Part shown: piece by piece, positions 1 through 64,000 of the stretch
Position numbering within the stretch: the stretch's first letter is position 1
Layout of the letters: every line of letters begins with the position of its first letter
From: Aliiglaciecola sp. M165
Lineage (GTDB): Bacteria > Pseudomonadota > Gammaproteobacteria > Enterobacterales > Alteromonadaceae
NCBI RefSeq assembly: GCF_007197995.1
Contig: NZ_VKKH01000003.1
Coordinates: 124,001 to 188,000 of the forward strand
Length of the DNA stretch: 64,000 nt
Reading direction: 5' to 3'
Program-made: the position numbers and the translations under genes
Notes under the pieces: generated by a model
Told to the model about the DNA's origin: nothing
Database searches by the model: none
What the model saw: the letters and a program-made list of their open reading frames with translations, nothing else

Positions 1-1438
1 CAAAACCTAATCCCCCTTCATAAACAGGTCGAGAAACTTTTGGGAAGGAAGTAGATTCTTCAGCTATGGTCATTACATGAGGAAACTTTTCGTAAACAGC
101 TTGGTTCATCCATTGTAACAAGCTGATCGCTTCGTAATTTTCATTTCCGCCATCAACATTCGGGATCCATTCGCCATCTTTGCGTGAATAGTCGAGGTAC
201 AACATGGATGCAACTGCATCGACACGCAATCCGTCCACATGAAATTTATCCACCCAAAAAAGCGCGTTTGCGACCAAAAACTGTCTGACGGTTTCTTTGC
301 CAAAATCGTAAATGCAGGAATTCCAGTCTGGATGCCACCCTTTACGCGGATCCTCGTATTCATACACGTGAGTGCCATCAAATCTCGCTAAACCGTGGCC
401 ATCCTCTGGAAAATGCGCGGGCACCCAATCAATGATGACACCTATGCCATTTTGATGACATTGGTCAACAAAATACTTGAAGTCATCGGGATCACCAAAA
501 CGACTAGTCGGCGAAAATAAGCCGACAGGCTGATACCCCCAAGAACCATCAAACGGAAATTCGGAAACCGGCAAAACCTCTAGATGGGTGTAGCCCATGT
601 CTTTAACATAGGGGATGAGTTCATCAGCCAATTCATGGTAGCTCAAATAGCGACTAGCTGAATTATCTCCGGGTCGTTTCCAAGAACCCAAATGTACTTC
701 ATAAATACTCATGGCCTGCCGATACTTGTCGCCAGAATTTTTCTTCAACCATTCACTATCATTCCATTCGTAACGGGAATGATCGTAAACAATCGACGCG
801 TGCGAAGGATATTGCTCGGCACTGAAACCAACTGGATCCGCTTTGTGAGGCAATGAATTCCCAAAAGAATCTTTAACTTGGTATTTGTATTTGTGCCCTG
901 CGTGCACACCAGGAATGATTAATACCCAATATCCCATTGAGGTGCGTTGCATTGGATGGCAACTACCATCCCAATAATTAAAATCGCCGATTACTGAAAC
1001 AGCCTTAGCATTTGGAGCAAATACAGCAAAGCGCGTAACACTGATTGGACCATCTAGCCCCACATCCAGATCTAATAATTGCGCACCCAATTGGTGATAT
1101 ACATTTTCCGGAGCATGATCAACGTAATGCACAGCATGATAGGCTTGCTCTTGAAATTGATACGCATCAATCACTTCATATTCATGTTCACTATTTTCAA
1201 CTTTATAAGCGTACACAAGCCCGCCTTGTATCTTCTTAAAACTACCGGTGAACAAACTTGAACTGCCCGTTTGCTGCAACTCACCAATTGTTTTGCCTGA
1301 AACCAACTCAAACACACTGACCTTAAGAGCGCCTGGTATCCATGTCTTAAAATGGGTTAGGTCACCGTCTTTTTTCATTCCAAGAACATCAAATGGGTCT
1401 CTACACTGCGCTTGTTCTAATTGGTCTTCTAACAACAT
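1..1438 (-). CDS. glgB: 1,4-alpha-glucan branching enzyme, C-terminus off the left edge
   Basis: Cytoplasmic GH13 enzyme that cuts alpha-1,4 chains and rejoins them as alpha-1,6 branches in glycogen. The first 479 codons are inside the window and read without a stop to base 1. The N-terminal extension and CBM48-type domain (about residues 1-230) are followed by the GH13 barrel. Region I is DWVPAHF (337-343), region II is DGLRVDAV with the nucleophile Asp407, and region III is TIAEE with acid/base Glu460. These agree well with E. coli GlgB numbering. Region IV lies beyond the edge. The ATG at 1438 is preceded by TGAGG about 7 bases upstream. It lies 64 bp downstream of malQ on the same strand, with a small hairpin between them. 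Family assignment is secure; completeness of the 3' end cannot be seen. Confidence 0.96.
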   Translation of the reverse strand, partial: MLLEDQLEQAQCRDPFDVLGMKKDGDLTHFKTWIPGALKVSVFELVSGKTIGELQQTGSSSLFTGSFKKIQGGLVYAYKVENSEHEYEVIDAYQFQEQAYHAVHYVDHAPENVYHQLGAQLLDLDVGLDGPISVTRFAVFAPNAKAVSVIGDFNYWDGSCHPMQRTSMGYWVLIIPGVHAGHKYKYQVKDSFGNSLPHKADPVGFSAEQYPSHASIVYDHSRYEWNDSEWLKKNSGDKYRQAMSIYEVHLGSWKRPGDNSASRYLSYHELADELIPYVKDMGYTHLEVLPVSEFPFDGSWGYQPVGLFSPTSRFGDPDDFKYFVDQCHQNGIGVIIDWVPAHFPEDGHGLARFDGTHVYEYEDPRKGWHPDWNSCIYDFGKETVRQFLVANALFWVDKFHVDGLRVDAVASMLYLDYSRKDGEWIPNVDGGNENYEAISLLQWMNQAVYEKFPHVMTIAEESTSFPKVSRPVYEGGLGF

Positions 1439-1450
1439 ATTGGTGCCTCA

Positions 1451-1480
1451 TAAGAAAAAGAACCGACTACTTCGGTTCTT
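1451..1480 (-). terminator. Weak hairpin terminator between malQ and glgB
   Basis: A 9-bp perfect stem (AAGAACCGA, 1458-1466, pairing with 1472-1480) encloses a 5-base loop. Read on the minus strand it is followed by TTTTCTTA, a short imperfect T-tract. It sits between the malQ stop and the glgB ribosome-binding site, so it may lower glgB expression relative to malQ rather than end transcription. The call rests on sequence only. Confidence 0.5.
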
Positions 1481-1502
1481 TGTTTTCTTTGGTGATTAAG
1501 TT

Positions 1503-3707
1503 TCAGTCTTTATTACTGGCGTTAAGTCGAGCGTTTGTCAAGTTTTGCGCAAGTTGCACTAACTCTGGGTCAGTAAAGATGTGCTCGAGTTCACGATTTA
1601 ATTTTCGTTTCCAATTTGGGTATTCGTTGAAGGTTCCTGGAATATTAACCGGTTTATCCATTTGTAACCAATCTTCCAGTTGCAAGCTAAGCAGCGCGCT
1701 TGAACCGCCAGCCATATGGGTTTGCATACCAAAATTAAGGTCCTTATTCATTGACAAGTGGTGAACGTCTCTGTCCATCCATTCAGGTATTGAATAATGA
1801 CCATGCAGGCTATTTAGTATTTGCTGTTTGTTGTCATGACGACTGGTATATAAGGTTGAGAGTATATCGTCAGTCGGGTACAAACCTAGTTCTTTACCCA
1901 GCTCCAAATCGTAACAATGCCAATATCCAGACAAGGTAGGCATATCGTGTGTGGTTAATGTTGCCATCGATTGCACAGGATAATGTGAGGGAGAATAAAA
2001 TCCACCATCCTCCGCCTGTTCAAAGAAGAACACGCGATAGGAATACACACCATTTTCTGCCAGTTTACTTTTGATTTCTTCTGGGACAGTGCCTAAATCT
2101 TCGCCAATGACTAGGCTTTTATGGCGTTGGCTCTCAAGCGCTAATATTCCGAGCAAATCATCTACTGGATAATAAACATAACCACCATCTTTAGCATCGT
2201 CACCGCGGACCACCCACCAAAGACGCAATAAAGCCATCACGTGATCGATTCGAAGTGCACCCGATGACTTCATGTTTGAATCGAATAAGTCGATAATGGG
2301 TTGGTATTGTTGTTGATAAAGTTTTTCCGGATCCATTGGAGGCAACCCCCAGTTTTGCCCCAAAGGACCTAAAACATCGGGTGGTGCGCCGACACTTGCA
2401 TTCGTACAATACAAATCCTTGTTGCCCCAAATTTCGGCACTACCTTCACTCACACCAACCGCCAAATCACGATAAATGCCGATCGCCATGTTGGCGTCTT
2501 CTGCTTTCTTGTTGGCAGCGTCTAATTGCAATGCGGCTTGCCATTGAAGAAACAGGAAAAACTTTATTTTTTTGGCGTGCGCTTTTTTAAATTTGGCGAC
2601 CGCTGGCGATTGGTAATCGGTATACTCTTTTGGAAAAACCGGCCATCCCCAAGAAGGTTTTCCCTCTCCTGCCAAGTGGGCTTGAAGCGCGTCATATACT
2701 GCAAGCATTTGCAAACTCTCACCGCCTTGTGCAACAAAGGCTTTGAACGCTTTATTTATTTTTGTATTTTTACTCAAATACATATCGTTCTGGACTTCAA
2801 ATATCGCTTCCAAAGCGCGCAACTTTAGACGGGTAACGGCTTCATAATCGACGTAATCCACGTCTCTCACATAAGTCAAACTTGACTGGAATTCAGGTTC
2901 CGCGACGATGTCTTGAACGCTCTGTGCCTGATATCCATCAATGGCCGTCACGTCTAGATAAATGAAATTTAGCCAACGTCTCGACGATGGACCATAAGGG
3001 CTGCAAGCGTTAGGATTCGCCGGATATAAAGCGTGTATAGGATTAAGCCCAATAAACTGCGCACCATTTTTGGCAGACGACTCAACTAACTGGGCAAGAT
3101 CTGAAAAATCACCAATCCCCCAGTTTTTAGCGCTTCTCAAACAATAGAGTTGCACACTCAAGCCCCACACCTTCTGACCATCAAGCATTTCCTCGGGGTG
3201 GTAACACGCAGTTGGGGCCATGATCAGGCGCATCGACGCGATCACATCACCATCATGCGCTAATAAATTAAGGTTGTGATAACCCAATGGAATAGGATTA
3301 TTGATTTGTAAAAGATACTCTTGGAATTCAACGTCATCTATCACACTAGAATTTATCAAATCGCCGTCGACTGGCACAAATTCTTGTTCGATAACATCGC
3401 CGGATTCACACGAAATAGATACAGTAAAATTATCATTGACCAATTCAATCGGTAATCTGACCGTAATGTAAACCTCCTGATTTTCTCGATTAACTTGAAC
3501 AGGATTTAACGGTGACATCCAATTGCGTTGAAACTCTTGCTCAACTTGATTTTCAAGTTGAGATTCATCGTCAACAGAATAGCCCATTTCTTGCAAAAGC
3601 TTATGTTTACTTTGTTCACTGACCGTCGCTGGGTTGCCCCAAGCATCTATGTAGTTGGATTCTACACCTTTAAGCTCTACAAGCTTGTCGATTAAAGGAG
3701 ATGTCAT
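1503..3707 (-). CDS. malQ: 4-alpha-glucanotransferase (amylomaltase)
   Basis: Cytoplasmic GH77 enzyme that transfers maltodextrin segments between chains and releases glucose. It is the usual intracellular partner of imported maltose and maltodextrins. The 734 residues are slightly longer than E. coli MalQ. The first 170 residues form a beta-rich N-terminal region; the GH77 barrel follows. The signature GALRIDHVMAL carries the nucleophile Asp488, VIGEDLGTVP carries acid/base Glu536, and TTHDMPTL carries the third acid Asp588. No signal peptide is seen, as expected. It is transcribed toward glgB, and 87 bp upstream of its ATG lies a variant of the 14-bp operator found throughout the glucan locus at 33-64 kb. 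That links it to the LacI-type regulator. Function is secure; regulation is inferred. Confidence 0.97.
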   Translation of the reverse strand: MTSPLIDKLVELKGVESNYIDAWGNPATVSEQSKHKLLQEMGYSVDDESQLENQVEQEFQRNWMSPLNPVQVNRENQEVYITVRLPIELVNDNFTVSISCESGDVIEQEFVPVDGDLINSSVIDDVEFQEYLLQINNPIPLGYHNLNLLAHDGDVIASMRLIMAPTACYHPEEMLDGQKVWGLSVQLYCLRSAKNWGIGDFSDLAQLVESSAKNGAQFIGLNPIHALYPANPNACSPYGPSSRRWLNFIYLDVTAIDGYQAQSVQDIVAEPEFQSSLTYVRDVDYVDYEAVTRLKLRALEAIFEVQNDMYLSKNTKINKAFKAFVAQGGESLQMLAVYDALQAHLAGEGKPSWGWPVFPKEYTDYQSPAVAKFKKAHAKKIKFFLFLQWQAALQLDAANKKAEDANMAIGIYRDLAVGVSEGSAEIWGNKDLYCTNASVGAPPDVLGPLGQNWGLPPMDPEKLYQQQYQPIIDLFDSNMKSSGALRIDHVMALLRLWWVVRGDDAKDGGYVYYPVDDLLGILALESQRHKSLVIGEDLGTVPEEIKSKLAENGVYSYRVFFFEQAEDGGFYSPSHYPVQSMATLTTHDMPTLSGYWHCYDLELGKELGLYPTDDILSTLYTSRHDNKQQILNSLHGHYSIPEWMDRDVHHLSMNKDLNFGMQTHMAGGSSALLSLQLEDWLQMDKPVNIPGTFNEYPNWKRKLNRELEHIFTDPELVQLAQNLTNARLNASNKD

Positions 3708-3793
3708 TCTAATTTGTGTCCTGTTAAAAAAATTCTAGACTGATACTAAGTCCGAGTTAATCATTATCAGCTAAGTTGTAAACAAAACGTTAT

Positions 3794-3807
3794 TGAATAC
3801 GTTTGCA
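3794..3807. promoter_or_regulatory. Putative MalR-type operator between malQ and gap
   Basis: TGAATACGTTTGCA differs by one base from the reverse complement of the 14-mer TGCATACGTATTCA found at 39756, 55278 and 60631. It lies 87 bp upstream of malQ and 115 bp upstream of gap, so it could control either or both. A palindrome with central CG is typical of LacI-family operators. Sequence match is direct; binding is inferred. Confidence 0.6.
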
Positions 3808-3912
3808 GTGCCATTTCCGTAATAAAATAACATTTATTGGGGAATATTTTGCCTTATTAACAAGTTTGATCCATAATTTCTGTAATTATCTTACAACATA
3901 TAGTGACAGTGA

Positions 3913-4917
<1,005 letters not shown>

Positions 4918-4936
4918 GTCAGCATAAACTGTGAAG

Positions 4937-4964
4937 AAAGGCGGCCCGAAGAGTCGCCTTTTTT
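4937..4964 (+). terminator. Rho-independent terminator of gap
   Basis: AAAGGCG (4937-4943) pairs with CGCCTTT (4955-4961) across an 11-base loop and runs into a T-tract. It starts 20 bp after the gap stop codon. Confidence 0.85.
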
Positions 4965-5052
4965 AATGCATTTTTTTGTTTTGATGAATTCTTATATCAT
5001 TAACCAATGAAATCCCCTCAATAAAAATGGCAAAATCTTTTCAGGAACTCAT

Positions 5053-5898
5053 ATGCAAAATTGCAAAGGTATTAAAACGCTCAAGAAAGGTAAGGTTGAA
5101 ATTCTACATATTGACACGCCCCACTCTACTGCCGAGGTGTCGTTGTTCGGAGGTCATGTGCTGAGCTTTGTTCCTAAAACGGATCTAAGAGATCGATTAT
5201 GGGTCAGCGAGAATGCCATTTTTGATAATCAAAGTGCCATTCGTGGAGGTATACCTGTATGTTGGCCATGGTTTAGTGATGCGCACAATCAGGATCGCAA
5301 TGATCTACCTTCTCACGGGTTTGTAAGAACCCAAAATTGGCGCATTGTTGGCACACTGGAGCACTCTGAAGCAACACAAGTAACACTTGTACCACATAGC
5401 AATAATGGGCCAGGTTGGAACCACGAAACGTCCTTAACACTAACACTGCTCGTCGGTAAAACCCTTAAAATTTCACTTCAAACTAAAAACAACGACACTA
5501 AATCAGTAAACCTTAATTGTGCCCTGCATACCTATTTTAATGTGAAGGATATATTGGCGGTCGAGTTGAAAGGACTACGGGGAAACTACAAGGATAAAAC
5601 CCAAAATTGGCATGAATTTGATACACCGATTCCGTACACGTTTTCTCAAGAAACTGATCGTGTACACTTGTTTGCAGCAGAGCAGGTTGACATCTTGGAC
5701 GGCGCAGAAACGACTAAGGTGTTATCTAGTGGACATGACAGCATTGTTGTTTGGAACCCTTGGGCCGAGAACAGCGAAAAAATGAAGGACATGAAAAGCC
5801 GTGGATATAGCACTATGCTTTGTGTGGAAACGGCCCTAACGCAAACGTTCAGTTTACCTCCAGGTGCAACACATTGTTTAACCCAAGAAATTGCGTAG
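5053..5898 (+). CDS. yeaD: D-hexose-6-phosphate mutarotase (aldose 1-epimerase family)
   Basis: Predicted cytoplasmic enzyme that interconverts the alpha and beta anomers of hexose 6-phosphates. The 281-residue protein shows the galactose-mutarotase-like beta-sandwich features of the YeaD group: GGHVLSFVPK near residue 33, RGGIPVCWPWF near residue 71, SHGFVRTQNW near residue 95 and a C-terminal CVETAL. The gene starts 135 bp after gap, behind that gene's terminator, and has an AGGA box before its ATG. The gap-mutarotase order is also found in E. coli, which supports the call. It has no terminator of its own that I can see; the next hairpin belongs to the opposing tRNA cluster. Confidence 0.9.
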   Translation: MQNCKGIKTLKKGKVEILHIDTPHSTAEVSLFGGHVLSFVPKTDLRDRLWVSENAIFDNQSAIRGGIPVCWPWFSDAHNQDRNDLPSHGFVRTQNWRIVGTLEHSEATQVTLVPHSNNGPGWNHETSLTLTLLVGKTLKISLQTKNNDTKSVNLNCALHTYFNVKDILAVELKGLRGNYKDKTQNWHEFDTPIPYTFSQETDRVHLFAAEQVDILDGAETTKVLSSGHDSIVVWNPWAENSEKMKDMKSRGYSTMLCVETALTQTFSLPPGATHCLTQEIA

Positions 5899-5934
5899 CA
5901 GCTTGATGCAGGTGTTTTGGTGAAATTTAGACAT

Positions 5935-5958
5935 AAAAAAACTATCCAAAAGGATAGT
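5935..5958 (-). terminator. Rho-independent terminator of the tRNA-Asp cluster
   Basis: Read on the minus strand, ACTATCC, a TTTT loop and GGATAGT are followed by an uninterrupted T-run (complement of 5935-5940). It lies 16 bp beyond the last tRNA-Asp gene. Confidence 0.88.
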
Positions 5959-5973
5959 CATTTTGCCGTTAAA

Positions 5974-6050
5974 TGGCGGAGTGGACGGGACTCGAACCCG
6001 CGACCCCCGGCGTGACAGGCCGGTATTCTAACCAACTGAACTACCACTCC
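5974..6050 (-). tRNA. tRNA-Asp (GTC), copy 3 in transcription order
   Basis: 77-nt tRNA with 5' GGAGTGG pairing with CCACTCC, D-arm GTTCAGTTGGTTAGAAT, anticodon loop CTGTCAC (anticodon GTC), T-arm GGGTTCGAGTCCC, discriminator G and an encoded CCA. The sequence is identical to the other two copies. Only 24 bp separate it from the next copy, so the three are almost certainly processed from one transcript. Confidence 0.97.
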
Positions 6051-6074
6051 GCATTTAAAACGGGATGTATTTGC

Positions 6075-6151
6075 TGGCGGAGTGGACGGGACTCGAACCC
6101 GCGACCCCCGGCGTGACAGGCCGGTATTCTAACCAACTGAACTACCACTCC
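6075..6151 (-). tRNA. tRNA-Asp (GTC), copy 2 in transcription order
   Basis: Identical 77-nt copy with anticodon GTC and encoded CCA. Spacers of 24 and 23 bp separate it from its neighbours, and the spacers differ in sequence although the genes are identical. That suggests gene conversion or selection on the tRNA body. Confidence 0.97.
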
Positions 6152-6174
6152 ATTCGCAAATAACACAACACAAT

Positions 6175-6251
6175 TGGCGGAGTGGACGGGACTCGAACCC
6201 GCGACCCCCGGCGTGACAGGCCGGTATTCTAACCAACTGAACTACCACTCC
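6175..6251 (-). tRNA. tRNA-Asp (GTC), promoter-proximal copy
   Basis: Identical 77-nt copy with anticodon GTC and encoded CCA. It is the first gene of the tandem, so the cluster promoter should lie just above 6252 on the minus strand. Confidence 0.97.
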
Positions 6252-6569
6252 GCGACTGTATTGCTTGGCGATTGAGTTTAAATCTAGTGATTTGCAAGGC
6301 CTGTATAGAAGCCCCTAACTCAACTGCGGCGCAGATGATACGGCTTAGCCAAAGGTGAGTCAACAGCTTTTTGCGGCTTTTTGTCGATATCATTACTGGA
6401 ACGAATCGATTGATTTATTTTTACACAGAACAACGTGAAAATGCGTTTCTTAACAACATAAATCACAGAGTGTGTTGGCCAGTATTTGGTGATTTCGGTA
6501 GGCCAAATATGTTTCGTTTGAGTAGATGGATTTCACTCGCTAAAGGCCATCAGAAATGGCCTAAATAAA
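6252..6569. other. 318-bp gap between tRNA-Asp cluster and the TIGR03503-like gene
   Basis: It should contain the tRNA promoter. On the minus strand TATACA (complement of 6302-6307) followed by a GC-rich stretch could be the -10 of a stable-RNA promoter, but no convincing -35 stands at the right distance. A 65-codon plus-strand ORF (6371-6568) has no ribosome-binding site or recognisable motif and is not called. The right end holds the hairpin listed separately. I see nothing else. Confidence 0.5.
6541..6566 (-). terminator. Hairpin after the TIGR03503-like gene
   Basis: AGGCCAT (6544-6550) pairs with ATGGCCT (6556-6562) around a 5-base loop, immediately after the stop at 6570. The following minus-strand sequence is only TTTAG, so termination may be partial. 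Confidence 0.5.
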
Positions 6570-8045
6570 CTAACCTTTTGGTATAGACAGATCAATGATC
6601 CCACTTTCCGTTTCTTCTTTATTTGATTCGCTTTTGGTGCTGGCTTTTTGTTTAGAAAATTTTGCAAAAATAGATTTAAGTTTTGCGATTAAACCGATTT
6701 TCTCTGATGGTGCGGGATCTTTTCGCTTCGCCTGTTTGACCGGCTTAGGGCGAAGAAAAATCCACAACATCAACGCGCCAACAATCAATACCAATAAATT
6801 AAGACCTATAATCAGCCCCCAAAAAAGCGTGGGTGACATCCCCTCTTTGTTTTGTTCCATAATGGGTGCAGGATTCGCCATTTGTGCGGAATTATCCGTA
6901 CTAACCGGCGCTTGGGTATCGCTCGGCGCGTTTGGCGACTGCACAGCAGGTGCAGGTTCTTCTACAAGGTGGGTAAACTCTGGAACATCTAAAATAAAAT
7001 CTCTACCATTCTGGGTATTACCATAGGCGGTAAGTTTAATTCGATACACCCCTGATTCGTAATTGACAATCAAATATTCCCGCGCAACGGGTGATTGCTC
7101 GGTAAGGGAAAAGTTTTGCACATCCCCATTAGGAAAACGTACTTTTCCATCAATAAGCAAGGTCCTCATATCTACGTATTCACGCTCAGAATCAATGATG
7201 AGTTTGTGATACCCGTCTCCCCCACCGTCTTCTTCTAATGATATTTTGATCGGGTTGGGCAACAACATAAGCGGAGGATCAACCTGTTCTCTTGACAACA
7301 TGGGTGTGCTAACAACAAATACCGGCGTCCATTCACCATTTGCCACGGACAAATTAAATTGACCGGTGAAAATGCCATCTAAGGGAGTTTCGTCCATACC
7401 GCGACCATTATCTTCGAAGATCGCGATCGTTTGTGATTCAGCGCCGAAATTGTTGTAATTTGGATTGTTGGTAGAAACAAATTTGATTTCCAAAGACACT
7501 ACATCTCGAAACTCAACATTGTCGATGGCCTCACCGCCATTAGTCAGTTGCGCTGTTTGCTTGAGGATCTCCCCAGAAAAAAGTACGTCCGGCAAAGGTT
7601 CAGCATTGAGTTTTAAATCACTCAACACCATCACTCTGCTTTCCGGCAAAATTTGCCCTACTGCCTGCCAAGGACCAGGGGTAGGATTTTTGATGTTGAT
7701 TAAGTCGAAGGTCGTTGAGTCGTACCAATAAACATTTTCACCGTCTGCTTGGCTTTGAAAAATTTTAGAGCCATCTGGCCGAACTAACACCACAGGCGCA
7801 CTGCCAAATTCACGAAAGAATACCATGGTAATTTCATCCACCTGGTAATCTATCCGAAAACGATTTTGCAGAAGTTTAATGCTATTGTGATACTCATCAC
7901 CCAATTCTTGCAAAGGTGAGGTATCAACTTTTTCATTCGTCTGCTGTTGCGCGCCAACAAACATTGGGCAGCACATTGCCAGCACTAAAAATGCCGACCA
8001 AAGACTCTTCAGTTTTGGTTTATTGACGCCAAATGCACGAACCAC
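6570..8045 (-). CDS. TIGR03503-like exported membrane-anchored protein
   Basis: Predicted envelope protein of about 491 residues and unknown function. It resembles the TIGR03503 family known from Alteromonadales; that assignment is from memory of the family's look. A signal peptide (about 30 residues ending near VGAQQQ) precedes a long periplasmic region with Ig-like beta-strand character. A Pro/Ala-rich linker, a single membrane helix (about residues 408-432, GLIIGLNLLVLIVGALMLW) and a basic cytoplasmic tail follow. I place the start at the GTG at 8045, because GAGG stands 6 bases before it. An in-frame TTG at 8057 lacks such a box. Either way it overlaps the 3' end of dnaQ by 26-38 bp, indicating cotranscription and translational coupling. 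Confidence 0.75.
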   Translation of the reverse strand: MVRAFGVNKPKLKSLWSAFLVLAMCCPMFVGAQQQTNEKVDTSPLQELGDEYHNSIKLLQNRFRIDYQVDEITMVFFREFGSAPVVLVRPDGSKIFQSQADGENVYWYDSTTFDLINIKNPTPGPWQAVGQILPESRVMVLSDLKLNAEPLPDVLFSGEILKQTAQLTNGGEAIDNVEFRDVVSLEIKFVSTNNPNYNNFGAESQTIAIFEDNGRGMDETPLDGIFTGQFNLSVANGEWTPVFVVSTPMLSREQVDPPLMLLPNPIKISLEEDGGGDGYHKLIIDSEREYVDMRTLLIDGKVRFPNGDVQNFSLTEQSPVAREYLIVNYESGVYRIKLTAYGNTQNGRDFILDVPEFTHLVEEPAPAVQSPNAPSDTQAPVSTDNSAQMANPAPIMEQNKEGMSPTLFWGLIIGLNLLVLIVGALMLWIFLRPKPVKQAKRKDPAPSEKIGLIAKLKSIFAKFSKQKASTKSESNKEETESGIIDLSIPKG

Positions 8046-8730
8046 TGCTGTCCTCAATTAGTGTTAAACGAGCTTCATGTTGTTCTAGTTCATCGGCAGA
8101 AGCTTGAATGATCTTGAATGGTTTTGGTCCTCTTTGTATCCGTTGAATTTGGGTTTGTTGCTCAGAATTGCTATCAGTAGATTTTTGACCCGACAAATTC
8201 AGGTCGGTTTGTCCACCTGTCATCAACAGATAAACATCGGCTAAAATTTCGGCATCCAATAAGGCACCATGCAATTCACGATGGGAATTATCAATTCCGT
8301 ATCGTTTACAAAGAGCATCCAAATTATTCTTCTGGCCTGGGTGCAAATCCCTGGCCATGACTAAGGTGTCGAGCACTGTGCAGATATCATGGGTTTTAAC
8401 AGGGTTTATTGGATTAAACAGCGCAAATTCATGATCCATAAACCCCGTATCAAATGGCGCATTGTGAATGACCAATTGGGCTCCTTTGATAAAATTAACA
8501 AAGCCTTCATGGACGTCTCTATATTTGGGTTTATCGGCAAGAAATTCGTTGGTAATTCCGTGCACTTCAATGGCTTCTTGCTCGACAAATCTGTCAGGGT
8601 TGATATAGACGTGAAAATGGTTACCGGTCAATTTTCGATTAACCAGCTCAACACATCCGATTTCAATCACTCTGTGGCCTTGTCTGGGGTCGATTCCAGT
8701 CGTTTCTGTATCTAGTACGATTTGTCGCAT
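8020..8730 (-). CDS. dnaQ: DNA polymerase III epsilon subunit (3'-5' proofreading exonuclease)
   Basis: Proofreading subunit of the replicative polymerase core. About 236 residues. The DEDDh exonuclease motifs are visible: LDTETTG near the N-terminus (Exo I), HNAPFDTGFMDHE (Exo II) and HGALLDAEILADVY (Exo III, with its His and Asp). The C-terminal extension should bind the alpha subunit. I choose the ATG at 8730, giving MRQIVLDTETTG; a TTG three codons earlier is possible. It is divergent from rnhA across about 70 bp, the arrangement also known in enterobacteria, and its 3' end overlaps the TIGR03503-like gene. Confidence 0.96.
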   Translation of the reverse strand: MRQIVLDTETTGIDPRQGHRVIEIGCVELVNRKLTGNHFHVYINPDRFVEQEAIEVHGITNEFLADKPKYRDVHEGFVNFIKGAQLVIHNAPFDTGFMDHEFALFNPINPVKTHDICTVLDTLVMARDLHPGQKNNLDALCKRYGIDNSHRELHGALLDAEILADVYLLMTGGQTDLNLSGQKSTDSNSEQQTQIQRIQRGPKPFKIIQASADELEQHEARLTLIEDSSGSCIWRQ

Positions 8731-8803
8731 GTATAACAACTCAAGTGCATTTTCAAATTAAGGTCATTATACTGGCCAGCATGATTAATTCACCAATAAT
8801 TCA

Positions 8804-9262
8804 ATGAAACAAGTTCAGATATTTACAGACGGCTCATGTTTAGGTAACCCAGGGCCCGGTGGCTACGGCGCCGTGCTAGTTTTCAACCGACATCGAAAAG
8901 AAATTAGCCAAGGATTTAAACACACAACAAATAATCGAATGGAACTGCTTGCCACAATTGAAGCGTTAAAAACACTGACGGAAAAGTGCAATGTGTCTCT
9001 CACCACTGACAGCCAATATGTGAAAAACGGCATTAATCAATGGATCAAAAATTGGAAGAAAAACGGGTGGCGAACCGCAGATAAAAAACCGGTAAAGAAC
9101 GTTGATCTTTGGAAGCAACTTGACGATGCGGTAAGCAAACATACGATCAGTTGGCATTGGGTGAAAGGCCATTCTGGTCATCCTGAGAACGAACGCTGCG
9201 ATGACTTAGCCCGAGAAGCGGCAAACTCCTCAAACTTAATAGTAGATAAAGGCTTCGAATAG
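8804..9262 (+). CDS. rnhA: Ribonuclease HI
   Basis: Degrades the RNA strand of RNA-DNA hybrids in primer removal and R-loop control. At 152 residues it is close to the E. coli enzyme's length. The catalytic acids are in [15 protein letters not shown] (Asp), [13 protein letters not shown] (Glu), [11 protein letters not shown] (Asp) and the C-terminal [11 protein letters not shown] (Asp), with the catalytic-loop histidine in [11 protein letters not shown]. The ORF is complete. A 9-bp stem (9246-9254 with 9261-9269) spans its stop codon but lacks a T-tract. The gene is divergent from dnaQ and convergent with the oxidoreductase gene. Confidence 0.97.
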
Positions 9263-9279
9263 CCTTTATAAATCTTAAA

Positions 9280-10275
9280 TCACCAAGAGCAGATTAACTT
9301 CCCAATCGTTTCATTCTGCTCTAATAACTTGTGTGCTTCATTGATTTGCTGTACACAAAAAGTCTTGTGGATATTGGCTTTAAGTTGCCCTGAATCAAAC
9401 TTCGGTAAACAATTTTGAGAAAAAGACTCTATCAATTCTGCTTTGTATTCATCACTTCGATTGCGCAAAGTGCTGCCTTGAATAGTCGCTCTTTTTCGCA
9501 ACAATGTTGCGATATCAACAGGGTCAGAAAACCGGCCATTTAACATAGCCAATTGAATAATTTTGCCATCTAAGGAAAGCACTTTAAGGTTTCGGTTAAG
9601 GTAATCTCCTCCCACAAAGTCAATGATAATGTCTGCCGCGAAATGTTTAGATTTTAGTGATTCAACAAAATCTTCTTGCGGGTACAAAATACAATATGTG
9701 GCACCAACCTCCAGGCATGCTGCGGCCTTTTGTTGATTTGATATTGTCGTTGCGATCGTACATTGCGCCAATTTGGCCAATTGAATGGCCGCTAAACCGA
9801 CACCACTTGCTCCAGCATGGATTAATACTGAATGTTTAGGTTTGAGCTGACCTATACTAAATAGACTTTGATAAGCGGTTAAAAATACTTCCGCAATCCC
9901 AGCAGCCTGAATACAGTCGCATTGAGCAGGAATGGGCATAATATGCCTAACATCGACGGCAACATATTCCGCATACCCGCCACCGGCAACAAGGCCAAAA
10001 ACCTGCTGACCTATGCGGTAATCAGTTACATTACTGAAGGTCTCAACCACATGACCCGCCATTTCCAACCCCAAAATGTCACTCTCTCCGGGTGGTGGAG
10101 GGTATTTTCCTTGTCGTTGTAGTGTATCGGCACGATTAATGCCAAAACTATGCACTTTAACTAGCACCTGCCCGGCTTGCAGAATGGGAATATTGGTCTG
10201 TGCGATAACCATTTTAATATCTGTTGCACTAATTTCATGCTGCACATAGTGCATTTTTTCTGAACTTTTTTGCAT
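9280..10275 (-). CDS. NAD(P)H quinone oxidoreductase, PIG3-like zinc-independent MDR family
   Basis: Predicted cytoplasmic NADPH-dependent reductase of quinones or enones in the medium-chain dehydrogenase/reductase superfamily. About 331 residues. [25 protein letters not shown] near residues 48-72 is typical of the PIG3 group. No structural-zinc cysteine cluster is present. The Rossmann signature [16 protein letters not shown] is near residue 155. I prefer the ATG at 10275 because AGG stands about 7 bases upstream; a GTG directly before it and an ATG at 10254 are alternatives. It converges on rnhA and is divergent from rlmI with about 85 bp between them. The physiological substrate cannot be told from sequence. 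Confidence 0.85.
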
Positions 10276-10360
10276 CACTTTGCCTAGTTCATCGGGTAAG
10301 ATTCACTATATTAACGTGGCTGAGGTACAATTCCCATTCACAAAACGACAGGAATACATC

Positions 10361-11548
10361 ATGACTGCAACCCTTGTTCTGCAACCTAATCGCGAAAAAT
10401 CATTATTACGCAAACATCCGTGGGTATTTGCTAGTGCGATCAAAGAAATAAAGGGCAAATTAAGAAGTGGTGATACGGTAGATATTGTTGACTCGGATGG
10501 GACATTTTTGGCAAAAGCTGCATGGTCTCCCCAATCTCAAATCCAAGCACGGGTTTGGAGTTTTGATCAAAACGATATCATCGACAATGGTTTCTTTGTA
10601 CGTAAAATTGAACAAGCCTATGCACTACGTGAATTTTTGTTTGAGCGTCAAGGAATAACCGGTTACCGTTTAGTTGCTGCTGAAGCTGATGGGTTACCCG
10701 GTATTACTATCGACAAATACGATAATGTTTTAGTCTGCCAATTACTCTCAGCCGGTGCGGAAAAACATCGATCTAAAATTGTTTGGGCGTTAAATAAATG
10801 TTTTCCGGAATGTGCAATCCATGAGCGTAGTGATGTCGGAGTCAGAGCAAAAGAAGGTTTACAGCAAGTGGTGCAAACCCTTCATGGAGATGTGCCTGAT
10901 GAAGTCGTGATTACAGAGAATAATGTCAAAATAATTGTTGATTTAAAGCATGGCCACAAAACTGGCTTTTACCTAGATCAAAGAGACAATCGCCAGATCG
11001 CTGCATCCTTTGCTAAAAACAAACATATCCTCAACTGTTTTTGCTATACCGGCACATTTGCCAGCTACGCACTAAAAGCTGGCGCGAGTCGCGTGACCAA
11101 CATAGATGTTTCGGATAATGCGCTAGCTTTAGCTAAGAGAAACTTACTTATCAATGAACTTGATACAGAAAAAGCAGATTTCATTAATAAAGATGTCTTT
11201 GAAGCATTGCGCGAATACAAAGCAAATGGCAGCAAGTTTGATATGATCATTCTTGATCCGCCCAAATTTGTAGAATCTAAAGCATCTCTTAATCGAGCGT
11301 GCCGTGGATACAAAGACATTAACATGCTTGCGATGCAGATCCTTAAGCCAGGTGGTTTGTTATTTACATTTAGTTGCTCTGGGTTGTTATCGTCTGATTT
11401 GTTTCAAAAAGTGGTGGCTGATGCTGCATTGGATGCACAAAAAAGCGTTCACTATCTTTACAAGCTTGGCCAAGCTGCGGATCATCCTGTCGCCAGCCAA
11501 TACCCAGAGGGATTCTATTTGAAAGGGTTGGTTTGCAGAGTGGCTTAA
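10361..11548 (+). CDS. rlmI: 23S rRNA m5C1962 methyltransferase RlmI
   Basis: SAM-dependent methyltransferase that modifies C1962 of 23S rRNA. The 395 residues match E. coli RlmI (YccW, 396) closely from end to end. An N-terminal PUA-like domain begins [17 protein letters not shown], a central EEHD-like region follows, and the Rossmann methyltransferase domain has [33 protein letters not shown] and ILDPPKFVE. The C-terminal [14 protein letters not shown] contains the catalytic-cysteine segment. The reading frame is open back to 10280, but the ATG at 10361 is chosen since AGGA precedes it by 8 bases and the protein then begins like its orthologues. Confidence 0.96.
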
Positions 11549-11603
11549 TGTAAATTAATACCACCCTGTTTACTTTGAAATACTAATCCTGACGTGGGAA
11601 GAG

Positions 11604-11906
11604 TTATTTCATTTCGCTGATTTCTACACCAATCACACAGCTATTTTCAGAGATATTATCGCAACGCACTATTTTTGCTTTTGCATTTAAAGAAGGGATC
11701 TGGCTGCTTGTAGATTCAATCGATACATCTACCTGAGTGCCAATTTCTACGGATTGTTCTTCAACTTCGAACGACATGCCTGTCGCGCTTATATCTTTAC
11801 ATACTGCCTGCAAAGAGCGGCTTGACTCTTCGTCATGCACCGTCAATTCACAGGGTGAATTTAACATCATGCGAAAAAAGTTACGTTTATCATCGTATCC
11901 CAGCAT
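11604..11906 (-). CDS. PilZ-domain protein (probable c-di-GMP binder)
   Basis: Single-domain protein of 100 residues. The c-di-GMP binding signature is present in full: an arginine pair in DKRNFFRM (residues 6-13) and DISATGM, the (D/N)xSxxG motif near residue 39. PilZ domains bind the second messenger and alter the activity of partner proteins. There is no fused output domain, so it probably acts as a stand-alone adaptor. It sits between rlmI (convergent) and hrpA (same strand, about 75 bp upstream). The target process is not evident from context. Confidence 0.88.
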   Translation of the reverse strand: MLGYDDKRNFFRMMLNSPCELTVHDEESSRSLQAVCKDISATGMSFEVEEQSVEIGTQVDVSIESTSSQIPSLNAKAKIVRCDNISENSCVIGVEISEMK

Positions 11907-11981
11907 TTTTTACCTCTTCCTAGCGAATGGCGTTCAATGACTTTTATAGGGCGCATTGTTTACAAAGTCAACGAACATTGT

Positions 11982-14900
11982 TCAAAATGATTGCAAATGA
12001 TTTTCTATTCTTTTTGCCGAAATGGGGAAGGACGTGCCTAACTGTTGAGCGAACAATGAAACACGTAACTCCTCGATCATCCACCGAACAAACTTTAGCT
12101 CAGACGGGACCATCTTGCCATCAGGAATTTTTTTCAAACTGGATTGGTAGGATTGCTGAACCTTGTCAATGACCATCTGGTGCATTCTGTCTTTATTTGG
12201 ATCGATAGGTAACTTTTCTAAACGTCTGTGAATGCCTGTGATATACCGATTCCAATCGTCCAGTTTATCCGCACCGATACTTGCCACAAAACCAGGAAAC
12301 ACCAGGCTCGACAAATGTTGTTTGATATCGCCGTGAGCACTAATTAGATTGAGTGGCACATTGCCCTTTAAACGCTTTTGGATCTGATGGGCCAGCGTTA
12401 AGCCTTTTTCTACTTTTGCCGCGATTTGCAGTACTTCGTCATTAATATTGGCCCTAACCTGTTCCTTTATCGTGTCAAAACCGTGAGGGTCTCTAATTTG
12501 TGATTGGCTGGTGTCATTGACACGCAAAAGCATTTGATCAATAGCAGCATCAATGCAGTCGTCAATCAACGCTTTAACTTGACCAAAAGGGTTAAAATAC
12601 AGTCCCAGTTTCGCTTTATTAGGCAGTTTTTCCTGCAAATAACTTAGGGGTGATGGAATATTCAATTTAACTAATTTGCGTACCCCGAGATTATGCGACG
12701 CTTGCGCATTTTCTTTGTTATCAAATAACCGGATAGATACCGACTTGCCTTCATCAACCAACCCTGGGTAGGCTTTGACTTCATAGCCTTGAGCACGATC
12801 CACATACTCTGTTTCGAGTTCACCAAACGACCAAGTGGTTAATTCTTGCTTTTCAATATCGGGTTTTGCGGCTTTTTTGAGTGTTTGGGTAACCTTGCCT
12901 TGCAAAGCGTTTTTCAACTTGTGCAAATCTCTGCCTTGCTCAACGGTTTTACCTTGACCATCAACAACGACGAAGTTGAATCTTAGATGCGCCGGTAAAC
13001 TTTGTAACTGCCATTCCTCATTACTGACTTCAATACCCGTCATTCTTTGCAATTTGCGACTTAATGCCTCAATAAACGTTAGCCCGTTACCCTTTTTGTC
13101 TGTGCGAGACATATCTTCCATACACGCATCGGCATAATTTGGTGCAGGCACAAAGTTGCGGCGCAACTTTTTCGGCAAGGATTTAATTAATGTGACAATC
13201 AATTCATGTTGAAAACCCGGTACCAACCAGTCAAACCCCTGCTCTTCCACTTGATTTAATAGCGGTAGTGGAATGACAACACTGACCCCATCATCAGCAT
13301 GATTGGGTTCAAATTTGTACTGTAAGGCTAAACGTAGATTCCCTTGTTGCCACTCATCTGGGTAGTTAAATGCATTGGCTTTTTGCGGTTGATGTTTTTT
13401 GAGTGAGTCCAAATCAAAATTTAAAGACTGTTTCTGCGATTCATTTAATGACTTCCACCACTTATTAAAGCTTTTTTCATTAACCACATTCTTTGCAATG
13501 CGTTGCTGATAAAAACTAACAAGATCTTCTTCATCAACTAAAACGTCTCGTCGCCTGGTTTTATCCTCTAACGTCAGTACTTGCTCAACCAAAGACAAAT
13601 TATGGGCAATAAAAGCCTGCGTGAGTTTTGTTTCGCCGTTGACTAACGCCTCGCGGATAAAAATTTCATGACATTCTTCAGGATTAATATGGCTGTATTG
13701 AACTTTACGGCTATTGACAATTGCGACACCAAATAACAGTACTTTTTCTAACGCGAGCACAGCTCCCTGACGTTTTGACCAGTAAGGTTCGCTGTACTGG
13801 CTTTTTGTCAAATGTGTGGCCAGTGGCTCAATCCACTCAGGTTCAATTTTTGCTGCAAAACGTCCAAATAATTTGGATGTTTCGACCAATTCGGCAACTA
13901 CCGTCCATTTGGGTGGCTTTTTAGATATCGGAGAGCCAGGAAATATAGAAAACCGCATGTTTCTAGCACCTAAAAACTCTCGTTCTTTATCCTTAAACCC
14001 GATATGTGATAACAAACCCGACAATACAGCACTGTGTATATTTTGATATTCACTAGGCTGAGAATTAAGACGATATCCTAATTCCACGATGGCCTTTTTA
14101 AGCTGGCTAACCACGTCTTGCCATTCGCGCATTCGCAAATAATTAATAAAATTTCGCTGACACCATTTGCGCAGTTGATTTGAAGAAAGGGATTTTTGTT
14201 CTGATTTAAATTGGTTCCATAAATTCAACAGAGCGATAAAATCAGATTGCTTGTCAGTATAGGCTTCATGGCACTGGTCTGCGGCGCTGCGTTTATCTTG
14301 AGGTCGTTCTCTAGGATCTTGTATGCTTAACCCAGCGGCAATAGTGATAAGCTCGGCTAGACTGCCATTTTTACCTGCCTCTACAACCATACGCGCATAA
14401 CGTGGATCAATCGGCAATTTTGAAATTTGCCTGCCAATTTGGGTTAAAACTAACTTACCTTCGCGCTTTTCAACCGCTTGGATTTCCTCTAGTAAACGAA
14501 ATCCGTCATTCACAAAACGATTATCTGGTGGTTGTACAAATGGAAAAGAACCAATGTCCCCCAGTTTTAAAGAGAGCATTTGCAAAATAACCGATGCAAG
14601 ATTGGTTCTAAGAATTTCGGGATCCGTGAATTCTGTTCGATTAAGGAAATCATCTTCTGAATACAAACGAATACAAATTCCCTCAGATACCCTACCGCAG
14701 CGACCGGCGCGCTGATTAGCAGACGCTTGAGAAATGGCTTCGATAGGCAAGCGTTGTACTTTACTTCGGTAACTGTAGCGAGAAAGCCGGGCAAAGCCCG
14801 GATCAACAACGTACTTTATTCCCGGAACAGTCAAAGAGGTTTCCGCAACGTTAGTTGCCAATACAATCCTTCGGCGTCCAGAATGGGAATGAAATATTTT

Positions 14901-15896
14901 GTTTTGCTCCGCTACTGAAAGTCTGGCATATAACGGTAATATTTCTGTATGCCGAAATTGGCGTTTTTGCAGAGCATCTGCAGTATCGCGAATCTCTCGT
15001 TCACCACTTAAAAAAACTAGAATGTCACCGGGTTTTTCGTTACTGAGTTCCTCCACTGCGCGAATAATCCCTTGCACTTGGTCGGCGCCATCAACGTATT
15101 CTTCCAATGGCCGGTAGCGCATTTCGACCGGGTAAGTGCGGCCACTTACCTGAATGATGGGTGCTTGGTCAAAGTGCTCAGAAAAACGCTCGGGGTCAAT
15201 GGTTGCTGAGGTGATAATCACCTTCAAGTCAGGGCGTTTGGGTAACAGCTGTTTGACAAAGCCAAGAATAAAGTCAATATTCAGGCTACGCTCGTGGGCT
15301 TCATCGATAATCAAAGTATCATATTGACTGAGATACCTATCATTTTGCATTTCTGCAAGCAGGATCCCGTCTGTCATTAGTTTGATATAGGAATTTTCGC
15401 TAACCTGATCGTTAAAGCGTACTTTGTATCCTACGAAATGGCCTAATTCAGAATTTAATTCTTCTGCAATGCGCCCAGCTACGGTTCTCGCCGCCAAGCG
15501 TCTTGGCTGAGTGTGACCAATGAGCCCGTCGATGCCTCTGCCCAATTGCAAACAAATTTTGGGGATTTGCGTGGTTTTGCCCGAGCCAGTTTCTCCCGCG
15601 ATGATAACGACTTGATTGTTGAGAATGGCCTCGGCAATCTGTGGTTGATGTTCGCTAACTGGCAGATCTGGATATTCAATTTCGGGAACATTTTGCGTTC
15701 GCGACATCCTTTTTTGTTGGGAACGTAAAATTTGTTGTTGAAGGGAAACTTGTCGCTCAGTTGAATCCTCGTTATTTTTCTTAGTAATTTGACGTATTTT
15801 GCGGCGTAATTTGTGCCGATCTGCACCCAAGCATTCGGGCAACGCATCATACATTTGTTTGATGGTTAAAGTCGTTGGTGGATTAGGGGCAGACAA
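11982..15896 (-). CDS. hrpA: ATP-dependent RNA helicase HrpA (DEAH box)
   Basis: Large DEAH-box RNA helicase of 1304 residues; E. coli HrpA has about 1300. In E. coli it is linked to resolving stalled ribosomes and to fimbrial mRNA processing. Visible motifs are Walker A GETGSGKT (101-108), DEAH in IIDEAHERSLNIDF, SAT in ITSATIDPE, NVAETSLTVPGIKYVVDPG and QRAGRCGRVSEG. After the RecA-like pair come the winged-helix/ratchet region, the OB-fold and the long HrpA-specific C-terminal extension (DUF3418-like). The start codon is TTG with only a weak GAG box upstream; an internal ATG 14 codons in would lose little. No frameshift is seen over the full length. Confidence 0.97.
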   Translation of the reverse strand: MSAPNPPTTLTIKQMYDALPECLGADRHKLRRKIRQITKKNNEDSTERQVSLQQQILRSQQKRMSRTQNVPEIEYPDLPVSEHQPQIAEAILNNQVVIIAGETGSGKTTQIPKICLQLGRGIDGLIGHTQPRRLAARTVAGRIAEELNSELGHFVGYKVRFNDQVSENSYIKLMTDGILLAEMQNDRYLSQYDTLIIDEAHERSLNIDFILGFVKQLLPKRPDLKVIITSATIDPERFSEHFDQAPIIQVSGRTYPVEMRYRPLEEYVDGADQVQGIIRAVEELSNEKPGDILVFLSGEREIRDTADALQKRQFRHTEILPLYARLSVAEQNKIFHSHSGRRRIVLATNVAETSLTVPGIKYVVDPGFARLSRYSYRSKVQRLPIEAISQASANQRAGRCGRVSEGICIRLYSEDDFLNRTEFTDPEILRTNLASVILQMLSLKLGDIGSFPFVQPPDNRFVNDGFRLLEEIQAVEKREGKLVLTQIGRQISKLPIDPRYARMVVEAGKNGSLAELITIAAGLSIQDPRERPQDKRSAADQCHEAYTDKQSDFIALLNLWNQFKSEQKSLSSNQLRKWCQRNFINYLRMREWQDVVSQLKKAIVELGYRLNSQPSEYQNIHSAVLSGLLSHIGFKDKEREFLGARNMRFSIFPGSPISKKPPKWTVVAELVETSKLFGRFAAKIEPEWIEPLATHLTKSQYSEPYWSKRQGAVLALEKVLLFGVAIVNSRKVQYSHINPEECHEIFIREALVNGETKLTQAFIAHNLSLVEQVLTLEDKTRRRDVLVDEEDLVSFYQQRIAKNVVNEKSFNKWWKSLNESQKQSLNFDLDSLKKHQPQKANAFNYPDEWQQGNLRLALQYKFEPNHADDGVSVVIPLPLLNQVEEQGFDWLVPGFQHELIVTLIKSLPKKLRRNFVPAPNYADACMEDMSRTDKKGNGLTFIEALSRKLQRMTGIEVSNEEWQLQSLPAHLRFNFVVVDGQGKTVEQGRDLHKLKNALQGKVTQTLKKAAKPDIEKQELTTWSFGELETEYVDRAQGYEVKAYPGLVDEGKSVSIRLFDNKENAQASHNLGVRKLVKLNIPSPLSYLQEKLPNKAKLGLYFNPFGQVKALIDDCIDAAIDQMLLRVNDTSQSQIRDPHGFDTIKEQVRANINDEVLQIAAKVEKGLTLAHQIQKRLKGNVPLNLISAHGDIKQHLSSLVFPGFVASIGADKLDDWNRYITGIHRRLEKLPIDPNKDRMHQMVIDKVQQSYQSSLKKIPDGKMVPSELKFVRWMIEELRVSLFAQQLGTSFPISAKRIENHLQSF

Positions 15897-15992
15897 AGGA
15901 TACTCAATTCAGAAATAAAAACGCAGAGATCCTAGAAGAATACTCTGCGAAATTCTAGCGTTTGTCTGTAATAATCGCGATAAACTTGAGCG

Positions 15993-16475
15993 TTATCGTT
16001 TATAACCGTCTCGAAGTTGTACATCAATCGCATAAAGTACGTCTGCGCGGCTAATGCAACCTAAAAAATAGCCGTCATCATCAACCACCGGATAGATTTT
16101 TGGTTTTTCAGCCAACATTTTTTGTGCAACTTCTAGTATTGAATCATAAGATTTCACAGATAGAACTTCAGTTCGCATGATGTCCTTAACTCTGGCTACT
16201 TGCTCTCGGTAGTAACTACTTTCTATCATTTGTTCTATACAATCCTGTTCAGATAAAAATCCAACAAGTTTGTTTTTAATATCAATCACTGCTCCGCCGG
16301 TATGTCTACCACCCAGTAACCTTTCAACTGCTTCAGCGACTGGCATTTCTGTGGTAAATGTAACCGGACGTCTATTCATATAATCGTTGACTTTTAAAGA
16401 CTCCACTGTGCCTCCTAAGTAATAGTCAAACGGGCGGCGTCTAATTTGCTCAACCCACAAGTTAAAGATAGACAT
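15993..16475 (-). CDS. Paired CBS-domain protein
   Basis: 160-residue protein made almost wholly of two CBS domains. The first begins VNDYMNRRPVTFTTEMPVAEA near residue 30, the second VKDIMRTEVLSVKSYDSILEVA near residue 96. The second ends in YPVVDDDGYFLGCISRADVL, a typical nucleotide-binding strand. Paired CBS domains bind adenine nucleotides and sense energy charge or ionic state, usually acting on a partner protein. No enzymatic domain is attached. It lies upstream of hrpA on the same strand with about 96 bp between them. The partner is unknown. Confidence 0.85.
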   Translation of the reverse strand: MSIFNLWVEQIRRRPFDYYLGGTVESLKVNDYMNRRPVTFTTEMPVAEAVERLLGGRHTGGAVIDIKNKLVGFLSEQDCIEQMIESSYYREQVARVKDIMRTEVLSVKSYDSILEVAQKMLAEKPKIYPVVDDDGYFLGCISRADVLYAIDVQLRDGYKR

Positions 16476-16532
16476 AACTGATTAAAAAACCTAACGATTT
16501 CTAAAAAAATCACGGTTTTTTTGGAATAATGT

Positions 16533-16562
16533 CTTTTCCACTAATGGAAAAGCACTTTTTTT
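16533..16562 (+). terminator. Terminator-like hairpin with no plus-strand gene before it
   Basis: CTTTTCCA (16533-16540), a CTAA loop and TGGAAAAG (16545-16552) are followed by CAC and a run of eight T on the plus strand. No plus-strand gene ends here. It may stop antisense transcription from the CBS/hrpA region or end a short unannotated RNA, or be chance in AT-rich DNA. Confidence 0.45.
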
Positions 16563-16641
16563 TAAAAGTTAGGTGAGTGTCCTTCCCAGGTTTGTTACTC
16601 TTTGGGGCAATAAATTAAGTCGTAGAGAATGAGAGAAAAAT

Positions 16642-18069
16642 TTGAGCCGCTCTATATTTTGGCATGATTATGAAACCTGGGGCGTAAACCCTCAAAAAGA
16701 TGTTGCATGCCAATTTGCAGGAATTCGCACCGATGAAGAGTTGAATATCATTGATCGGCCAGTAAAATGGTATTGCCAGATCCCCAACGACTATTTGCCT
16801 CAACCGCAAGCTGCTTTGGTAACAGGCATCACCCCACAATTGACCCTTCGAGATGGCCTTGTTGAAGCTGAATTTATTAAAAAAATTCACCAGCAAATGA
16901 TTCGACCTGGGACCTGCAGTGCCGGTTACAATAGCATTCGTTTTGATGATGAAGTGACGCGCTACACTCTATATCGAAATCTTTATGACCCTTATGCCAG
17001 AGAGTGGCAAAACGGTAATAGCCGTTGGGATATTATTGACTTGGTTAGAACCTGCTATGCGTTGAGACCAGAAGGCATAAATTGGGTATACAAAGACGAT
17101 GGTTCACCAAATTTCAAACTGGAAGTGCTAAGTGAAGCTAATGAGATAAGCCATGCGGATGCCCATGATGCATTGTCGGATGTTTATGCAACTATAGGGT
17201 TGGCCAAGAAATTGAAAGAAGCTCAACCGAAATTATTTGATTACGCCTTCAATCTTCGCTCAAAAAACAAGGTTAAAGCGTTAATTGATATAGAGGGTTT
17301 TACACCTTTAGTACATATTTCGTCAAAACTACCCGCTATTCAAGGATGTTGTACATGGATAGTGCCTGTGGCGTGGCATCCGACAAATAAAAATGCGGTT
17401 ATTTGCTTGAATTTAGCCCTCGACCCATCGCCTTTGTTTGATTTAGAACCTTCAGAGTTAAAAGACAAGCTGTATCAACCCTCATCAGAGTTGGCACCTG
17501 GAGAACAAAGACTTCCAATTAAACTCATTCACCTAAACAAATGCCCAATCCTTGCTTCAGCAAAAACCCTTACCGAAGACAATGCACAGAGACTGAGTAT
17601 TGACAGAAAAAAATGTTTGGAAAACCTGACCAAAATTAAGCGAGCTTCGTCTATTCAACACAAACTCATCAACCTTTTCGAAGAAGAACAGAAAACGACA
17701 ACACTCGATGTAGATTTTGCGCTTTATTCGGGTGGCTTTTTCTCAGACCATGACAAAAAAGTCATGGAACAGATCCGAACAGCTTCTACCAAACAATTAG
17801 AAACCGAGACTTGGCAATTTGATGATAGCCGCCTACAAACTATGTTATTTCGATACAAAGCTAGAAATTATCCAAGCACGCTTAATCATGAGCAAGTAAT
17901 GCAATGGCAAAAACATCGACAACATAGGCTAGCCGACCCTGAATCAACGGCCAGTATTGGACTAGATGAGTATATTATGCAAATTGAACAACTGAGCACA
18001 GAACATCAGAATAACCCTGAAAAACAGGCTATTCTCAGGGCTTTATATCAATATGCTGAAAATTTGTAG
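16642..18069 (+). CDS. sbcB: Exodeoxyribonuclease I
   Basis: 3'-5' single-strand DNA exonuclease used in recombination and mismatch repair. The 475 residues equal the E. coli enzyme in length and match along their whole extent. DEDDh motifs are FWHDYETWG (Exo I), GYNSIRFDDEVTRYTLYRN (Exo II) and SHADAHDALSDVYATI (Exo III). The SH3-like and C-terminal helical domains that form the SSB-contacting groove are intact. The start codon is TTG, with GAGAG a few bases upstream; it gives MSRSIFWHDYE, matching the family N-terminus. The following FapA-family gene begins 85 bp later in the same direction. Confidence 0.96.
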   Translation: MSRSIFWHDYETWGVNPQKDVACQFAGIRTDEELNIIDRPVKWYCQIPNDYLPQPQAALVTGITPQLTLRDGLVEAEFIKKIHQQMIRPGTCSAGYNSIRFDDEVTRYTLYRNLYDPYAREWQNGNSRWDIIDLVRTCYALRPEGINWVYKDDGSPNFKLEVLSEANEISHADAHDALSDVYATIGLAKKLKEAQPKLFDYAFNLRSKNKVKALIDIEGFTPLVHISSKLPAIQGCCTWIVPVAWHPTNKNAVICLNLALDPSPLFDLEPSELKDKLYQPSSELAPGEQRLPIKLIHLNKCPILASAKTLTEDNAQRLSIDRKKCLENLTKIKRASSIQHKLINLFEEEQKTTTLDVDFALYSGGFFSDHDKKVMEQIRTASTKQLETETWQFDDSRLQTMLFRYKARNYPSTLNHEQVMQWQKHRQHRLADPESTASIGLDEYIMQIEQLSTEHQNNPEKQAILRALYQYAENL

Positions 18070-18153
18070 ATTAACCATCCATTTACATAATATTATCTGT
18101 AAAAGTGTCGATATATAATTCACAAGTCTTGTTACGGAAATCTGGGTGTCGCG

Positions 18154-19809
18154 ATGAATGGGATTGAATTTAAGTTAGACCAAACACAAGTGTTTCTTGA
18201 CGTCGTTATTAAGCCCGCTGACATTATGGGCAATTTTGACGTTAAAGCGCTGCGTAAAGCTTTCGATAAAAGTCCATACAAAGACTTTTATTTGTCCGAA
18301 GACAATTTGCTCAATGCGTTCAACGCCTATAAGACAGCCTCAAAAGATGGCAATAATGAACCTATCGTCGAAACCGTAGCGGAAAAAAAAGACGCTGTAG
18401 TAAAGTTTCGGATTGAAGACAATGACATGATAGGTTCGCTCAGCATTACAACGACTTATGGTGGGCACTCCCCTTCGCCAAAAGAACTTCTTCAACAAGC
18501 TAAAGAAAAAGGCATTGTCCGCGGATTAAGTAAAAAACGCCTTAGAGCAATGGCTATTCAAGCGAAAAAAGCCAAACCTGGAGTTGTAATTGAGGATATA
18601 GTTGCCAAAGGATTGCCTGTTAAAAATGGTCGCGACTCCAAGTTAAAGCCTCTTGTACCAAATGCGTTAGAGCGCATACTTCGCCCACAAACTTCTGGGT
18701 CTAGCAGAGTAGACATGCGTAATTTGGGCGATGTCATTTGCGTAAAAGCTGAAACAGAAATTCTCAAACGAAATCCACCAACCAATGGACGACACGGCTT
18801 TACCGTGACTGGCTCGAAATTAGAGCGAAAGCCTGGTAAATGGATTAAATTCCGACCAGGCGATGGCACCAAGGTAAGTGACAAAGACGAAAATATTTAT
18901 CTTGCAGCAATTACCGGAATGCCTAAATTTCAAAATGACAAAATGTGGGTTGACGATACTTTCATTTGCAAAGGTGTGAACGTTGGCACAGGGAACATCA
19001 AGTATGACGGTGCAGTGCTTGTTAATGGTGATGTGACTGAAAAAATGGAGATCCACGCCAGCGGAGACGTTACTGTTAATGGTTTTGTTGAATCTGCTAC
19101 CATTATTGCCGGTGGAGATATCATCATCACTGAAGGCGCTATGGGTAAAGTGAATGAGAATAGCACTGAATTTAGCACAAAACTCGTTTCAGATGGCAGT
19201 GTCCACGTCCAACACGGTCAAGGACTAAACATTCAATGCAAAAGTAATGTCACCATAGGTAGGCAGCTTGCATACAGCAAAATTGTGTGTGGTGGCAGCG
19301 TGACAGTGGGGCCCATTGACAAACCCAATGGAAATTTATTTGCATGCGACATTCAATGCAATGCGGCGGTGACGGCTGGCACGCTTGGGGCCGTTTCCGG
19401 TAGTCACTTAAATGTAGATTTCAGCCCAGGATTTAATACTCTCCTAGAGAGAAAAGATACGGTTGATGAATTGCTACAGCAAATAAAAGACAACAAATCC
19501 AGGCATCAAGACAAATTCGACATCATCCGTAGTAAAAGGATACATCCTGAATTGAAAAAGAAGCTCGAAGAAGCTGAAGAATTGTTTAGAGGTGAGATTC
19601 AACTACTAGAATGGCTTGAAATGAAAGTCGAAAAAATGAGACTCCTCAAAGAGTCCTATCAACAAGATATACAACTCATTGCTAACAAACGTCTGTATGC
19701 GGGTGTCGTTGTAAAATTAAATAATCGCACATGGCGAGCTGAACGAGAATATGGCAAGGCAAAGGTGCATTACGAAGGGCATCAATGGAATTACGATCCA
19801 TTAATGTAA
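18154..19809 (+). CDS. FapA-family (DUF342) protein
   Basis: 551-residue cytoplasmic protein of the FapA/DUF342 family. A charged N-terminal domain (about 1-230) precedes a right-handed beta-helix-like stretch (about 250-430). That stretch has short repeats such as VLVNGDVTEKMEIHASGDV, ATIIAGGDIIIT and KIVCGGSVTVG. The C-terminal 120 residues are strongly charged and heptad-like, consistent with a coiled coil. In Bacillus a DUF342 protein acts in signalling, and in Vibrio relatives affect flagellar or surface functions, but no single role holds for the family. Its position after sbcB gives no clue. Confidence 0.82.
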   Translation: MNGIEFKLDQTQVFLDVVIKPADIMGNFDVKALRKAFDKSPYKDFYLSEDNLLNAFNAYKTASKDGNNEPIVETVAEKKDAVVKFRIEDNDMIGSLSITTTYGGHSPSPKELLQQAKEKGIVRGLSKKRLRAMAIQAKKAKPGVVIEDIVAKGLPVKNGRDSKLKPLVPNALERILRPQTSGSSRVDMRNLGDVICVKAETEILKRNPPTNGRHGFTVTGSKLERKPGKWIKFRPGDGTKVSDKDENIYLAAITGMPKFQNDKMWVDDTFICKGVNVGTGNIKYDGAVLVNGDVTEKMEIHASGDVTVNGFVESATIIAGGDIIITEGAMGKVNENSTEFSTKLVSDGSVHVQHGQGLNIQCKSNVTIGRQLAYSKIVCGGSVTVGPIDKPNGNLFACDIQCNAAVTAGTLGAVSGSHLNVDFSPGFNTLLERKDTVDELLQQIKDNKSRHQDKFDIIRSKRIHPELKKKLEEAEELFRGEIQLLEWLEMKVEKMRLLKESYQQDIQLIANKRLYAGVVVKLNNRTWRAEREYGKAKVHYEGHQWNYDPLM

Positions 19810-19935
19810 GGCTGTATAGCCAACGTTTGGATTGCCAAAGTGCACTGCCCTGGCCAATTAGTTTGATGGTCTGGCCGATTAGTAGTGAAACATGTAGACT
19901 GCCTTCTCAATTACATGGATTAAAGAGAACATACT

Positions 19936-20418
19936 ATGAGTACCAGCATCTACGATTTTGAAATGCCTCTTAATAATGGCCAAACAAAATCGCTTGCAGA
20001 CTATAAAGACAAAGTTATTCTTATCGTAAATACTGCGAGTAAATGCGGATTTACCCCACAGTACACAGGTCTTCAAAGTGTCTATGATGAATATAAAGAC
20101 AAAGGGCTTGTTGTGTTGGGATTTCCCTGTGACCAATTTGGACACCAGGAACCAGGGGATGATGGAGAGATTGAGCAATTTTGCTCGTTGAACTTCAATG
20201 TTGATTTTCCATTGTTTAAAAAGTCTGAAGTAAACGGCAAGAACGCCTCGCCTTTATATAACTTTCTAAAAGATCAGGCTCCGGGATTACTCGGAAGTAA
20301 AAGCATCAAGTGGAACTTCACTAAATTTCTTATTGCTCGTGATGGCACGGTAGTGGGAAGGTATGCACCGAATACCAAGCCCGAAGACATGGCAAAAGAC
20401 ATCGAAAAACAACTTTAA
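19936..20418 (+). CDS. Glutathione peroxidase family protein
   Basis: 160-residue thiol peroxidase reducing hydrogen and organic peroxides. The catalytic cysteine lies in NTASKCGFTPQYTGLQ (about residue 36) and is Cys rather than selenocysteine. The conserved GFPCDQFGHQEPG carries the second Cys and catalytic Gln, and WNFTKFLIARDG carries the Trp-Asn pair. Such Cys-type enzymes often use thioredoxin rather than glutathione. A short AGAG box precedes the ATG. The 2-hydroxyacid dehydrogenase gene starts 32 bp downstream, so the two may be cotranscribed. Confidence 0.93.
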   Translation: MSTSIYDFEMPLNNGQTKSLADYKDKVILIVNTASKCGFTPQYTGLQSVYDEYKDKGLVVLGFPCDQFGHQEPGDDGEIEQFCSLNFNVDFPLFKKSEVNGKNASPLYNFLKDQAPGLLGSKSIKWNFTKFLIARDGTVVGRYAPNTKPEDMAKDIEKQL

Positions 20419-20450
20419 CAAATTCGCTCAAACCTAGTGAGAACAAGCCA

Positions 20451-21446
20451 TTGAAAACGCTGTGTTTTAGCAGCAAGAAACATGACCGAGAATATTTTTC
20501 TCGGACAAATGAGGCGTTAGGCCTGCAAATAGATTTTCAAGAAGCACGCCTAACCCTCGAAACAGTGCCTTTGTGCAAAGGATACGATTGTGTCTGTGTG
20601 TTTGTTAATGATCAACTCAACTCCAGCGTATTAGATAAACTGAAAAATTACGGAGTTAGGCATATTGCGCTACGTTGCGCAGGCTTTAATAATGTCAATC
20701 TGGAGCACTGCAAGGCGCTTGGCATTAGCGTTTCCAGGGTACCTGCCTATTCACCCGAGGCGGTTGCTGAGCACACTATAGCGCTTATGATGACGCTTAA
20801 TAGGAAAACTCACAAATCCTTTAATCGAGTCCGCGAGAATAATTTTAGTTTAGACGGGCTGGTTGGGTTTAATTTTCATGGTAAGACTGTTGGGGTCGTA
20901 GGTAGCGGAAAAATTGGTCGATGCGTGATCAACATTTTACATGGAATGGGTTGTAACATTTTTGTCACCGACCCCTACCCTGACGCTTCGATTTCGCAAC
21001 TGCACAATGTGGATTACACCAGTATCGAAAACCTGCTCGAAAGGTCAGATATTATTACATTACACTGCCCTTTAACTTCCGAAAGCCAGCACTTAGTCAA
21101 CGAACAAAGTATTGCGAAAATGAAGGACAATGTCATGTTGATCAACACATCTCGTGGAGGTCTAATCGATTCGAAGGCTGTCATTGAAGGGTTGAAAAAA
21201 CGAAAAATTGGTTACTTAGGATTGGATGTATATGAGATGGAATCCGAACTGTTCTTTGAAGATAAATCATGGGAAATCATGCAAGATGAAGTTTTTGACC
21301 GCCTGGTTGGTTTTCCTAATGTATTAATTACCGGGCATCAGGGATTCTTTACCCACGAAGCTTTGCAGCAGATTGCGCTTACCACATTACAAAATATTAA
21401 AATGTTTAACGACGGTAAAAAATCAGAAGACACCTTTTTAGTTTAA
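20451..21446 (+). CDS. D-2-hydroxyacid dehydrogenase, D-lactate dehydrogenase-like
   Basis: 331-residue NAD-dependent dehydrogenase of the D-isomer-specific family, most like fermentative D-lactate dehydrogenases. The NAD-binding motif is VGVVGSGKIGRCVINI near residue 147. The catalytic Arg is in NTSRGGLID, the Glu in GLDVYEMES, and the His in TGHQGFFTHEAL near residue 296. That last motif is characteristic of LdhA-type enzymes. The start is TTG (MKTLCFSSKKHDREYF), which fits the family N-terminus. It directly follows the glutathione peroxidase gene and converges on cmoM with only 7 bp between stops. Lactate is the probable product, by family resemblance. Confidence 0.88.
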   Translation: MKTLCFSSKKHDREYFSRTNEALGLQIDFQEARLTLETVPLCKGYDCVCVFVNDQLNSSVLDKLKNYGVRHIALRCAGFNNVNLEHCKALGISVSRVPAYSPEAVAEHTIALMMTLNRKTHKSFNRVRENNFSLDGLVGFNFHGKTVGVVGSGKIGRCVINILHGMGCNIFVTDPYPDASISQLHNVDYTSIENLLERSDIITLHCPLTSESQHLVNEQSIAKMKDNVMLINTSRGGLIDSKAVIEGLKKRKIGYLGLDVYEMESELFFEDKSWEIMQDEVFDRLVGFPNVLITGHQGFFTHEALQQIALTTLQNIKMFNDGKKSEDTFLV

Positions 21447-21453
21447 CCTCGGA

Positions 21454-22233
21454 TTATTCTTGGCGATTTTTTCTTAAAATCACATGAAAATATTTACCTA
21501 GCCACTTGTAGGGTGATTGCGTTCCATATTCAATCTCCATTTTTTTCAGAACATTATATTCTTCAATTTGCTTGTCGCGATCGTACAGATAATCATGAAA
21601 GCACCTTAACCCTGCAGTATGTAAAACTGTGACATCCAGTGTTTCGATGAAGGTCAATATTTGGTTTGGACTTAGTGCATTTTTGGGATTTAACCGCACA
21701 GTATTTTTCTGTGGCATACCGGCCATCACGTAGTCGAAGTTTCCGTAAAGTAAATTTCCAAATCGATGTGCATCTTGATTGAAAAAACTCAAGGATAGAT
21801 GACCACCTGGTTTCAGCAATGACAATAGTTTAACGATGGCTGCGTGTGGGTCGACCAGCCACTCCAAAACCGCATGACACAGCACAATATCGAAGCGGTT
21901 TTGCATGGATAATTCGCTTAAACTACCGGATAAAAAGTGCACATTATTAAAATCGGATAATTGGCCCTTCGCGAAGCCAAGGGCATCATTTGATATATCG
22001 TTAAATGTTACTTGATGACCATAACGGGCAAATTCTGCAGACATGATCCCCGTACCGGCACCAACATCAATCACCTGCAACGATTTATCAAGCGTAGGCT
22101 GTGCGTAATTGATATGATACTTTAGGTGGTGCACGAGTAGTTCATGCCTCAATCTACCTTTGGTAGAACCATAGATATTTTGCGCAAACTTTTCAATTAT
22201 CGCGTCAAAGCTGTGATCGGAAGGTTCTGTCAT
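21454..22233 (-). CDS. cmoM: tRNA 5-carboxymethoxyuridine methyltransferase CmoM
   Basis: SAM-dependent enzyme that methylates cmo5U34 to mcmo5U34 in certain tRNAs. The 259 residues resemble E. coli CmoM (SmtA, 261) along the length. FAQNIYGSTKGRLRHELL is near the N-terminus, the SAM loop is DVGAGTGIMSAEFARYGH, then CHAVLEWLVDP, GNFDYVMAGMPQKN and HDYLYDRD. It is divergent from elyC with 38 bp between them, the same neighbour pair as in E. coli, which supports both calls. Confidence 0.93.
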   Translation of the reverse strand: MTEPSDHSFDAIIEKFAQNIYGSTKGRLRHELLVHHLKYHINYAQPTLDKSLQVIDVGAGTGIMSAEFARYGHQVTFNDISNDALGFAKGQLSDFNNVHFLSGSLSELSMQNRFDIVLCHAVLEWLVDPHAAIVKLLSLLKPGGHLSLSFFNQDAHRFGNLLYGNFDYVMAGMPQKNTVRLNPKNALSPNQILTFIETLDVTVLHTAGLRCFHDYLYDRDKQIEEYNVLKKMEIEYGTQSPYKWLGKYFHVILRKNRQE

Positions 22234-22271
22234 TGTTGTATAACCAAAACGAGTAATGGAGTGTTTATAAA

Positions 22272-23033
22272 GTGGATTTTTTTCTATTAAAAAAGTTTAT
22301 AGGCGTTTTTGTCATGCCAATTCCTATAATACTTGTTTTAATGATCGTCGGGTTGTTTTTTTTATTTAGACAAAATTATGTGAAAGCGAAATGGTCAATA
22401 TCGTTTGCAACTTTAGGACTCGTCGTCGTGTCATTTTCCCCGTTACCTAACCATCTTCTCTATTCACTGGAACGTGAGTACCCCCAGTATGATTTATCCA
22501 AGCCTGTCGACTATATCGTAGTATTGGGCTGTCAGCATGTAAATGACAGAGCGCTGCCGATTACCTCGCAGCTTTCTCCCTGCTCCTCCGTGCGCGCTGC
22601 AGAAGCCATACGTATTTTGCAATTCAACCCACAAGCCAAAATCATCACCTCGGGGCATGTTGGAAACCAAACTTTCAGCAATGCCCACATGACTAAACAA
22701 TTCATTACTGCAATGGGCGTTGACTCAAACCGAATAATTGCTGTTGAGTTATCCAGAGATACTGGTGAAGAAGCTCAAAATCTGCGCAAAATGTTAAATG
22801 GAAAACCCTTCGCATTAGTGACTCAGGCAACCCATATGAAACGCGCAGTGTTTTTATTCGAGCAAGCGGGGTTATCCCCCATCGCAGCGCCCACCCATCA
22901 TTTTGTGAGAGAATCAGATAACCCAACATTAGGAGCTTTTTTTCCAGATTCGCAAAACATTAAAAAGTTCGAACGTTGGTGGTACGAATGGTTAGGCAAT
23001 ACCTATGTTTGGATCACGTCGCTGTTCGCCTAA
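22272..23033 (+). CDS. elyC: Envelope biogenesis factor ElyC (YdcF/DUF218 family)
   Basis: 253-residue inner-membrane protein. Two hydrophobic segments (about residues 8-28 and 38-55) precede a periplasmic DUF218 domain with DYIVVLGC and SRDTGEEAQN. In E. coli ElyC is needed for proper peptidoglycan assembly and lipid-carrier metabolism at low temperature. The start codon is GTG; the resulting MDFFLLKKFIG aligns with the E. coli N-terminus, which decides the start. It is paired divergently with cmoM, as in E. coli. Confidence 0.9.
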   Translation: MDFFLLKKFIGVFVMPIPIILVLMIVGLFFLFRQNYVKAKWSISFATLGLVVVSFSPLPNHLLYSLEREYPQYDLSKPVDYIVVLGCQHVNDRALPITSQLSPCSSVRAAEAIRILQFNPQAKIITSGHVGNQTFSNAHMTKQFITAMGVDSNRIIAVELSRDTGEEAQNLRKMLNGKPFALVTQATHMKRAVFLFEQAGLSPIAAPTHHFVRESDNPTLGAFFPDSQNIKKFERWWYEWLGNTYVWITSLFA

Positions 23034-23059
23034 TTCTTTTGAACCTGTCTGATGAAAAA

Positions 23060-23821
23060 TTATGCTGGGTTATCGATATCAATAAATTCTGCATCACAAT
23101 TAAATTGCTCTTGCAAATGGTCGGCTATGGCTTTCGCACCATAGCGCTCTGTTGCATGATGCCCGGCAGCGATAAAATGAATACCCATTTCTCTGGCAGT
23201 ATGCACCGTTTGTTCAGAAATTTCGCCGCTAACAAAAGCATCTATATTCTTTTCTGCTGCTTGCTCAATATACCCTTGCCCTCCGCCTGTGCACCAGGCA
23301 ATAGTGCGTATTTGATGACCGCCCCCATCAACTAAAAGAGGTTTTCTGCCAAGTAGCTTTTCAACTTTGTTGGTAAAATCTTCTGCGCTAGTTGGGTATT
23401 GAGTCTCCCCTCGCATAACAACACACTGTTTGTCACGAGGATCAATTACCCTGCAATCTTGAATACTTAACAATTTACCAAGTTGAGCGTTATTGCCAAA
23501 TTGAGGATGAATGTCCAAAGGAAGATGGTAAGCATACAAATTTATATCGTTGTCTAATAGTGCTTTGATTCTTTTGCGCTTCATCCCTTGAATACAGTCA
23601 TTCTCACCTTTCCAAAAAAAACCATGATGAACAAAAATTGCATCGGCCTTATGTAAAATCGCCTGATCAATTAAGGCTTGTGAAGCAGTTACGCCGCAGA
23701 CTATTTTTGAGACGTGCTCTTTGCCTTCAACTTGTAATCCATTAGGGCAATAATCACGTACATTTTGTGGTTGTAGTAATTGATTTAAATAGTCTAGCAA
23801 CGTTTTATTACTTAAGGTCAT
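23060..23821 (-). CDS. Nif3-like dinuclear metal centre protein (YbgI family)
   Basis: About 253 residues, belonging to the hexameric Nif3/YbgI family with a two-metal site. Motifs are YCPNGLQVEG, the metal-binding HHGFFWKGE, YHLPLDIHPQFGNN and the C-terminal GHHATERYGAKA. It matches E. coli YbgI throughout. The physiological reaction is unresolved; database names such as GTP cyclohydrolase 1 type 2 homologue should not be read as proven. I place the start at the ATG at 23821 since GGAA stands before it; an in-frame ATG 12 bases upstream is the alternative. Confidence 0.9.
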   Translation of the reverse strand: MTLSNKTLLDYLNQLLQPQNVRDYCPNGLQVEGKEHVSKIVCGVTASQALIDQAILHKADAIFVHHGFFWKGENDCIQGMKRKRIKALLDNDINLYAYHLPLDIHPQFGNNAQLGKLLSIQDCRVIDPRDKQCVVMRGETQYPTSAEDFTNKVEKLLGRKPLLVDGGGHQIRTIAWCTGGGQGYIEQAAEKNIDAFVSGEISEQTVHTAREMGIHFIAAGHHATERYGAKAIADHLQEQFNCDAEFIDIDNPA

Positions 23822-23954
23822 CAAGGGTTCCATTTACATTTTTAACACAGTCTCGCTACATAAAATGCGAAATTAGACTTTATTTGCAAAACAAGGTATA
23901 AAAGCTGGCTACGAAATTCAAATACAATTAACTAGAAAAGGGTTTAATCACGCA

Positions 23955-24311
23955 ATGAGTAAACTGGATAAAGAACAAGTCGTTGAAAATTTTGTACAAG
24001 CTTACACAGCCGCTAATGGAAAAGCACCCGAAATCGAAGCCAAAGGTGGTTGGTATAGTGTAGATGGCGGAAAAAACGTTCGTTTAGCGGCTTTGGAAGA
24101 AATGACCCAAGAACTTTCAGGTTCTGCGGCGCCAGCCAAAGTTGAAAAAGCTGCAGAAAAAACTGAAAAACCAGCGAAAGCAGCTAAAGCGACGAAAAAA
24201 CCTGCAGCCAAAAAAGCTACAAAGAAAAAAGCGGATTCAGGATTCTCAGTTAAAGCTTATTGGGCGGAGCAGATCCTTGAACGCAACCCTGGTTCTAGAT
24301 TACCAAGATAG
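23955..24311 (+). CDS. Small Lys/Ala-rich protein of unknown function
   Basis: 118-residue basic protein that I cannot assign to a named family. Residues 1-50 look like a folded domain (EQVVENFVQAYTAANGKAP, then GGWYSVDGGKNVRLAALEEM). Residues 58-93 are a low-complexity Lys/Ala/Pro segment reminiscent of histone H1-like tails. The last 22 residues (FSVKAYWAEQILERNPGSR) are non-repetitive. The arrangement suggests a nucleic-acid-associated protein; this is inference from composition only. It is a stand-alone gene with a good terminator 25 bp downstream. Confidence 0.75.
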   Translation: MSKLDKEQVVENFVQAYTAANGKAPEIEAKGGWYSVDGGKNVRLAALEEMTQELSGSAAPAKVEKAAEKTEKPAKAAKATKKPAAKKATKKKADSGFSVKAYWAEQILERNPGSRLPR

Positions 24312-24335
24312 GGTTTAGTTTGACTAAATATTTAT

Positions 24336-24362
24336 AAAAACGGCTTATTGGCCGTTTTTTTA
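24336..24362 (+). terminator. Rho-independent terminator of the Lys/Ala-rich protein gene
   Basis: ACGGC and GCCGT (24340-24344 with 24351-24355), flanked by A-run and T-run that extend the stem, then seven T. It lies 25 bp after the stop at 24311. Confidence 0.85.
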
Positions 24363-24382
24363 TTTCTAAAACGAGGAATAAA

Positions 24383-26209
24383 ATGTATTTACGAAATACA
24401 AAAATCGCACTATTTATGCTTACCTCTCTGGGGTTAAGCGCCTGCGGAAATAGTCAATCTCCAGCATTGACTGAAGAGCCTGCACTAACAGCCGAAGATG
24501 CTAAAAAGTTTATCGATGATGCACAAGCTGAACTTGCTGCGCTACAGCTGCCCGCAGCGCAAGCTGAGTGGGCATATCAGACTTACATCAATCAAGATAC
24601 AGCGGCTGTTACTGCCCATTTGTCTGGGAAACTAACGGCTCGGGCGTCTGAATTGGCGAAAGAGTCCGCCAAATTTAATAACGTAGAGGTCGATCCAGAT
24701 ACCCGTAGAAAACTGAACTTGATGCGAAACGGTCTAGTAATGCCAGCACCAGCTGACGAGGCCAAGGCCGCTCGTTTGTCGCAATTAGGATCAGAGTTAG
24801 GCGGTATGTATGGCAGTGGTAAGTATTGCCGCTCAGAAGACGAATGTTTCCGATTGACAGAAATGGCTAACATCATGGCTACTGAACGCGACCATGAATT
24901 ATTGTTAGAAATGTGGGAAGGCTGGCGACAAGTATCTCCGCCAATGAAAGAATTATTCGCTGAACAAGCTGAACTTGCAAATGAAGGCGCAAAGGAACTG
25001 GGACTAGCAGATGTGAGTGAATTGTGGCGCGGCAGCTACGATATGCCAGCCGACGCGTTTGCAGCAGAGCTAGATCGCCTTTGGGGACAAGTGCAACCAT
25101 TTTATGAAGCATTACATTGCCATGTTCGTGCTGAGCTTGGCGAACAATATGGTGAGGATGTGGTATCGCAAGATAAACCAATCCCTGCCCATTTGCTGGG
25201 TAACATGTGGGGACAAACATGGGGCAACATATACGACATTGTCAAACCGGAAGAAAAATTAGATGTCATAGATGTTACGGCCGCGTTGGCTCAGCATGAC
25301 TACGATGAAGTGAAAATGGTTAAACAGGCAGAGTCATTTTTCTCATCACTTGGATTCGAACCTTTGCCTGAAACTTTCTGGCAACGCTCTCAATTTAGCC
25401 AGCCAGCCGATCGTGATGTCGTATGTCATGCTTCTGCATGGAATATTGACAGTAAAGATGATCTTCGGATCAAGATGTGTATTCAAAAAACCGGTGAAGA
25501 GTTTGCCGTAATTCACCATGAATTGGGACACAATTATTACCAACGTGCCTATAATCACCTACCGCTATTGTACCAAGGTTCAGCTAACGATGGTTTCCAT
25601 GAAGCTATTGGCGACACTATTGCCCTTTCAATTACACCCAAATACCTAAAACAAATTGGTTTGGTAGATCAAGTACCAGATGCATCCAACGATATTGGCA
25701 TGTTATTAAAACTCGCCCTGGATAAAATCGCTTTTGTACCCTTTGGTTTGCTTGTCGATCAGTGGAGATGGAAAGTGCTCTCTGGTGAAGTCACACCAGA
25801 ACAATACAATACGGCGTGGTGGGAGCTTAGAGAAAAGTATCAAGGTTTGATGGCACCAGTCGAGCGCCCAGCAGATGCATTTGACCCAGGAGCCAAGTAT
25901 CATGTGCCGGCTAATACGCCCTACACAAGGTATTTCCTCGCTCATATTTTGCAGTTCCAGTTCCACAAATCTTTGTGTGAAATCGCTGGTGACGAGGGTC
26001 CAGTGCATCGATGTTCAATTTATGGCAGTGCTGAAGCGGGTAAGGCATTGAATGACATGCTTGAATTAGGTCAGAGTAAAACCTGGCAAGAAGCGTTACA
26101 AACCTTAACAGGCAAAGATCAAATGGACGCGACGGCCATTTTAGATTACTTTGCACCGCTAAAAGGTTGGTTGGACGAGCAAAATAAAGATCGTCAATGT
26201 GGCTGGTAA
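24383..26209 (+). CDS. M2-family peptidyl-dipeptidase lipoprotein (ACE homologue)
   Basis: 608-residue zinc dipeptidyl carboxypeptidase of family M2, the bacterial counterpart of angiotensin-converting enzyme, releasing C-terminal dipeptides. The signal peptide ends in the lipobox LSAC (about residues 18-21), so it is a lipoprotein, periplasmic or outer-membrane bound. The zinc site is HHELGHNYYQ near residue 377 with the third ligand in HEAIGDT about 24 residues on, the correct spacing. QWRWKVLSGEV and the C-terminal segment PYTRYFLAHILQFQFHKSLC are also typical. GAGG precedes the ATG. A strong bidirectional terminator follows. Probably used for peptide nutrition. Confidence 0.93.
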   Translation: MYLRNTKIALFMLTSLGLSACGNSQSPALTEEPALTAEDAKKFIDDAQAELAALQLPAAQAEWAYQTYINQDTAAVTAHLSGKLTARASELAKESAKFNNVEVDPDTRRKLNLMRNGLVMPAPADEAKAARLSQLGSELGGMYGSGKYCRSEDECFRLTEMANIMATERDHELLLEMWEGWRQVSPPMKELFAEQAELANEGAKELGLADVSELWRGSYDMPADAFAAELDRLWGQVQPFYEALHCHVRAELGEQYGEDVVSQDKPIPAHLLGNMWGQTWGNIYDIVKPEEKLDVIDVTAALAQHDYDEVKMVKQAESFFSSLGFEPLPETFWQRSQFSQPADRDVVCHASAWNIDSKDDLRIKMCIQKTGEEFAVIHHELGHNYYQRAYNHLPLLYQGSANDGFHEAIGDTIALSITPKYLKQIGLVDQVPDASNDIGMLLKLALDKIAFVPFGLLVDQWRWKVLSGEVTPEQYNTAWWELREKYQGLMAPVERPADAFDPGAKYHVPANTPYTRYFLAHILQFQFHKSLCEIAGDEGPVHRCSIYGSAEAGKALNDMLELGQSKTWQEALQTLTGKDQMDATAILDYFAPLKGWLDEQNKDRQCGW

Positions 26210-26230
26210 TTCGATGAACCTTGGCAATCA

Positions 26231-26257
26231 AAAAGAGCGACATTAGTCGCTCTTTTT
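26231..26257. terminator. Bidirectional terminator between M2 peptidase gene and sohB
   Basis: An 11-bp stem, AAAAGAGCGAC with GTCGCTCTTTT, around an ATTA loop, with T on both strands. It lies between two convergent genes and can serve both. Confidence 0.9.
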
Positions 26258-26286
26258 AATAGTTACACAGTATATCTTACTGGGCA

Positions 26287-27318
26287 TTACCTAAATAGGC
26301 TCTGCCCTTTTGTCCATAGCTTTACAAAGGCTGACTCTAAGCCCGCTGACGCAGCCATTCCCAGTCTTTCGGGCAAAGGTTTCTTTTTAGTATATTTCAC
26401 TGAATAAATTTTATGAGAATCAAGTTTACCTAAAAGAAAGTCATCTGATGTTTGGATGGTATCAACCAGTCCCAATTCCGCGGCTTTGCTGCCGTACCAA
26501 TATTCACCCGTCGCGACCTTATCGATATTAATGTTATCGCGATGTTCAGAAACGAAATCTTTAAACATTACATGCACTTCTTCTAATTCTTGTCTAAATT
26601 TGTCACGACCTTGATCGGTATTTTCGCCAAACATAGTCAACGTGCGTTTAAAGTCACCTGCAGTGTGTTGTTCAAATTCTATATTATTCTTTTTAAGCAA
26701 TTTGTTGAAATTAGGAAGTTGAGCAATGACGCCTATTGAACCAATAATTGCAAATTTTGCGCTCAGAACCGTGTCGGCCACACATGCCATCATGTATCCG
26801 CCACTTGCGGCGACTTTATCCACCGCTGCAGTAAGGTGTATTCCATTGTCTTTGAGTCGCTGTAGTTGAGAAGCAGCCAACCCATATCCATGGACGACAC
26901 CGCCACCACTTTCTAATCGAACAAGCACCTCATCTTTATCCTGTACACTACAAATAACAGCGGTCACTTCTTCTCGCAGGTTATCAACTTCGTGGGCATC
27001 CATTGATCCTTTAAAGTCAATGACAAACAAGTTTGGCTTGTCCTCATTCTCGTCATTTGATTTGTTTTTCTTTTTTTCTTTATCCGCTTTTTTCTTATCT
27101 TTCTCGCGTTTTTTAAGTTGTTCCTTTGAAAGCAACAATTGTTGTGCATTTTGCTTTAAGTCATCTATTTGCTCAGACAATGACTTAATTTCTAAATTAC
27201 CTGCCCCCTGCTTTTGTTTGGAGGCCAAAGCGATAACCCCTCCTACAACTAGCAAAATCGCAACGACTATGGTAATTGCTTTAGCGACAAACAAACCATA
27301 CTGAAATAAAAAATCCAA
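26287..27318 (-). CDS. sohB: Inner-membrane peptidase SohB (family S49)
   Basis: 343-residue serine peptidase of the SppA/SohB group. It begins with an N-terminal membrane helix (about residues 8-31) and a highly charged linker rich in Lys and Asp (about 60-92). The S49 domain then shows DFKGSMDAHEV, RLESGGGVVHGYGLAASQL, the nucleophile Ser in DKVAASGGYMMACVAD and the Lys-containing HTAGDFKRTL. It matches E. coli SohB closely. The catalytic domain should be periplasmic. Its role in E. coli is incompletely defined (envelope quality control). It is convergent with the M2 peptidase gene. Confidence 0.95.
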   Translation of the reverse strand: MDFLFQYGLFVAKAITIVVAILLVVGGVIALASKQKQGAGNLEIKSLSEQIDDLKQNAQQLLLSKEQLKKREKDKKKADKEKKKNKSNDENEDKPNLFVIDFKGSMDAHEVDNLREEVTAVICSVQDKDEVLVRLESGGGVVHGYGLAASQLQRLKDNGIHLTAAVDKVAASGGYMMACVADTVLSAKFAIIGSIGVIAQLPNFNKLLKKNNIEFEQHTAGDFKRTLTMFGENTDQGRDKFRQELEEVHVMFKDFVSEHRDNINIDKVATGEYWYGSKAAELGLVDTIQTSDDFLLGKLDSHKIYSVKYTKKKPLPERLGMAASAGLESAFVKLWTKGQSLFR

Positions 27319-27391
27319 ATTAACACTCCATTTTTAAATTACCCCAATAATGTGGGGACATTTTTATTGTTTTAAACTCGAAGTTAAAGGC

Positions 27392-27421
27392 AAAAAAAAG
27401 GCCAAGTCAATGACTTGGCCT
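27392..27421 (-). terminator. Rho-independent terminator of the lipase gene
   Basis: AGGCCAAG and CTTGGCCT (27399-27421) form a strong stem with a short loop; on the minus strand it is followed by eight T. It starts 19 bp beyond the lipase stop. Confidence 0.9.
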
Positions 27422-27440
27422 ATAAAGCTCGACTAATCGA

Positions 27441-30020
27441 TCAGTTAGCAACCACAGAAGTATCAGTAATCACAATTGTGCCTTGTGTTGCTAAAAACGC
27501 AGCTGCCTGTCTTTGCATCTCTGTTGTAACCGCCGCACTTGGTGAGGGGTTAAGCAACGAAGAGTGAACACCAGCAATGAAACGCACCAAGCCATTACCT
27601 GGCGCGGTACTTGACACGCCTTGCAAACCTGCGAACGCTGCCAAAGGTTCTGTTCCAGCAAATGTGGGAGAGCGAGTTGTACTATTTGGGATCACCTGAT
27701 CTGGCAAAGCAGTACTGCCATCATCATTTAAACCACCGCCCACAATTTCTTGAAACATGAACGAGGAATTGCTACTTAGCAATGCAGCATAGTTATTCGG
27801 ATCAGCAGCATCAGTAATGGTTTGCGCGGCAAATACGAAGCTGGCAAAAGTTGCATTGACTTCAGCTAGTTGAGCCGCACTGAGTTGCGCTTCAAATGCA
27901 TCGAACGCAGGCGCTAAAGCTTGTTCAACTGGGATGCCATTTTGCGCAGCAAATGCACCAAGAAATTGTTGAAAGTCAGTACTAGAAGCAGCTAACAATG
28001 AACCCTTAATCAAGCTTCCAAAGCTAGGAGACTCAATCAGGAATCCAGCAATACCGCCACCAGGGACACTAAAGACTGCTGATTCAAACGCATACATTCC
28101 ATCAAATGCAGCCAGAGGGTTGCCTTCACCAAAGGATTGATTAGACATCGATACCGTGCCTATGCCAGAAATCGACCCTAAGCTTTGCCCAATGAAAGAA
28201 ACTTTACCCACATCCAAATCAACAGTTCCACCTGTGGTGTCCACAACTGCGTTGAGTGCTAATCTCAATCCCATAGTATCCACAATGCTTTGACGATTGT
28301 TGTCTCGAGTTGTCAATAACGATGCCAGGTTCATGTAGTCCGTTGTTGAACCACCAAAACCTCTTGACGTATTAACCGTTCGGCCGTCAACTTCAAATCC
28401 ACGGCTGCCGTGCAGCGGATGATCAATGGCTACTGTTGCATAACCTGCCACAGATAACGCGCCAGTAATTGCAAGGAAGTCTTCTTTTTTAGACGTGATA
28501 CCGTGCTGTAAGATCACAACAGGCCACCCTGACTCTGGCTTGGTCACTGGTGCAACAGTTGAACCAGGTAATGCTGCCAACACTGCGATAACAGACTCGT
28601 CAGGAACAGTAATTTGCACATCGAGTGTTTCTGTTCCATCTTCATTACGACCCTGGCGCGCAGGGATTGGACTGTAACGGGTAACGTGACGCAAATCATT
28701 GATACCAAGGTTCGTTAAATCCAAATCTAGCAACTGCCCACCTGAAGCTGCCTGACAAAGCGCATTATTCGGGCCAGCCGTAATAGTTCCATTGGCTAAC
28801 AATGCGCCAATCTGTTCAGCACCAATTGTTTGCAAAGCTAGGCCATTTGTACAAGCCGCTGTCCAACGACCGTTGAGCGGATCTGCAGCACTAGAATAAT
28901 AGGGTAAATCTACGGTTCCAGCCTTCATTGAAGCTGCGCAGAATGCACCAACAGAAGGAAACACACCAGCAGCCGTTGAGAACAATGGCGAAGCAGGGTT
29001 AGTCACGGCTGCAATTAAACCACTACAGGTATTTAACCCAACCGCTGTAAGTTGAGCGAGCTGGTCGGCAGGGATAAGCACCGACGCTAAGACATCAAAT
29101 GCATTGTCAACTGGCGCTTCAGTAACCGGCATAACTGGCAAGAAAGCCGCCGCTTGCTGAGGTGTCTGACCTGCTTGTAAGGCTTGTGCAAATCCGGCAA
29201 TTTGTAACTGCTTAGCCGTATTTACTATTTGCGTTGTCGATTGGGTTGTGAACGTGAATGTAAAAATAATTGAATCAGGATTTACCCCTGCTTGACCGGT
29301 CAATACTGCTTCATAAGAATTAATAATGCCCTGAAGTCCACGTTGTGACTCTGTAGCCAAGGGTAAAGTATTAATGTCCTGACTCACGAGCTCGTAGGTT
29401 GTAGAGGGTTGAAGCGCTTGACCCCCTGCGGTTAATCCGGTGGTTGCAACAACGTAGTAAGAGGTAGATTCTTTGAACGGTTTAAGGGGAACGATAACAA
29501 CATCGTTTCCATTGGCTTGGGTAATAAAATCCACACCGAAGGTAAGCTCTTCGCCTACTTTACACCCTGTGATCGGGGGCGCTGTTGTGCAGTCCGGATC
29601 ATTTAAGTCACCACCTATTGCACCTTCAAAAATTCGTACTGCACCCGGTGCAGCAGCAGACGACGCATCTAAGGATACACCGGCGGGATGGCTAGTAGAA
29701 AAGAAAAAAGGATGTTGTGTCGACCAACCATCCAGGGCACCGAGTGCAGCGGAAGGATTACCAAAATCAGGCGTTCCACCGTTAGCCTGCCCTGCGACTT
29801 CGTCGGGCAACTCTAACGTGCCGTCATCTGTTTGTTCTACCAATGCGAAAAACAAATCATTAGGAACGTTGAGTACACTGTTGGTAGGATCAAACATAAT
29901 TCTTGAAGCCGGCACCGTGCTCGGTGTCTCAGCCTGAATTTGTTTAAGTTCATCTCCACCACCGCAACCAGCGAGCACAAACACTGCAGCGATACTTGTG
30001 CTGATTAACAGTTTTTTCAT
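27441..30020 (-). CDS. Large surface lipoprotein lipase, Pla-1/cef (VolA-like) family
   Basis: About 859 residues. The signal peptide ends in lipobox LAGC followed by GGG, so a lipoprotein, possibly surface-exposed. After the N-terminal virulence-factor-lipase-like region (SRIMFDPTNSVLNVPNDLFF) comes an alpha/beta-hydrolase domain with HGITSKKEDFLAI (oxyanion region) and the nucleophile elbow IGQSLGS. The late His in FIAGVHSSLLNP may complete the triad. Family members are lipases or lysophospholipases that release fatty acids. The ATG at 30020 has GGGAG 6 bases upstream and begins a textbook lipoprotein signal peptide, so the 17 extra upstream codons of the open frame are discarded. Confidence 0.85.
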   Translation of the reverse strand: MKKLLISTSIAAVFVLAGCGGGDELKQIQAETPSTVPASRIMFDPTNSVLNVPNDLFFALVEQTDDGTLELPDEVAGQANGGTPDFGNPSAALGALDGWSTQHPFFFSTSHPAGVSLDASSAAAPGAVRIFEGAIGGDLNDPDCTTAPPITGCKVGEELTFGVDFITQANGNDVVIVPLKPFKESTSYYVVATTGLTAGGQALQPSTTYELVSQDINTLPLATESQRGLQGIINSYEAVLTGQAGVNPDSIIFTFTFTTQSTTQIVNTAKQLQIAGFAQALQAGQTPQQAAAFLPVMPVTEAPVDNAFDVLASVLIPADQLAQLTAVGLNTCSGLIAAVTNPASPLFSTAAGVFPSVGAFCAASMKAGTVDLPYYSSAADPLNGRWTAACTNGLALQTIGAEQIGALLANGTITAGPNNALCQAASGGQLLDLDLTNLGINDLRHVTRYSPIPARQGRNEDGTETLDVQITVPDESVIAVLAALPGSTVAPVTKPESGWPVVILQHGITSKKEDFLAITGALSVAGYATVAIDHPLHGSRGFEVDGRTVNTSRGFGGSTTDYMNLASLLTTRDNNRQSIVDTMGLRLALNAVVDTTGGTVDLDVGKVSFIGQSLGSISGIGTVSMSNQSFGEGNPLAAFDGMYAFESAVFSVPGGGIAGFLIESPSFGSLIKGSLLAASSTDFQQFLGAFAAQNGIPVEQALAPAFDAFEAQLSAAQLAEVNATFASFVFAAQTITDAADPNNYAALLSSNSSFMFQEIVGGGLNDDGSTALPDQVIPNSTTRSPTFAGTEPLAAFAGLQGVSSTAPGNGLVRFIAGVHSSLLNPSPSAAVTTEMQRQAAAFLATQGTIVITDTSVVAN

Positions 30021-30277
30021 TATTTCTCCCACAATACGGTTAATTCTTAGTAACTTAGAGAAAAAGCTCACAATTTAATCAAAGTTAGTTTAAAGCTTCA
30101 ACAAATCGCTTTCTCAACAAGTATGACCAGTTATCATTCCACCCATAGTATTGACTTTGTTACCTATTTGCAAAGGTTTGTTAAGTATTTGTTAGCTGTT
30201 TCTCATAAAGAAATGGATACCTCAGAATGCATGCTAATGATAAGATCCCTCTCCCTTAGTTTAACGCAACTTTAGCA

Positions 30278-31021
30278 ATGCTCAATTTTTCACCACAAGC
30301 AAACTCTTTAAAAAATAAAATCATCTTAGTTACTGGTGCTGGGGACGGTATCGGACGCGCAGTATCCCTATCTTATGCGAGCTTTGGTGCGACGGTTATT
30401 TTGTTAGGTCGTACGGTCAAAAAGCTCGAAAAAGTCTACGATGAAATCGTCGAAAAAGGATATCCAGAGCCTGCTATCGTACCTTTGGATTTAAAAGGCG
30501 CCACAAAAAAGCACTACCAAGACATGGCGTCAACAATAGAAAACCAATTTGGTCGATTGGATGGTGTTCTGCACAATGCCAGTATATTGGGTCATTTGGA
30601 ACCGTTTCATCAGATTAGCGAAGATATGTATGACGAAGTCATGCAGGTCAATGTAAAAAGTCAGTTTTTGATGACGCAAGCGTTATTAGATGTTTTGCAA
30701 CTCGCACCTAATGGATCTGTGGTTTTTACCTCATCTTCGGTAGGCAATAAAGGCAGAGCATTTTGGGGCAGCTACTCGATCTCAAAATTCGCGACCGAAG
30801 GTATGATGCAAGTATTGGCAGATGAGTATGCAAACTCCTCATTAAGATTTAATTGTATTAACCCTGGCGGTACACGCACCACAATGCGAGCAAAAGCATT
30901 TCCAGGCGAAGACCCAAAAACGCTGAAAACACCAGAGCAGATCATGCCACTGTATCTATATTTAATGAGTGATGACAGCAGCGACAAAACCGGCAACACC
31001 TTCGTTGCACAACCGAAATAA
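30278..31021 (+). CDS. yciK: SDR-family oxidoreductase YciK
   Basis: 247-residue short-chain dehydrogenase/reductase. The cofactor motif is TGAGDGIGRAVS (about residues 19-30), then HNASILG, the catalytic Ser in FTSSSVGNKGRAFWGSYSISKFA with its Tyr and Lys, and NCINPGGTRTTMRAKAFP. It matches E. coli YciK along most of its length. Substrate unknown. The gene is convergent with glnS. The 257-bp stretch before it (from the lipase ATG) is AT-rich and presumably carries both promoters; I cannot pick a secure -35/-10 pair there. Confidence 0.92.
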   Translation: MLNFSPQANSLKNKIILVTGAGDGIGRAVSLSYASFGATVILLGRTVKKLEKVYDEIVEKGYPEPAIVPLDLKGATKKHYQDMASTIENQFGRLDGVLHNASILGHLEPFHQISEDMYDEVMQVNVKSQFLMTQALLDVLQLAPNGSVVFTSSSVGNKGRAFWGSYSISKFATEGMMQVLADEYANSSLRFNCINPGGTRTTMRAKAFPGEDPKTLKTPEQIMPLYLYLMSDDSSDKTGNTFVAQPK

Positions 31022-31033
31022 ATAGCCAGCAAA

Positions 31034-31074
31034 CAAAAAAGCGCCAATCAGTTAAATTACAACCGATTGGCGCT
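31034..31074 (-). terminator. Rho-independent terminator of glnS
   Basis: AGCGCCAATC (31040-31049) pairs with GATTGGCGCT (31065-31074). On the minus strand it is followed by a T-run, about 60 bp beyond the glnS stop. No T-run stands on the plus strand, so it mainly serves glnS. Confidence 0.88.
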
Positions 31075-31136
31075 GGTTAATAAGCATCGAAGTTTTACCT
31101 TGGTCCAACGAAACGTTTGTTTTGGAAACCTGTCAG

Positions 31137-32801
31137 TTAGCCACCCATTTTTGCCCAAGTGTCACGTAAACCAACTGTTCGATTAAATACAAGCCGTTCT
31201 TCACTACTGTCTTTATCTTGGCAAAAGTAGCCTGTGCGCTCAAATTGGACCGCTACCCCTTGCTCTGCATTTTTTAAGCTTGGCTCAACCCAACCTTGTT
31301 TGGTTACCAAGGATTCAGGGTTAATGGCTGCAGCGAAGTTTTCTTCAGCGGCAGGGTTTGGCACGTTGAATAAGCGATCATATAAACGAATTTCAGCAGG
31401 TACAGCATGGATAGCACTCACCCAGTGGATAACCCCTTTTATTTTGCGGCCATCGGCGGGATCTTTACCTAGCGTATCGCCATCATAGTGACAAAAAATT
31501 GTAGTGACTTTACCGTCAGCATCTTTTTCAACTTTATCGGCTCTGATCACATATGCGTTTCGCAAACGCACTTCTTTGCCCAATACCAATCGCTTAAATT
31601 TTTTATTCGCCTCTTCACGGAAGTCTTCCGCTTCAATATATAGCTCTCTTGAAAAAGGTACTTCGCGTGTCCCTCGACCTTCATCATTAGGGTGATTGGC
31701 CGCGTTTAACATTTCGCTACTATCCTGTGGGTAATTTTCAATCACCACTTTCACCGGATCCAGGACAGCCATTGCGCGATTCGCGTTTTCATTTAAATCA
31801 TCACGAATACAGGCTTCTAACATACCCATTTCGACCATGTTATCCATCTTAGTCACACCGATGCGTTTACAAAACTCGCGAACTGAAGCTGGCGTGTAGC
31901 CGCGACGTCGCAGTCCTGCAATGGTCGGCATTCTGGGATCGTCCCAACCGCTGACAAATTTTTCTTCAACCAACTGGATCAACTTTCGCTTACTCAAAAC
32001 AGTAAATTCAAGATTCAGTCTGGAGAATTCGTATTGACGGGGTTGCGTAGGAATACTGATATTCTCGATGACCCAATCATATAATCGTCTGTTGTCCTGG
32101 AATTCGAGTGTGCATAATGAATGAGTGATCCCTTCAATCGCATCTGAAATGCAATGGGTGAAATCATACATCGGGTAAACACACCATTTGTCACCGGTTT
32201 GATGATGGTGAGCAAACTTCACTCTATAAATGACGGGATCGCGCATGCACATAAATGCAGACGACATATCGATTTTAGCGCGCAACACACAATGACCTTC
32301 AGCGTATTCCCCGGCGGTCATTTTGCTAAACTCAGCTAAGTTTGTTTCAATAGACGTTTCGCGGAATCGGCTGTTCTTGCCGTGCTCTTTTAGCGTTCCG
32401 CGCATTTCACGCATGGCTTCCTGGCTCGAAAAATCCACATAGGCTAGACCTTTCTCAATCAGTTCCACCGCATATCCATGCAGTTGATCAAAGTATCCTG
32501 AAGAATAACGCTCCTCTCCATTCCATTCGAAACCTAGCCAGTGCACGTCATCTTTGATCGAATTGACAAAATCGATATCTTCTTTGTCAGGATTGGTGTC
32601 ATCAAAACGTAAATTACAGCTTCCTTTGTAATCCTGAGCAATTCCAAAGTTTAAACATATGGATTTGGCATGCCCAATATGAAGGTAACCATTTGGCTCT
32701 GGGGGAAAACGAGTACAAACTGTTGAATGCAATCCAGATTGCAAATCTTTATCGATAATTTGACGTATAAAATTGGTCGGACGAATGTCTGTCTCGGCCA
32801 T
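31137..32801 (-). CDS. glnS: Glutaminyl-tRNA synthetase
   Basis: Class I aminoacyl-tRNA synthetase charging tRNA-Gln. 554 residues, the same size as E. coli Gln[23 protein letters not shown] contains the HIGH signature near residue 40, [11 protein letters not shown] follows, and VLSKRKL near residue 268 is the KMSKS loop. C-terminal anticodon-binding beta barrels end the protein. The open frame extends 22 codons upstream, but the ATG at 32801 has GGGGAA 6 bases before it and starts as orthologues do ([16 protein letters not shown]). Confidence 0.97.
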
Positions 32802-32951
32802 TGAGTGTTCCCCTGTAAATCGAATGCTGAAAAAAGAACGCAGTATAGCACTTTGATAAAAAGGCAAAACGCTTTTTAAAAAAATTAACTACCCATGCGA
32901 AGTTGTTCATGTATGGGCAAAACCAAGAATATAAAGCGTTTAGCCGCAAAT

Positions 32952-33009
32952 ACGTCACCATGACGTTGTTGATATGACAAAATAAATACAAGATTTCAGG
33001 TCAGACCTG
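32952..33009. promoter_or_regulatory. Two inverted repeats upstream of the LacI-family gene
   Basis: ACGTCA-CCA-TGACGT (32952-32966) and CAGGTC-A-GACCTG (32997-33009) are perfect inverted repeats lying 83-140 bp before the regulator's ATG. Neither matches the 14-bp glucan operator. The second shares AGGTC...GACCT with 39769-39784 beside the GH97/halogenase operator. They could be sites for autoregulation or another factor; function is inferred. Confidence 0.4.
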
Positions 33010-33091
33010 GTGTATAAACGTTAGTTATTATGAATTATTTTCAAATTGGTGATGGTTCATCCTGACTAATGAGTTTTGAAAGTAGAATGGT

Positions 33092-34117
33092 ATGAAAGCA
33101 AAAGCGACCTCCTTTGATATAGCCCATTTAGCCGGCGTTTCTCAGTCCACGGTGTCTCGAGCATTGAGAGACAGCCCGTTGGTTAATCAGGAAACCCGGG
33201 ACAAAGTTAAAGCCATAGCGAAAGAATTAAATTACAAAGTCGATAAAAACGCCAGTAACCTTCGGCAACAGCAGAGCCGCACAATTGCGCTACTGCTTTT
33301 TGAAGATCCCACCACCGATGATTCGTTGATCAATCCATTTTTCCTATCCATGTTAGGCAGCATTACCAAAGCCAGTGCTCAAGCAGGATATGATCTGCTC
33401 ATTTCGTTCCAAAACATGAGTGATGATTGGCATGCAGATTTTGAAGACACAAACAAAGCCGATGGGATCATTTTGTTGGGTTATGGTGATTTTGTCGATT
33501 ATCGAGATAAATTGACCCAACTTGAAGAGCAAGAAACCCATTTTGTTCGCTGGGGAGCGGAAGATAAAGACCACCCTGGAGTCTCTATTGGATGTGACAA
33601 TTATCAAGGCGGATTCGATATTACCGAACATCTCATTAAGTTAGGTAAAAAGCATTTTGCATTTATAGGCGGTGCAGACAATCATGCCCCCGAGTTTCAC
33701 GCTCGTTACCTGGGACATTGCGATGCGATTCACAAGCACAATTTGTCTGTCGATTCTGCTAACCAAATTGAAGCGATATCGACAGAAGAATCGGGTTATC
33801 AGGCGGCCGTCAGTTTAATGCGTCAAAAAACAAATGTTGACGCTATATTCTGTGCCAGCGATTTGATCGCAATTGGTGTCATGCAGGCCTTTCAAGACAA
33901 AGGATTGAATGTGCCAAATGATGTTGCAGTGGTAGGTTACGACAATATTCCCGTTGCACGTTTTACCAACCCAGCACTGACTACTGTGGCCCAAAATACT
34001 AGCCTTGCAGGTCAGTTGTTGGTCAACAGCTTGTTAAAATTGATTAATGGCGAAGAGGTTGCCCCTCAGTTGATGGCGGTGGATGTTGTTGTCAGAAAAT
34101 CTTGCGGTAGCGATTAA
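33092..34117 (+). CDS. LacI-family transcriptional regulator, probable maltodextrin repressor
   Basis: 341-residue regulator. The N-terminal helix-turn-helix is FDIAHLAGVSQSTVSRALRD (residues 9-28), with the hinge helix NASNLRQQQS near residue 53. The periplasmic-binding-protein-like effector domain follows, with late motifs AIFCASDLIAIGVMQAF and VVGYDNIPVARFTNP. It stands at the start of the glucan locus, divergent from glnS and convergent with the MFS transporter gene. It is the only DNA-binding regulator among the glucan genes in the window. It is therefore the natural candidate to bind the five TGNATACGTATNCA-type sites and act as a MalR-type repressor induced by a maltodextrin. Family is secure; ligand and targets are inferred. 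Confidence 0.9.
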   Translation: MKAKATSFDIAHLAGVSQSTVSRALRDSPLVNQETRDKVKAIAKELNYKVDKNASNLRQQQSRTIALLLFEDPTTDDSLINPFFLSMLGSITKASAQAGYDLLISFQNMSDDWHADFEDTNKADGIILLGYGDFVDYRDKLTQLEEQETHFVRWGAEDKDHPGVSIGCDNYQGGFDITEHLIKLGKKHFAFIGGADNHAPEFHARYLGHCDAIHKHNLSVDSANQIEAISTEESGYQAAVSLMRQKTNVDAIFCASDLIAIGVMQAFQDKGLNVPNDVAVVGYDNIPVARFTNPALTTVAQNTSLAGQLLVNSLLKLINGEEVAPQLMAVDVVVRKSCGSD

Positions 34118-34156
34118 TAGTAGCTTCACGCCCAAGACAATTAACTTCGTAAATGA

Positions 34157-34187
34157 ATAAAAAAGCCGAGCGTATGCTCGGCTCTTT
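34157..34187. terminator. Bidirectional terminator between regulator and MFS genes
   Basis: AGCCGAGC (34164-34171), loop GTAT, GCTCGGCT (34176-34183), with an A-run to the left and a short T stretch to the right. It lies 8-45 bp from both convergent stops. Confidence 0.88.
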
Positions 34188-34194
34188 ACATTCA

Positions 34195-35673
34195 TTAGGA
34201 CACGGCTTCTAAATCTGTAACCTGTTCGTGTTCCTGCACAAAATAGACCGCCAAACCACCTAATAACATCGATATACCTGCCATTATTAGAATGTAGATA
34301 GCATGATTATCAAATACATAACTGACAATAAAGCCTGATAGCAGGCCTGATACAATTTGCGGCATCGCGATAGTGAAGTTAAAAATTCCCATGTAGACTC
34401 CGGTCTTATCAGCTGGCAATGCACCGGCTAACATTGCATATGGCATTGCCAAAATCGCCGCCCAGGCTATCCCTACACCAATCATGGGGATCATCAGATT
34501 TACCGCACCTGCTGGCACTGTGACCTGAGTGATATATAGATTGACCACCGTTGCTTCTGGATTTTGAAAAAACATAAAACTGATATAACTTAACCCACCC
34601 AGTAACAGCGAACTGGAGTATATAAATTTGCGACCAAATTTGTCTGCCAATTTTGCCAAGACGATAGAAAATAGCGCTGCAAACAAAGAATACGCCGCAA
34701 ACATAATCCCAACCCAATCTCCAGCAGCACCTTTGGCAATAAGTATATCTGCAGGAACTTCTGACAAAGAAGACAAAAAGTCCTGATCAAACCATTTGGG
34801 TTCTACTCCCCAGATATGCTGGGTAATAGCTGGCGTCGTGTAGACCCACATAATAAACAATGAAAACCACGAGAAAAACTGCACAACTGCGAGTTGGCGC
34901 ATGGTCTTGGGCATACTCGCCACTAACTTAAAAAACTCACTTAGTTTTTCGCCTAGACTGCGTTTGACTTGTTGTTCTTTGAGCATCTGCGCAGCATCCA
35001 GTCCCTTATACGCATAATAATCTTCCGGTGCATATTCTTTTGTGCGGATCACTGTCCAAATAACAGAACCAAGTAAAACTGAAGCACCTATATAAAATGC
35101 CCAAGTAACAGAAGGCGCAACTTCACCTACTTTTGCGGTATTTTCTAAGCCCACCACGTTAGTTAAAACAAAAGGAAGAATCGAACCGACAACGGCACCG
35201 ATGTTGATCAATAAAGATTGAATTGAATAGCCTTTGTTGCGCTGCTCTGGAGGCACCATATCGGACACCAACGAGCGAAAAGGTTGAAAACACACATTAA
35301 ATGACGCGTCCATGATTGCCAACATCATTGCACCAAAAAACATAGGTGCCATGATTGCCACGAACAAAGGCGCGTTGGGCATCAAATACATTCCCAATGC
35401 AGCGGCAAAAGCCCCAGCCAAAATATAAGGTTTGCGACGCCCTACTCTGTTCCAGGTGCGATCTGAAGCGGCACCAACAATCGGTTGAACAAGTAGCCCC
35501 ATGATAGGCGCGACGAGCCAAAACAATGATAATGAATGCAAATCAGCACCCAGATCAGACAAGATCCTACTAATATTGGCATTTTGTAAAGCGAAGCCAA
35601 ATTGGACGCCCAAGAAGCCAAAACTGACATTCCATATTTGCCAGAAACTTAACTGTGGTTGTGTTTTTTGCAT
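34195..35673 (-). CDS. MFS sugar transporter, probable maltose/maltodextrin importer
   Basis: 492-residue inner-membrane protein with about 12 hydrophobic segments. It resembles the SLC45/sucrose-type and MalT-like transporters: FGFALQNANISRILSDLG near the N-terminus, WLVAPIMGLLVQPIVGAASDR and RVGRRKPYIL between the second and third helices, PPEQRNKGYSIQSLLINIGAVVGS, and DKFGRKFIYSSSLLLGG in the C-half. A polar loop around residues 215-250 separates the halves. It lies 58 bp after the GH13 gene on the same strand, so GH97-GH13-MFS form one operon. It probably carries maltose or short maltodextrins into the cytoplasm in symport with protons, in place of a MalEFGK system, none of which appears in the window. 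Confidence 0.88.
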   Translation of the reverse strand: MQKTQPQLSFWQIWNVSFGFLGVQFGFALQNANISRILSDLGADLHSLSLFWLVAPIMGLLVQPIVGAASDRTWNRVGRRKPYILAGAFAAALGMYLMPNAPLFVAIMAPMFFGAMMLAIMDASFNVCFQPFRSLVSDMVPPEQRNKGYSIQSLLINIGAVVGSILPFVLTNVVGLENTAKVGEVAPSVTWAFYIGASVLLGSVIWTVIRTKEYAPEDYYAYKGLDAAQMLKEQQVKRSLGEKLSEFFKLVASMPKTMRQLAVVQFFSWFSLFIMWVYTTPAITQHIWGVEPKWFDQDFLSSLSEVPADILIAKGAAGDWVGIMFAAYSLFAALFSIVLAKLADKFGRKFIYSSSLLLGGLSYISFMFFQNPEATVVNLYITQVTVPAGAVNLMIPMIGVGIAWAAILAMPYAMLAGALPADKTGVYMGIFNFTIAMPQIVSGLLSGFIVSYVFDNHAIYILIMAGISMLLGGLAVYFVQEHEQVTDLEAVS

Positions 35674-35731
35674 TATACCTACTCTTATTTTCGTTCGCTT
35701 TTAAAGCGACTATGTCCCGCGATAACTTCGC

Positions 35732-37615
35732 TTATTTTAGTTCTAAAACTGTCGCACTTTTTGCAGAAAGGGTTAACTTATTGTTTAAACTAACCCTAGA
35801 TTTCTCAATAACATTGATGCCGTGAGACGCCTCACCTATCATTTTGGAAAAACGCGCCAAGGGTAAATCAACTGAAACATCGTTTTTATTTAATATCACC
35901 ATCACTGCTTGTTCTTCGCTGTGCCTGAAATACACGTACACCCCATCTTTAGGCGTATAATGCTTCATCTTTCCTTGGGTGATCGCAGAGCTGGTTTTGC
36001 GCCAGTTCAATAATGTTTTCATAAACAATTGAGCATCACGCTGGGCTTTTGATAATCCTTCTCCAGTAAATGCGTTGACCTTGTCAGACTGCCATCCCCC
36101 AGGAAAGTCGGTGCGAATTATACCGTGGTCATCGGTACCAGGGTTGGCCATTAATATTTCTGTTCCATAGAAGATTTGCGGGATTCCTCGAGTGGTCAAT
36201 ACGTAGGACATTGCCATATAAAACAGGTCCGTTTCTTCATTTAACTGTGAATAAATACGGCTCATATCATGATTGTCACCAAACACCACAAGATTGTATG
36301 GGTCACCGTAAACAAAATCACTGGCAACACTTTCATACAGTTCACGCAAGCCTGTGGCCCAGGTTTCGGATTTGGTTAAGCTATTGACTAACTTCACCTG
36401 AGTTGGAAAGTCCATAACACTTGGCAAATCACTTTTATATTCATTGTGTCGTGGTGAACCCTTTTGCCAAAACGCTACTATCGATGGGTTGACCGACCAT
36501 TCCTCACCTACAATGTTTAGATTTGGATATTCAAGCATCACTCGTCTTGTCCAATCGGATAAAAAGTCCATATCTGAGTACGAATAAGTATCCACACGAA
36601 GACCTGACAAACCCGCGTATTCAATCCACCAAATCGCATTTTGAATTAAGTAAGTCGCCAGCAATGGATTTCGCTGATTTAGATCAGGCATAGTTGGAAC
36701 AAACCAACCATCATTGAAACCAACGATATCTGACTCGACCGCATGAGGATCATGGAGCGATTCGCGCATATGGGTGGTTGGCGTAAACTCGTAGTTGTTA
36801 TTGATCCAGTCACTACTGGGTCTATCGTACATCCACCAATGTTCAGATCCGATATGATTTAATATCACATCTTGGATAATGCCTATCCCTCTGGTTTTGG
36901 CTTGTTGGCTCAGGGATTTATACAGTTCGTTAGAACCGAATCTTGGGTCAATCTGATAATAATCCGTTGTTGAATAGCCATGATAGGAATAACGTTCCAT
37001 GTCGTTTTCCATTAACGGCATGGTCCAAATTTGGGTAAAGCCCATGACATCAAGATAATCCAAATGATTGATAATCCCTTGTATGTCTCCACCGTGACGG
37101 CCGCCTTTGTACTGACGATTTTTTTGCTCTTTTAGAGAGTCCATCGAATCATTGCTGGTGTCGCCATTAGCGAAACGGTCTGGGGTGATAAGATAAATAA
37201 CATCTTTGGGTGAAAAACCTTCGCGCTGCGCAGATAGCGCTTCCCTTTCTTTCAGTTCATATTGATAATTGGCAACAGTCAAACCGTTTCGCGTAAAGAC
37301 AATATCAAAGCTTCCCGCTTTCACATCGTCGGCCAAGTTCAAATTGATAAACAGAAAATTAGGATTATCGGTGGTTTCAACAGATGTAAGCGCAACCCCT
37401 TTGTAATCAATTTGCGGTGTTGTCAGACCAATCTCTTGCCCATGGACCATAAGTTGCAATTCAGGATGTGCCATACCAACCCACCAAAATGCGGGCTCTA
37501 AATGCTCGATGGACTTTGCAGACGTTAAATGACTCACACATAAGAGGAGGAAACTTAAACTTAGTATAAAGTTCCGGCTGACACTCATTTGTTTTTGCTG
37601 ACTAACCTGTTTCAT
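35732..37615 (-). CDS. Exported GH13 alpha-amylase/neopullulanase-type enzyme
   Basis: 627-residue glycoside hydrolase cleaving alpha-1,4-glucans. It has an N-terminal signal peptide (hydrophobic core about residues 14-32), then a cyclomaltodextrinase-type N-terminal beta domain (about 35-125). The GH13 barrel carries region I DVILNH (249-254), region II GLRVDTYSY with nucleophile Asp342, region III VGEEW with Glu371, and region IV GDNHD with Asp450. A C-terminal beta domain ends the chain. It is of the SusA/neopullulanase kind and is likely periplasmic. It starts 8 bp after the GH97 stop with a strong GGGGAA box, so the two are cotranscribed. Exact specificity (pullulan, cyclodextrin or maltodextrin) cannot be read from sequence. 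Confidence 0.92.
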   Translation of the reverse strand: MKQVSQQKQMSVSRNFILSLSFLLLCVSHLTSAKSIEHLEPAFWWVGMAHPELQLMVHGQEIGLTTPQIDYKGVALTSVETTDNPNFLFINLNLADDVKAGSFDIVFTRNGLTVANYQYELKEREALSAQREGFSPKDVIYLITPDRFANGDTSNDSMDSLKEQKNRQYKGGRHGGDIQGIINHLDYLDVMGFTQIWTMPLMENDMERYSYHGYSTTDYYQIDPRFGSNELYKSLSQQAKTRGIGIIQDVILNHIGSEHWWMYDRPSSDWINNNYEFTPTTHMRESLHDPHAVESDIVGFNDGWFVPTMPDLNQRNPLLATYLIQNAIWWIEYAGLSGLRVDTYSYSDMDFLSDWTRRVMLEYPNLNIVGEEWSVNPSIVAFWQKGSPRHNEYKSDLPSVMDFPTQVKLVNSLTKSETWATGLRELYESVASDFVYGDPYNLVVFGDNHDMSRIYSQLNEETDLFYMAMSYVLTTRGIPQIFYGTEILMANPGTDDHGIIRTDFPGGWQSDKVNAFTGEGLSKAQRDAQLFMKTLLNWRKTSSAITQGKMKHYTPKDGVYVYFRHSEEQAVMVILNKNDVSVDLPLARFSKMIGEASHGINVIEKSRVSLNNKLTLSAKSATVLELK

Positions 37616-37623
37616 ATTTTCCC

Positions 37624-39663
37624 CTACAATGCTTTGAAGCGAATGGCTACGCCGCCACTTGACGCCAAATTTAATGTCAAGCTGTCACTATGCTTAACCT
37701 GCCTTTTAATAATGTCCAGATCATATGGGTTGTCGCGCCAATTGGCATCTTTACCATCTTGGTAAATCTGTGCTTCGAAAACCGCTCCTGGCGGCAGAAA
37801 ATCCAGTGAAACTTCAACCCTGCGTTTTTTGTCATCGGTAATGGCACCTAAAAACCAGTCTTGACTATCTCGTTGTTGGCGAGCAAACACCACATATTGC
37901 CCAAGCTCTCCAGCCAACGCTCTGCTCTGTTGCCAATCGGTGGGAACATCTTGAATAAATTGGAACGCTGGCAGATTTTGTTCGTAGTGCTCTATCAAAT
38001 CCGCAGCCATTTGAATTGGGCTATACAAGACGACATATAATGCCAACTGCTTGGCCAATGTCGTTTGAACTCGATTCTCTGCATCTAGCCCTTCAAACGC
38101 TAAGTTGAAAATACCTGGTGTAAAGTCCATTGGTCCGGACAACATGCGAGTGTAGACCAATTCCACAGTATGAGCTGGATCATTTGGAGGCGAGCCCCAG
38201 GCATTAAACTCTTGCCCCCTTGCGCCTTCCCTACTTATCCAGTTTGGATAGGTTCTGCGCAATCCTGTATCTTTTATCGGCTCGTGAGTGTTGATGCTGA
38301 TTTGATATTCCGCTGCCCGCTGTATGCTGTGCAAATAATGATTAATCACTAGCTGGCTATCATGCCATTCTTTGCGAGCAATGCCTTTTTCATCAATACG
38401 CTTGATATTGCCGCCATCGGCAACATACCCGGTTTTCACCTGGCGCACGCCATGTTTTTGATATAAAGCATAGGCTTCTTCCATTTGCGCCTCGTAATTA
38501 CTGATACTTCCTGAGGTTTCGTGATGCCCGACTAGACGCACACCTTTAGATTTTGCATGTGTAGAAACAGCGCTGAGGTCAAAATCGTCATAACTCTGGG
38601 TAAAACTGAATACATCACCGTTGTCAAACCAACTGCCATCCCATCCCAGATTCCAACCTTCGACTAACACGCCATCAAAACCATATTTTGCGGCAAAATC
38701 CAGGTATTCCTTTGTTCGTTCTGTCGTCGCACCATGTTTTGGACCACTGCCCCAGGTATTGACGTCTAGGTGCATCCCCCACCAGATGCCAATATACTTG
38801 CCTGGCTCAACCCAGGAAACATCACCTAATTTGTTTGGTTCATTTAGATTTAAAATCAGATCGGAATTGAGCAACCCCACGGCGTCTTTACTCACCTGGA
38901 CGGTGCGCCATGAGCTTTTAAAATCGCCTTTAGTTAAGACTTTTAATCCATCAAAGCGAGGCGTTAAATCCGATTTTAAGGTGCCTGTGCGCTGCTGATC
39001 CAACGTCATCGCAGCAAAATTAACTAATGCCGCTTCATGAATGCTTATATGCTCGCCGGTCGGCAGTTTGAAGGTCGCCGGTGTGTGTACCCGATCGATT
39101 TTGTCCATTGAGGTATTTTCATAGAGAAACTCATAGCGATTCCACGCTCTCGAAGGGATCCACAAAGACTGTGTTTGCTCTGGCGATTCAAACACAAACT
39201 CGGTTAAATCATCTATAACAGCTACCTCTTCTGATGCGCTGCCCTGTCCCTCATAACGAAAACCAAAACCATCATCAAAAACCTTAAAATGCATGCTCAC
39301 ATCGAAATCTTGATTGTCGCCAGTTTTCAGTGAAATCATCAAATAATTATGATGATCCCGCACAAATTTTCGTTCTCCCCAGGGTTGCTCCCAGGTTGTA
39401 TCCAATTGGCCGGATTGTGTTTTAGCGATCGACAATGGCTGTGCAAAGCCTGCTTTTTCACGAAACAACAAACCAAGTTTTGACGGCTTTAGGATCCTTT
39501 GTCCGTTTAAAGAGACTTGATAGCTCAGAACATCCCCTTCGTCACTGATTTCGACCACAAGTGCTTTGTTCGGTGATGTCACCTTAACGTTTTTTGCAAA
39601 GGATACGCTAGTAAAAGAGGCGGCAAGCAGGAGGCAACCTACCATTATTTTTGGATTTAGCAT
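37624..39663 (-). CDS. GH97 alpha-glucosidase (SusB-like), inverting type
   Basis: 679-residue exported enzyme releasing glucose from the non-reducing end of maltodextrins. Signal peptide of about 23 residues ends at SFA. The N-terminal beta-supersandwich (about 25-290) precedes the TIM barrel and a C-terminal beta domain. Glutamates in HEPIKDTG (Glu461), REG (Glu479) and GQEF (Glu485) have spacings of 18 and 6. As I recall, this equals the spacing of Glu508, Glu526 and Glu532 in SusB, the inverting type. It is the first gene of the GH97-GH13-MFS operon. A perfect copy of the 14-bp operator lies 93 bp upstream, shared with the divergent halogenase-family gene. Confidence 0.93.
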   Translation of the reverse strand: MLNPKIMVGCLLLAASFTSVSFAKNVKVTSPNKALVVEISDEGDVLSYQVSLNGQRILKPSKLGLLFREKAGFAQPLSIAKTQSGQLDTTWEQPWGERKFVRDHHNYLMISLKTGDNQDFDVSMHFKVFDDGFGFRYEGQGSASEEVAVIDDLTEFVFESPEQTQSLWIPSRAWNRYEFLYENTSMDKIDRVHTPATFKLPTGEHISIHEAALVNFAAMTLDQQRTGTLKSDLTPRFDGLKVLTKGDFKSSWRTVQVSKDAVGLLNSDLILNLNEPNKLGDVSWVEPGKYIGIWWGMHLDVNTWGSGPKHGATTERTKEYLDFAAKYGFDGVLVEGWNLGWDGSWFDNGDVFSFTQSYDDFDLSAVSTHAKSKGVRLVGHHETSGSISNYEAQMEEAYALYQKHGVRQVKTGYVADGGNIKRIDEKGIARKEWHDSQLVINHYLHSIQRAAEYQISINTHEPIKDTGLRRTYPNWISREGARGQEFNAWGSPPNDPAHTVELVYTRMLSGPMDFTPGIFNLAFEGLDAENRVQTTLAKQLALYVVLYSPIQMAADLIEHYEQNLPAFQFIQDVPTDWQQSRALAGELGQYVVFARQQRDSQDWFLGAITDDKKRRVEVSLDFLPPGAVFEAQIYQDGKDANWRDNPYDLDIIKRQVKHSDSLTLNLASSGGVAIRFKAL

Positions 39664-39755
39664 GGCATCAATGAGTCCCGACAGAATTTGTTAAATAACC
39701 GTTAACAACCTTAAAGAGCAGATACTACCTTTGCGATTCAAGTGAAACAAACCTC

Positions 39756-39769
39756 TGCATACGTATTCA
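39756..39769. promoter_or_regulatory. Putative MalR operator between GH97 and halogenase-family genes
   Basis: Exact TGCATACGTATTCA, a near-palindrome with central CG. It lies 93 bp upstream of the GH97 gene and 122 bp upstream of the halogenase-family gene, so it can control both directions. An imperfect second element, AGGTC...GACCT, overlaps its right end at 39769-39784. Confidence 0.75.
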
Positions 39770-39890
39770 GGTCAGTTCAGACCTCAGAACAACCGCCATT
39801 AGGGCATTTAACCCAGATTCGTTATAGTCAGGAAAAAATGCCAATGTTAATCTTTGTTAATTAGATGTGCGCTTAAGGTGTTAATAAATA

Positions 39891-41384
39891 GTGAGTAAAA
39901 AGCCAGATCCGAAGATCATCATTTTAGGCGGTGGAACCGCAGGATGGATGACTGCCAACCTGCTTCAACATACCCTGAGTCAGCACGAATTCACTGTCAC
40001 CTTAATTGAGTCACCGGACATCGGTATTATTGGCGTGGGAGAAGGCTCTACCCCACATTTAAAAGTGTTCTTCGATACTCTAGGAATTGAGGAACAACAA
40101 TGGATGCCAAAATGCAATGCCACCTATAAAAACGGGATCACCTTCAAAGGCTGGTCTTTAGAACCGGGGTTTGAACACTACTTCCATCCATTCCCTTCTC
40201 GTCCAGATCGGCAAACCGCCGGAGGTTTTTTAATTAATAGCCTGTTACGTAGACAGGGTCACGATGTTGATCCCCATCCAAATCAGTACTTTTTGTCTGC
40301 CTATTTAGCCAAACATTTTAAACATCCCAAAACCCAAGCCAAATTCCCGCTTTCAATCAATTATGGCTATCATTTTGACTCCGCACTGCTGGGGGAATAC
40401 TTAAAACGTGTTGCAATAGACCGCGGTGTTAAACACATTGAAGCTAAAATTGATGAGGTTAAAACCCATTTATCCGGTGATATCCAGGCATTGATCGATG
40501 AAAATGGCCATAGCTACACCGCAGATTGGTTTGTCGATTGTAGTGGTTTTGCGGCAGTCTTATTACAAAAAACATTGGGCACGGAATTTGTTGAATACAA
40601 AGACAATCTCTTTAACGATGCGGCAGTTGCCATTCCCTCTGCAGCAACCAAACCGAGAAACGTAGAAACAATTTCAACGGCCATGTCGGCCGGATGGAGC
40701 TGGGATATCCCTCTCACCAACCGCACTGGCAATGGTTATGTTTACTCAACTCAATACATAGAACCTGAACAGGCAGAACTGGAGTTAAGAAGTAAGTTAG
40801 GATTGCTTGACGCAGAAGTACCGGTCAAACATCTTAAAATGCGCGTGGGATGTGCCAAACAACATTGGGTTAAAAACTGTCTCGCTGTGGGTTTATCACA
40901 GGGTTTTATTGAGCCTCTGGAAGCCACAGCATTGCATTTGGTTCTATATACAGTAGAGACTTTCATCAGCGCTTTTACCTCTGGTCAGTTTAGCAACCAA
41001 CACCAGGCAGAATTTAACCAGTTGATTTCGAGTCGTTTTGAAGGGATCCGGGATTATATTGTCTGTCATTACAAAGTGAATTCTCGTAACAAGGGAAATT
41101 ATTGGTTGGACAATGCAAACAATAAACATCTGTCAGATTCGTTGTTACACATTCTTGATTGTTGGGACAAAGGTGGCGATCTGACACAGGAAATCAATCG
41201 CCAAAATATCGGTCACTATTATCCTGCTGTGTCCTGGCACTGTTTGTTGGCAGGTTATGGCAGGTTCCCGCCTCTGGGCGCAAGTTCACCTGCCACACAC
41301 GACGTGAACATCGCTGAAATTCAGCATTTCATTCGACAATGTGCGCAGGGTTTTTTAGAACAAGGTATAGATGAACGTTGCTAA
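39891..41384 (+). CDS. Tryptophan-halogenase-family flavoprotein (copy 1)
   Basis: 497-residue FAD-dependent protein of the tryptophan halogenase family. The FAD motif GGGTAGWM is at residues 13-20. CNATYKNGITF carries Lys80, placed like the catalytic Lys79 of PrnA. GWSWDIPL is the family's WxWxIP-type motif near 269, and SQGFIEPLEATALHL carries the conserved glutamate near 341. The residues expected for halogenation are therefore kept, but the substrate is unknown and no flavin reductase gene is nearby. Start is GTG with AAGG somewhat far upstream (12 bases). It shares its promoter region and a MalR site with the GH97 operon. Its last 30 bp overlap the antisense DUF5989-like gene. Confidence 0.88.
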   Translation: MSKKPDPKIIILGGGTAGWMTANLLQHTLSQHEFTVTLIESPDIGIIGVGEGSTPHLKVFFDTLGIEEQQWMPKCNATYKNGITFKGWSLEPGFEHYFHPFPSRPDRQTAGGFLINSLLRRQGHDVDPHPNQYFLSAYLAKHFKHPKTQAKFPLSINYGYHFDSALLGEYLKRVAIDRGVKHIEAKIDEVKTHLSGDIQALIDENGHSYTADWFVDCSGFAAVLLQKTLGTEFVEYKDNLFNDAAVAIPSAATKPRNVETISTAMSAGWSWDIPLTNRTGNGYVYSTQYIEPEQAELELRSKLGLLDAEVPVKHLKMRVGCAKQHWVKNCLAVGLSQGFIEPLEATALHLVLYTVETFISAFTSGQFSNQHQAEFNQLISSRFEGIRDYIVCHYKVNSRNKGNYWLDNANNKHLSDSLLHILDCWDKGGDLTQEINRQNIGHYYPAVSWHCLLAGYGRFPPLGASSPATHDVNIAEIQHFIRQCAQGFLEQGIDERC

Positions 41385-41507
41385 AGAAGATTGTTGTGTC
41401 GCCACCACGAGGGCGCCCAACAGTGCCAGGACGACGACTATGGGTAACAACCAAATTTTTTTACGCACGCGTAAAAACGCCCAAAGATCTTGAATAAACT
41501 CCAGCAT
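41355..41507 (-). CDS. 50-residue DUF5989-like membrane protein
   Basis: A small gene easily missed for its length. It encodes MLEFIQDLWAFLRVRKKIW, then a single hydrophobic helix (about residues 20-38, LLPIVVVLALLGALVVAT), and ends in FIYTLF. This resembles the short DUF5989 proteins that I recall beside SxtJ-like and carbamoyltransferase genes. The ATG overlaps the stop of the SxtJ-like gene by one base (TAATG), so it is translationally coupled as the last gene of the carbamoyltransferase operon. Its 3' end overlaps the convergent halogenase-family gene by 30 bp. A basic RVRKK before the helix suggests the N-terminus faces the cytoplasm. Function unknown; probably a small subunit of a membrane assembly. 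Confidence 0.85.
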   Translation of the reverse strand: MLEFIQDLWAFLRVRKKIWLLPIVVVLALLGALVVATQQSSLATFIYTLF

Positions 41508-41926
41508 TAAAATGGGTCCTTTAAATTGGATTTGGTTTTGGACTTATCACTTGAAATCCAAAACGATGAGGTGTTTTTTACTTTGTTTTTGGACATAGCT
41601 GAATATTGTAATTTTCCAAAAATTCTAAGCAAAATGCCTATGGGTAAAATCAAACCATAAAATGCGATCCCAAGAATGATCCGCGTATTTAACCAGCCTA
41701 AGATCAACGCGATCCACATCCAGACACGATAAGGATAATACAAACCTGACGGATGAACGATGTAGAGAATCGCCAGTACGCCACTAAGCAACGCAGGCCA
41801 CCAAGGTATAATTTGCTCAAACACATAGGGTAAAAGTAACATGAAAACGGCAGGAAACACCCACATCATTGTGATGGCAAATGCTCTTAGGTTCTCATGA
41901 TCGTCTTTTTTTAATAAAATCAACAT
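41507..41926 (-). CDS. SxtJ-like small membrane protein
   Basis: 139-residue protein with about four hydrophobic segments: two adjoining near residues 17-60 (AITMMWVFPAVFMLLLPYVF, then PALLSGVLAILYIVHPSG) and two between 65 and 105 (WIALILGWLNTRIILGIAFY, GLILPIGILLRIFGKL). The tail is basic and soluble. It resembles the SxtJ family, which is repeatedly found next to carbamoyltransferases and whose function is unproven. It lies between the carbamoyltransferase gene (50 bp upstream) and the DUF5989-like gene (TAATG overlap). A perfect 12-bp palindrome, GTTACGCGTAAC, stands just before its start. Family call is by resemblance; the operon context supports it. Confidence 0.78.
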   Translation of the reverse strand: MLILLKKDDHENLRAFAITMMWVFPAVFMLLLPYVFEQIIPWWPALLSGVLAILYIVHPSGLYYPYRVWMWIALILGWLNTRIILGIAFYGLILPIGILLRIFGKLQYSAMSKNKVKNTSSFWISSDKSKTKSNLKDPF

Positions 41927-41976
41927 ACTTTATGTTACGCGTAACCAGACATTTCGTTTATATTTCATAGTGTTAG

Positions 41977-43872
41977 TTAATCCTTTTCAAACACTACCTG
42001 CTTTGCTTTTACAATGAGCTTTTGGTCTTGTTCAGCTTTAAACAGCATACAGTTTTCAAGCACTAGCATGTCCATTTCTGTTGCCAGAAAACACCTCAGC
42101 GCATCTTCTGGAGAGCAAACAGGCGGCTCGCCTCTTACATTAAAAGAAGTATTGATTAGCATGCCAGTGCCAGTCATTTGTTTAAATTCACTCAATAACC
42201 GATGGAATCTTGGATTGGTCTTTTGATCCACCGATTGTACCCGGGCAGAATAATCTACATGAGTGATCGCAGGGACTACAGATCGCGCTTCGTTCAACCG
42301 TTCTATACCAAAACGTAGAGCGCTATTGTTGTTATTGATTCGATGCTCAGATTTAACCTCGGCCACTAACAGCATGTATGGGCTTGCATGTTCTAGATCA
42401 AAATAGGTCTTTGAATCTTCTATTAGAACTGCAGGTGCAAAGGGTCGAAAGGACTCTCTTTGCTTTATCTTCAAATTCATTTGAGATTGCATCGTTTGGT
42501 TGCGAGGATCGCCAATAATTGAGCGGTTCCCTAACGCACGGGGGCCAAACTCCATTTTTCCCTGGAACCAGCCAATCACTTTTCCTTCATCTATGTATTT
42601 TGCCGTTTTTGCAAATAGCTCATCATCGTTTAGGTAAGAGTATGGTGCCCCCTTCTGTTTCAGTAATCCTTCGATTTCTGCATTCGTGTACTCTGTGCCC
42701 AGATACGCGCCCTGCATGGAGTCGGATGACTGGGTAGACACATCCCGGGGCTTTTCATAATATTCGTGCCAAGCTAACAATGCGGCCCCGAGTGATCCAC
42801 CGGCATCGCCTGCAGCAGGTTGGATCCAAATATCTTTAAACGGCCCTTCACGCAGTACACGCCCATTCGCGACACAATTTAAAGCAACACCACCTGCCAA
42901 ACACAAATACTCCATACCGGTCTGTTGATGAGCATACTTGGCTATCTTTAACACGATCTCTTCCGTGACAACCTGAATTGACCGCGCAAGATCCATTTCT
43001 CGTTGAGTGATTTGATCATCGGGTTGTTTCGCAGGCCCACCAAACAAAGCATCAAACTTTTTGTTAGTCATTCGATCACCCGCTGGATAATCGAAGTAAG
43101 ACATATCTAAAGCAAAACTGCCGTCTTCGTTTACGGTAATAAGATGATTGAATATGGTGTCCACATACTTGGGTTCACCATAAGGCGCTAACCCCATTAA
43201 CTTGTATTCGCCGGAATTAACCCGAAATCCACAATAGTAGGTAAATGCCGAATAGAGTAACCCTAATGAATGAGGAAACTGAATTTCCCACAGCGGAGTA
43301 AGTTGATTCTTTTCCCCCAACCACGCACTTGAGGTCGCCCATTCGCCAACACCATCAAGACATAACACCACAGCCTTTTCAAATGGACTGGGGAAAAACG
43401 CAGATGCCGCATGGGATTGATGATGCTCACTAAACAATAATTGCGGTAAGTTAGGACGCTTCTCGTATTTCTTCTCTTCGGCTATTGTCGTTTGATTTTT
43501 ATCTGCTCTTCCTTGATGGATGAGCGTGCGAAGCTCCTGCCGCAAAACACTTTTAAGATAGAGCTTTTCTTTGAGCCAAATGGGCATTGCGCGTAAAAAA
43601 GAGAGGAAGCCTGACGGCGCATGAGCAAGATAGGTTTCGAGTAAACGTTCAAACTTAAGCATAGGCTTGTCATAAAAAATGACTGCATCTATCTGCTCCA
43701 GTGTGCAGTTCGCACGTTCAAGGCAAAACAGGATCGCCTGAGCAGGAAAAGCGGGATCGTGTTTGACCCGCGAAAATCGTTCCTCTTGCGCTGCTGCAAC
43801 AATTTCACCGTCTACGACGATAGTGGCTGCGCTGTCATGATAGTAGGCTGAAATGCCAAGAATGATCGTCAT
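41977..43872 (-). CDS. O-carbamoyltransferase (NodU/CmcH/TobZ family)
   Basis: 631-residue enzyme that should transfer a carbamoyl group from carbamoyl phosphate, through carbamoyl-AMP, to a hydroxyl group. The N-terminal Kae1-like domain begins ILGISAYYHDSAATIVVDGE and has EERFSRVKHDPAFP, HHQSHAASAFFPSPF and LCLDGVGEWAT; the middle has LAGGVALNCVANGR and AAGDAGGSLGAAL. The C-terminal YrdC-like domain follows GKMEFGPRALGNRSI and includes NTSFNVRGEPPVCSP. The acceptor is unknown; relatives act on Nod factors, antibiotics and toxins. It heads an operon with SxtJ-like and DUF5989-like genes. A variant of the glucan operator lies 70 bp upstream, between it and the divergent SGNH-like gene. Confidence 0.93.
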   Translation of the reverse strand: MTIILGISAYYHDSAATIVVDGEIVAAAQEERFSRVKHDPAFPAQAILFCLERANCTLEQIDAVIFYDKPMLKFERLLETYLAHAPSGFLSFLRAMPIWLKEKLYLKSVLRQELRTLIHQGRADKNQTTIAEEKKYEKRPNLPQLLFSEHHQSHAASAFFPSPFEKAVVLCLDGVGEWATSSAWLGEKNQLTPLWEIQFPHSLGLLYSAFTYYCGFRVNSGEYKLMGLAPYGEPKYVDTIFNHLITVNEDGSFALDMSYFDYPAGDRMTNKKFDALFGGPAKQPDDQITQREMDLARSIQVVTEEIVLKIAKYAHQQTGMEYLCLAGGVALNCVANGRVLREGPFKDIWIQPAAGDAGGSLGAALLAWHEYYEKPRDVSTQSSDSMQGAYLGTEYTNAEIEGLLKQKGAPYSYLNDDELFAKTAKYIDEGKVIGWFQGKMEFGPRALGNRSIIGDPRNQTMQSQMNLKIKQRESFRPFAPAVLIEDSKTYFDLEHASPYMLLVAEVKSEHRINNNNSALRFGIERLNEARSVVPAITHVDYSARVQSVDQKTNPRFHRLLSEFKQMTGTGMLINTSFNVRGEPPVCSPEDALRCFLATEMDMLVLENCMLFKAEQDQKLIVKAKQVVFEKD

Positions 43873-43941
43873 ATATAAACCGCTACTTCTGTGACCTGTA
43901 TTTAACTAAGAAACGACAACTATTTCACGTAATCTTTACAT

Positions 43942-43955
43942 TGAATACGAATTCA
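43942..43955. promoter_or_regulatory. Putative MalR operator variant in the carbamoyltransferase/SGNH divergent promoter
   Basis: TGAATACGAATTCA keeps both TGAATAC and ATTCA arms of the operator and differs from the ideal palindrome TGAATACGTATTCA at one central position. It is centred between the two divergent starts, 70 bp from the carbamoyltransferase gene and 72 bp from the SGNH-like gene. Match is direct; function inferred. Confidence 0.55.
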
Positions 43956-44026
43956 ACCTTGAAGGCAATCATAGATTGGGTTAGGTTGATGAATTAACCA
44001 AATTAGCACGCCATCAAAGGTTTAAC

Positions 44027-45730
44027 ATGAAAGTCTGGCTGTTTCGTGCCATTGCCGTATTCATCCCTTTTCTTTTCTTTATATTGCTCGAATTAGGTCT
44101 TCGTTTCGCGGGTTATGGTCAGTCATATCCATTATTTATTCCTAACCCTGATGCGCCAGACTATTTGTTGCCTCGTCCTGACATCGTAAAACGCTATTTT
44201 CCAAACGCTTCGGACGTGCCTAGTGTAACCATAGAAGCAAACTTTTTTCGCGCTGAAAAACCCAAGAATGGATTGCGCTTTTTCGTTCAAGGCGGATCAA
44301 CGGCCGCCGGGTTTCCTTACGGGTTAGGTGCCTCAATTGCCGGCATGTTAGATCACCGACTGAAACAGTCTTTCCCAGACAATTACGTCGAGATCATCAA
44401 TACCTCACTAGCGGCGGTCAACTCCTACACCAATTTGGATTTGGTGGATGAAATTATCGCGCAGCAGCCTGATGCAGTATTAATTTATATGGGACACAAC
44501 GAATTTCTTGGCATCATGGGAGTGGGTTCAAACTACACAGCCGCGAGCTCTGCGGCAACCACATTACTCTTTTTAAAATTAAAAGAGTACAGAACCTTTC
44601 AGTTAATACAAAGTCTTTACCATAGCCTGAAAGTCGCTTTTATAGAGGAAAAAAACCAGGAATCAGAAACGACGGTACAAGCTAATTTTGCAGCGTCTCG
44701 AACCTTTATGGCTAAGGTTGCTAAACATAAAACGATCCCCCAGGACAGTAAGCTATTTAGCGCTGGCGTGGCGCAATTTGAACAAAATCTGAGCTTGATT
44801 TTGGAAAAATATCAAGGTGCTGGCATTCCCGTGTTCATCTCGACACTCGTCAGCAATCTGCTCGACCAACGGCCATTTTCCAGCTTGCCAACACCCTCAA
44901 ACTTGGAAAATGCATTACGGCAACTTAGCGAACAAATTACAACACAATCCGTTGATAACGTGCTGCTTGAGCAAACCGCTAAAAGTGTCTCAATCACAGA
45001 TAGTGCAGATGCCCACTTTCAGCTAGGGAGAATATTTAATGCTTTGGGCGATTCAACAAAAGCCAAATTGTTTTTAACCCAAGCTAAGGATCTCGACTTG
45101 CTGCGATTTAGAGCGCCCGAAGCGATCAACTCAATAATCCGAAATCATGCGCTGCGCTATGGCGCCATATTAGTCAACGCGCAACAACGTTTTGAACAGC
45201 AATCCCCTCTCGGTGTGGTGGGTAACAATTTAATGCTCGAGCATTTACACCCAAACGTAGAAGGATATTTTTTATTGTCTGACGCCTTTTATCAGTCAAT
45301 GAGCATGTCCAAAGCTATATCATTTAAACAAGAAATCACGCCTAATGTTGCATGGAAACAACGGATGTTGCTGCAAGCGGAAGAATATTATGGTTTTGCC
45401 AAAGCGCTCCAACTCAAGTCTGATTATCCTTTTGTCGATGAGCCTCAACTATTAAAACTTCCTGCGCCACAAAATTGGCAACAACAACTTGGAAAAGACT
45501 TGTTCGACAAAAAGCTGAATTGGTTAAGTATGGTTCAACACGCACAAACTAATTATCAAGCAGAGCGTAATTCCTCACAAGTCATTAAAACCCAGCTTAT
45601 GTTAGCTGATGCCTTACCTTACGAGGCTAGATTAAATGTGCAAGCCGCTGATATGTTGATGAAAACTGGCCAAACCGCTCGGGCTAGCACATACATACAA
45701 CGCTCTAAATGGGCCGAAGAAGATAAATAA
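44027..45730 (+). CDS. Membrane-anchored SGNH-hydrolase-like protein with TPR-like segment (paralogue 1)
   Basis: 567-residue protein. A single N-terminal membrane helix (about 6-28) leads to an extracytoplasmic SGNH/GDSL-type domain. FVQGGSTAAGFPYG puts a serine at 91 in the nucleophile position. VLIYMGHNEFLGIMG carries block III Asn158. LEHLHPNVEGYFLLSDA provides the block V histidine near 406-408 without the usual Asp two or three residues ahead. A TPR-like helical pair sits inside the fold (about 326-355), and the C-terminal 150 residues are helical. Such proteins may be esterases or acyl-group modifiers of surface glycans. AAAGG precedes the ATG. It is divergent from the carbamoyltransferase gene over a MalR-like site and is tail-to-tail with its paralogue. 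Confidence 0.8.
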   Translation: MKVWLFRAIAVFIPFLFFILLELGLRFAGYGQSYPLFIPNPDAPDYLLPRPDIVKRYFPNASDVPSVTIEANFFRAEKPKNGLRFFVQGGSTAAGFPYGLGASIAGMLDHRLKQSFPDNYVEIINTSLAAVNSYTNLDLVDEIIAQQPDAVLIYMGHNEFLGIMGVGSNYTAASSAATTLLFLKLKEYRTFQLIQSLYHSLKVAFIEEKNQESETTVQANFAASRTFMAKVAKHKTIPQDSKLFSAGVAQFEQNLSLILEKYQGAGIPVFISTLVSNLLDQRPFSSLPTPSNLENALRQLSEQITTQSVDNVLLEQTAKSVSITDSADAHFQLGRIFNALGDSTKAKLFLTQAKDLDLLRFRAPEAINSIIRNHALRYGAILVNAQQRFEQQSPLGVVGNNLMLEHLHPNVEGYFLLSDAFYQSMSMSKAISFKQEITPNVAWKQRMLLQAEEYYGFAKALQLKSDYPFVDEPQLLKLPAPQNWQQQLGKDLFDKKLNWLSMVQHAQTNYQAERNSSQVIKTQLMLADALPYEARLNVQAADMLMKTGQTARASTYIQRSKWAEEDK

Positions 45731-45759
45731 AACAATTGAATTAGAGCAGCAGTTTATCA

Positions 45760-47574
45760 TTAATGATCTTTAACCATTTGAATAAATTGATCGACCTGTG
45801 GGTGATCTGGTTGCTGCCGTTTGACTTGCTCTAACTGCATTAAGCTTCGCGCTTTGTTACCCAACTGAAAATAATTTTGCGCGAGGGATAATCGTGCTTG
45901 CAGGTTTTCAGGGTTAAGGTTTACAGCCCGCAATAGATGATGAGTAGACAAAGGCAGATTGTTAATCTGCTTGTAAAGCATACCCGCAATAAACGTAAGT
46001 TGCGTGTTATTTGGCAAAGCATCTGCCATTAAACCAGCAACCTTTGCGGCTTCAGGGAGGTTTCTATTTTCCTGATATGCCCTCAATAAATCTTGATTGA
46101 TTGTTAACCAATCTGCACCATCAACTCGCTTTTTCAACGCAGACGACTCTAAAGAGTCGGATGGTGGCAAAATGACATTTTTCTTTTCAGTGGTAAACGG
46201 ATAATCTGACACCAACCTTTCAACTTTAAAGTTTCCGTAGAGTTTATCGGCAAGCGTTACAGGCTGTTCTTGCCAAGCACCTTGTAAATCGTTATTTGCC
46301 GGTTCTGGCAATAAATCATTCAGGATTAGTGCATCAACGTAGGCGTTGGCGAGAATAAAATATCCTCGCACACTGGGGTGTAAATGCTCCAGCATATGCT
46401 TGCTACCAATCACTCCCTCTGGTGAATCGGCGACAAAAGCCTCTTGAACACCCGCCAAATAAACGTTTGGGCGATCACTCAAGGCTTCAATAATTCGGTT
46501 AAATTCAGACGGCGCTCTAAAGCGCAAGGTGTCGTGATCCTTAGCGTCGATAAAGGCTTGTTTGGCTTTGTTTTCCTGCCCCGACATTAATAGCCCGTGC
46601 CCGAGTTTAAAATAGTCTGCAGCTAAATTATTCGACAGGTCATTGTCAATCACATGCCTCAAATTCGATATCAATTCCCGATGTTGTGTCGAACCCATCA
46701 AGGTAATTTCTTGTATTTCTTCGCCCGCAAGTGCGTTAATGGCTGAAAAAGGAATGAGATCTTTTTCATTGCTGACCAAATCGCCGATCACTACTGGTAT
46801 CCCAGCATCTTCATATTTGTCTAAGATAAGAGAAAGATTGCCTTCGAATTGCGCAATACCCGCATGAAAAATATCACTGTTAAGTGGAATATCTTTATCT
46901 TTGGCAATTCTGGCCATTAGAGTTCTGTCGTTGAGTTGATCCGATTCGGTATTTTGTTCCACGCTAGCAGCAAAACCGTAATAAAGTGACTCAACCATTC
47001 GATACAATTGCCAGTCTTTTAGTGCCAAATAAAGTAAATTAGCACTGCGCCCTCCTCTGGAGGCATACGCTGACCCCACCCCCATGATTCCCAGGTATTC
47101 ATTGTGACCAGCGTATATGAGCACTAAATCAGGCTCAATTTGAATAATTTCATCGACAAAATCCAACAAAGTGTAGGAATTAACCGATGCCATTGCTGTA
47201 TTGATAATTTCAATATCTTTGTTTGGATAAAGGCGTTTAAAACGCTGTTGCAACATGCCAGAAAGTGAGCCCCAACGGCCATAAGGAAAACCCGCAGCTG
47301 TTGAGCCACCCTGTACAACAATTCGAAGGCTATCGGGCGATTTAGATTGCCTAAAAAACTGCGTGTCGGGACTGACATTGGGAGCCAAATTCGCTGAAGG
47401 AAAAAAACGCTGAATAACCTTTTCATTTGGCATTAAATATCCTGCCTGCCCTGTTGCTTCTATAAACAAAGGTTGAGGCTCACGAAATTCAATTATCCTT
47501 AACACCCCTTCGATTGATAAAAGCAAAACAAAGGGGATCAGCAATGCAATGAAATAGAATGACAATTTCTTCAT
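45760..47574 (-). CDS. Membrane-anchored SGNH-hydrolase-like protein with C-terminal TPRs (paralogue 2)
   Basis: 604-residue paralogue of the preceding protein. The N-terminal membrane helix (about 7-28), Ser91 in VVQGGSTAAGFPYGR and Asn158 in LIYAGHNEYLGIMGVGSAY fall at the same residue numbers. HMLEHLHPSVRGYFILANA supplies the His. It has a longer C-terminus with clear TPR motifs: ALPNNTQLTFIAGMLYKQIN, AVNLNPENLQARLSLAQNY and FQLGNKARSLMQLEQV. The TPRs suggest a protein or glycan-assembly partner. It is convergent with paralogue 1 (29 bp apart) and its own upstream region has no glucan operator, so the two paralogues may be regulated differently. Activity is not established. Confidence 0.8.
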   Translation of the reverse strand: MKKLSFYFIALLIPFVLLLSIEGVLRIIEFREPQPLFIEATGQAGYLMPNEKVIQRFFPSANLAPNVSPDTQFFRQSKSPDSLRIVVQGGSTAAGFPYGRWGSLSGMLQQRFKRLYPNKDIEIINTAMASVNSYTLLDFVDEIIQIEPDLVLIYAGHNEYLGIMGVGSAYASRGGRSANLLYLALKDWQLYRMVESLYYGFAASVEQNTESDQLNDRTLMARIAKDKDIPLNSDIFHAGIAQFEGNLSLILDKYEDAGIPVVIGDLVSNEKDLIPFSAINALAGEEIQEITLMGSTQHRELISNLRHVIDNDLSNNLAADYFKLGHGLLMSGQENKAKQAFIDAKDHDTLRFRAPSEFNRIIEALSDRPNVYLAGVQEAFVADSPEGVIGSKHMLEHLHPSVRGYFILANAYVDALILNDLLPEPANNDLQGAWQEQPVTLADKLYGNFKVERLVSDYPFTTEKKNVILPPSDSLESSALKKRVDGADWLTINQDLLRAYQENRNLPEAAKVAGLMADALPNNTQLTFIAGMLYKQINNLPLSTHHLLRAVNLNPENLQARLSLAQNYFQLGNKARSLMQLEQVKRQQPDHPQVDQFIQMVKDH

Positions 47575-47630
47575 GATGTTTTTTTAATTTTCACCTAAGC
47601 GTGCTAAAAAACATTTGCTGTTATAGTAAC

Positions 47631-47660
47631 AAAAAAAAATCCCGACTTTCGCCGGGATTT
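47631..47660 (-). terminator. Rho-independent terminator of the TonB receptor-pullulanase operon
   Basis: AAATCCCG (47637-47644) pairs with CGGGATTT (47653-47660). On the minus strand it is followed by nine T. It starts 23 bp beyond the pullulanase stop. Confidence 0.9.
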
Positions 47661-47682
47661 TGAATTTTATTGATACCGAGGT

Positions 47683-50600
47683 TTAGTTGGTTTTGCGGTT
47701 AAATACCACTGAAGGATTAGCCGGGTTAGGGCCTTTCACTTCAACCACATAAGTACCTGTGGCGGGAACACTGAACTGCATGTTACCTCCACTGTTGGGT
47801 TCTATCTTCACTCGGTCGCCTAAAGTCACCTGTGAACCATCAGAGCTTTCACCCATATTGATGTCAGCCCAATCGGCATCAGCGACTTTAAACTGCATAT
47901 CCCCTTCGGTTAAGTCTAGTTCAACAGAGTATTTGTGACTACCGTCGAAGGTCATCGCTGTATCTGCGGCCCAACCATTGTGACCACCACGGACAAATAT
48001 TTCCGTAGCGCCATACATACCCGGAGCAAAAAGTTCCAGAGAAAGGTTCTCTAAATCCGATGCATCAAAACTGAAGACGTAATCTCCTGCTGTCTCAACG
48101 TTTAATCGAACATTGTTATTGGAACCGACAAGGGTTGTCGTGCTACCTGTGGTAATTTGATCGGCACCATCAGCAACACCAAAGTTGACACCAAATGCAC
48201 CCCAATCCGCATCAGCAACTTTAAACTCTTGTTCGCCTGCAGACAACGCTATAGTAGCGGTGTAGACACCCTCACCATCGTATGTCATCGGGTTATTTGT
48301 TCCCCAATCACCTTCAACACCGCGCAGATAAACGACAGTCTCACCAAAGGGTCTAGCATCGTTTACTGTCAGTTCTGGTGCTGTAGGTTCAGCAGCATTA
48401 AGCGAGAAAGTATAAGGTGCGTCATAGGTTGGTGTGAAGGATATATTGCCATCACCTGGATTTTCGATAGGTTTGGCTTCACCCAAAACAACAGTCGCAT
48501 CGCCAGTTTGAGGGCCAAAGTTAACCCCAGACTCAGAACCCCAATCCGCATCAGCAACTTTAAAGTTGTAGGTTGTATTAGCGGTAAGCTCTACCGTTGT
48601 CTCATAGATACCATCACCTTGATAAACAAATTGCTGTACCGCACCCCAGTCGTTCATTGAACCGCGCAAATACACTAGCGTACTGCCATAAGGTACAACA
48701 TCAGGCGCACCTGAGGTCGCCAGTGCAGAAAGACCTGCTCCTTGATCGCCCATTTGCGGGATCACAAACACGGCGGTCGTCAACGCTGGTACTGTAAAGG
48801 TGCCTTCGACTTCCTCCCCTTCACCTGCAACAAATGATGCACCGCGGACCATGGGATCAATTGAGCTCGCTTGGATGCTATGCAATTCAAATCCTGCCGC
48901 TGTGGGAACTGTATGAGACAATTCTCCTTCGGTTGCATTGATAACGACTACAATGGCATCAACCATAGGATCAATGTCAGCAAACGGGTTTTCTGCATCT
49001 GGACCCACGCCATCATCGATACTCATAACAATGAGGCCTGGTGTTTGGTTTTTGCCCACGTTATGGAAACCAACACGGTCAAATATATCTTGAGCCGTGG
49101 TCAGACGGAATAATTTACTCCCATCGCGTATGCTCAATAACTCCTTGAATAATTCATGGTTATATTCAATCTCCGTCATCGACGCTGCCCTTTCAGGTGC
49201 AGCAAAGAACGCACTCATTGTTGTCCAGTTAGATTCATTCTTGTTCGCAATCGGAAGGCCTACAGCCCAGTTTTGGGAATTCATTGTGAAATCAATGTAG
49301 TTAAACCAATCTCCCGAATCAAAACTGTCGATGTCCATAGACTTTGAGCGAAGTAAATCACTACCCATATGGAAGAATGGAATACCTTGCGCCATCATTG
49401 GCACAGATAAAGCCACGCCTTGCGCGCGCACACGCTGTTCTAAGGTGTAATCATCTGGCAATGTATATTGAAATTTATCCCACAATGTCTCTGTATCATG
49501 CACAGATACATAATTGATGATGTCAGCCGGATCCAAAGCATAAGCACCTAATGTGCTCGCTGCGGCATCATTACCATTGCGATCTTCGAATACGAAATCG
49601 GAAAGTGTGCCAGCAAGGCCCATTTTAATTTTGTCTTGCGCTTCAGGTAAATTCTCTGACAAATTATCTTCACTATTGAAGAAGAACAAACCATTTCTAA
49701 CCGGATCACGAACTTGGTCATTAAAGGTTCCGACTTCTGTTCCAGCCATACCCCGCTGAGTCGCTTGATCAAAACGTGCATTGTCAACGACTTCACCAAA
49801 GTTCCAGCCCTCACCGTAGAAGAAAGTATCTTCATCAATCATCTGTACTGCTGTGCGCGCATCTAGAACAGAATCTTTAGTCATGTGACCCATCAAATCA
49901 AAACGGAATCCGTCAAACTTGTACTGCGATGCCCACATTACTAAAGAATCGGTGGTGAGTTTAGACATCATTTTGTGCTCAGTTGCCGTGTTTTCACAGC
50001 AAGTTGAACGCTCAATTGCACCACTTTCTAGGTTATATCTGTGGTAATAACCTGGCACGGTCTTGTCTAGTACTGAACGAGAATTCAAACCTGATTCACT
50101 GGTGTGGTTGAAAACCACGTCCACCACAACCCGCAAGCCCAACTCATGTAGTGCCTGATTCATCGCACGCATTTCAATAATTCGCGCTACGCCATCAGGA
50201 TCAGAGGAGTAACTACCCTCTGGTGCGCTGAAATGGTAAGGGTCATAACCCCAGTTAAATCTGTCTACACCGCGGATGTCGTTAACAAGCTCTTGCGCTT
50301 CTCCCGCATTTGAAACCGCGCTAATGTTATCGAACACCTGTTGCAAGGTCTGAGTTCGATCAACAGAAGCATCCTGACAAATCGCTGCTCGACGGTTTAA
50401 ATCACACAGCTTAGCAACGGTACTATCCATACCAACACTGCGAGATTCGTCTTCTTCAATAGTTGCGATATCATTTGCTGGCAGAATATGGAAGTACTTC
50501 ATTCCCGCATCAGCCAAAGCTTTAAGATGTTGAACAGGCACCGAATCGGTTTCTGTAAAGGCCATGTATTTGCCTCGATTAGCGGCAGACACACTTTCAT

Positions 50601-52071
50601 CTCTAACACTGAAATCACGGATATGACCTTCATAAATCACGCCATCTTCCAAATCCCCTGCTTCAGGAATAGTGTGGCCCATCCATCCTTCAGGGTACAA
50701 ATCGTCATCGGTTAGATTAACAAATCGAGAAAATCGGCTGTTGGTTGATACTGAGACGGAATACGGGTCAGTCGTTTCAAGTATTTCAACTTTTGCAGAA
50801 ACAGGGTGAAACACGGACAATTCATAGCGGTACAATTGTCGATCCAACTCTGCTCCACCAGTGTGCGTCCAAATTCCTGTTGTGGGATCTTCAACCATGT
50901 CTACAGAAGAAGATAAGGTTTTACCTTCAGAGTATAAATTCAACTTAACGGATTGAGCAGTTGGCGCCCATAATGCCGCAGTGATTGAACCGTCTTCGGA
51001 ATAGATAGCGCCGAGCGTTGCCTCATCGGCATCTTCTTCACCCCAAGTATATAGGGCATCGAGTACTAAAGGAGTTTGCACTGCGGTTGCGACGATCAGC
51101 TTGCCATCAGTGTTATATCCTCCTGCGACCACCTGACCTTTAAGTACCGCTTTAGCATCATCAGCTGTCCAATCACCTGAATAAGCGCTCCAATCCGCTA
51201 AATAGCGAGCGCGAGTTCTCTGCTCATCGGTCAAGGTCGCATCAACTAAATCAATAGCCGTGCCATTTAATCCACTTTCCAATGTAGCCTCAATACCAGC
51301 GGTAGTCGAATAATGCAATTTAACAGACGCAACCTCATCACCGGTATTCCACACTAGCGTGTTGGTATCCAGCCAATGCGCTGCAGCACCTTCGATTTTA
51401 ACTGGTTGCTCGCCTAATGATTCAATAGGGAATTCGAACACTGTAGGAACGCCTGAGAACGTAAAGTTCATCCGAGCAAAATCAGGGTCGTCTTGTGAAA
51501 GTGGCATTTTAAAATCACCACCGCCCATTTCTTTGCCAGAGTCTTCCGTACCAATATGAATAATGAAATTACCACAGGCGCCGTCTGTGCCGGCGTAACC
51601 AGGTTTGAGATCTAAAATCCAGTAGGCACCATAAAAGGGATCGATTCCATCATGTACTCGTCCATTTGCCCATTCTGTATCGTCATCTGCATAGGCATCA
51701 CATGCATCATTACTCCAAGTATGCAGTCGCCATCCCTCATATGAGGTATCACCTGGCGAATTGTTCGCATCAACTGCGTTGCGGTTGTAATACAAGACCG
51801 CTTGGTCTGTGCCGGGAAAAAACACCGGAGTTTCAGCGGTTGGGTCTGCAGCGACGACACATGACTCGTTGCGTGCATCAGGCACGGTAGGCGGGTCACA
51901 TTGAATTGGTGGAGGCGCAACACAGTTTGCGCCTGCGGCGTCTGGCACTAAGGGTAAATCACAGGTAAGAGCAACAGTCCCAGACTCAACGTCTGAACCG
52001 CCGCAACCTGATAAAAATATTGCAGTGAGTAAAGCGGCTAGCAGCACGCGAACTCGATTTCGACTAAACAT
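47683..52071 (-). CDS. Pullulanase-type alpha-1,6-glucosidase lipoprotein with three C-terminal repeat modules
   Basis: About 1462 residues, a very large GH13 debranching enzyme. The signal peptide ends in lipobox LSGC. A pullulanase-associated (CBM41-like) domain with YEGWRLHTWSNDA and E-set domains precede the barrel. NWGYDPYHF (606-614) is the pullulanase signature; region I is DVVFNH, region II GFRFDLMGH (Asp725), region III YGEGWNF (Glu754), region IV SVHDTE (Asp859). The last 330 residues are three beta-rich modules of about 111-113 residues, each with LRG/VRG, DW or GW and FKVADADW. The ATG at 52071 is chosen since GGAG lies 9 bases upstream and it starts a short signal peptide. An ATG at 52146, overlapping the receptor stop as ATGA, would add 25 residues. 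Confidence 0.93.
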   Translation of the reverse strand: MFSRNRVRVLLAALLTAIFLSGCGGSDVESGTVALTCDLPLVPDAAGANCVAPPPIQCDPPTVPDARNESCVVAADPTAETPVFFPGTDQAVLYYNRNAVDANNSPGDTSYEGWRLHTWSNDACDAYADDDTEWANGRVHDGIDPFYGAYWILDLKPGYAGTDGACGNFIIHIGTEDSGKEMGGGDFKMPLSQDDPDFARMNFTFSGVPTVFEFPIESLGEQPVKIEGAAAHWLDTNTLVWNTGDEVASVKLHYSTTAGIEATLESGLNGTAIDLVDATLTDEQRTRARYLADWSAYSGDWTADDAKAVLKGQVVAGGYNTDGKLIVATAVQTPLVLDALYTWGEEDADEATLGAIYSEDGSITAALWAPTAQSVKLNLYSEGKTLSSSVDMVEDPTTGIWTHTGGAELDRQLYRYELSVFHPVSAKVEILETTDPYSVSVSTNSRFSRFVNLTDDDLYPEGWMGHTIPEAGDLEDGVIYEGHIRDFSVRDESVSAANRGKYMAFTETDSVPVQHLKALADAGMKYFHILPANDIATIEEDESRSVGMDSTVAKLCDLNRRAAICQDASVDRTQTLQQVFDNISAVSNAGEAQELVNDIRGVDRFNWGYDPYHFSAPEGSYSSDPDGVARIIEMRAMNQALHELGLRVVVDVVFNHTSESGLNSRSVLDKTVPGYYHRYNLESGAIERSTCCENTATEHKMMSKLTTDSLVMWASQYKFDGFRFDLMGHMTKDSVLDARTAVQMIDEDTFFYGEGWNFGEVVDNARFDQATQRGMAGTEVGTFNDQVRDPVRNGLFFFNSEDNLSENLPEAQDKIKMGLAGTLSDFVFEDRNGNDAAASTLGAYALDPADIINYVSVHDTETLWDKFQYTLPDDYTLEQRVRAQGVALSVPMMAQGIPFFHMGSDLLRSKSMDIDSFDSGDWFNYIDFTMNSQNWAVGLPIANKNESNWTTMSAFFAAPERAASMTEIEYNHELFKELLSIRDGSKLFRLTTAQDIFDRVGFHNVGKNQTPGLIVMSIDDGVGPDAENPFADIDPMVDAIVVVINATEGELSHTVPTAAGFELHSIQASSIDPMVRGASFVAGEGEEVEGTFTVPALTTAVFVIPQMGDQGAGLSALATSGAPDVVPYGSTLVYLRGSMNDWGAVQQFVYQGDGIYETTVELTANTTYNFKVADADWGSESGVNFGPQTGDATVVLGEAKPIENPGDGNISFTPTYDAPYTFSLNAAEPTAPELTVNDARPFGETVVYLRGVEGDWGTNNPMTYDGEGVYTATIALSAGEQEFKVADADWGAFGVNFGVADGADQITTGSTTTLVGSNNNVRLNVETAGDYVFSFDASDLENLSLELFAPGMYGATEIFVRGGHNGWAADTAMTFDGSHKYSVELDLTEGDMQFKVADADWADINMGESSDGSQVTLGDRVKIEPNSGGNMQFSVPATGTYVVEVKGPNPANPSVVFNRKTN
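47700..48692 (-). repeat. Three tandem ~111-113-codon repeats in the pullulanase gene
   Basis: The 24-bp stretch encoding FKVADADW is identical on the plus strand at 48202-48225 and 48541-48564, and nearly so at 47869-47892. Spacings are 339 and 333 bp. The surrounding codons keep the same pattern (YLRG...DW...Y-G-G-Y...FKVADADW...VNFG), so each unit is a complete module. Near-identity at DNA level points to recent duplication or gene conversion. Confidence 0.85.
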
Positions 52072-52142
52072 AGGTAATTGCTCCAATGTTAAATTCTTAC
52101 TTTGGCAAGTTGCCAAGGAACTCAATTTATTAATCAGTGATT

Positions 52143-55100
52143 TCATAGTGAATACGTCAAACCAAAGAAGTATTGGGTTCCAAAAAATTGAATTGTGCCC
52201 GTTTGATATTCCTGACCAAAGTAACTCTTGGTTGGCTCATCTGTAACGTTATTCACCTGGAACAATAAACCCAGGTTTTCGTTCACGTTATAGGAAGCTT
52301 GGAAATCAACGACGACTTCAGAATCAAAATTAACGGTTTGTTGGTTAATGGCGATTTGTTGTGAGGCGAAGGCATCACGGTATCTGACGCTTACACGTGT
52401 TTCGAAATCTTCGTACTCATAAAACAGCGTCGCATTCGCTACATTTTCAGAAAGACCAGGAAGGTCAGTCGAAAACACGCCATTATCAGGGTCCAATGTT
52501 CGCTGAATTTCACTTTCAGTGAATGAATAACTTGCACTCATACCCAGGCCATCAAAGGGTGCCGGTAAGAAGCTATACACTTGTGTGTATGACAACTCTA
52601 TTCCTCTAATATAACCACCTTCGGCGTTATTAATTGCTTGCGTATAGGCACCGTTTTCCGTTGGTACTTCAACTGTCAAAGGTCCGCCATCCTGGAAGAT
52701 TGGCTCGCCTTCAGAGTCTGTCACGATGACAGTTACTGAATCAGGCACTTCAAATCCATTTCCAGCAAAATCAAATGGGTCGATCGTTGCCTCTTCAATA
52801 AAAGATTTAATATCTTTGTAAAAAACAGCCGCCACAAAAGCACCTTCAGTTTCTTCGAAGTAATACTCGTATGACAGATCATATTGATTTGCGTAAAACG
52901 GTCTTAAGAAAGGACTATTGGTATTGGTCCCTGATATTTTTGCTGTAGGCGCTGATAAAACAATTTCACCCGTATCTTCGTCTAATTCTGCTGTCACCAC
53001 ATCAACAGTGTTTCTGGCATTTGAAAACAGACGATTAATAGGTGCTCGCCCCATCACTTTGGCTGCAGCAAAACGCAATTGTGAATTATCTGTCATTTTA
53101 AAGTTTAAGTTTAATGAAGGCAGATAATCTGTGTATTTGTCAGTTAACAACGTATTTCGATAGAAGTTATTGACTAAGCCAGCGTCATCCGTGATGTTTT
53201 GCGCGCCAAGCTCAGGTGCTGAAACTTCCACAGTTTGGAAATCACCGTTTTCATCTTCGACTTCAATACTTTTTGTTGTTCGTTCCACTACAGTAGAACT
53301 TTGTTCAGACTCAACACGTCGTACACCAATATTACCGGTAACCGCTAAACCGCCTATTTCAGTATCGATGTTTGCCATGATGTAGGCAGAAAGAACATCT
53401 TCAAAGACTTTGCCACTTTCGCGTACCGACCAGGACGTGTCTGGACGCGGGAACGCATCTTCAGGTGCATTGAGTACGCCTGGAGCGCCAACACCCCAAG
53501 TTTTAACCGGTTGAGGTCTGCCTTCTGGGAACCATGCATCCAAGGCTTTATCCAAATCTATCGACAAGTACGCTGGGAAATTACCGAAGTCACCGCCCCA
53601 CTCTACGACTTGCGCAATATCGCTGGTCAAACGCAGCGGTGGCTCTGCTGCTGAAAACGTTGAATCGCTGCCATATTCAAACACTGAGCGGTCATTGGTG
53701 TATTCGCGATCTGAGTAGCGCACACCTACTTCGATAGAGGATATAAAGTCATTATCTAATTCATAGGTCAGATCAAAACGATAGGCTTGCACCTCGTCTT
53801 CATTTTGAAACGGATAAATACCGTATTTGGTAACCATTACACGATCTAAATCACTAAATGCGTCCGCTTGATTAAATCCTACATCAGGTAAATCCAAGCC
53901 ATTTAACTGATATGAAATTTGAATATTGGTGTCAAATTCCGGGTCAGCGATAGTGGCATCTTCACCGACTAAGGCCCACAACAATCCATTTCTGAAATTA
54001 CTTTCTGCAGTGGAGAGAGACACGTCAAATGACATTGTCAGATTTTCAGTCGCCTCCCATTCGGCATTAATGCCATAACTTGCAACTTCATCGAAGTCTT
54101 GGTTGTCATCATTAACCAGTTCAACTCGGGTAAAACTACCTTCAGTGCGACCAAAGGTACCACCGATTATGCTGTCTCCCACGATAACAGGATTGGTGAC
54201 ATTAGCACTGGCTCCGCCAAGCTTAATACGCATACCGCGCGCAAACTCCTCGGAATCGAATTTGGATAAAAACGCATCCGCTTTCAATTTGAAATTATCA
54301 ACAGGTGCCCATTCAATAACCGCCATGTAACCGTCGCGGGTTTCTTCACCACCCTGATGCTGTAATTCAAACCCTTCACTCATTCGAAAGGTCTGGCCAT
54401 CAATTTCCTTGTCAGCATTATTAGCAAAACCAACAAACTGAGTGGAAACACTGGGTTGGAACAATCGCGCATAACCAAGCGCTAAACCAAGAGTGTCATC
54501 TAAAAATTTAGTTTGATAAGAAAAACTCAATCGATGTCCATACTCTTCTGCATCCGATACTTCATCTGCACGATCATTAAACATGCCACGCAAATTCATG
54601 CTGAATTTATAATCTTCATCAATTTCTAAAGGACTGGCTGTTTGTAATTCAACCGAACCCGCGACCCCCCCTTCAATCAAAGATGCTTTTGGTGACTTGT
54701 AAACCGCGGCTGAACTGATTAGTTCTGAAGGGTACTGATCAAACTCAATTGAACGAGAACCACTTGTAGAAACCTGCTCCCGACCGTTCAAAGTAGAGAA
54801 GACAAAGTCGCCTGATAGACCGCGAATGTTAATTTCAGCGGCTTGTCCACCAGTACGAACAGCTGATATACCCGGTAATCGTGTTAAGGCATCTGCCATC
54901 GATACGTCAGGTAATCCGCCTAAATCATCCGCAGAAAGTTGTTCTGAGACTGTATCACTGAAGCGTTTTTGATTGAGCGACTTAATAAGACTGGTTCTGA
55001 AACCTTTGACCTCAATGGTTTCAATTTGATCATCGGCTGTATCAGGCTGCTCTACGGCAGTTTCCTGAGCATAGGAATTAGCTCCTACCATTGCCATACC

Positions 55101-55148
55101 ACTTGCCAAAAAGGCTGCAGTGATCAAACTGGGTCTGAATTTTTTCAT
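52143..55148 (-). CDS. TonB-dependent outer-membrane receptor for alpha-glucans
   Basis: 1001-residue outer-membrane receptor. The signal peptide ends near SYAQ; then DQIETIEVKGFRTSL leads into the plug domain with DVSMADALTRLPGISAVRTGGQAAEINIRGL and YPSELISSAAVYKSP. A long beta-barrel follows, with the usual aromatic ending (YFFGLTYSL). It should bind maltodextrins made by the surface pullulanase and import them using TonB energy, like MalA of Caulobacter or SusC. It is the first gene of a receptor-pullulanase operon; the pullulanase frame opens at its stop codon. GGGAA precedes the ATG and a perfect operator lies 130 bp upstream. Ligand is inferred from context. Confidence 0.93.
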   Translation of the reverse strand: MKKFRPSLITAAFLASGMAMVGANSYAQETAVEQPDTADDQIETIEVKGFRTSLIKSLNQKRFSDTVSEQLSADDLGGLPDVSMADALTRLPGISAVRTGGQAAEINIRGLSGDFVFSTLNGREQVSTSGSRSIEFDQYPSELISSAAVYKSPKASLIEGGVAGSVELQTASPLEIDEDYKFSMNLRGMFNDRADEVSDAEEYGHRLSFSYQTKFLDDTLGLALGYARLFQPSVSTQFVGFANNADKEIDGQTFRMSEGFELQHQGGEETRDGYMAVIEWAPVDNFKLKADAFLSKFDSEEFARGMRIKLGGASANVTNPVIVGDSIIGGTFGRTEGSFTRVELVNDDNQDFDEVASYGINAEWEATENLTMSFDVSLSTAESNFRNGLLWALVGEDATIADPEFDTNIQISYQLNGLDLPDVGFNQADAFSDLDRVMVTKYGIYPFQNEDEVQAYRFDLTYELDNDFISSIEVGVRYSDREYTNDRSVFEYGSDSTFSAAEPPLRLTSDIAQVVEWGGDFGNFPAYLSIDLDKALDAWFPEGRPQPVKTWGVGAPGVLNAPEDAFPRPDTSWSVRESGKVFEDVLSAYIMANIDTEIGGLAVTGNIGVRRVESEQSSTVVERTTKSIEVEDENGDFQTVEVSAPELGAQNITDDAGLVNNFYRNTLLTDKYTDYLPSLNLNFKMTDNSQLRFAAAKVMGRAPINRLFSNARNTVDVVTAELDEDTGEIVLSAPTAKISGTNTNSPFLRPFYANQYDLSYEYYFEETEGAFVAAVFYKDIKSFIEEATIDPFDFAGNGFEVPDSVTVIVTDSEGEPIFQDGGPLTVEVPTENGAYTQAINNAEGGYIRGIELSYTQVYSFLPAPFDGLGMSASYSFTESEIQRTLDPDNGVFSTDLPGLSENVANATLFYEYEDFETRVSVRYRDAFASQQIAINQQTVNFDSEVVVDFQASYNVNENLGLLFQVNNVTDEPTKSYFGQEYQTGTIQFFGTQYFFGLTYSL

Positions 55149-55277
55149 GTGTGTTTCCCGTTCCCAATTGTTGGTTTAATTAAACACCTAGAGATTATTC
55201 TTTCCGTAGAACGCAAAAATAGATGAATATTACGATCACATTATGTTACATCTGTGTTAACAGGTTGCTCAATGCTG

Positions 55278-55310
55278 TGCATACGTATTCAATGCATAAA
55301 AATGCATCAA
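55278..55310 (-). promoter_or_regulatory. Putative MalR operator overlapping the TonB receptor promoter
   Basis: The exact 14-mer TGCATACGTATTCA occupies 55278-55291. On the minus strand TTGATG (complement of 55305-55310) and TACGTA (complement of 55282-55287) are 17 bp apart. The operator would then cover a candidate -10 box, as expected of a repressor site. The -10 is a poor match to TATAAT, so the promoter part is tentative. Confidence 0.65.
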
Positions 55311-55364
55311 ATTGTCCGCTCATTTGTAAATTAATTGTTAATTAATGTATTTGGGAAGGTGAAG

Positions 55365-57833
55365 CTAGTTTATTCTTAGCTTAGCTATATCATTGATTTT
55401 GATATTAATAATCAGGTTTCTCGTAGATCCATCGTAGATGTAAGCGCTTTCCGGCAAATTTACTTCTCGATTACTTTTTGCAGGTGATGATTGGGAATTG
55501 ACGAGGGTCAATTTGTGAATAGACTGTGACCAATTATGCAATTTTAAGGTTATTTCACGTTGTTCAGGTGCACCTTTAAACTGCCCGATGACTTCAAACG
55601 TAAATAAGTGGGAGTCGTCATCTGACTGAGCATATTGCATGATCACTTGTTGATAAGCATTATTTGAAAGTGACTGGGGGTCTTCTCCGTTATCATCGAA
55701 GAGTACATAACGATTTGCACCGATCGAGTCATCAAAATAGAAGTCTACATTGAGTTTTTGTGTCGAATACTGCTCTGTTGTTTGTATGGCTTCTACTGAG
55801 GGAATAAAGGAGCCTGCTCTGACAAACACCGGCAGATGTTGAATATCAGTATTGACTGAGATCTGTTGATTTCCTGTATAGCGATTATCATCCCAGTAAT
55901 CAAACCAAACGCCGTCAGGAAGTGTTACATTTACTCGCTTTGCGCCAGGATCAGTTACAGGTTTGATTAAAAATGCATGGCCCCATAAATATTGGTCTGC
56001 CATATCAAAAAATTCTGGCTTATTTTCATTCTCAAATGCCATGGGTCGCATTAGCGGCATACCGGTCAGACTGTTTTCAAAGGCGAGGCTATAATTATAA
56101 GGTAATAATGCATAACGAAGTTTAATGTATCGTCTGACGATGTCCTTTGTTTGAGTATCATGAAACACTGGCTCTGGCGCAATATCCTCCTGAGCATGAG
56201 GACGATAAACCGGCTGAAACACACCGTATTGCATCCATCGAATGTACATTTCTTTGTCGAAGGAGTCGCCCCCTGCGAAGCCGCCGAGATCTGAATGGGT
56301 GTAAGCTAAACCAAATATGCTCATTTGTAATGACAATTCTACTTGAGGTTTTAAGCCTCCCCAAGAACGACTCACATCCCCAGTCCAAGGGATCATGCCA
56401 AATCGTTGAGAGCCCATAAAACCTGAACGCATCAAAATCATGGGGCGACGCTCGGGCGCAAAAGCCTGCTGTTGTTCATAGACCAATTTAGCCCATTGAT
56501 GCCCATACACGTTGTGTAATTCGTCCGCACTAAAAAGTGAGTCGTTATAGCGGTGCATCAGATCATAAGGGTGGACTTCTGGCTCGCCAAGATCCCCCCA
56601 CCAACCGGCGACCCCTTGTTGACTTAATTCATCATAGATATCAGAAAACCAATGTTTACCGTGATCACTAAACACATCGATTAACCCGGTATTGCCAAAA
56701 TAGAATTCAAATTGTCTCGGCCTATTGGCCGGTGTTGTTGCTAACGCTTTTTTGTCTACCGCATCTTGCCAACGACTAGATGTAGACAAAACAAAAGGTT
56801 CAGTAATCAAAACCGTTTTAACGCCTTTATCGGAGAAGTCAGTGATCATTTTTTGCGGATTTGGAAACGCTGTTCTGTCCCAGCGAAGATTCCCCATGTG
56901 CCCTTTAATATCAGGACCAAACCAATACAAGTCTAAAACCACTGCATCAAGCGGAAAATCGTTTTCGATAAAAGCCTCAACCGTCTTTCTTGTTTCTGCT
57001 TCAGTTCGATAACCAAATCGCGACGCAAAATTGCCTAGCGCCCATCTTGGAGGTAGTGGCTGACGTCCCGTCACTTCAGTCAAATTGGCAATTAGTTGTG
57101 GGTAAGATTTTCCTGCAACTACCACATAGGCCGCCCGCCCAGCTACCGCATCAAATTGCATGATATCGGCTTCATCATGCCCAATATCCATGTTTCCTTT
57201 TGCAGTGTTGTCAAAATATAAGGCGTAGTGACGATTAGACATTACCGCAGGTAGCCCATAATACATTTGACTCGACTCTGTGGTGTATCCGTAGTGCGCA
57301 CGATTATAAAGCGGGAATTGGTGACCTCGTCTGTCCATTCCTAACACTCGTTGCCCTCCGCCCATCAGTTTTTCATTCTGCTGCAATCGAAAGCGAAATC
57401 CATGAATGGCTTTGGTTTTGAAATAACCGATTTCCTCTTCAATCAACAATTCATCTTGTTGGTAAAAGCTCAACCTAAACGGCGACTTGTGGATTTTGAC
57501 GTTCAATCCAGGCAACACGAACTGCAGCTGTTTTTCGTTTTCAACAACTTCCGTTTTTATGGCATTTTTAGCGTCAACTAATGAAAAAGACGGTAGCTGG
57601 GTTCCGGAAGATGTGTCATAAAGCACTTCTATTGCGTGGTCAGAAATGGGTCGAAGAGTGATCTTTTCATTATCAGTCTGAATTGATAATTGGGTCTCAC
57701 TTATCTGATGCGACAGATAGGTTTTAGCGTGCGCTGATTGGCATAAACACCATCCAATACAGAAGATCCAGGCAAAAAGCCCTAAAGCCGAATGCTTAAA
57801 CTGAACAGTAACCTTGTCTGTAGAGTTAATCAT
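55365..57833 (-). CDS. Exported GH31 alpha-glucosidase
   Basis: About 822 residues; cleaves terminal alpha-linked glucose (or alpha-1,6/1,3 links) from oligosaccharides. A signal peptide (hydrophobic FAWIFCIGWCLCQ, ending AHA near residue 36) precedes the beta-sandwich domain with MGGGQRVLGMDRRGHQFPLYN. The barrel follows: DAVVLDLYWFG, the nucleophile in GWWGDLGEPE (Asp414), RSGFMGSQRFGMIPWTGD with acid/base Asp486. C-terminal beta domains end the protein. Its ATG at 57833 overlaps the esterase stop as ATGA, which decides the start over an upstream GTG at 57848. Last gene of the GH13-esterase-GH31 operon. The 216 bp after it hold the receptor promoter but no clear terminator. Confidence 0.93.
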   Translation of the reverse strand: MINSTDKVTVQFKHSALGLFAWIFCIGWCLCQSAHAKTYLSHQISETQLSIQTDNEKITLRPISDHAIEVLYDTSSGTQLPSFSLVDAKNAIKTEVVENEKQLQFVLPGLNVKIHKSPFRLSFYQQDELLIEEEIGYFKTKAIHGFRFRLQQNEKLMGGGQRVLGMDRRGHQFPLYNRAHYGYTTESSQMYYGLPAVMSNRHYALYFDNTAKGNMDIGHDEADIMQFDAVAGRAAYVVVAGKSYPQLIANLTEVTGRQPLPPRWALGNFASRFGYRTEAETRKTVEAFIENDFPLDAVVLDLYWFGPDIKGHMGNLRWDRTAFPNPQKMITDFSDKGVKTVLITEPFVLSTSSRWQDAVDKKALATTPANRPRQFEFYFGNTGLIDVFSDHGKHWFSDIYDELSQQGVAGWWGDLGEPEVHPYDLMHRYNDSLFSADELHNVYGHQWAKLVYEQQQAFAPERRPMILMRSGFMGSQRFGMIPWTGDVSRSWGGLKPQVELSLQMSIFGLAYTHSDLGGFAGGDSFDKEMYIRWMQYGVFQPVYRPHAQEDIAPEPVFHDTQTKDIVRRYIKLRYALLPYNYSLAFENSLTGMPLMRPMAFENENKPEFFDMADQYLWGHAFLIKPVTDPGAKRVNVTLPDGVWFDYWDDNRYTGNQQISVNTDIQHLPVFVRAGSFIPSVEAIQTTEQYSTQKLNVDFYFDDSIGANRYVLFDDNGEDPQSLSNNAYQQVIMQYAQSDDDSHLFTFEVIGQFKGAPEQREITLKLHNWSQSIHKLTLVNSQSSPAKSNREVNLPESAYIYDGSTRNLIINIKINDIAKLRIN

Positions 57834-58693
57834 TCTGAAAACAGCCACAACACGGTTTGTTCAAATTCACTTGCCCAAAAACCTTCATTGTGTTTTGCGC
57901 CTTGTACAATTTTACTTCGCAGTTTTGTGCTGGGGTGCCCTTGAGACTCGATTAATGACACCATTTTTTCCATTCCACTGACCATATCTCCTCCCTCTTC
58001 GGTGCCAACTAAAAAGTCTAATTTGGCGGATTTAGGTAACGGATTGTCTTGGGTAAATGTAAAGACATCTTGTGAGTACCAATAAGAAGGCGAATATATC
58101 CCAGCTTTACTAAATACATCAGGTCGGGCATAGATACCGTAATGAGAAATGAGTCCGCCCATTGAACTGCCCATAATGCCGGTATTTTTAATATCAGCTT
58201 TAGTGCGATAATGAGTATCGACGTAAGGTTTAACGACATCAACGATAAAGCTGAGGTATTGTTGTCCTTCGCCCTTACCAAAATCATCATTGTCCCACGC
58301 ACTCAATTCCGTCATGCGCTTGTCTTCGCCGTTGTCTATTCCTATCACGATAAGTTTTAAACCATTGGTTTCAGACAACTTATTCAATGTTTCATCCACA
58401 CGCCATTCGCCCGCATATGAGGTCGCGTCATCAAACAGGTTCTGCGCGTCGTGCATATAAAGCACTGGATAATAATCAGTTTCAGAATCGTAATTTGGCG
58501 GAAGGTATATTCGAACCTTACGTTTTCGATCCAAGCCTGGCATATCGAAAACACTGTCTAGCACAATAACATTCGGCGCGGCACTAGGTGACCTTTGCTC
58601 TGCGATGTTAGCCTGTTGGCTTTTCTCACAAGCCGATAACAACAAAACAATGGCAGTGTAAATAGCAAATCGATTCAAACGGTTAATCATCAT
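57830..58693 (-). CDS. Putative esterase lipoprotein, alpha/beta hydrolase (esterase D/enterochelin-esterase-like)
   Basis: 287-residue alpha/beta hydrolase. The signal peptide ends in lipobox LSAC (about 19-22). KRKVRIYLPPNYDSETDYYPVLYMHDAQNLFDD near residue 60 and the nucleophile elbow GSSMGG (Ser177) place it in the putative-esterase family (PF00756 type), and GAKHNEGFW near residue 265 holds the likely catalytic His. Its start overlaps the GH13 gene by 11 bp and its stop overlaps the GH31 start by 4 bp, so all three are translationally coupled. This implies it acts on the same substrate as the two glucosidases, perhaps removing acyl groups that block glucan cleavage. The natural ester is unknown. 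Confidence 0.85.
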   Translation of the reverse strand: MMINRLNRFAIYTAIVLLLSACEKSQQANIAEQRSPSAAPNVIVLDSVFDMPGLDRKRKVRIYLPPNYDSETDYYPVLYMHDAQNLFDDATSYAGEWRVDETLNKLSETNGLKLIVIGIDNGEDKRMTELSAWDNDDFGKGEGQQYLSFIVDVVKPYVDTHYRTKADIKNTGIMGSSMGGLISHYGIYARPDVFSKAGIYSPSYWYSQDVFTFTQDNPLPKSAKLDFLVGTEEGGDMVSGMEKMVSLIESQGHPSTKLRSKIVQGAKHNEGFWASEFEQTVLWLFSE

Positions 58694-60557
58694 GGTGCAC
58701 CTCTAACACGAGTGAGCCTTTTGCTTGTATCGTCAAATTAACCAAACCTGTTCCTTGCGCAATCTGTAAAATGAAAGATTCATCGTTAAGTAAGTTATGC
58801 AATGAGTAATCGCCATCTTCTAAACCCATCTTTTTAATTAAGTCAGGTGGAACATGTAATGTAAACTGTTTGTTTTTCTCAGGCTCAAAGCTGGTTATTA
58901 CAAAAAGTTGATGATTATCAGTCCAGCGCGCAAACGCAAACTCTTTGGTGCCGTAATCACTGTCTTTCCATCGATTGTATGAATGTAAACTTTGGTAACT
59001 GCCGGTCATGGTTGGGTGAAAAGCGCTAATATTCATTACTCTTTCATAAAACTGTCCCAGCGCGAGTTCCTGCTGACTAGATTGACCACCATCAAATTTA
59101 CCCTTGTTCATCCATCTTTGATGGGCGGGAACGCCAATATAATCAAAAATAGACGTTCGCGAAGGGCGGCCAAATCCGGCATTTTGTTCACCTTTTTCGC
59201 CCACATCTTGCCCGAAATACAACATAGTCGGAGAACGGCTAATTAACGCTGATACGACCAATGCAGGCTTACCCCAACTTGCATCACCAGCAAACTCTGG
59301 GCTGGCAATACGCTGCTCATCGTGATTTTCTAAAAAGTGCAACATGTGTTGTTCAATATCAAACAGATTAGATTGAATTAACTCCAAAGCATCTGTGGGC
59401 TGTTTTTGCTGCATCGCCCATTTTAAGTTGTCGTAAAACTCCACCTTGTCATAAAGATAATCCATCTTACCAAGTTGAATATAATCTCGATACAAGGCCG
59501 GGTTGTATACTTCAGCCAAAATAAACGCTTCGGGATTTCGTACTTTGATTGATGAGTTAAGGTAACTCCAAAACTCTACTGGCACCATCTCTGCCATATC
59601 GTAACGAAATCCGTCGACGCCTTTATCCAACCAATAATGCACTATATGTTCAAATTTCAGCCATGAATCTGGAATGGTTTTATCTGCCCAAAATTCTGCA
59701 TGTTGTGCATGGTCTTTAAAGCGATATGCTTCAGATAATTCGGCGAAATCGTAACTTCCATCTGGTCGCACCCCATAATTCACTTTGACTGTTTCGTACC
59801 AATCGTCGGCATTAGGTTTGGCTAATCGCGATCCATTGCCTGTCCACTTTGCCGGACTTTCGAAAAATTGACCGTCCGCTAGAGGATGAGGTTCCCCCCC
59901 CAAAGGTTTGATGTCATTAGCCAAGTCTGGAACCTGAAAATCTTCACCAGGAATATAATAAAAGTTATTGTTGGGTGCATAGTCGACCGAAGTATTGTCG
60001 TCTTCTCCAAAGTCTTTTATTCCCTCGGGTTTGGCTAAGGATTGGTAATCGCGAGCCACATGATTAGGCACGATATCAATGATCACTTTCATACCCTGAT
60101 CATGGGTGCGCTGAATTAAGGCTTCGAATTCCTCTAATCGTTTTGCCGGATCATCGGCTAAATCCGGATTAACCGAATAATAATCTTTGACTGCATAAGG
60201 TGAGCCAGCCCTGCCCTTAACCACATCGGGATCATCATTACTGATCCCATATTCGCTGTAGTCATTAATGACGGCGTGATGCGGTACGCCCGTGTACCAA
60301 ACATGGCTGACACCTAATGCCTTGATACTTTGCAGGGCTTGTGGCGTAAAATCGCTAAACTTTCCCACCCCATTTTGTTCAATAGTGCCCCAAGGAATAT
60401 TGTTGTTTTGGGTATTGCCAAACAATCGCGTAAAAACCTGATAAACGACAGGTTTAACCTGAGTAGAATTGCTTTGCATAGGCTGAGTCTTGGTCGCTGA
60501 TTGACACCCTATTATTGTAAGGGTAGTAACAAAGGCTAAGGTTAGTGCTCTTATCAT
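58683..60557 (-). CDS. GH13 alpha-amylase-like lipoprotein
   Basis: About 624 residues. The signal peptide ends in lipobox IIGC (15-18), so it is a lipoprotein. The GH13 barrel shows YQVFTRLFGN near the start, region I DIVPNH (161-166), region II GFRYDMAEM with nucleophile Asp320, region III ILAEVY with Glu349 and region IV ENHDE with Asp413. A C-terminal beta domain follows. The chosen ATG at 60557 begins a normal lipoprotein signal peptide; a TTG five codons upstream is possible. First gene of the operon with the esterase and GH31. A perfect operator lies 74 bp upstream. It probably attacks long alpha-1,4 chains; cyclisation or transfer activity cannot be excluded. Confidence 0.92.
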   Translation of the reverse strand: MIRALTLAFVTTLTIIGCQSATKTQPMQSNSTQVKPVVYQVFTRLFGNTQNNNIPWGTIEQNGVGKFSDFTPQALQSIKALGVSHVWYTGVPHHAVINDYSEYGISNDDPDVVKGRAGSPYAVKDYYSVNPDLADDPAKRLEEFEALIQRTHDQGMKVIIDIVPNHVARDYQSLAKPEGIKDFGEDDNTSVDYAPNNNFYYIPGEDFQVPDLANDIKPLGGEPHPLADGQFFESPAKWTGNGSRLAKPNADDWYETVKVNYGVRPDGSYDFAELSEAYRFKDHAQHAEFWADKTIPDSWLKFEHIVHYWLDKGVDGFRYDMAEMVPVEFWSYLNSSIKVRNPEAFILAEVYNPALYRDYIQLGKMDYLYDKVEFYDNLKWAMQQKQPTDALELIQSNLFDIEQHMLHFLENHDEQRIASPEFAGDASWGKPALVVSALISRSPTMLYFGQDVGEKGEQNAGFGRPSRTSIFDYIGVPAHQRWMNKGKFDGGQSSQQELALGQFYERVMNISAFHPTMTGSYQSLHSYNRWKDSDYGTKEFAFARWTDNHQLFVITSFEPEKNKQFTLHVPPDLIKKMGLEDGDYSLHNLLNDESFILQIAQGTGLVNLTIQAKGSLVLEVHHDD

Positions 60558-60630
60558 GCCGAATAAACTCAAACTTGAAAACGAATTGTTAACAAAGTTT
60601 AACGTTATTGGTTAACTGGCACACCCTATG

Positions 60631-60662
60631 TGCATACGTATTCAGCGCATTGATTGCGCCAA
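60631..60662 (-). promoter_or_regulatory. Putative MalR operator overlapping the GH13-esterase-GH31 promoter
   Basis: The exact 14-mer TGCATACGTATTCA is at 60631-60644. On the minus strand TTGGCG (complement of 60657-60662) and TACGTA (complement of 60635-60640) are 16 bp apart, so the site would cover a candidate -10. The same geometry is seen at the TonB receptor promoter. Confidence 0.65.
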
Positions 60663-60702
60663 AATAGAGACGAATTACCTTTATAGCACTGATTAACAAG
60701 CC

Positions 60703-62199
60703 TTATTTCAAGCTATCCAGATTATGTTGATGACTGGAAAAGTTCAGTGAACAACGACGATTAAACTCTTCAATACCATTTTCTATGAAGTGATCACCGG
60801 TTCCTGGCTGGTTGTTGGCGATAGGCGGAAATGCGCCATAACCTGCCAATAGGCAATGCCAAGATATGGTGTCAAAGTGCGTATTCAGCTTTTGTCGATC
60901 AATTTCTGCACCCAAGTCTTCGCGTTTGTACCAGACATTAAGTATTTGAATTAAAGATTCTGATAAATGTGTATTATCTCGATTTGCCCGCCAATAATCG
61001 CTGTCATCGCGTGTATTCACTTTGTAGTGAGCCACAATATAGTCTCGTACTCGTTCGAAACGTTCTGCAATTTTCTGGTTGAACTCAGCTTGATGTCGAT
61101 GACTAAATTGGCCTTTTTCAAAATCACCCATAAACATTTCGATGCAGACCTGGACCAAATGCAAGGCCGTGGCTTCCAATGGCTCAATAAACCCTTGTGA
61201 TAATCCTAAGCCCAAACAGTTGTTGGCCCAGTGCTTTTCAAGCTGACCAACGCGCATTTTTAAATGGCGACAAGATTCTGGGTCGTTTTCAGTACCAATA
61301 TGCCTGCGTAGTTCCGTCTCAGCTTGGTCTTGATTGATAAAATCAGAGCTGTACACATAACCATTGCCAAACCGATTGGTTAACGGGATCTTCCATGCCC
61401 AACCGTTTGATAATGCAGTGGCGCGTGTTTCAACTGGAATAACGTCTTGCATGGGTGTGGGCATCACCACCGCAGAATCATTGAACAAATTCTGTTTGAA
61501 ACTATTAAATTTTACGTTGAGCGTTTTTTGCATTAACACCGAGGCAAAACCACTGCAATCGACAAAAAAGTCCGCGTCAATCTCGTCACCATTTTCAGTG
61601 ATCAGCGCTGCGATATCGCCGTTTGCATGCTGTTTTACTGATGACACTTTCGCTTGAATATGCTCAACATCTAGAGTCTCGGCGTGTTGAGCTAAAAATT
61701 GTCCCAGCAAGTATGAGTCAAAATGGTATCCATACTCCATAATCATCGGAAAATGTTCTGGCGCAAGGGGACCTTTTACCTGTTTCGCCAACACACCGTT
61801 AAGCAGAAATTCTTCAGGGTTGACGTTAGTATCAAGCCCCAATCGTCGAGTTCTACAATTTACGAAAAAAGACTTCTGAGTGAAGGTGTCGGTTTGACAG
61901 ATGAACGGATGGCTATAATCCTCTATTCCAGATTTTGGACTCCAACCAGCAAACCTAATGTTGACTTTGTAAGTTGCATTACACTGCGGCATCCATTGAG
62001 ATTCTGAAATATTTAACATTTCGAAAAAACGCTTTAGCGTTGGAGTGGATCCTTCCCCTACCCCCACAATACCGATTTCAGGGGATTCAACCAAGGTGAC
62101 ATGAACGTTTTTATCGGCCCATTTATTAGCGAATAAATTTGCGGCCATCCAACCTGCGGTGCCACCACCCAAAATTACTATCCGTTTAAACTGCTTCAA
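60703..62199 (-). CDS. Tryptophan-halogenase-family flavoprotein (copy 2)
   Basis: 498-residue flavoprotein, clearly the closest relative of copy 1 at 39891: both share GGGTAGWM, GVGEGSTPxLKxFF, QWMPQCNATYK-type (MPKCNATYK in copy 1) and SQGFIEPLEATALHL. The lysine after CNATY and the glutamate in FIEPLE match the catalytic pair of PrnA-type halogenases, and NGWAWKIPL is the conserved WxWxIP region. The start is TTG with AAGG 7 bases upstream, placed one base after the stop of copy 3, so the two are tightly coupled. They follow a TonB receptor at the right edge. The substrate is unknown, and no flavin reductase is encoded in the window. Confidence 0.88.
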   Translation of the reverse strand: MKQFKRIVILGGGTAGWMAANLFANKWADKNVHVTLVESPEIGIVGVGEGSTPTLKRFFEMLNISESQWMPQCNATYKVNIRFAGWSPKSGIEDYSHPFICQTDTFTQKSFFVNCRTRRLGLDTNVNPEEFLLNGVLAKQVKGPLAPEHFPMIMEYGYHFDSYLLGQFLAQHAETLDVEHIQAKVSSVKQHANGDIAALITENGDEIDADFFVDCSGFASVLMQKTLNVKFNSFKQNLFNDSAVVMPTPMQDVIPVETRATALSNGWAWKIPLTNRFGNGYVYSSDFINQDQAETELRRHIGTENDPESCRHLKMRVGQLEKHWANNCLGLGLSQGFIEPLEATALHLVQVCIEMFMGDFEKGQFSHRHQAEFNQKIAERFERVRDYIVAHYKVNTRDDSDYWRANRDNTHLSESLIQILNVWYKREDLGAEIDRQKLNTHFDTISWHCLLAGYGAFPPIANNQPGTGDHFIENGIEEFNRRCSLNFSSHQHNLDSLK

Positions 62200-62200
62200 A

Positions 62201-63691
62201 CTACACCTTACAATAATGCTTTAGAAACTCATCATGAGTAGGCAACTGAGGAATCGGTTGTTGCTTAACATTTTTAACCGTATTTAGCATACTAAACAGA
62301 CGCTCTTTGTCCAGATTGTTTGCAATAGGATGGTAATCCTTCGGCTCAATACCCTGCCCCAACATCACTTGTAACCAAGAACTCTCCAAAAACAGATCGT
62401 TCTGCTCTCTGAATAGCTTCCCTGTTTCGCGGAACAATTCGATTTTGTGCGTCAGACTATCTGGGATTTGCATGTCGCGCATATTACGCCAAAACTGACT
62501 GTCATCTCGTTCGTTGACGTGGTAATGCAAAATCAGAAAATCTCTGATTTGTTCATATTCCAATTCAGATTGCTGGTTGTATTCGTTAACGTTAACTGGG
62601 TCGATGCCATTGTGTGGGAACAAGTGGATTAATCGCACTATCCCAGATTGAATAAGATGAATACTAGTTGACTCTAAAGGCTCCAAGAATCCACTAGACA
62701 ATCCCACCGAGACCACATTTTTATTCCATTGTTTGCGGCGCCTACCGGTTTTAAAGTGAATCACTCTAGGTTCATCAAGGGCTTGTGTATCAAGGTTTCC
62801 CATCAATGTGCTGGCAGCTTCATCATCCGAACAGTGATCACTACAATATACCAATCCATTGCCATTTCGGTGCTGCAAAGGTATACGCCATTGCCAACCG
62901 GCTTTGTGAGCAATGGAACGGGTGTAAGGTAAGGTCTTTTCTAGTCGCTCAGATGGCACTGCAACGGCTCGGTCACAGGGCAACCAATGACTCCAATCTT
63001 CATACCCAGTGCCCAAGGTTTTCTGGATGAGCAGACCACGAAAACCTGAGCAATCAATAAACAAGTCACCAGAAATGATTTTGCCGTCATTTAATTGTAA
63101 TTGTGTCACAAATCCTGTTTGCGGATCTTGTTTTACATGTTCTACCAGGCCTTCCGTGCGGACCACTCCCATTTTCTCACTGAACGTGCGTAGAAATTTA
63201 GCATATAAAGACGCGTCAAAATGATAGGCATAAGGCAATTCTAAAATGGGATCTTTACTGTTGATATGCGCAAATTTACCTTCTAAACAGCATAAATAAT
63301 TTAAATCGTAATCCCACAGGTTAGAATCAAAACCCAGTGTTTTGGCTCTTTTCCAGAAGTGATGAAATTGACAAAACGCCATGCTTTTGCCTGGCGCACC
63401 GAAGGTATGAAAATAGCCCTCTCCCTGCACTCGCCAGTTTTCAAATTTAATGGCCAATTTAAGGGTAGCGTTTGTTTCTCGTAGAAACTCTGCTTCGTTA
63501 ATCCCCAAGACATTGTTGACCAGGCGAATTGGAGGAATGGTGGCTTCCCCAACGCCAACAGTGCCAATACTTTCAGACTCGACCAGCTCGATTTCAACGG
63601 GGCCACCGACAACTTTTTTAAGCAATGCAGCAGACAACCATCCGGCCGTTCCGCCACCAACCACTACAACTTTTTTAATGGCTTTGTTCAT
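62201..63691 (-). CDS. Tryptophan-halogenase-family flavoprotein (copy 3, divergent)
   Basis: 496-residue member of the same family but of a different subgroup. It has VVGGGTAGWLSAALLKKVVG at the N-terminus and GVGEATIPPIRLVNNVLGI where copies 1 and 2 have GVGEGSTP. NATLKLAIKFENW carries the lysine in the catalytic position. AGWQWRIPLQHRNGNGLVYCS and VGLSSGFLEPLESTSIHLIQSG keep the WxWxIP motif and the EPLES glutamate seen in true halogenases. It lies 85 bp after the TonB receptor stop, behind a terminator-like hairpin, and 1 bp before copy 2. Function unknown beyond the family. Confidence 0.88.
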   Translation of the reverse strand: MNKAIKKVVVVGGGTAGWLSAALLKKVVGGPVEIELVESESIGTVGVGEATIPPIRLVNNVLGINEAEFLRETNATLKLAIKFENWRVQGEGYFHTFGAPGKSMAFCQFHHFWKRAKTLGFDSNLWDYDLNYLCCLEGKFAHINSKDPILELPYAYHFDASLYAKFLRTFSEKMGVVRTEGLVEHVKQDPQTGFVTQLQLNDGKIISGDLFIDCSGFRGLLIQKTLGTGYEDWSHWLPCDRAVAVPSERLEKTLPYTRSIAHKAGWQWRIPLQHRNGNGLVYCSDHCSDDEAASTLMGNLDTQALDEPRVIHFKTGRRRKQWNKNVVSVGLSSGFLEPLESTSIHLIQSGIVRLIHLFPHNGIDPVNVNEYNQQSELEYEQIRDFLILHYHVNERDDSQFWRNMRDMQIPDSLTHKIELFRETGKLFREQNDLFLESSWLQVMLGQGIEPKDYHPIANNLDKERLFSMLNTVKNVKQQPIPQLPTHDEFLKHYCKV

Positions 63692-63705
63692 TTTTTACCA
63701 TATTG

Positions 63706-63744
63706 AAAAACAAAAACCCCATCAGTATAAACGGACGGGGTTTT
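63706..63744 (-). terminator. Terminator-like hairpin after the right-edge TonB receptor
   Basis: AAAACCCC (63713-63720) and GGGGTTTT (63737-63744) with a 16-base loop; on the minus strand T-rich sequence follows. It lies 32 bp beyond the receptor stop and may attenuate entry into the halogenase pair. Confidence 0.7.
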
Positions 63745-63775
63745 GATTAATATTAAACTTCAATGTTATTGGAGA

Positions 63776-64000
63776 TTAGAACTTATAGTTCAAGCCCAAT
63801 AAGAAGTTACGACCATAAGTTTGGTACTGCGTGATTTGACGAGGATCATTACCATTTGATTGGATAGTCGCTTCGTCAGTCAAGTTTTGACCTTGAAGTG
63901 TCACACGCAATCCGTCAAGTGCATCGATACCTGACTCAGAGAAATCATAACCAATCTGAGCATCCCACTGTTCGCCACCTTGGTCAGTCGCATTAACAAG
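63776..64000 (-). CDS. TonB-dependent receptor, C-terminal fragment (rest off right edge)
   Basis: The last 75 codons of an outer-membrane receptor. GIDALDGLRVTLQGQNLTDEAT is a typical penultimate barrel strand of TonB-dependent receptors. The chain ends YGRNFLLGLNYKF with the terminal phenylalanine required for outer-membrane barrel assembly. The stop TAA is at 63776-63778 (complement). The ligand cannot be told from this fragment; its position before two halogenase-family genes in the glucan locus suggests an alpha-glucan or related sugar receptor. Confidence 0.9.
   Translation of the reverse strand, partial: LVNATDQGGEQWDAQIGYDFSESGIDALDGLRVTLQGQNLTDEATIQSNGNDPRQITQYQTYGRNFLLGLNYKF

What the first reader, a model, noticed from the sequence alone, without database searches (positions are those of the whole stretch)
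41355..47574. Carbamoyltransferase/SxtJ-like/DUF5989-like/twin SGNH cluster inside a starch locus
Five adjacent genes with no obvious part in glucan breakdown sit in the middle of the glucan locus: an O-carbamoyltransferase, two small membrane proteins and two membrane-anchored SGNH-like proteins with TPRs. Together they look like machinery that carbamoylates and acylates or deacylates a surface or exported glycan. A variant of the glucan operator lies exactly in the shared divergent promoter, suggesting it is induced with maltodextrin use. I know of no described system pairing these parts with starch utilisation. Seen: gene order, motifs, operator variant. Inferred: common function.
Basis: partly seen in the sequence, partly recalled or inferred. 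Interest (0 to 1): 0.75.

Follow-up and report, generated by a model that had tools for sequence, protein, structure and literature searches.

The report
Glucan-locus carbamoyltransferase–SGNH accessory cassette
Many starch-eating marine bacteria carry a unit of four or five linked genes, apparently controlled with the starch genes, that looks built to handle carbamoyl groups in the cell envelope, possibly on the sugar chains themselves; what it does is not known.

Summary
The five genes are real: DUF5989, SxtJ, an O-carbamoyltransferase (CTase) and two anchored SGNH/TPR proteins, with catalytic residues kept. They behave as a unit: of 78 relatives 12 have the SGNH genes, 11 of these match SxtJ; in 10 of 10 such genomes of the family the unit lies among alpha-glucan genes; one same-genus genome has the locus without it. 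SGNH genes come with a CTase in 9 of 9 genomes of an even sample (53 of 369 overall; 4 of 4 counting only genomes not used for the profile). The glucan operator is within 2 mismatches in 21 of 49 CTase/SGNH promoters (0.8 expected).

Against: in that sample 7 of 9 SGNH genomes show no glucan gene nearby; the glucan link belongs to the window-type clade (57 of 65 gammaproteobacterial loci).

Beyond the finding: a distant SGNH paralogue lies beside GH16 (laminarinase-type) genes in 5 of 5 genomes, each with one CTase. So one CTase may serve several glucan loci.

Best reading: an envelope O-carbamoylation system tied to glucan use. Carbamoylation, direction and substrate are inferred. The gene make-up is known from saxitoxin and suomilide clusters; I found no report linking it to glucan loci.

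The parts
41355..41507 (-). DUF5989 (SxtK-size) single-helix membrane protein, 50 aa, N-in/C-out predicted, tail of the QQS...FIYTLF type
   Evidence: Pfam PF19451 E 2.6e-24; 4 K/R before and 0 after the helix; tail type
41507..41926 (-). SxtJ-family membrane protein, 139 aa, all-helical; its stop shares one base with the DUF5989 start
   Evidence: Pfam PF19588 E 9.4e-10; AlphaFold2 pLDDT 80, pTM 0.54; overlap read
41977..43872 (-). O-carbamoyltransferase (class III, Kae1-like + YrdC-like), 631 aa; one match in the genome
   Evidence: Pfam; one match in own genome; equivalents of GdmN H27, H133, H137, D156, D333 invariant in 13 homologues
43942..43955 (.). Glucan-operator variant TGAATACGAATTCA in the divergent CTase/SGNH1 promoter
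   Evidence: conserved in relatives
44027..45730 (+). SGNH1: N-terminally anchored SGNH domain with helical/TPR stretches, 567 aa
   Evidence: clade of 55 rows, SH-aLRT 100
45760..47574 (-). SGNH2: paralogue of SGNH1, 604 aa
   Evidence: clade of 53 rows, SH-aLRT 97
39756..39769 (.). Glucan operator TGCATACGTATTCA (GH97/halogenase-like promoter)
55278..55291 (.). Glucan operator upstream of the TonB receptor-pullulanase genes
60631..60644 (.). Glucan operator upstream of the GH13-esterase-GH31 genes
33092..34117 (+). LacI-family regulator, presumed reader of the operator (binding not tested)
   Evidence: Pfam PF00356/PF13377
47683..52146 (-). Pullulanase next to the cassette (flank; frequent neighbour)
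   Evidence: TIGR02103 E 3e-298; in 45 of 65 gammaproteobacterial loci

Best explanation
The five genes are one functional unit, an envelope O-carbamoylation system attached to glucan-utilisation loci. The cytosolic CTase makes carbamoyl-AMP from carbamoyl phosphate and ATP (inferred from family membership and intact residues). SxtJ and DUF5989 hold it at the inner membrane, with the DUF5989 tail reaching the periplasm (inferred from topology). The anchored SGNH/TPR proteins work in the periplasm as the carbamoyl-handling end: either they pass the group to glucan oligosaccharides or another envelope glycan, in the manner of PatA/PatB-type O-acetylation, or they take it off again, as was proposed for SxtL. 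One CTase can serve several glucan loci; the SGNH protein, and sometimes DUF5989, is the locus-specific part. In the window the unit is under the locus's LacI-type operator. Shown: the unit, its co-occurrence, the glucan neighbourhood of the window-type clade, operator conservation, one CTase with SGNH genes in two loci. Inferred: carbamoylation, direction, substrate, LacI control.
For: Unit: SGNH genes in 12 of 78 relatives, 11 of these with SxtJ at E<=0.001; the twelfth, G014, has CTase, SxtJ and DUF5989 by BLAST. Same-genus G007 has LacI-MFS-neopullulanase-halogenase-pullulanase-TonB receptor with no cassette. Dependence: 9 of 9 SGNH genomes have the CTase against 53 of 369, P 1.4e-8; five of the nine gave rows to the profile, and for the four others it is 4 of 4 against 48 of 364, P 2.7e-4. 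Of 27 loci without a CTase in the fetched stretch I checked 13 genomes (7 gammaproteobacterial, 6 other); 13 of 13 have one elsewhere. In 4 of these (L104, L108, L114, L119) CTase+SxtJ lie elsewhere without DUF5989 within 1.5 kb, while a QQS-type DUF5989 sits with the SGNH genes in the glucan locus. Glucan link: 57 of 65 gammaproteobacterial loci have an alpha-glucan gene in reach (41 of 43 that are >=19 kb), against 0 of 34 loci fetched by DUF5989; 12 of 12 SGNH genomes have a pullulanase, not always the neighbour, against 46 of 78 (P 9e-4). Shared supply: the SGNH paralogue sits beside GH16 in 5 of 5 genomes, each with one CTase. Regulation: 21 of 49 promoters, 0.79 expected. Catalysis. Distances: CTase-SGNH1 r 0.776, CTase-SGNH2 0.778, CTase-pullulanase 0.463 over 36 loci.
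Confidence: 0.42

Rival explanations
1. The CTase acts in the cytosol on a small molecule or sugar that is then exported, and the SGNH proteins are periplasmic decarbamoylases or esterases, as proposed for SxtL; the product is a signal, inhibitor or protected sugar made when glucan is eaten.
For: GdmN acts on a small molecule (passages of PMC9633730). [quoted passage not shown] Nearest folds of SGNH1 are esterases. Many relatives of the module are not in glucan loci.
Against: I saw no biosynthetic or export gene kept with the cassette among the families scanned; unscanned neighbours remain. SGNH proteins are locus-specific while the CTase is shared between alpha- and beta-glucan loci, which fits a glucan-facing SGNH better than one exported product.
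Confidence: 0.27
2. The SGNH proteins are ordinary glycan esterases that strip acyl groups from imported glucans, and the CTase module is a neighbour with another job.
For: SGNH fold nearest to esterases, acetylxylan esterases among them; glucan-locus position.
Against: SGNH genomes also have the CTase (9 of 9, or 4 of 4 without profile rows; 13 of 13 checked), and DUF5989 travels with either partner. A plain esterase would not need it.
Confidence: 0.15
3. Linked by descent only: the unit was inserted once near a glucan operon and has stayed by inertia or hitch-hiking.
For: The two SGNH clades largely follow the taxa; GC content of the unit equals its surroundings.
Against: Gene order around the unit is reshuffled between genera while the unit stays; it is absent cleanly in G007; the operator is kept in part of the loci; a distant paralogue is in GH16 loci.
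Confidence: 0.1

Closest known systems
sxtI-sxtJ-sxtK-sxtL group of saxitoxin clusters, and sxtJ,K,L of a suomilide cluster
   Same: Carbamoyltransferase, SxtJ and a 165-bp gene (sxtK) listed in a row, then a GDSL gene (passages of PMC2679770 and PMC10157211); Pfam names PF19588 after SxtJ.
   Different: Here in a glucan locus, with N-terminally anchored TPR-bearing SGNH proteins, mostly two, mostly divergent from the CTase operon, and under a glucan operator in part of the loci. No direct sequence comparison with SxtI/SxtL was made.
Class III O-carbamoyltransferases TobZ, GdmN, NovN
   Same: Homology over both domains (E down to 1.4e-113) and the same iron-site and base residues as GdmN.
   Different: Those act on antibiotics (recalled for TobZ and NovN); whether they have SxtJ/DUF5989/SGNH partners was not searched.
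PatA/PatB, AlgI/AlgJ/AlgX-type O-acetylation (recalled)
   Different: No MBOAT family seen among the flanking genes scanned; carbamoyl rather than acetyl supply is expected.
Alpha-glucan and laminarin utilisation loci of Alteromonadales
   Same: LacI/MFS/neopullulanase/pullulanase/TonB receptor, and GH16/SapC/cupin/halogenase arrangements.
   Different: I found no description with the CTase-SxtJ-DUF5989-SGNH unit (searches; listings only).

Membership tests
Class III O-carbamoyltransferase | Kae1-like N-domain and YrdC-like C-domain | tested here: met
   PF02543 2e-105 and PF16861 4.5e-72; PDB homologues
Class III O-carbamoyltransferase | Iron ligands and general base of GdmN (H133, H137, D156, D333, H27) | tested here: met
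   Align to H150, H154, D173, D356, H12, invariant in 13 homologues
Class III O-carbamoyltransferase | Carbamoyl transfer to a hydroxyl | not testable with these tools
   Needs assay
sxtIJKL-like group | CTase + SxtJ family + SxtK-size protein adjacent | tested here: met
   SxtJ is a Pfam match; DUF5989=SxtK equivalence rests on size and position, not on sequence
sxtIJKL-like group | GDSL protein homologous to SxtL | not tested
   SxtL sequence deliberately not fetched (toxin cluster)
SGNH hydrolase superfamily | SGNH fold with Ser, Gly/Asn oxyanion and acid-x-x-His | tested here: met
   G89, S91, G156, N158, E405, H408 invariant in 22 and 49 sequences, N132 nearly so; fold matches. The acid is Glu, not the usual Asp (usual form recalled)
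PatB/AlgX-type O-acyltransferase | Transfer rather than hydrolysis; MBOAT partner | tested here: inconclusive
Alpha-glucan utilisation locus member | Co-location with glucan genes across families | tested here: met
   57 of 65 gammaproteobacterial loci of the window-type search; 10 of 10 genomes of the family with SGNH genes, the window included. Not met for more distant SGNH relatives (7 of 9 in the class sample)
Alpha-glucan utilisation locus member | Shared regulation | tested here: inconclusive
   Operator within 2 mismatches in 21 of 49 promoters; binding and induction not tested

The most novel reading that the evidence does not exclude
A trans-membrane carbamoyl relay for glucan feeding: one cytosolic CTase with SxtJ charges the membrane side, DUF5989 carries or gates the group across, and locus-specific periplasmic SGNH/TPR transferases put it on oligosaccharides of the particular glucan being eaten (alpha-glucan, laminarin), for example to hold or mark them in the periplasm. 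This would be the carbamoyl counterpart of MBOAT/SGNH O-acetylation and would give the SxtJ and DUF5989 families a role.
Probability: 0.2. Interest if true: 0.85.

Novelty: new variant of a known kind. Interest (0 to 1): 0.6.

Why it matters
Glucan utilisation loci are well studied, yet a conserved unit in many gammaproteobacterial ones has, as far as my searches show, no assigned role. If it carbamoylates sugars in the envelope, that would be a new chemistry in polysaccharide feeding and would give a role to DUF5989 and SxtJ. That one CTase appears to serve SGNH proteins in both starch and laminarin-type loci makes the question directly testable in marine strains.

Tried and rejected
Considered and set aside. 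(1) A chance cluster: rejected by co-occurrence. (2) Recent foreign insertion: GC of the unit (0.376-0.451) is near that of the locus genes (0.42-0.463). (3) GH13 gene at 58683 as a fixed partner: in 25 of 78 relatives, 8 of the 12 cassette genomes, so not specific. (4) Conserved secreted partners in non-glucan loci (L178, L187, L194, L238, L241): 7 proteins gave no Pfam match. (5) PDB sequence search with the SGNH profile: the best 60 of 375 matches fall on TPR stretches; with SxtJ nothing. (6) No non-gammaproteobacterial locus has a CTase in reach and 3 of 14 have a glucan gene, so the glucan link is firm only in Gammaproteobacteria of the window-type clade. (7) A Foldseek search proper was not obtained; only the VIA-align second look. 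No fold search was made with the SxtJ model. (8) Operator patterns were written after reading the sequence. (9) Literature searches gave listings only, plus passages of three papers; the library lacks most subscription journals.

Counts to read with care: 'glucan in reach' depends on stretch length (3.6-21.8 kb) and a score cut of 50; the 79 named loci are the best of 360 relatives; profile A4 held SGNH proteins from four genomes of the class sample that I had met beside CTase modules (G158, G205, G243, G277), hence the second figure; E cut-offs differ between (1e-40; 1e-180); the QQS/QGS sets were picked in different ways and are related by descent; the tree has 146 different proteins in 151 rows; '5 of 5' for GH16 counts the proteins closest to the G010 paralogue, and one other long SGNH protein (L238 9036-11120) has no GH16 beside it.
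Full report
OBSERVATION. The five ORFs lie where the finding puts them and carry the stated families: DUF5989, SxtJ, a full-length O-carbamoyltransferase and two SGNH/TPR proteins with an N-terminal hydrophobic stretch. SxtJ and DUF5989 overlap by one base. The flanks are a glucan locus. TGCATACGTATTCA lies at 39756, 55278 and 60631, with a variant, TGAATACGAATTCA, at 43942 in the CTase/SGNH1 promoter. In the own genome TGMATACGWATKCA matches exactly at 7 places, 5 of them in one 27 kb stretch covering this locus; with one mismatch there are 39 strand-matches against 7 for the reversed control pattern.

ONE UNIT. Of 78 relatives (9 of the genus with the window's own, 38 others of the family, 31 of the order), 12 have SGNH relatives and 12 have SxtJ matches; 11 are shared. 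The exceptions: G014, whose SxtJ is found by BLAST, and G074, whose 9.6 kb contig shows CTase-SxtJ-DUF5989 beside an MFS gene and a TonB-receptor-like gene and whose genome gave no SGNH match. Most have two SGNH genes in the cassette; G002 has one. The same-genus genome G007 has the window's LacI-MFS-neopullulanase-halogenase-pullulanase-TonB receptor order without the five genes (and without GH97); in the 30 kb fetched from G005 and from G008 only TonB receptor-pullulanase-LacI are seen. Pairwise distances over 36 loci agree better between CTase and the SGNH proteins (0.776, 0.778; SGNH1-SGNH2 0.835) than between CTase and pullulanase (0.463), although SxtJ pairs are lower (0.61-0.70) and SGNH1-pullulanase reaches 0.678.

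GLUCAN NEIGHBOURHOOD. In the other 9 family genomes with the unit, all 9 have alpha-glucan genes in the 20 kb fetched. Outside the family, G065 has only a weak GH13-like match, G074 only transport genes, and G062 (two contigs) none. A scan of named genomes gave 372 pattern stretches and 360 relatives, of which the best 80 became 79 loci. Of 65 gammaproteobacterial loci 57 have an alpha-glucan gene in reach, 52 the CTase, 52 SxtJ, 56 DUF5989 and 52 at least two SGNH genes; of 43 that are 19 kb or longer, 41 have glucan genes and 40 the CTase. Of 14 other loci (Rhodothermota, Bacteroidota, Myxococcota, Spirochaetota) 3 have glucan genes (GH13) and none a CTase in reach (Pfam checks). In an order sample of 325 genomes DUF5989 passes the cut-off at 10 places in 9 genomes: 6 places have a clear alpha-glucan hydrolase in reach (G000, G006, G010, G012, G694, G533), G065 a weak one, G010's second place a GH16 gene, and G074 and G723 none.

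CONTRAST. 34 loci fetched by DUF5989 from 229 evenly drawn Gammaproteobacteria (own genome left out) have CTase in 30 (one a fragment) and SxtJ in 30, but no alpha-glucan hydrolase in any; one (L175) has a GH16 gene (contigs 3.7-20 kb). SGNH-like genes lie within about 1.5 kb of the module in 8 of these 34 (L171, L172, L175, L177, L178, L182, L187, L194; L182 is a weak match). So the CTase-SxtJ-DUF5989 module is widespread and mostly not glucan-linked, and the glucan link belongs to the window-type SGNH clade. The same shows in the class sample: of 9 SGNH genomes the window lies among alpha-glucan genes, G243 beside GH16, and 7 have no glucan gene in the stretches fetched.

DEPENDENCE OF SGNH ON THE CTase. 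In 369 evenly drawn Gammaproteobacteria SGNH-TPR (E<=1e-40) occurs in 9 and the CTase (E<=1e-180) in 53; all 9 have both (P 1.4e-8, or 9.7e-8 without the own genome). Five of the nine had given rows to the SGNH profile, four of them because I met them beside CTase modules; for the remaining four it is 4 of 4 against 48 of 364, P 2.7e-4. Of the 27 named loci with no CTase in the fetched stretch I took 13 genomes; all 13 have one elsewhere, at 659-1020 bits (no background rate for the 6 that are not Gammaproteobacteria). In four of them (L104, L108, L114, L119) the distant CTase has SxtJ but no DUF5989 beside it (1.5 kb flanks), and DUF5989 lies with the SGNH genes in the glucan locus.

DUF5989 TAIL. 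The part after the membrane helix reads QQS in 57 of 58 SGNH-selected loci and in 0 of 34 DUF5989-selected ones, most of which read QGS; the exception among the 58 is the Rhodothermales locus L130. The non-glucan SGNH-TPR loci L178, L187, L194 and L238 have QGS; L262, with no glycosidase in reach, has QQS. The charge pattern puts this tail in the periplasm. This is what one expects if the tail meets the SGNH protein or its substrate, but shared descent could also produce it.

A SECOND GLUCAN. A distant SGNH paralogue (about 700 aa) was found in 4 of the 78 relatives, all of them cassette genomes (P 3.5e-4), and in G243. In all five it lies beside a GH16 gene; the G010 one has laminarinases and beta-1,3-glucanases as best PDB relatives. 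SapC, cupin and halogenase-like genes are there too. Ser91, Asn158, Glu405 and His408 equivalents are kept. Each of the five genomes has exactly one CTase at E<=1e-10: in the alpha-glucan cassette in four, in the GH16 locus in G243. In G010 the GH16 locus has its own QQS-type DUF5989; in the other three relatives no DUF5989 was seen there. A shared CTase with locus-specific SGNH proteins is why I prefer the SGNH protein, not the CTase, as the part that meets the glucan.

REGULATION. TGNATACGTATNCA is within 1 mismatch in 14 of 49 CTase/SGNH promoters (0.05 expected) and within 2 in 21 (0.79 expected) (single-base shuffles, window included). It is within 2 mismatches in none of 13 Rheinheimera, Arsukibacterium and Alishewanella loci. 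LacI binding and induction are untested.

READING. The unit is real, moves as one piece and, in the window's clade, belongs with glucan feeding. The chemistry most likely is O-carbamoylation, because the CTase residues are intact and SGNH presence goes with it. Whether the SGNH proteins add or remove the group, and from what, is open. The gene make-up matches the row listed in saxitoxin papers (passages only); no direct comparison was made. I rate it a new variant of a known kind.

Noticed in passing
window 39891-41384, 60703-62199, 62201-63691: Three tryptophan-halogenase-family (PF04820) genes in one glucan locus; homologues also sit in the GH16 loci with SapC and cupin genes. Role in glycan loci not looked into.
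   Followed up: partly
L259 10001-16060 (G010), L263-L265, L175: SGNH paralogue beside GH16 genes, in G010 with a second DUF5989.
   Followed up: yes
L262 5865-12071 (G723): SGNH-CTase-SxtJ-DUF5989 in a row next to a TonB receptor and a TPR-sulfotransferase gene, no glycosidase seen: possibly a third context.
   Followed up: partly
L178, L187, L194, L238, L241: Stand-alone SGNH / SxtJ-DUF5989-CTase sets with no glucan gene nearby, with predicted proteins around them that gave no Pfam match.
   Followed up: partly
L179 1672-8109: A 2145-aa ORF near a CTase-SxtJ-DUF5989 module, perhaps a multi-domain biosynthetic enzyme; not scanned.
   Followed up: no
   Followed up: no
own genome C12:442275 and C29:142897: Two exact glucan-operator-like matches outside this locus; neighbouring genes not looked at.
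   Followed up: no
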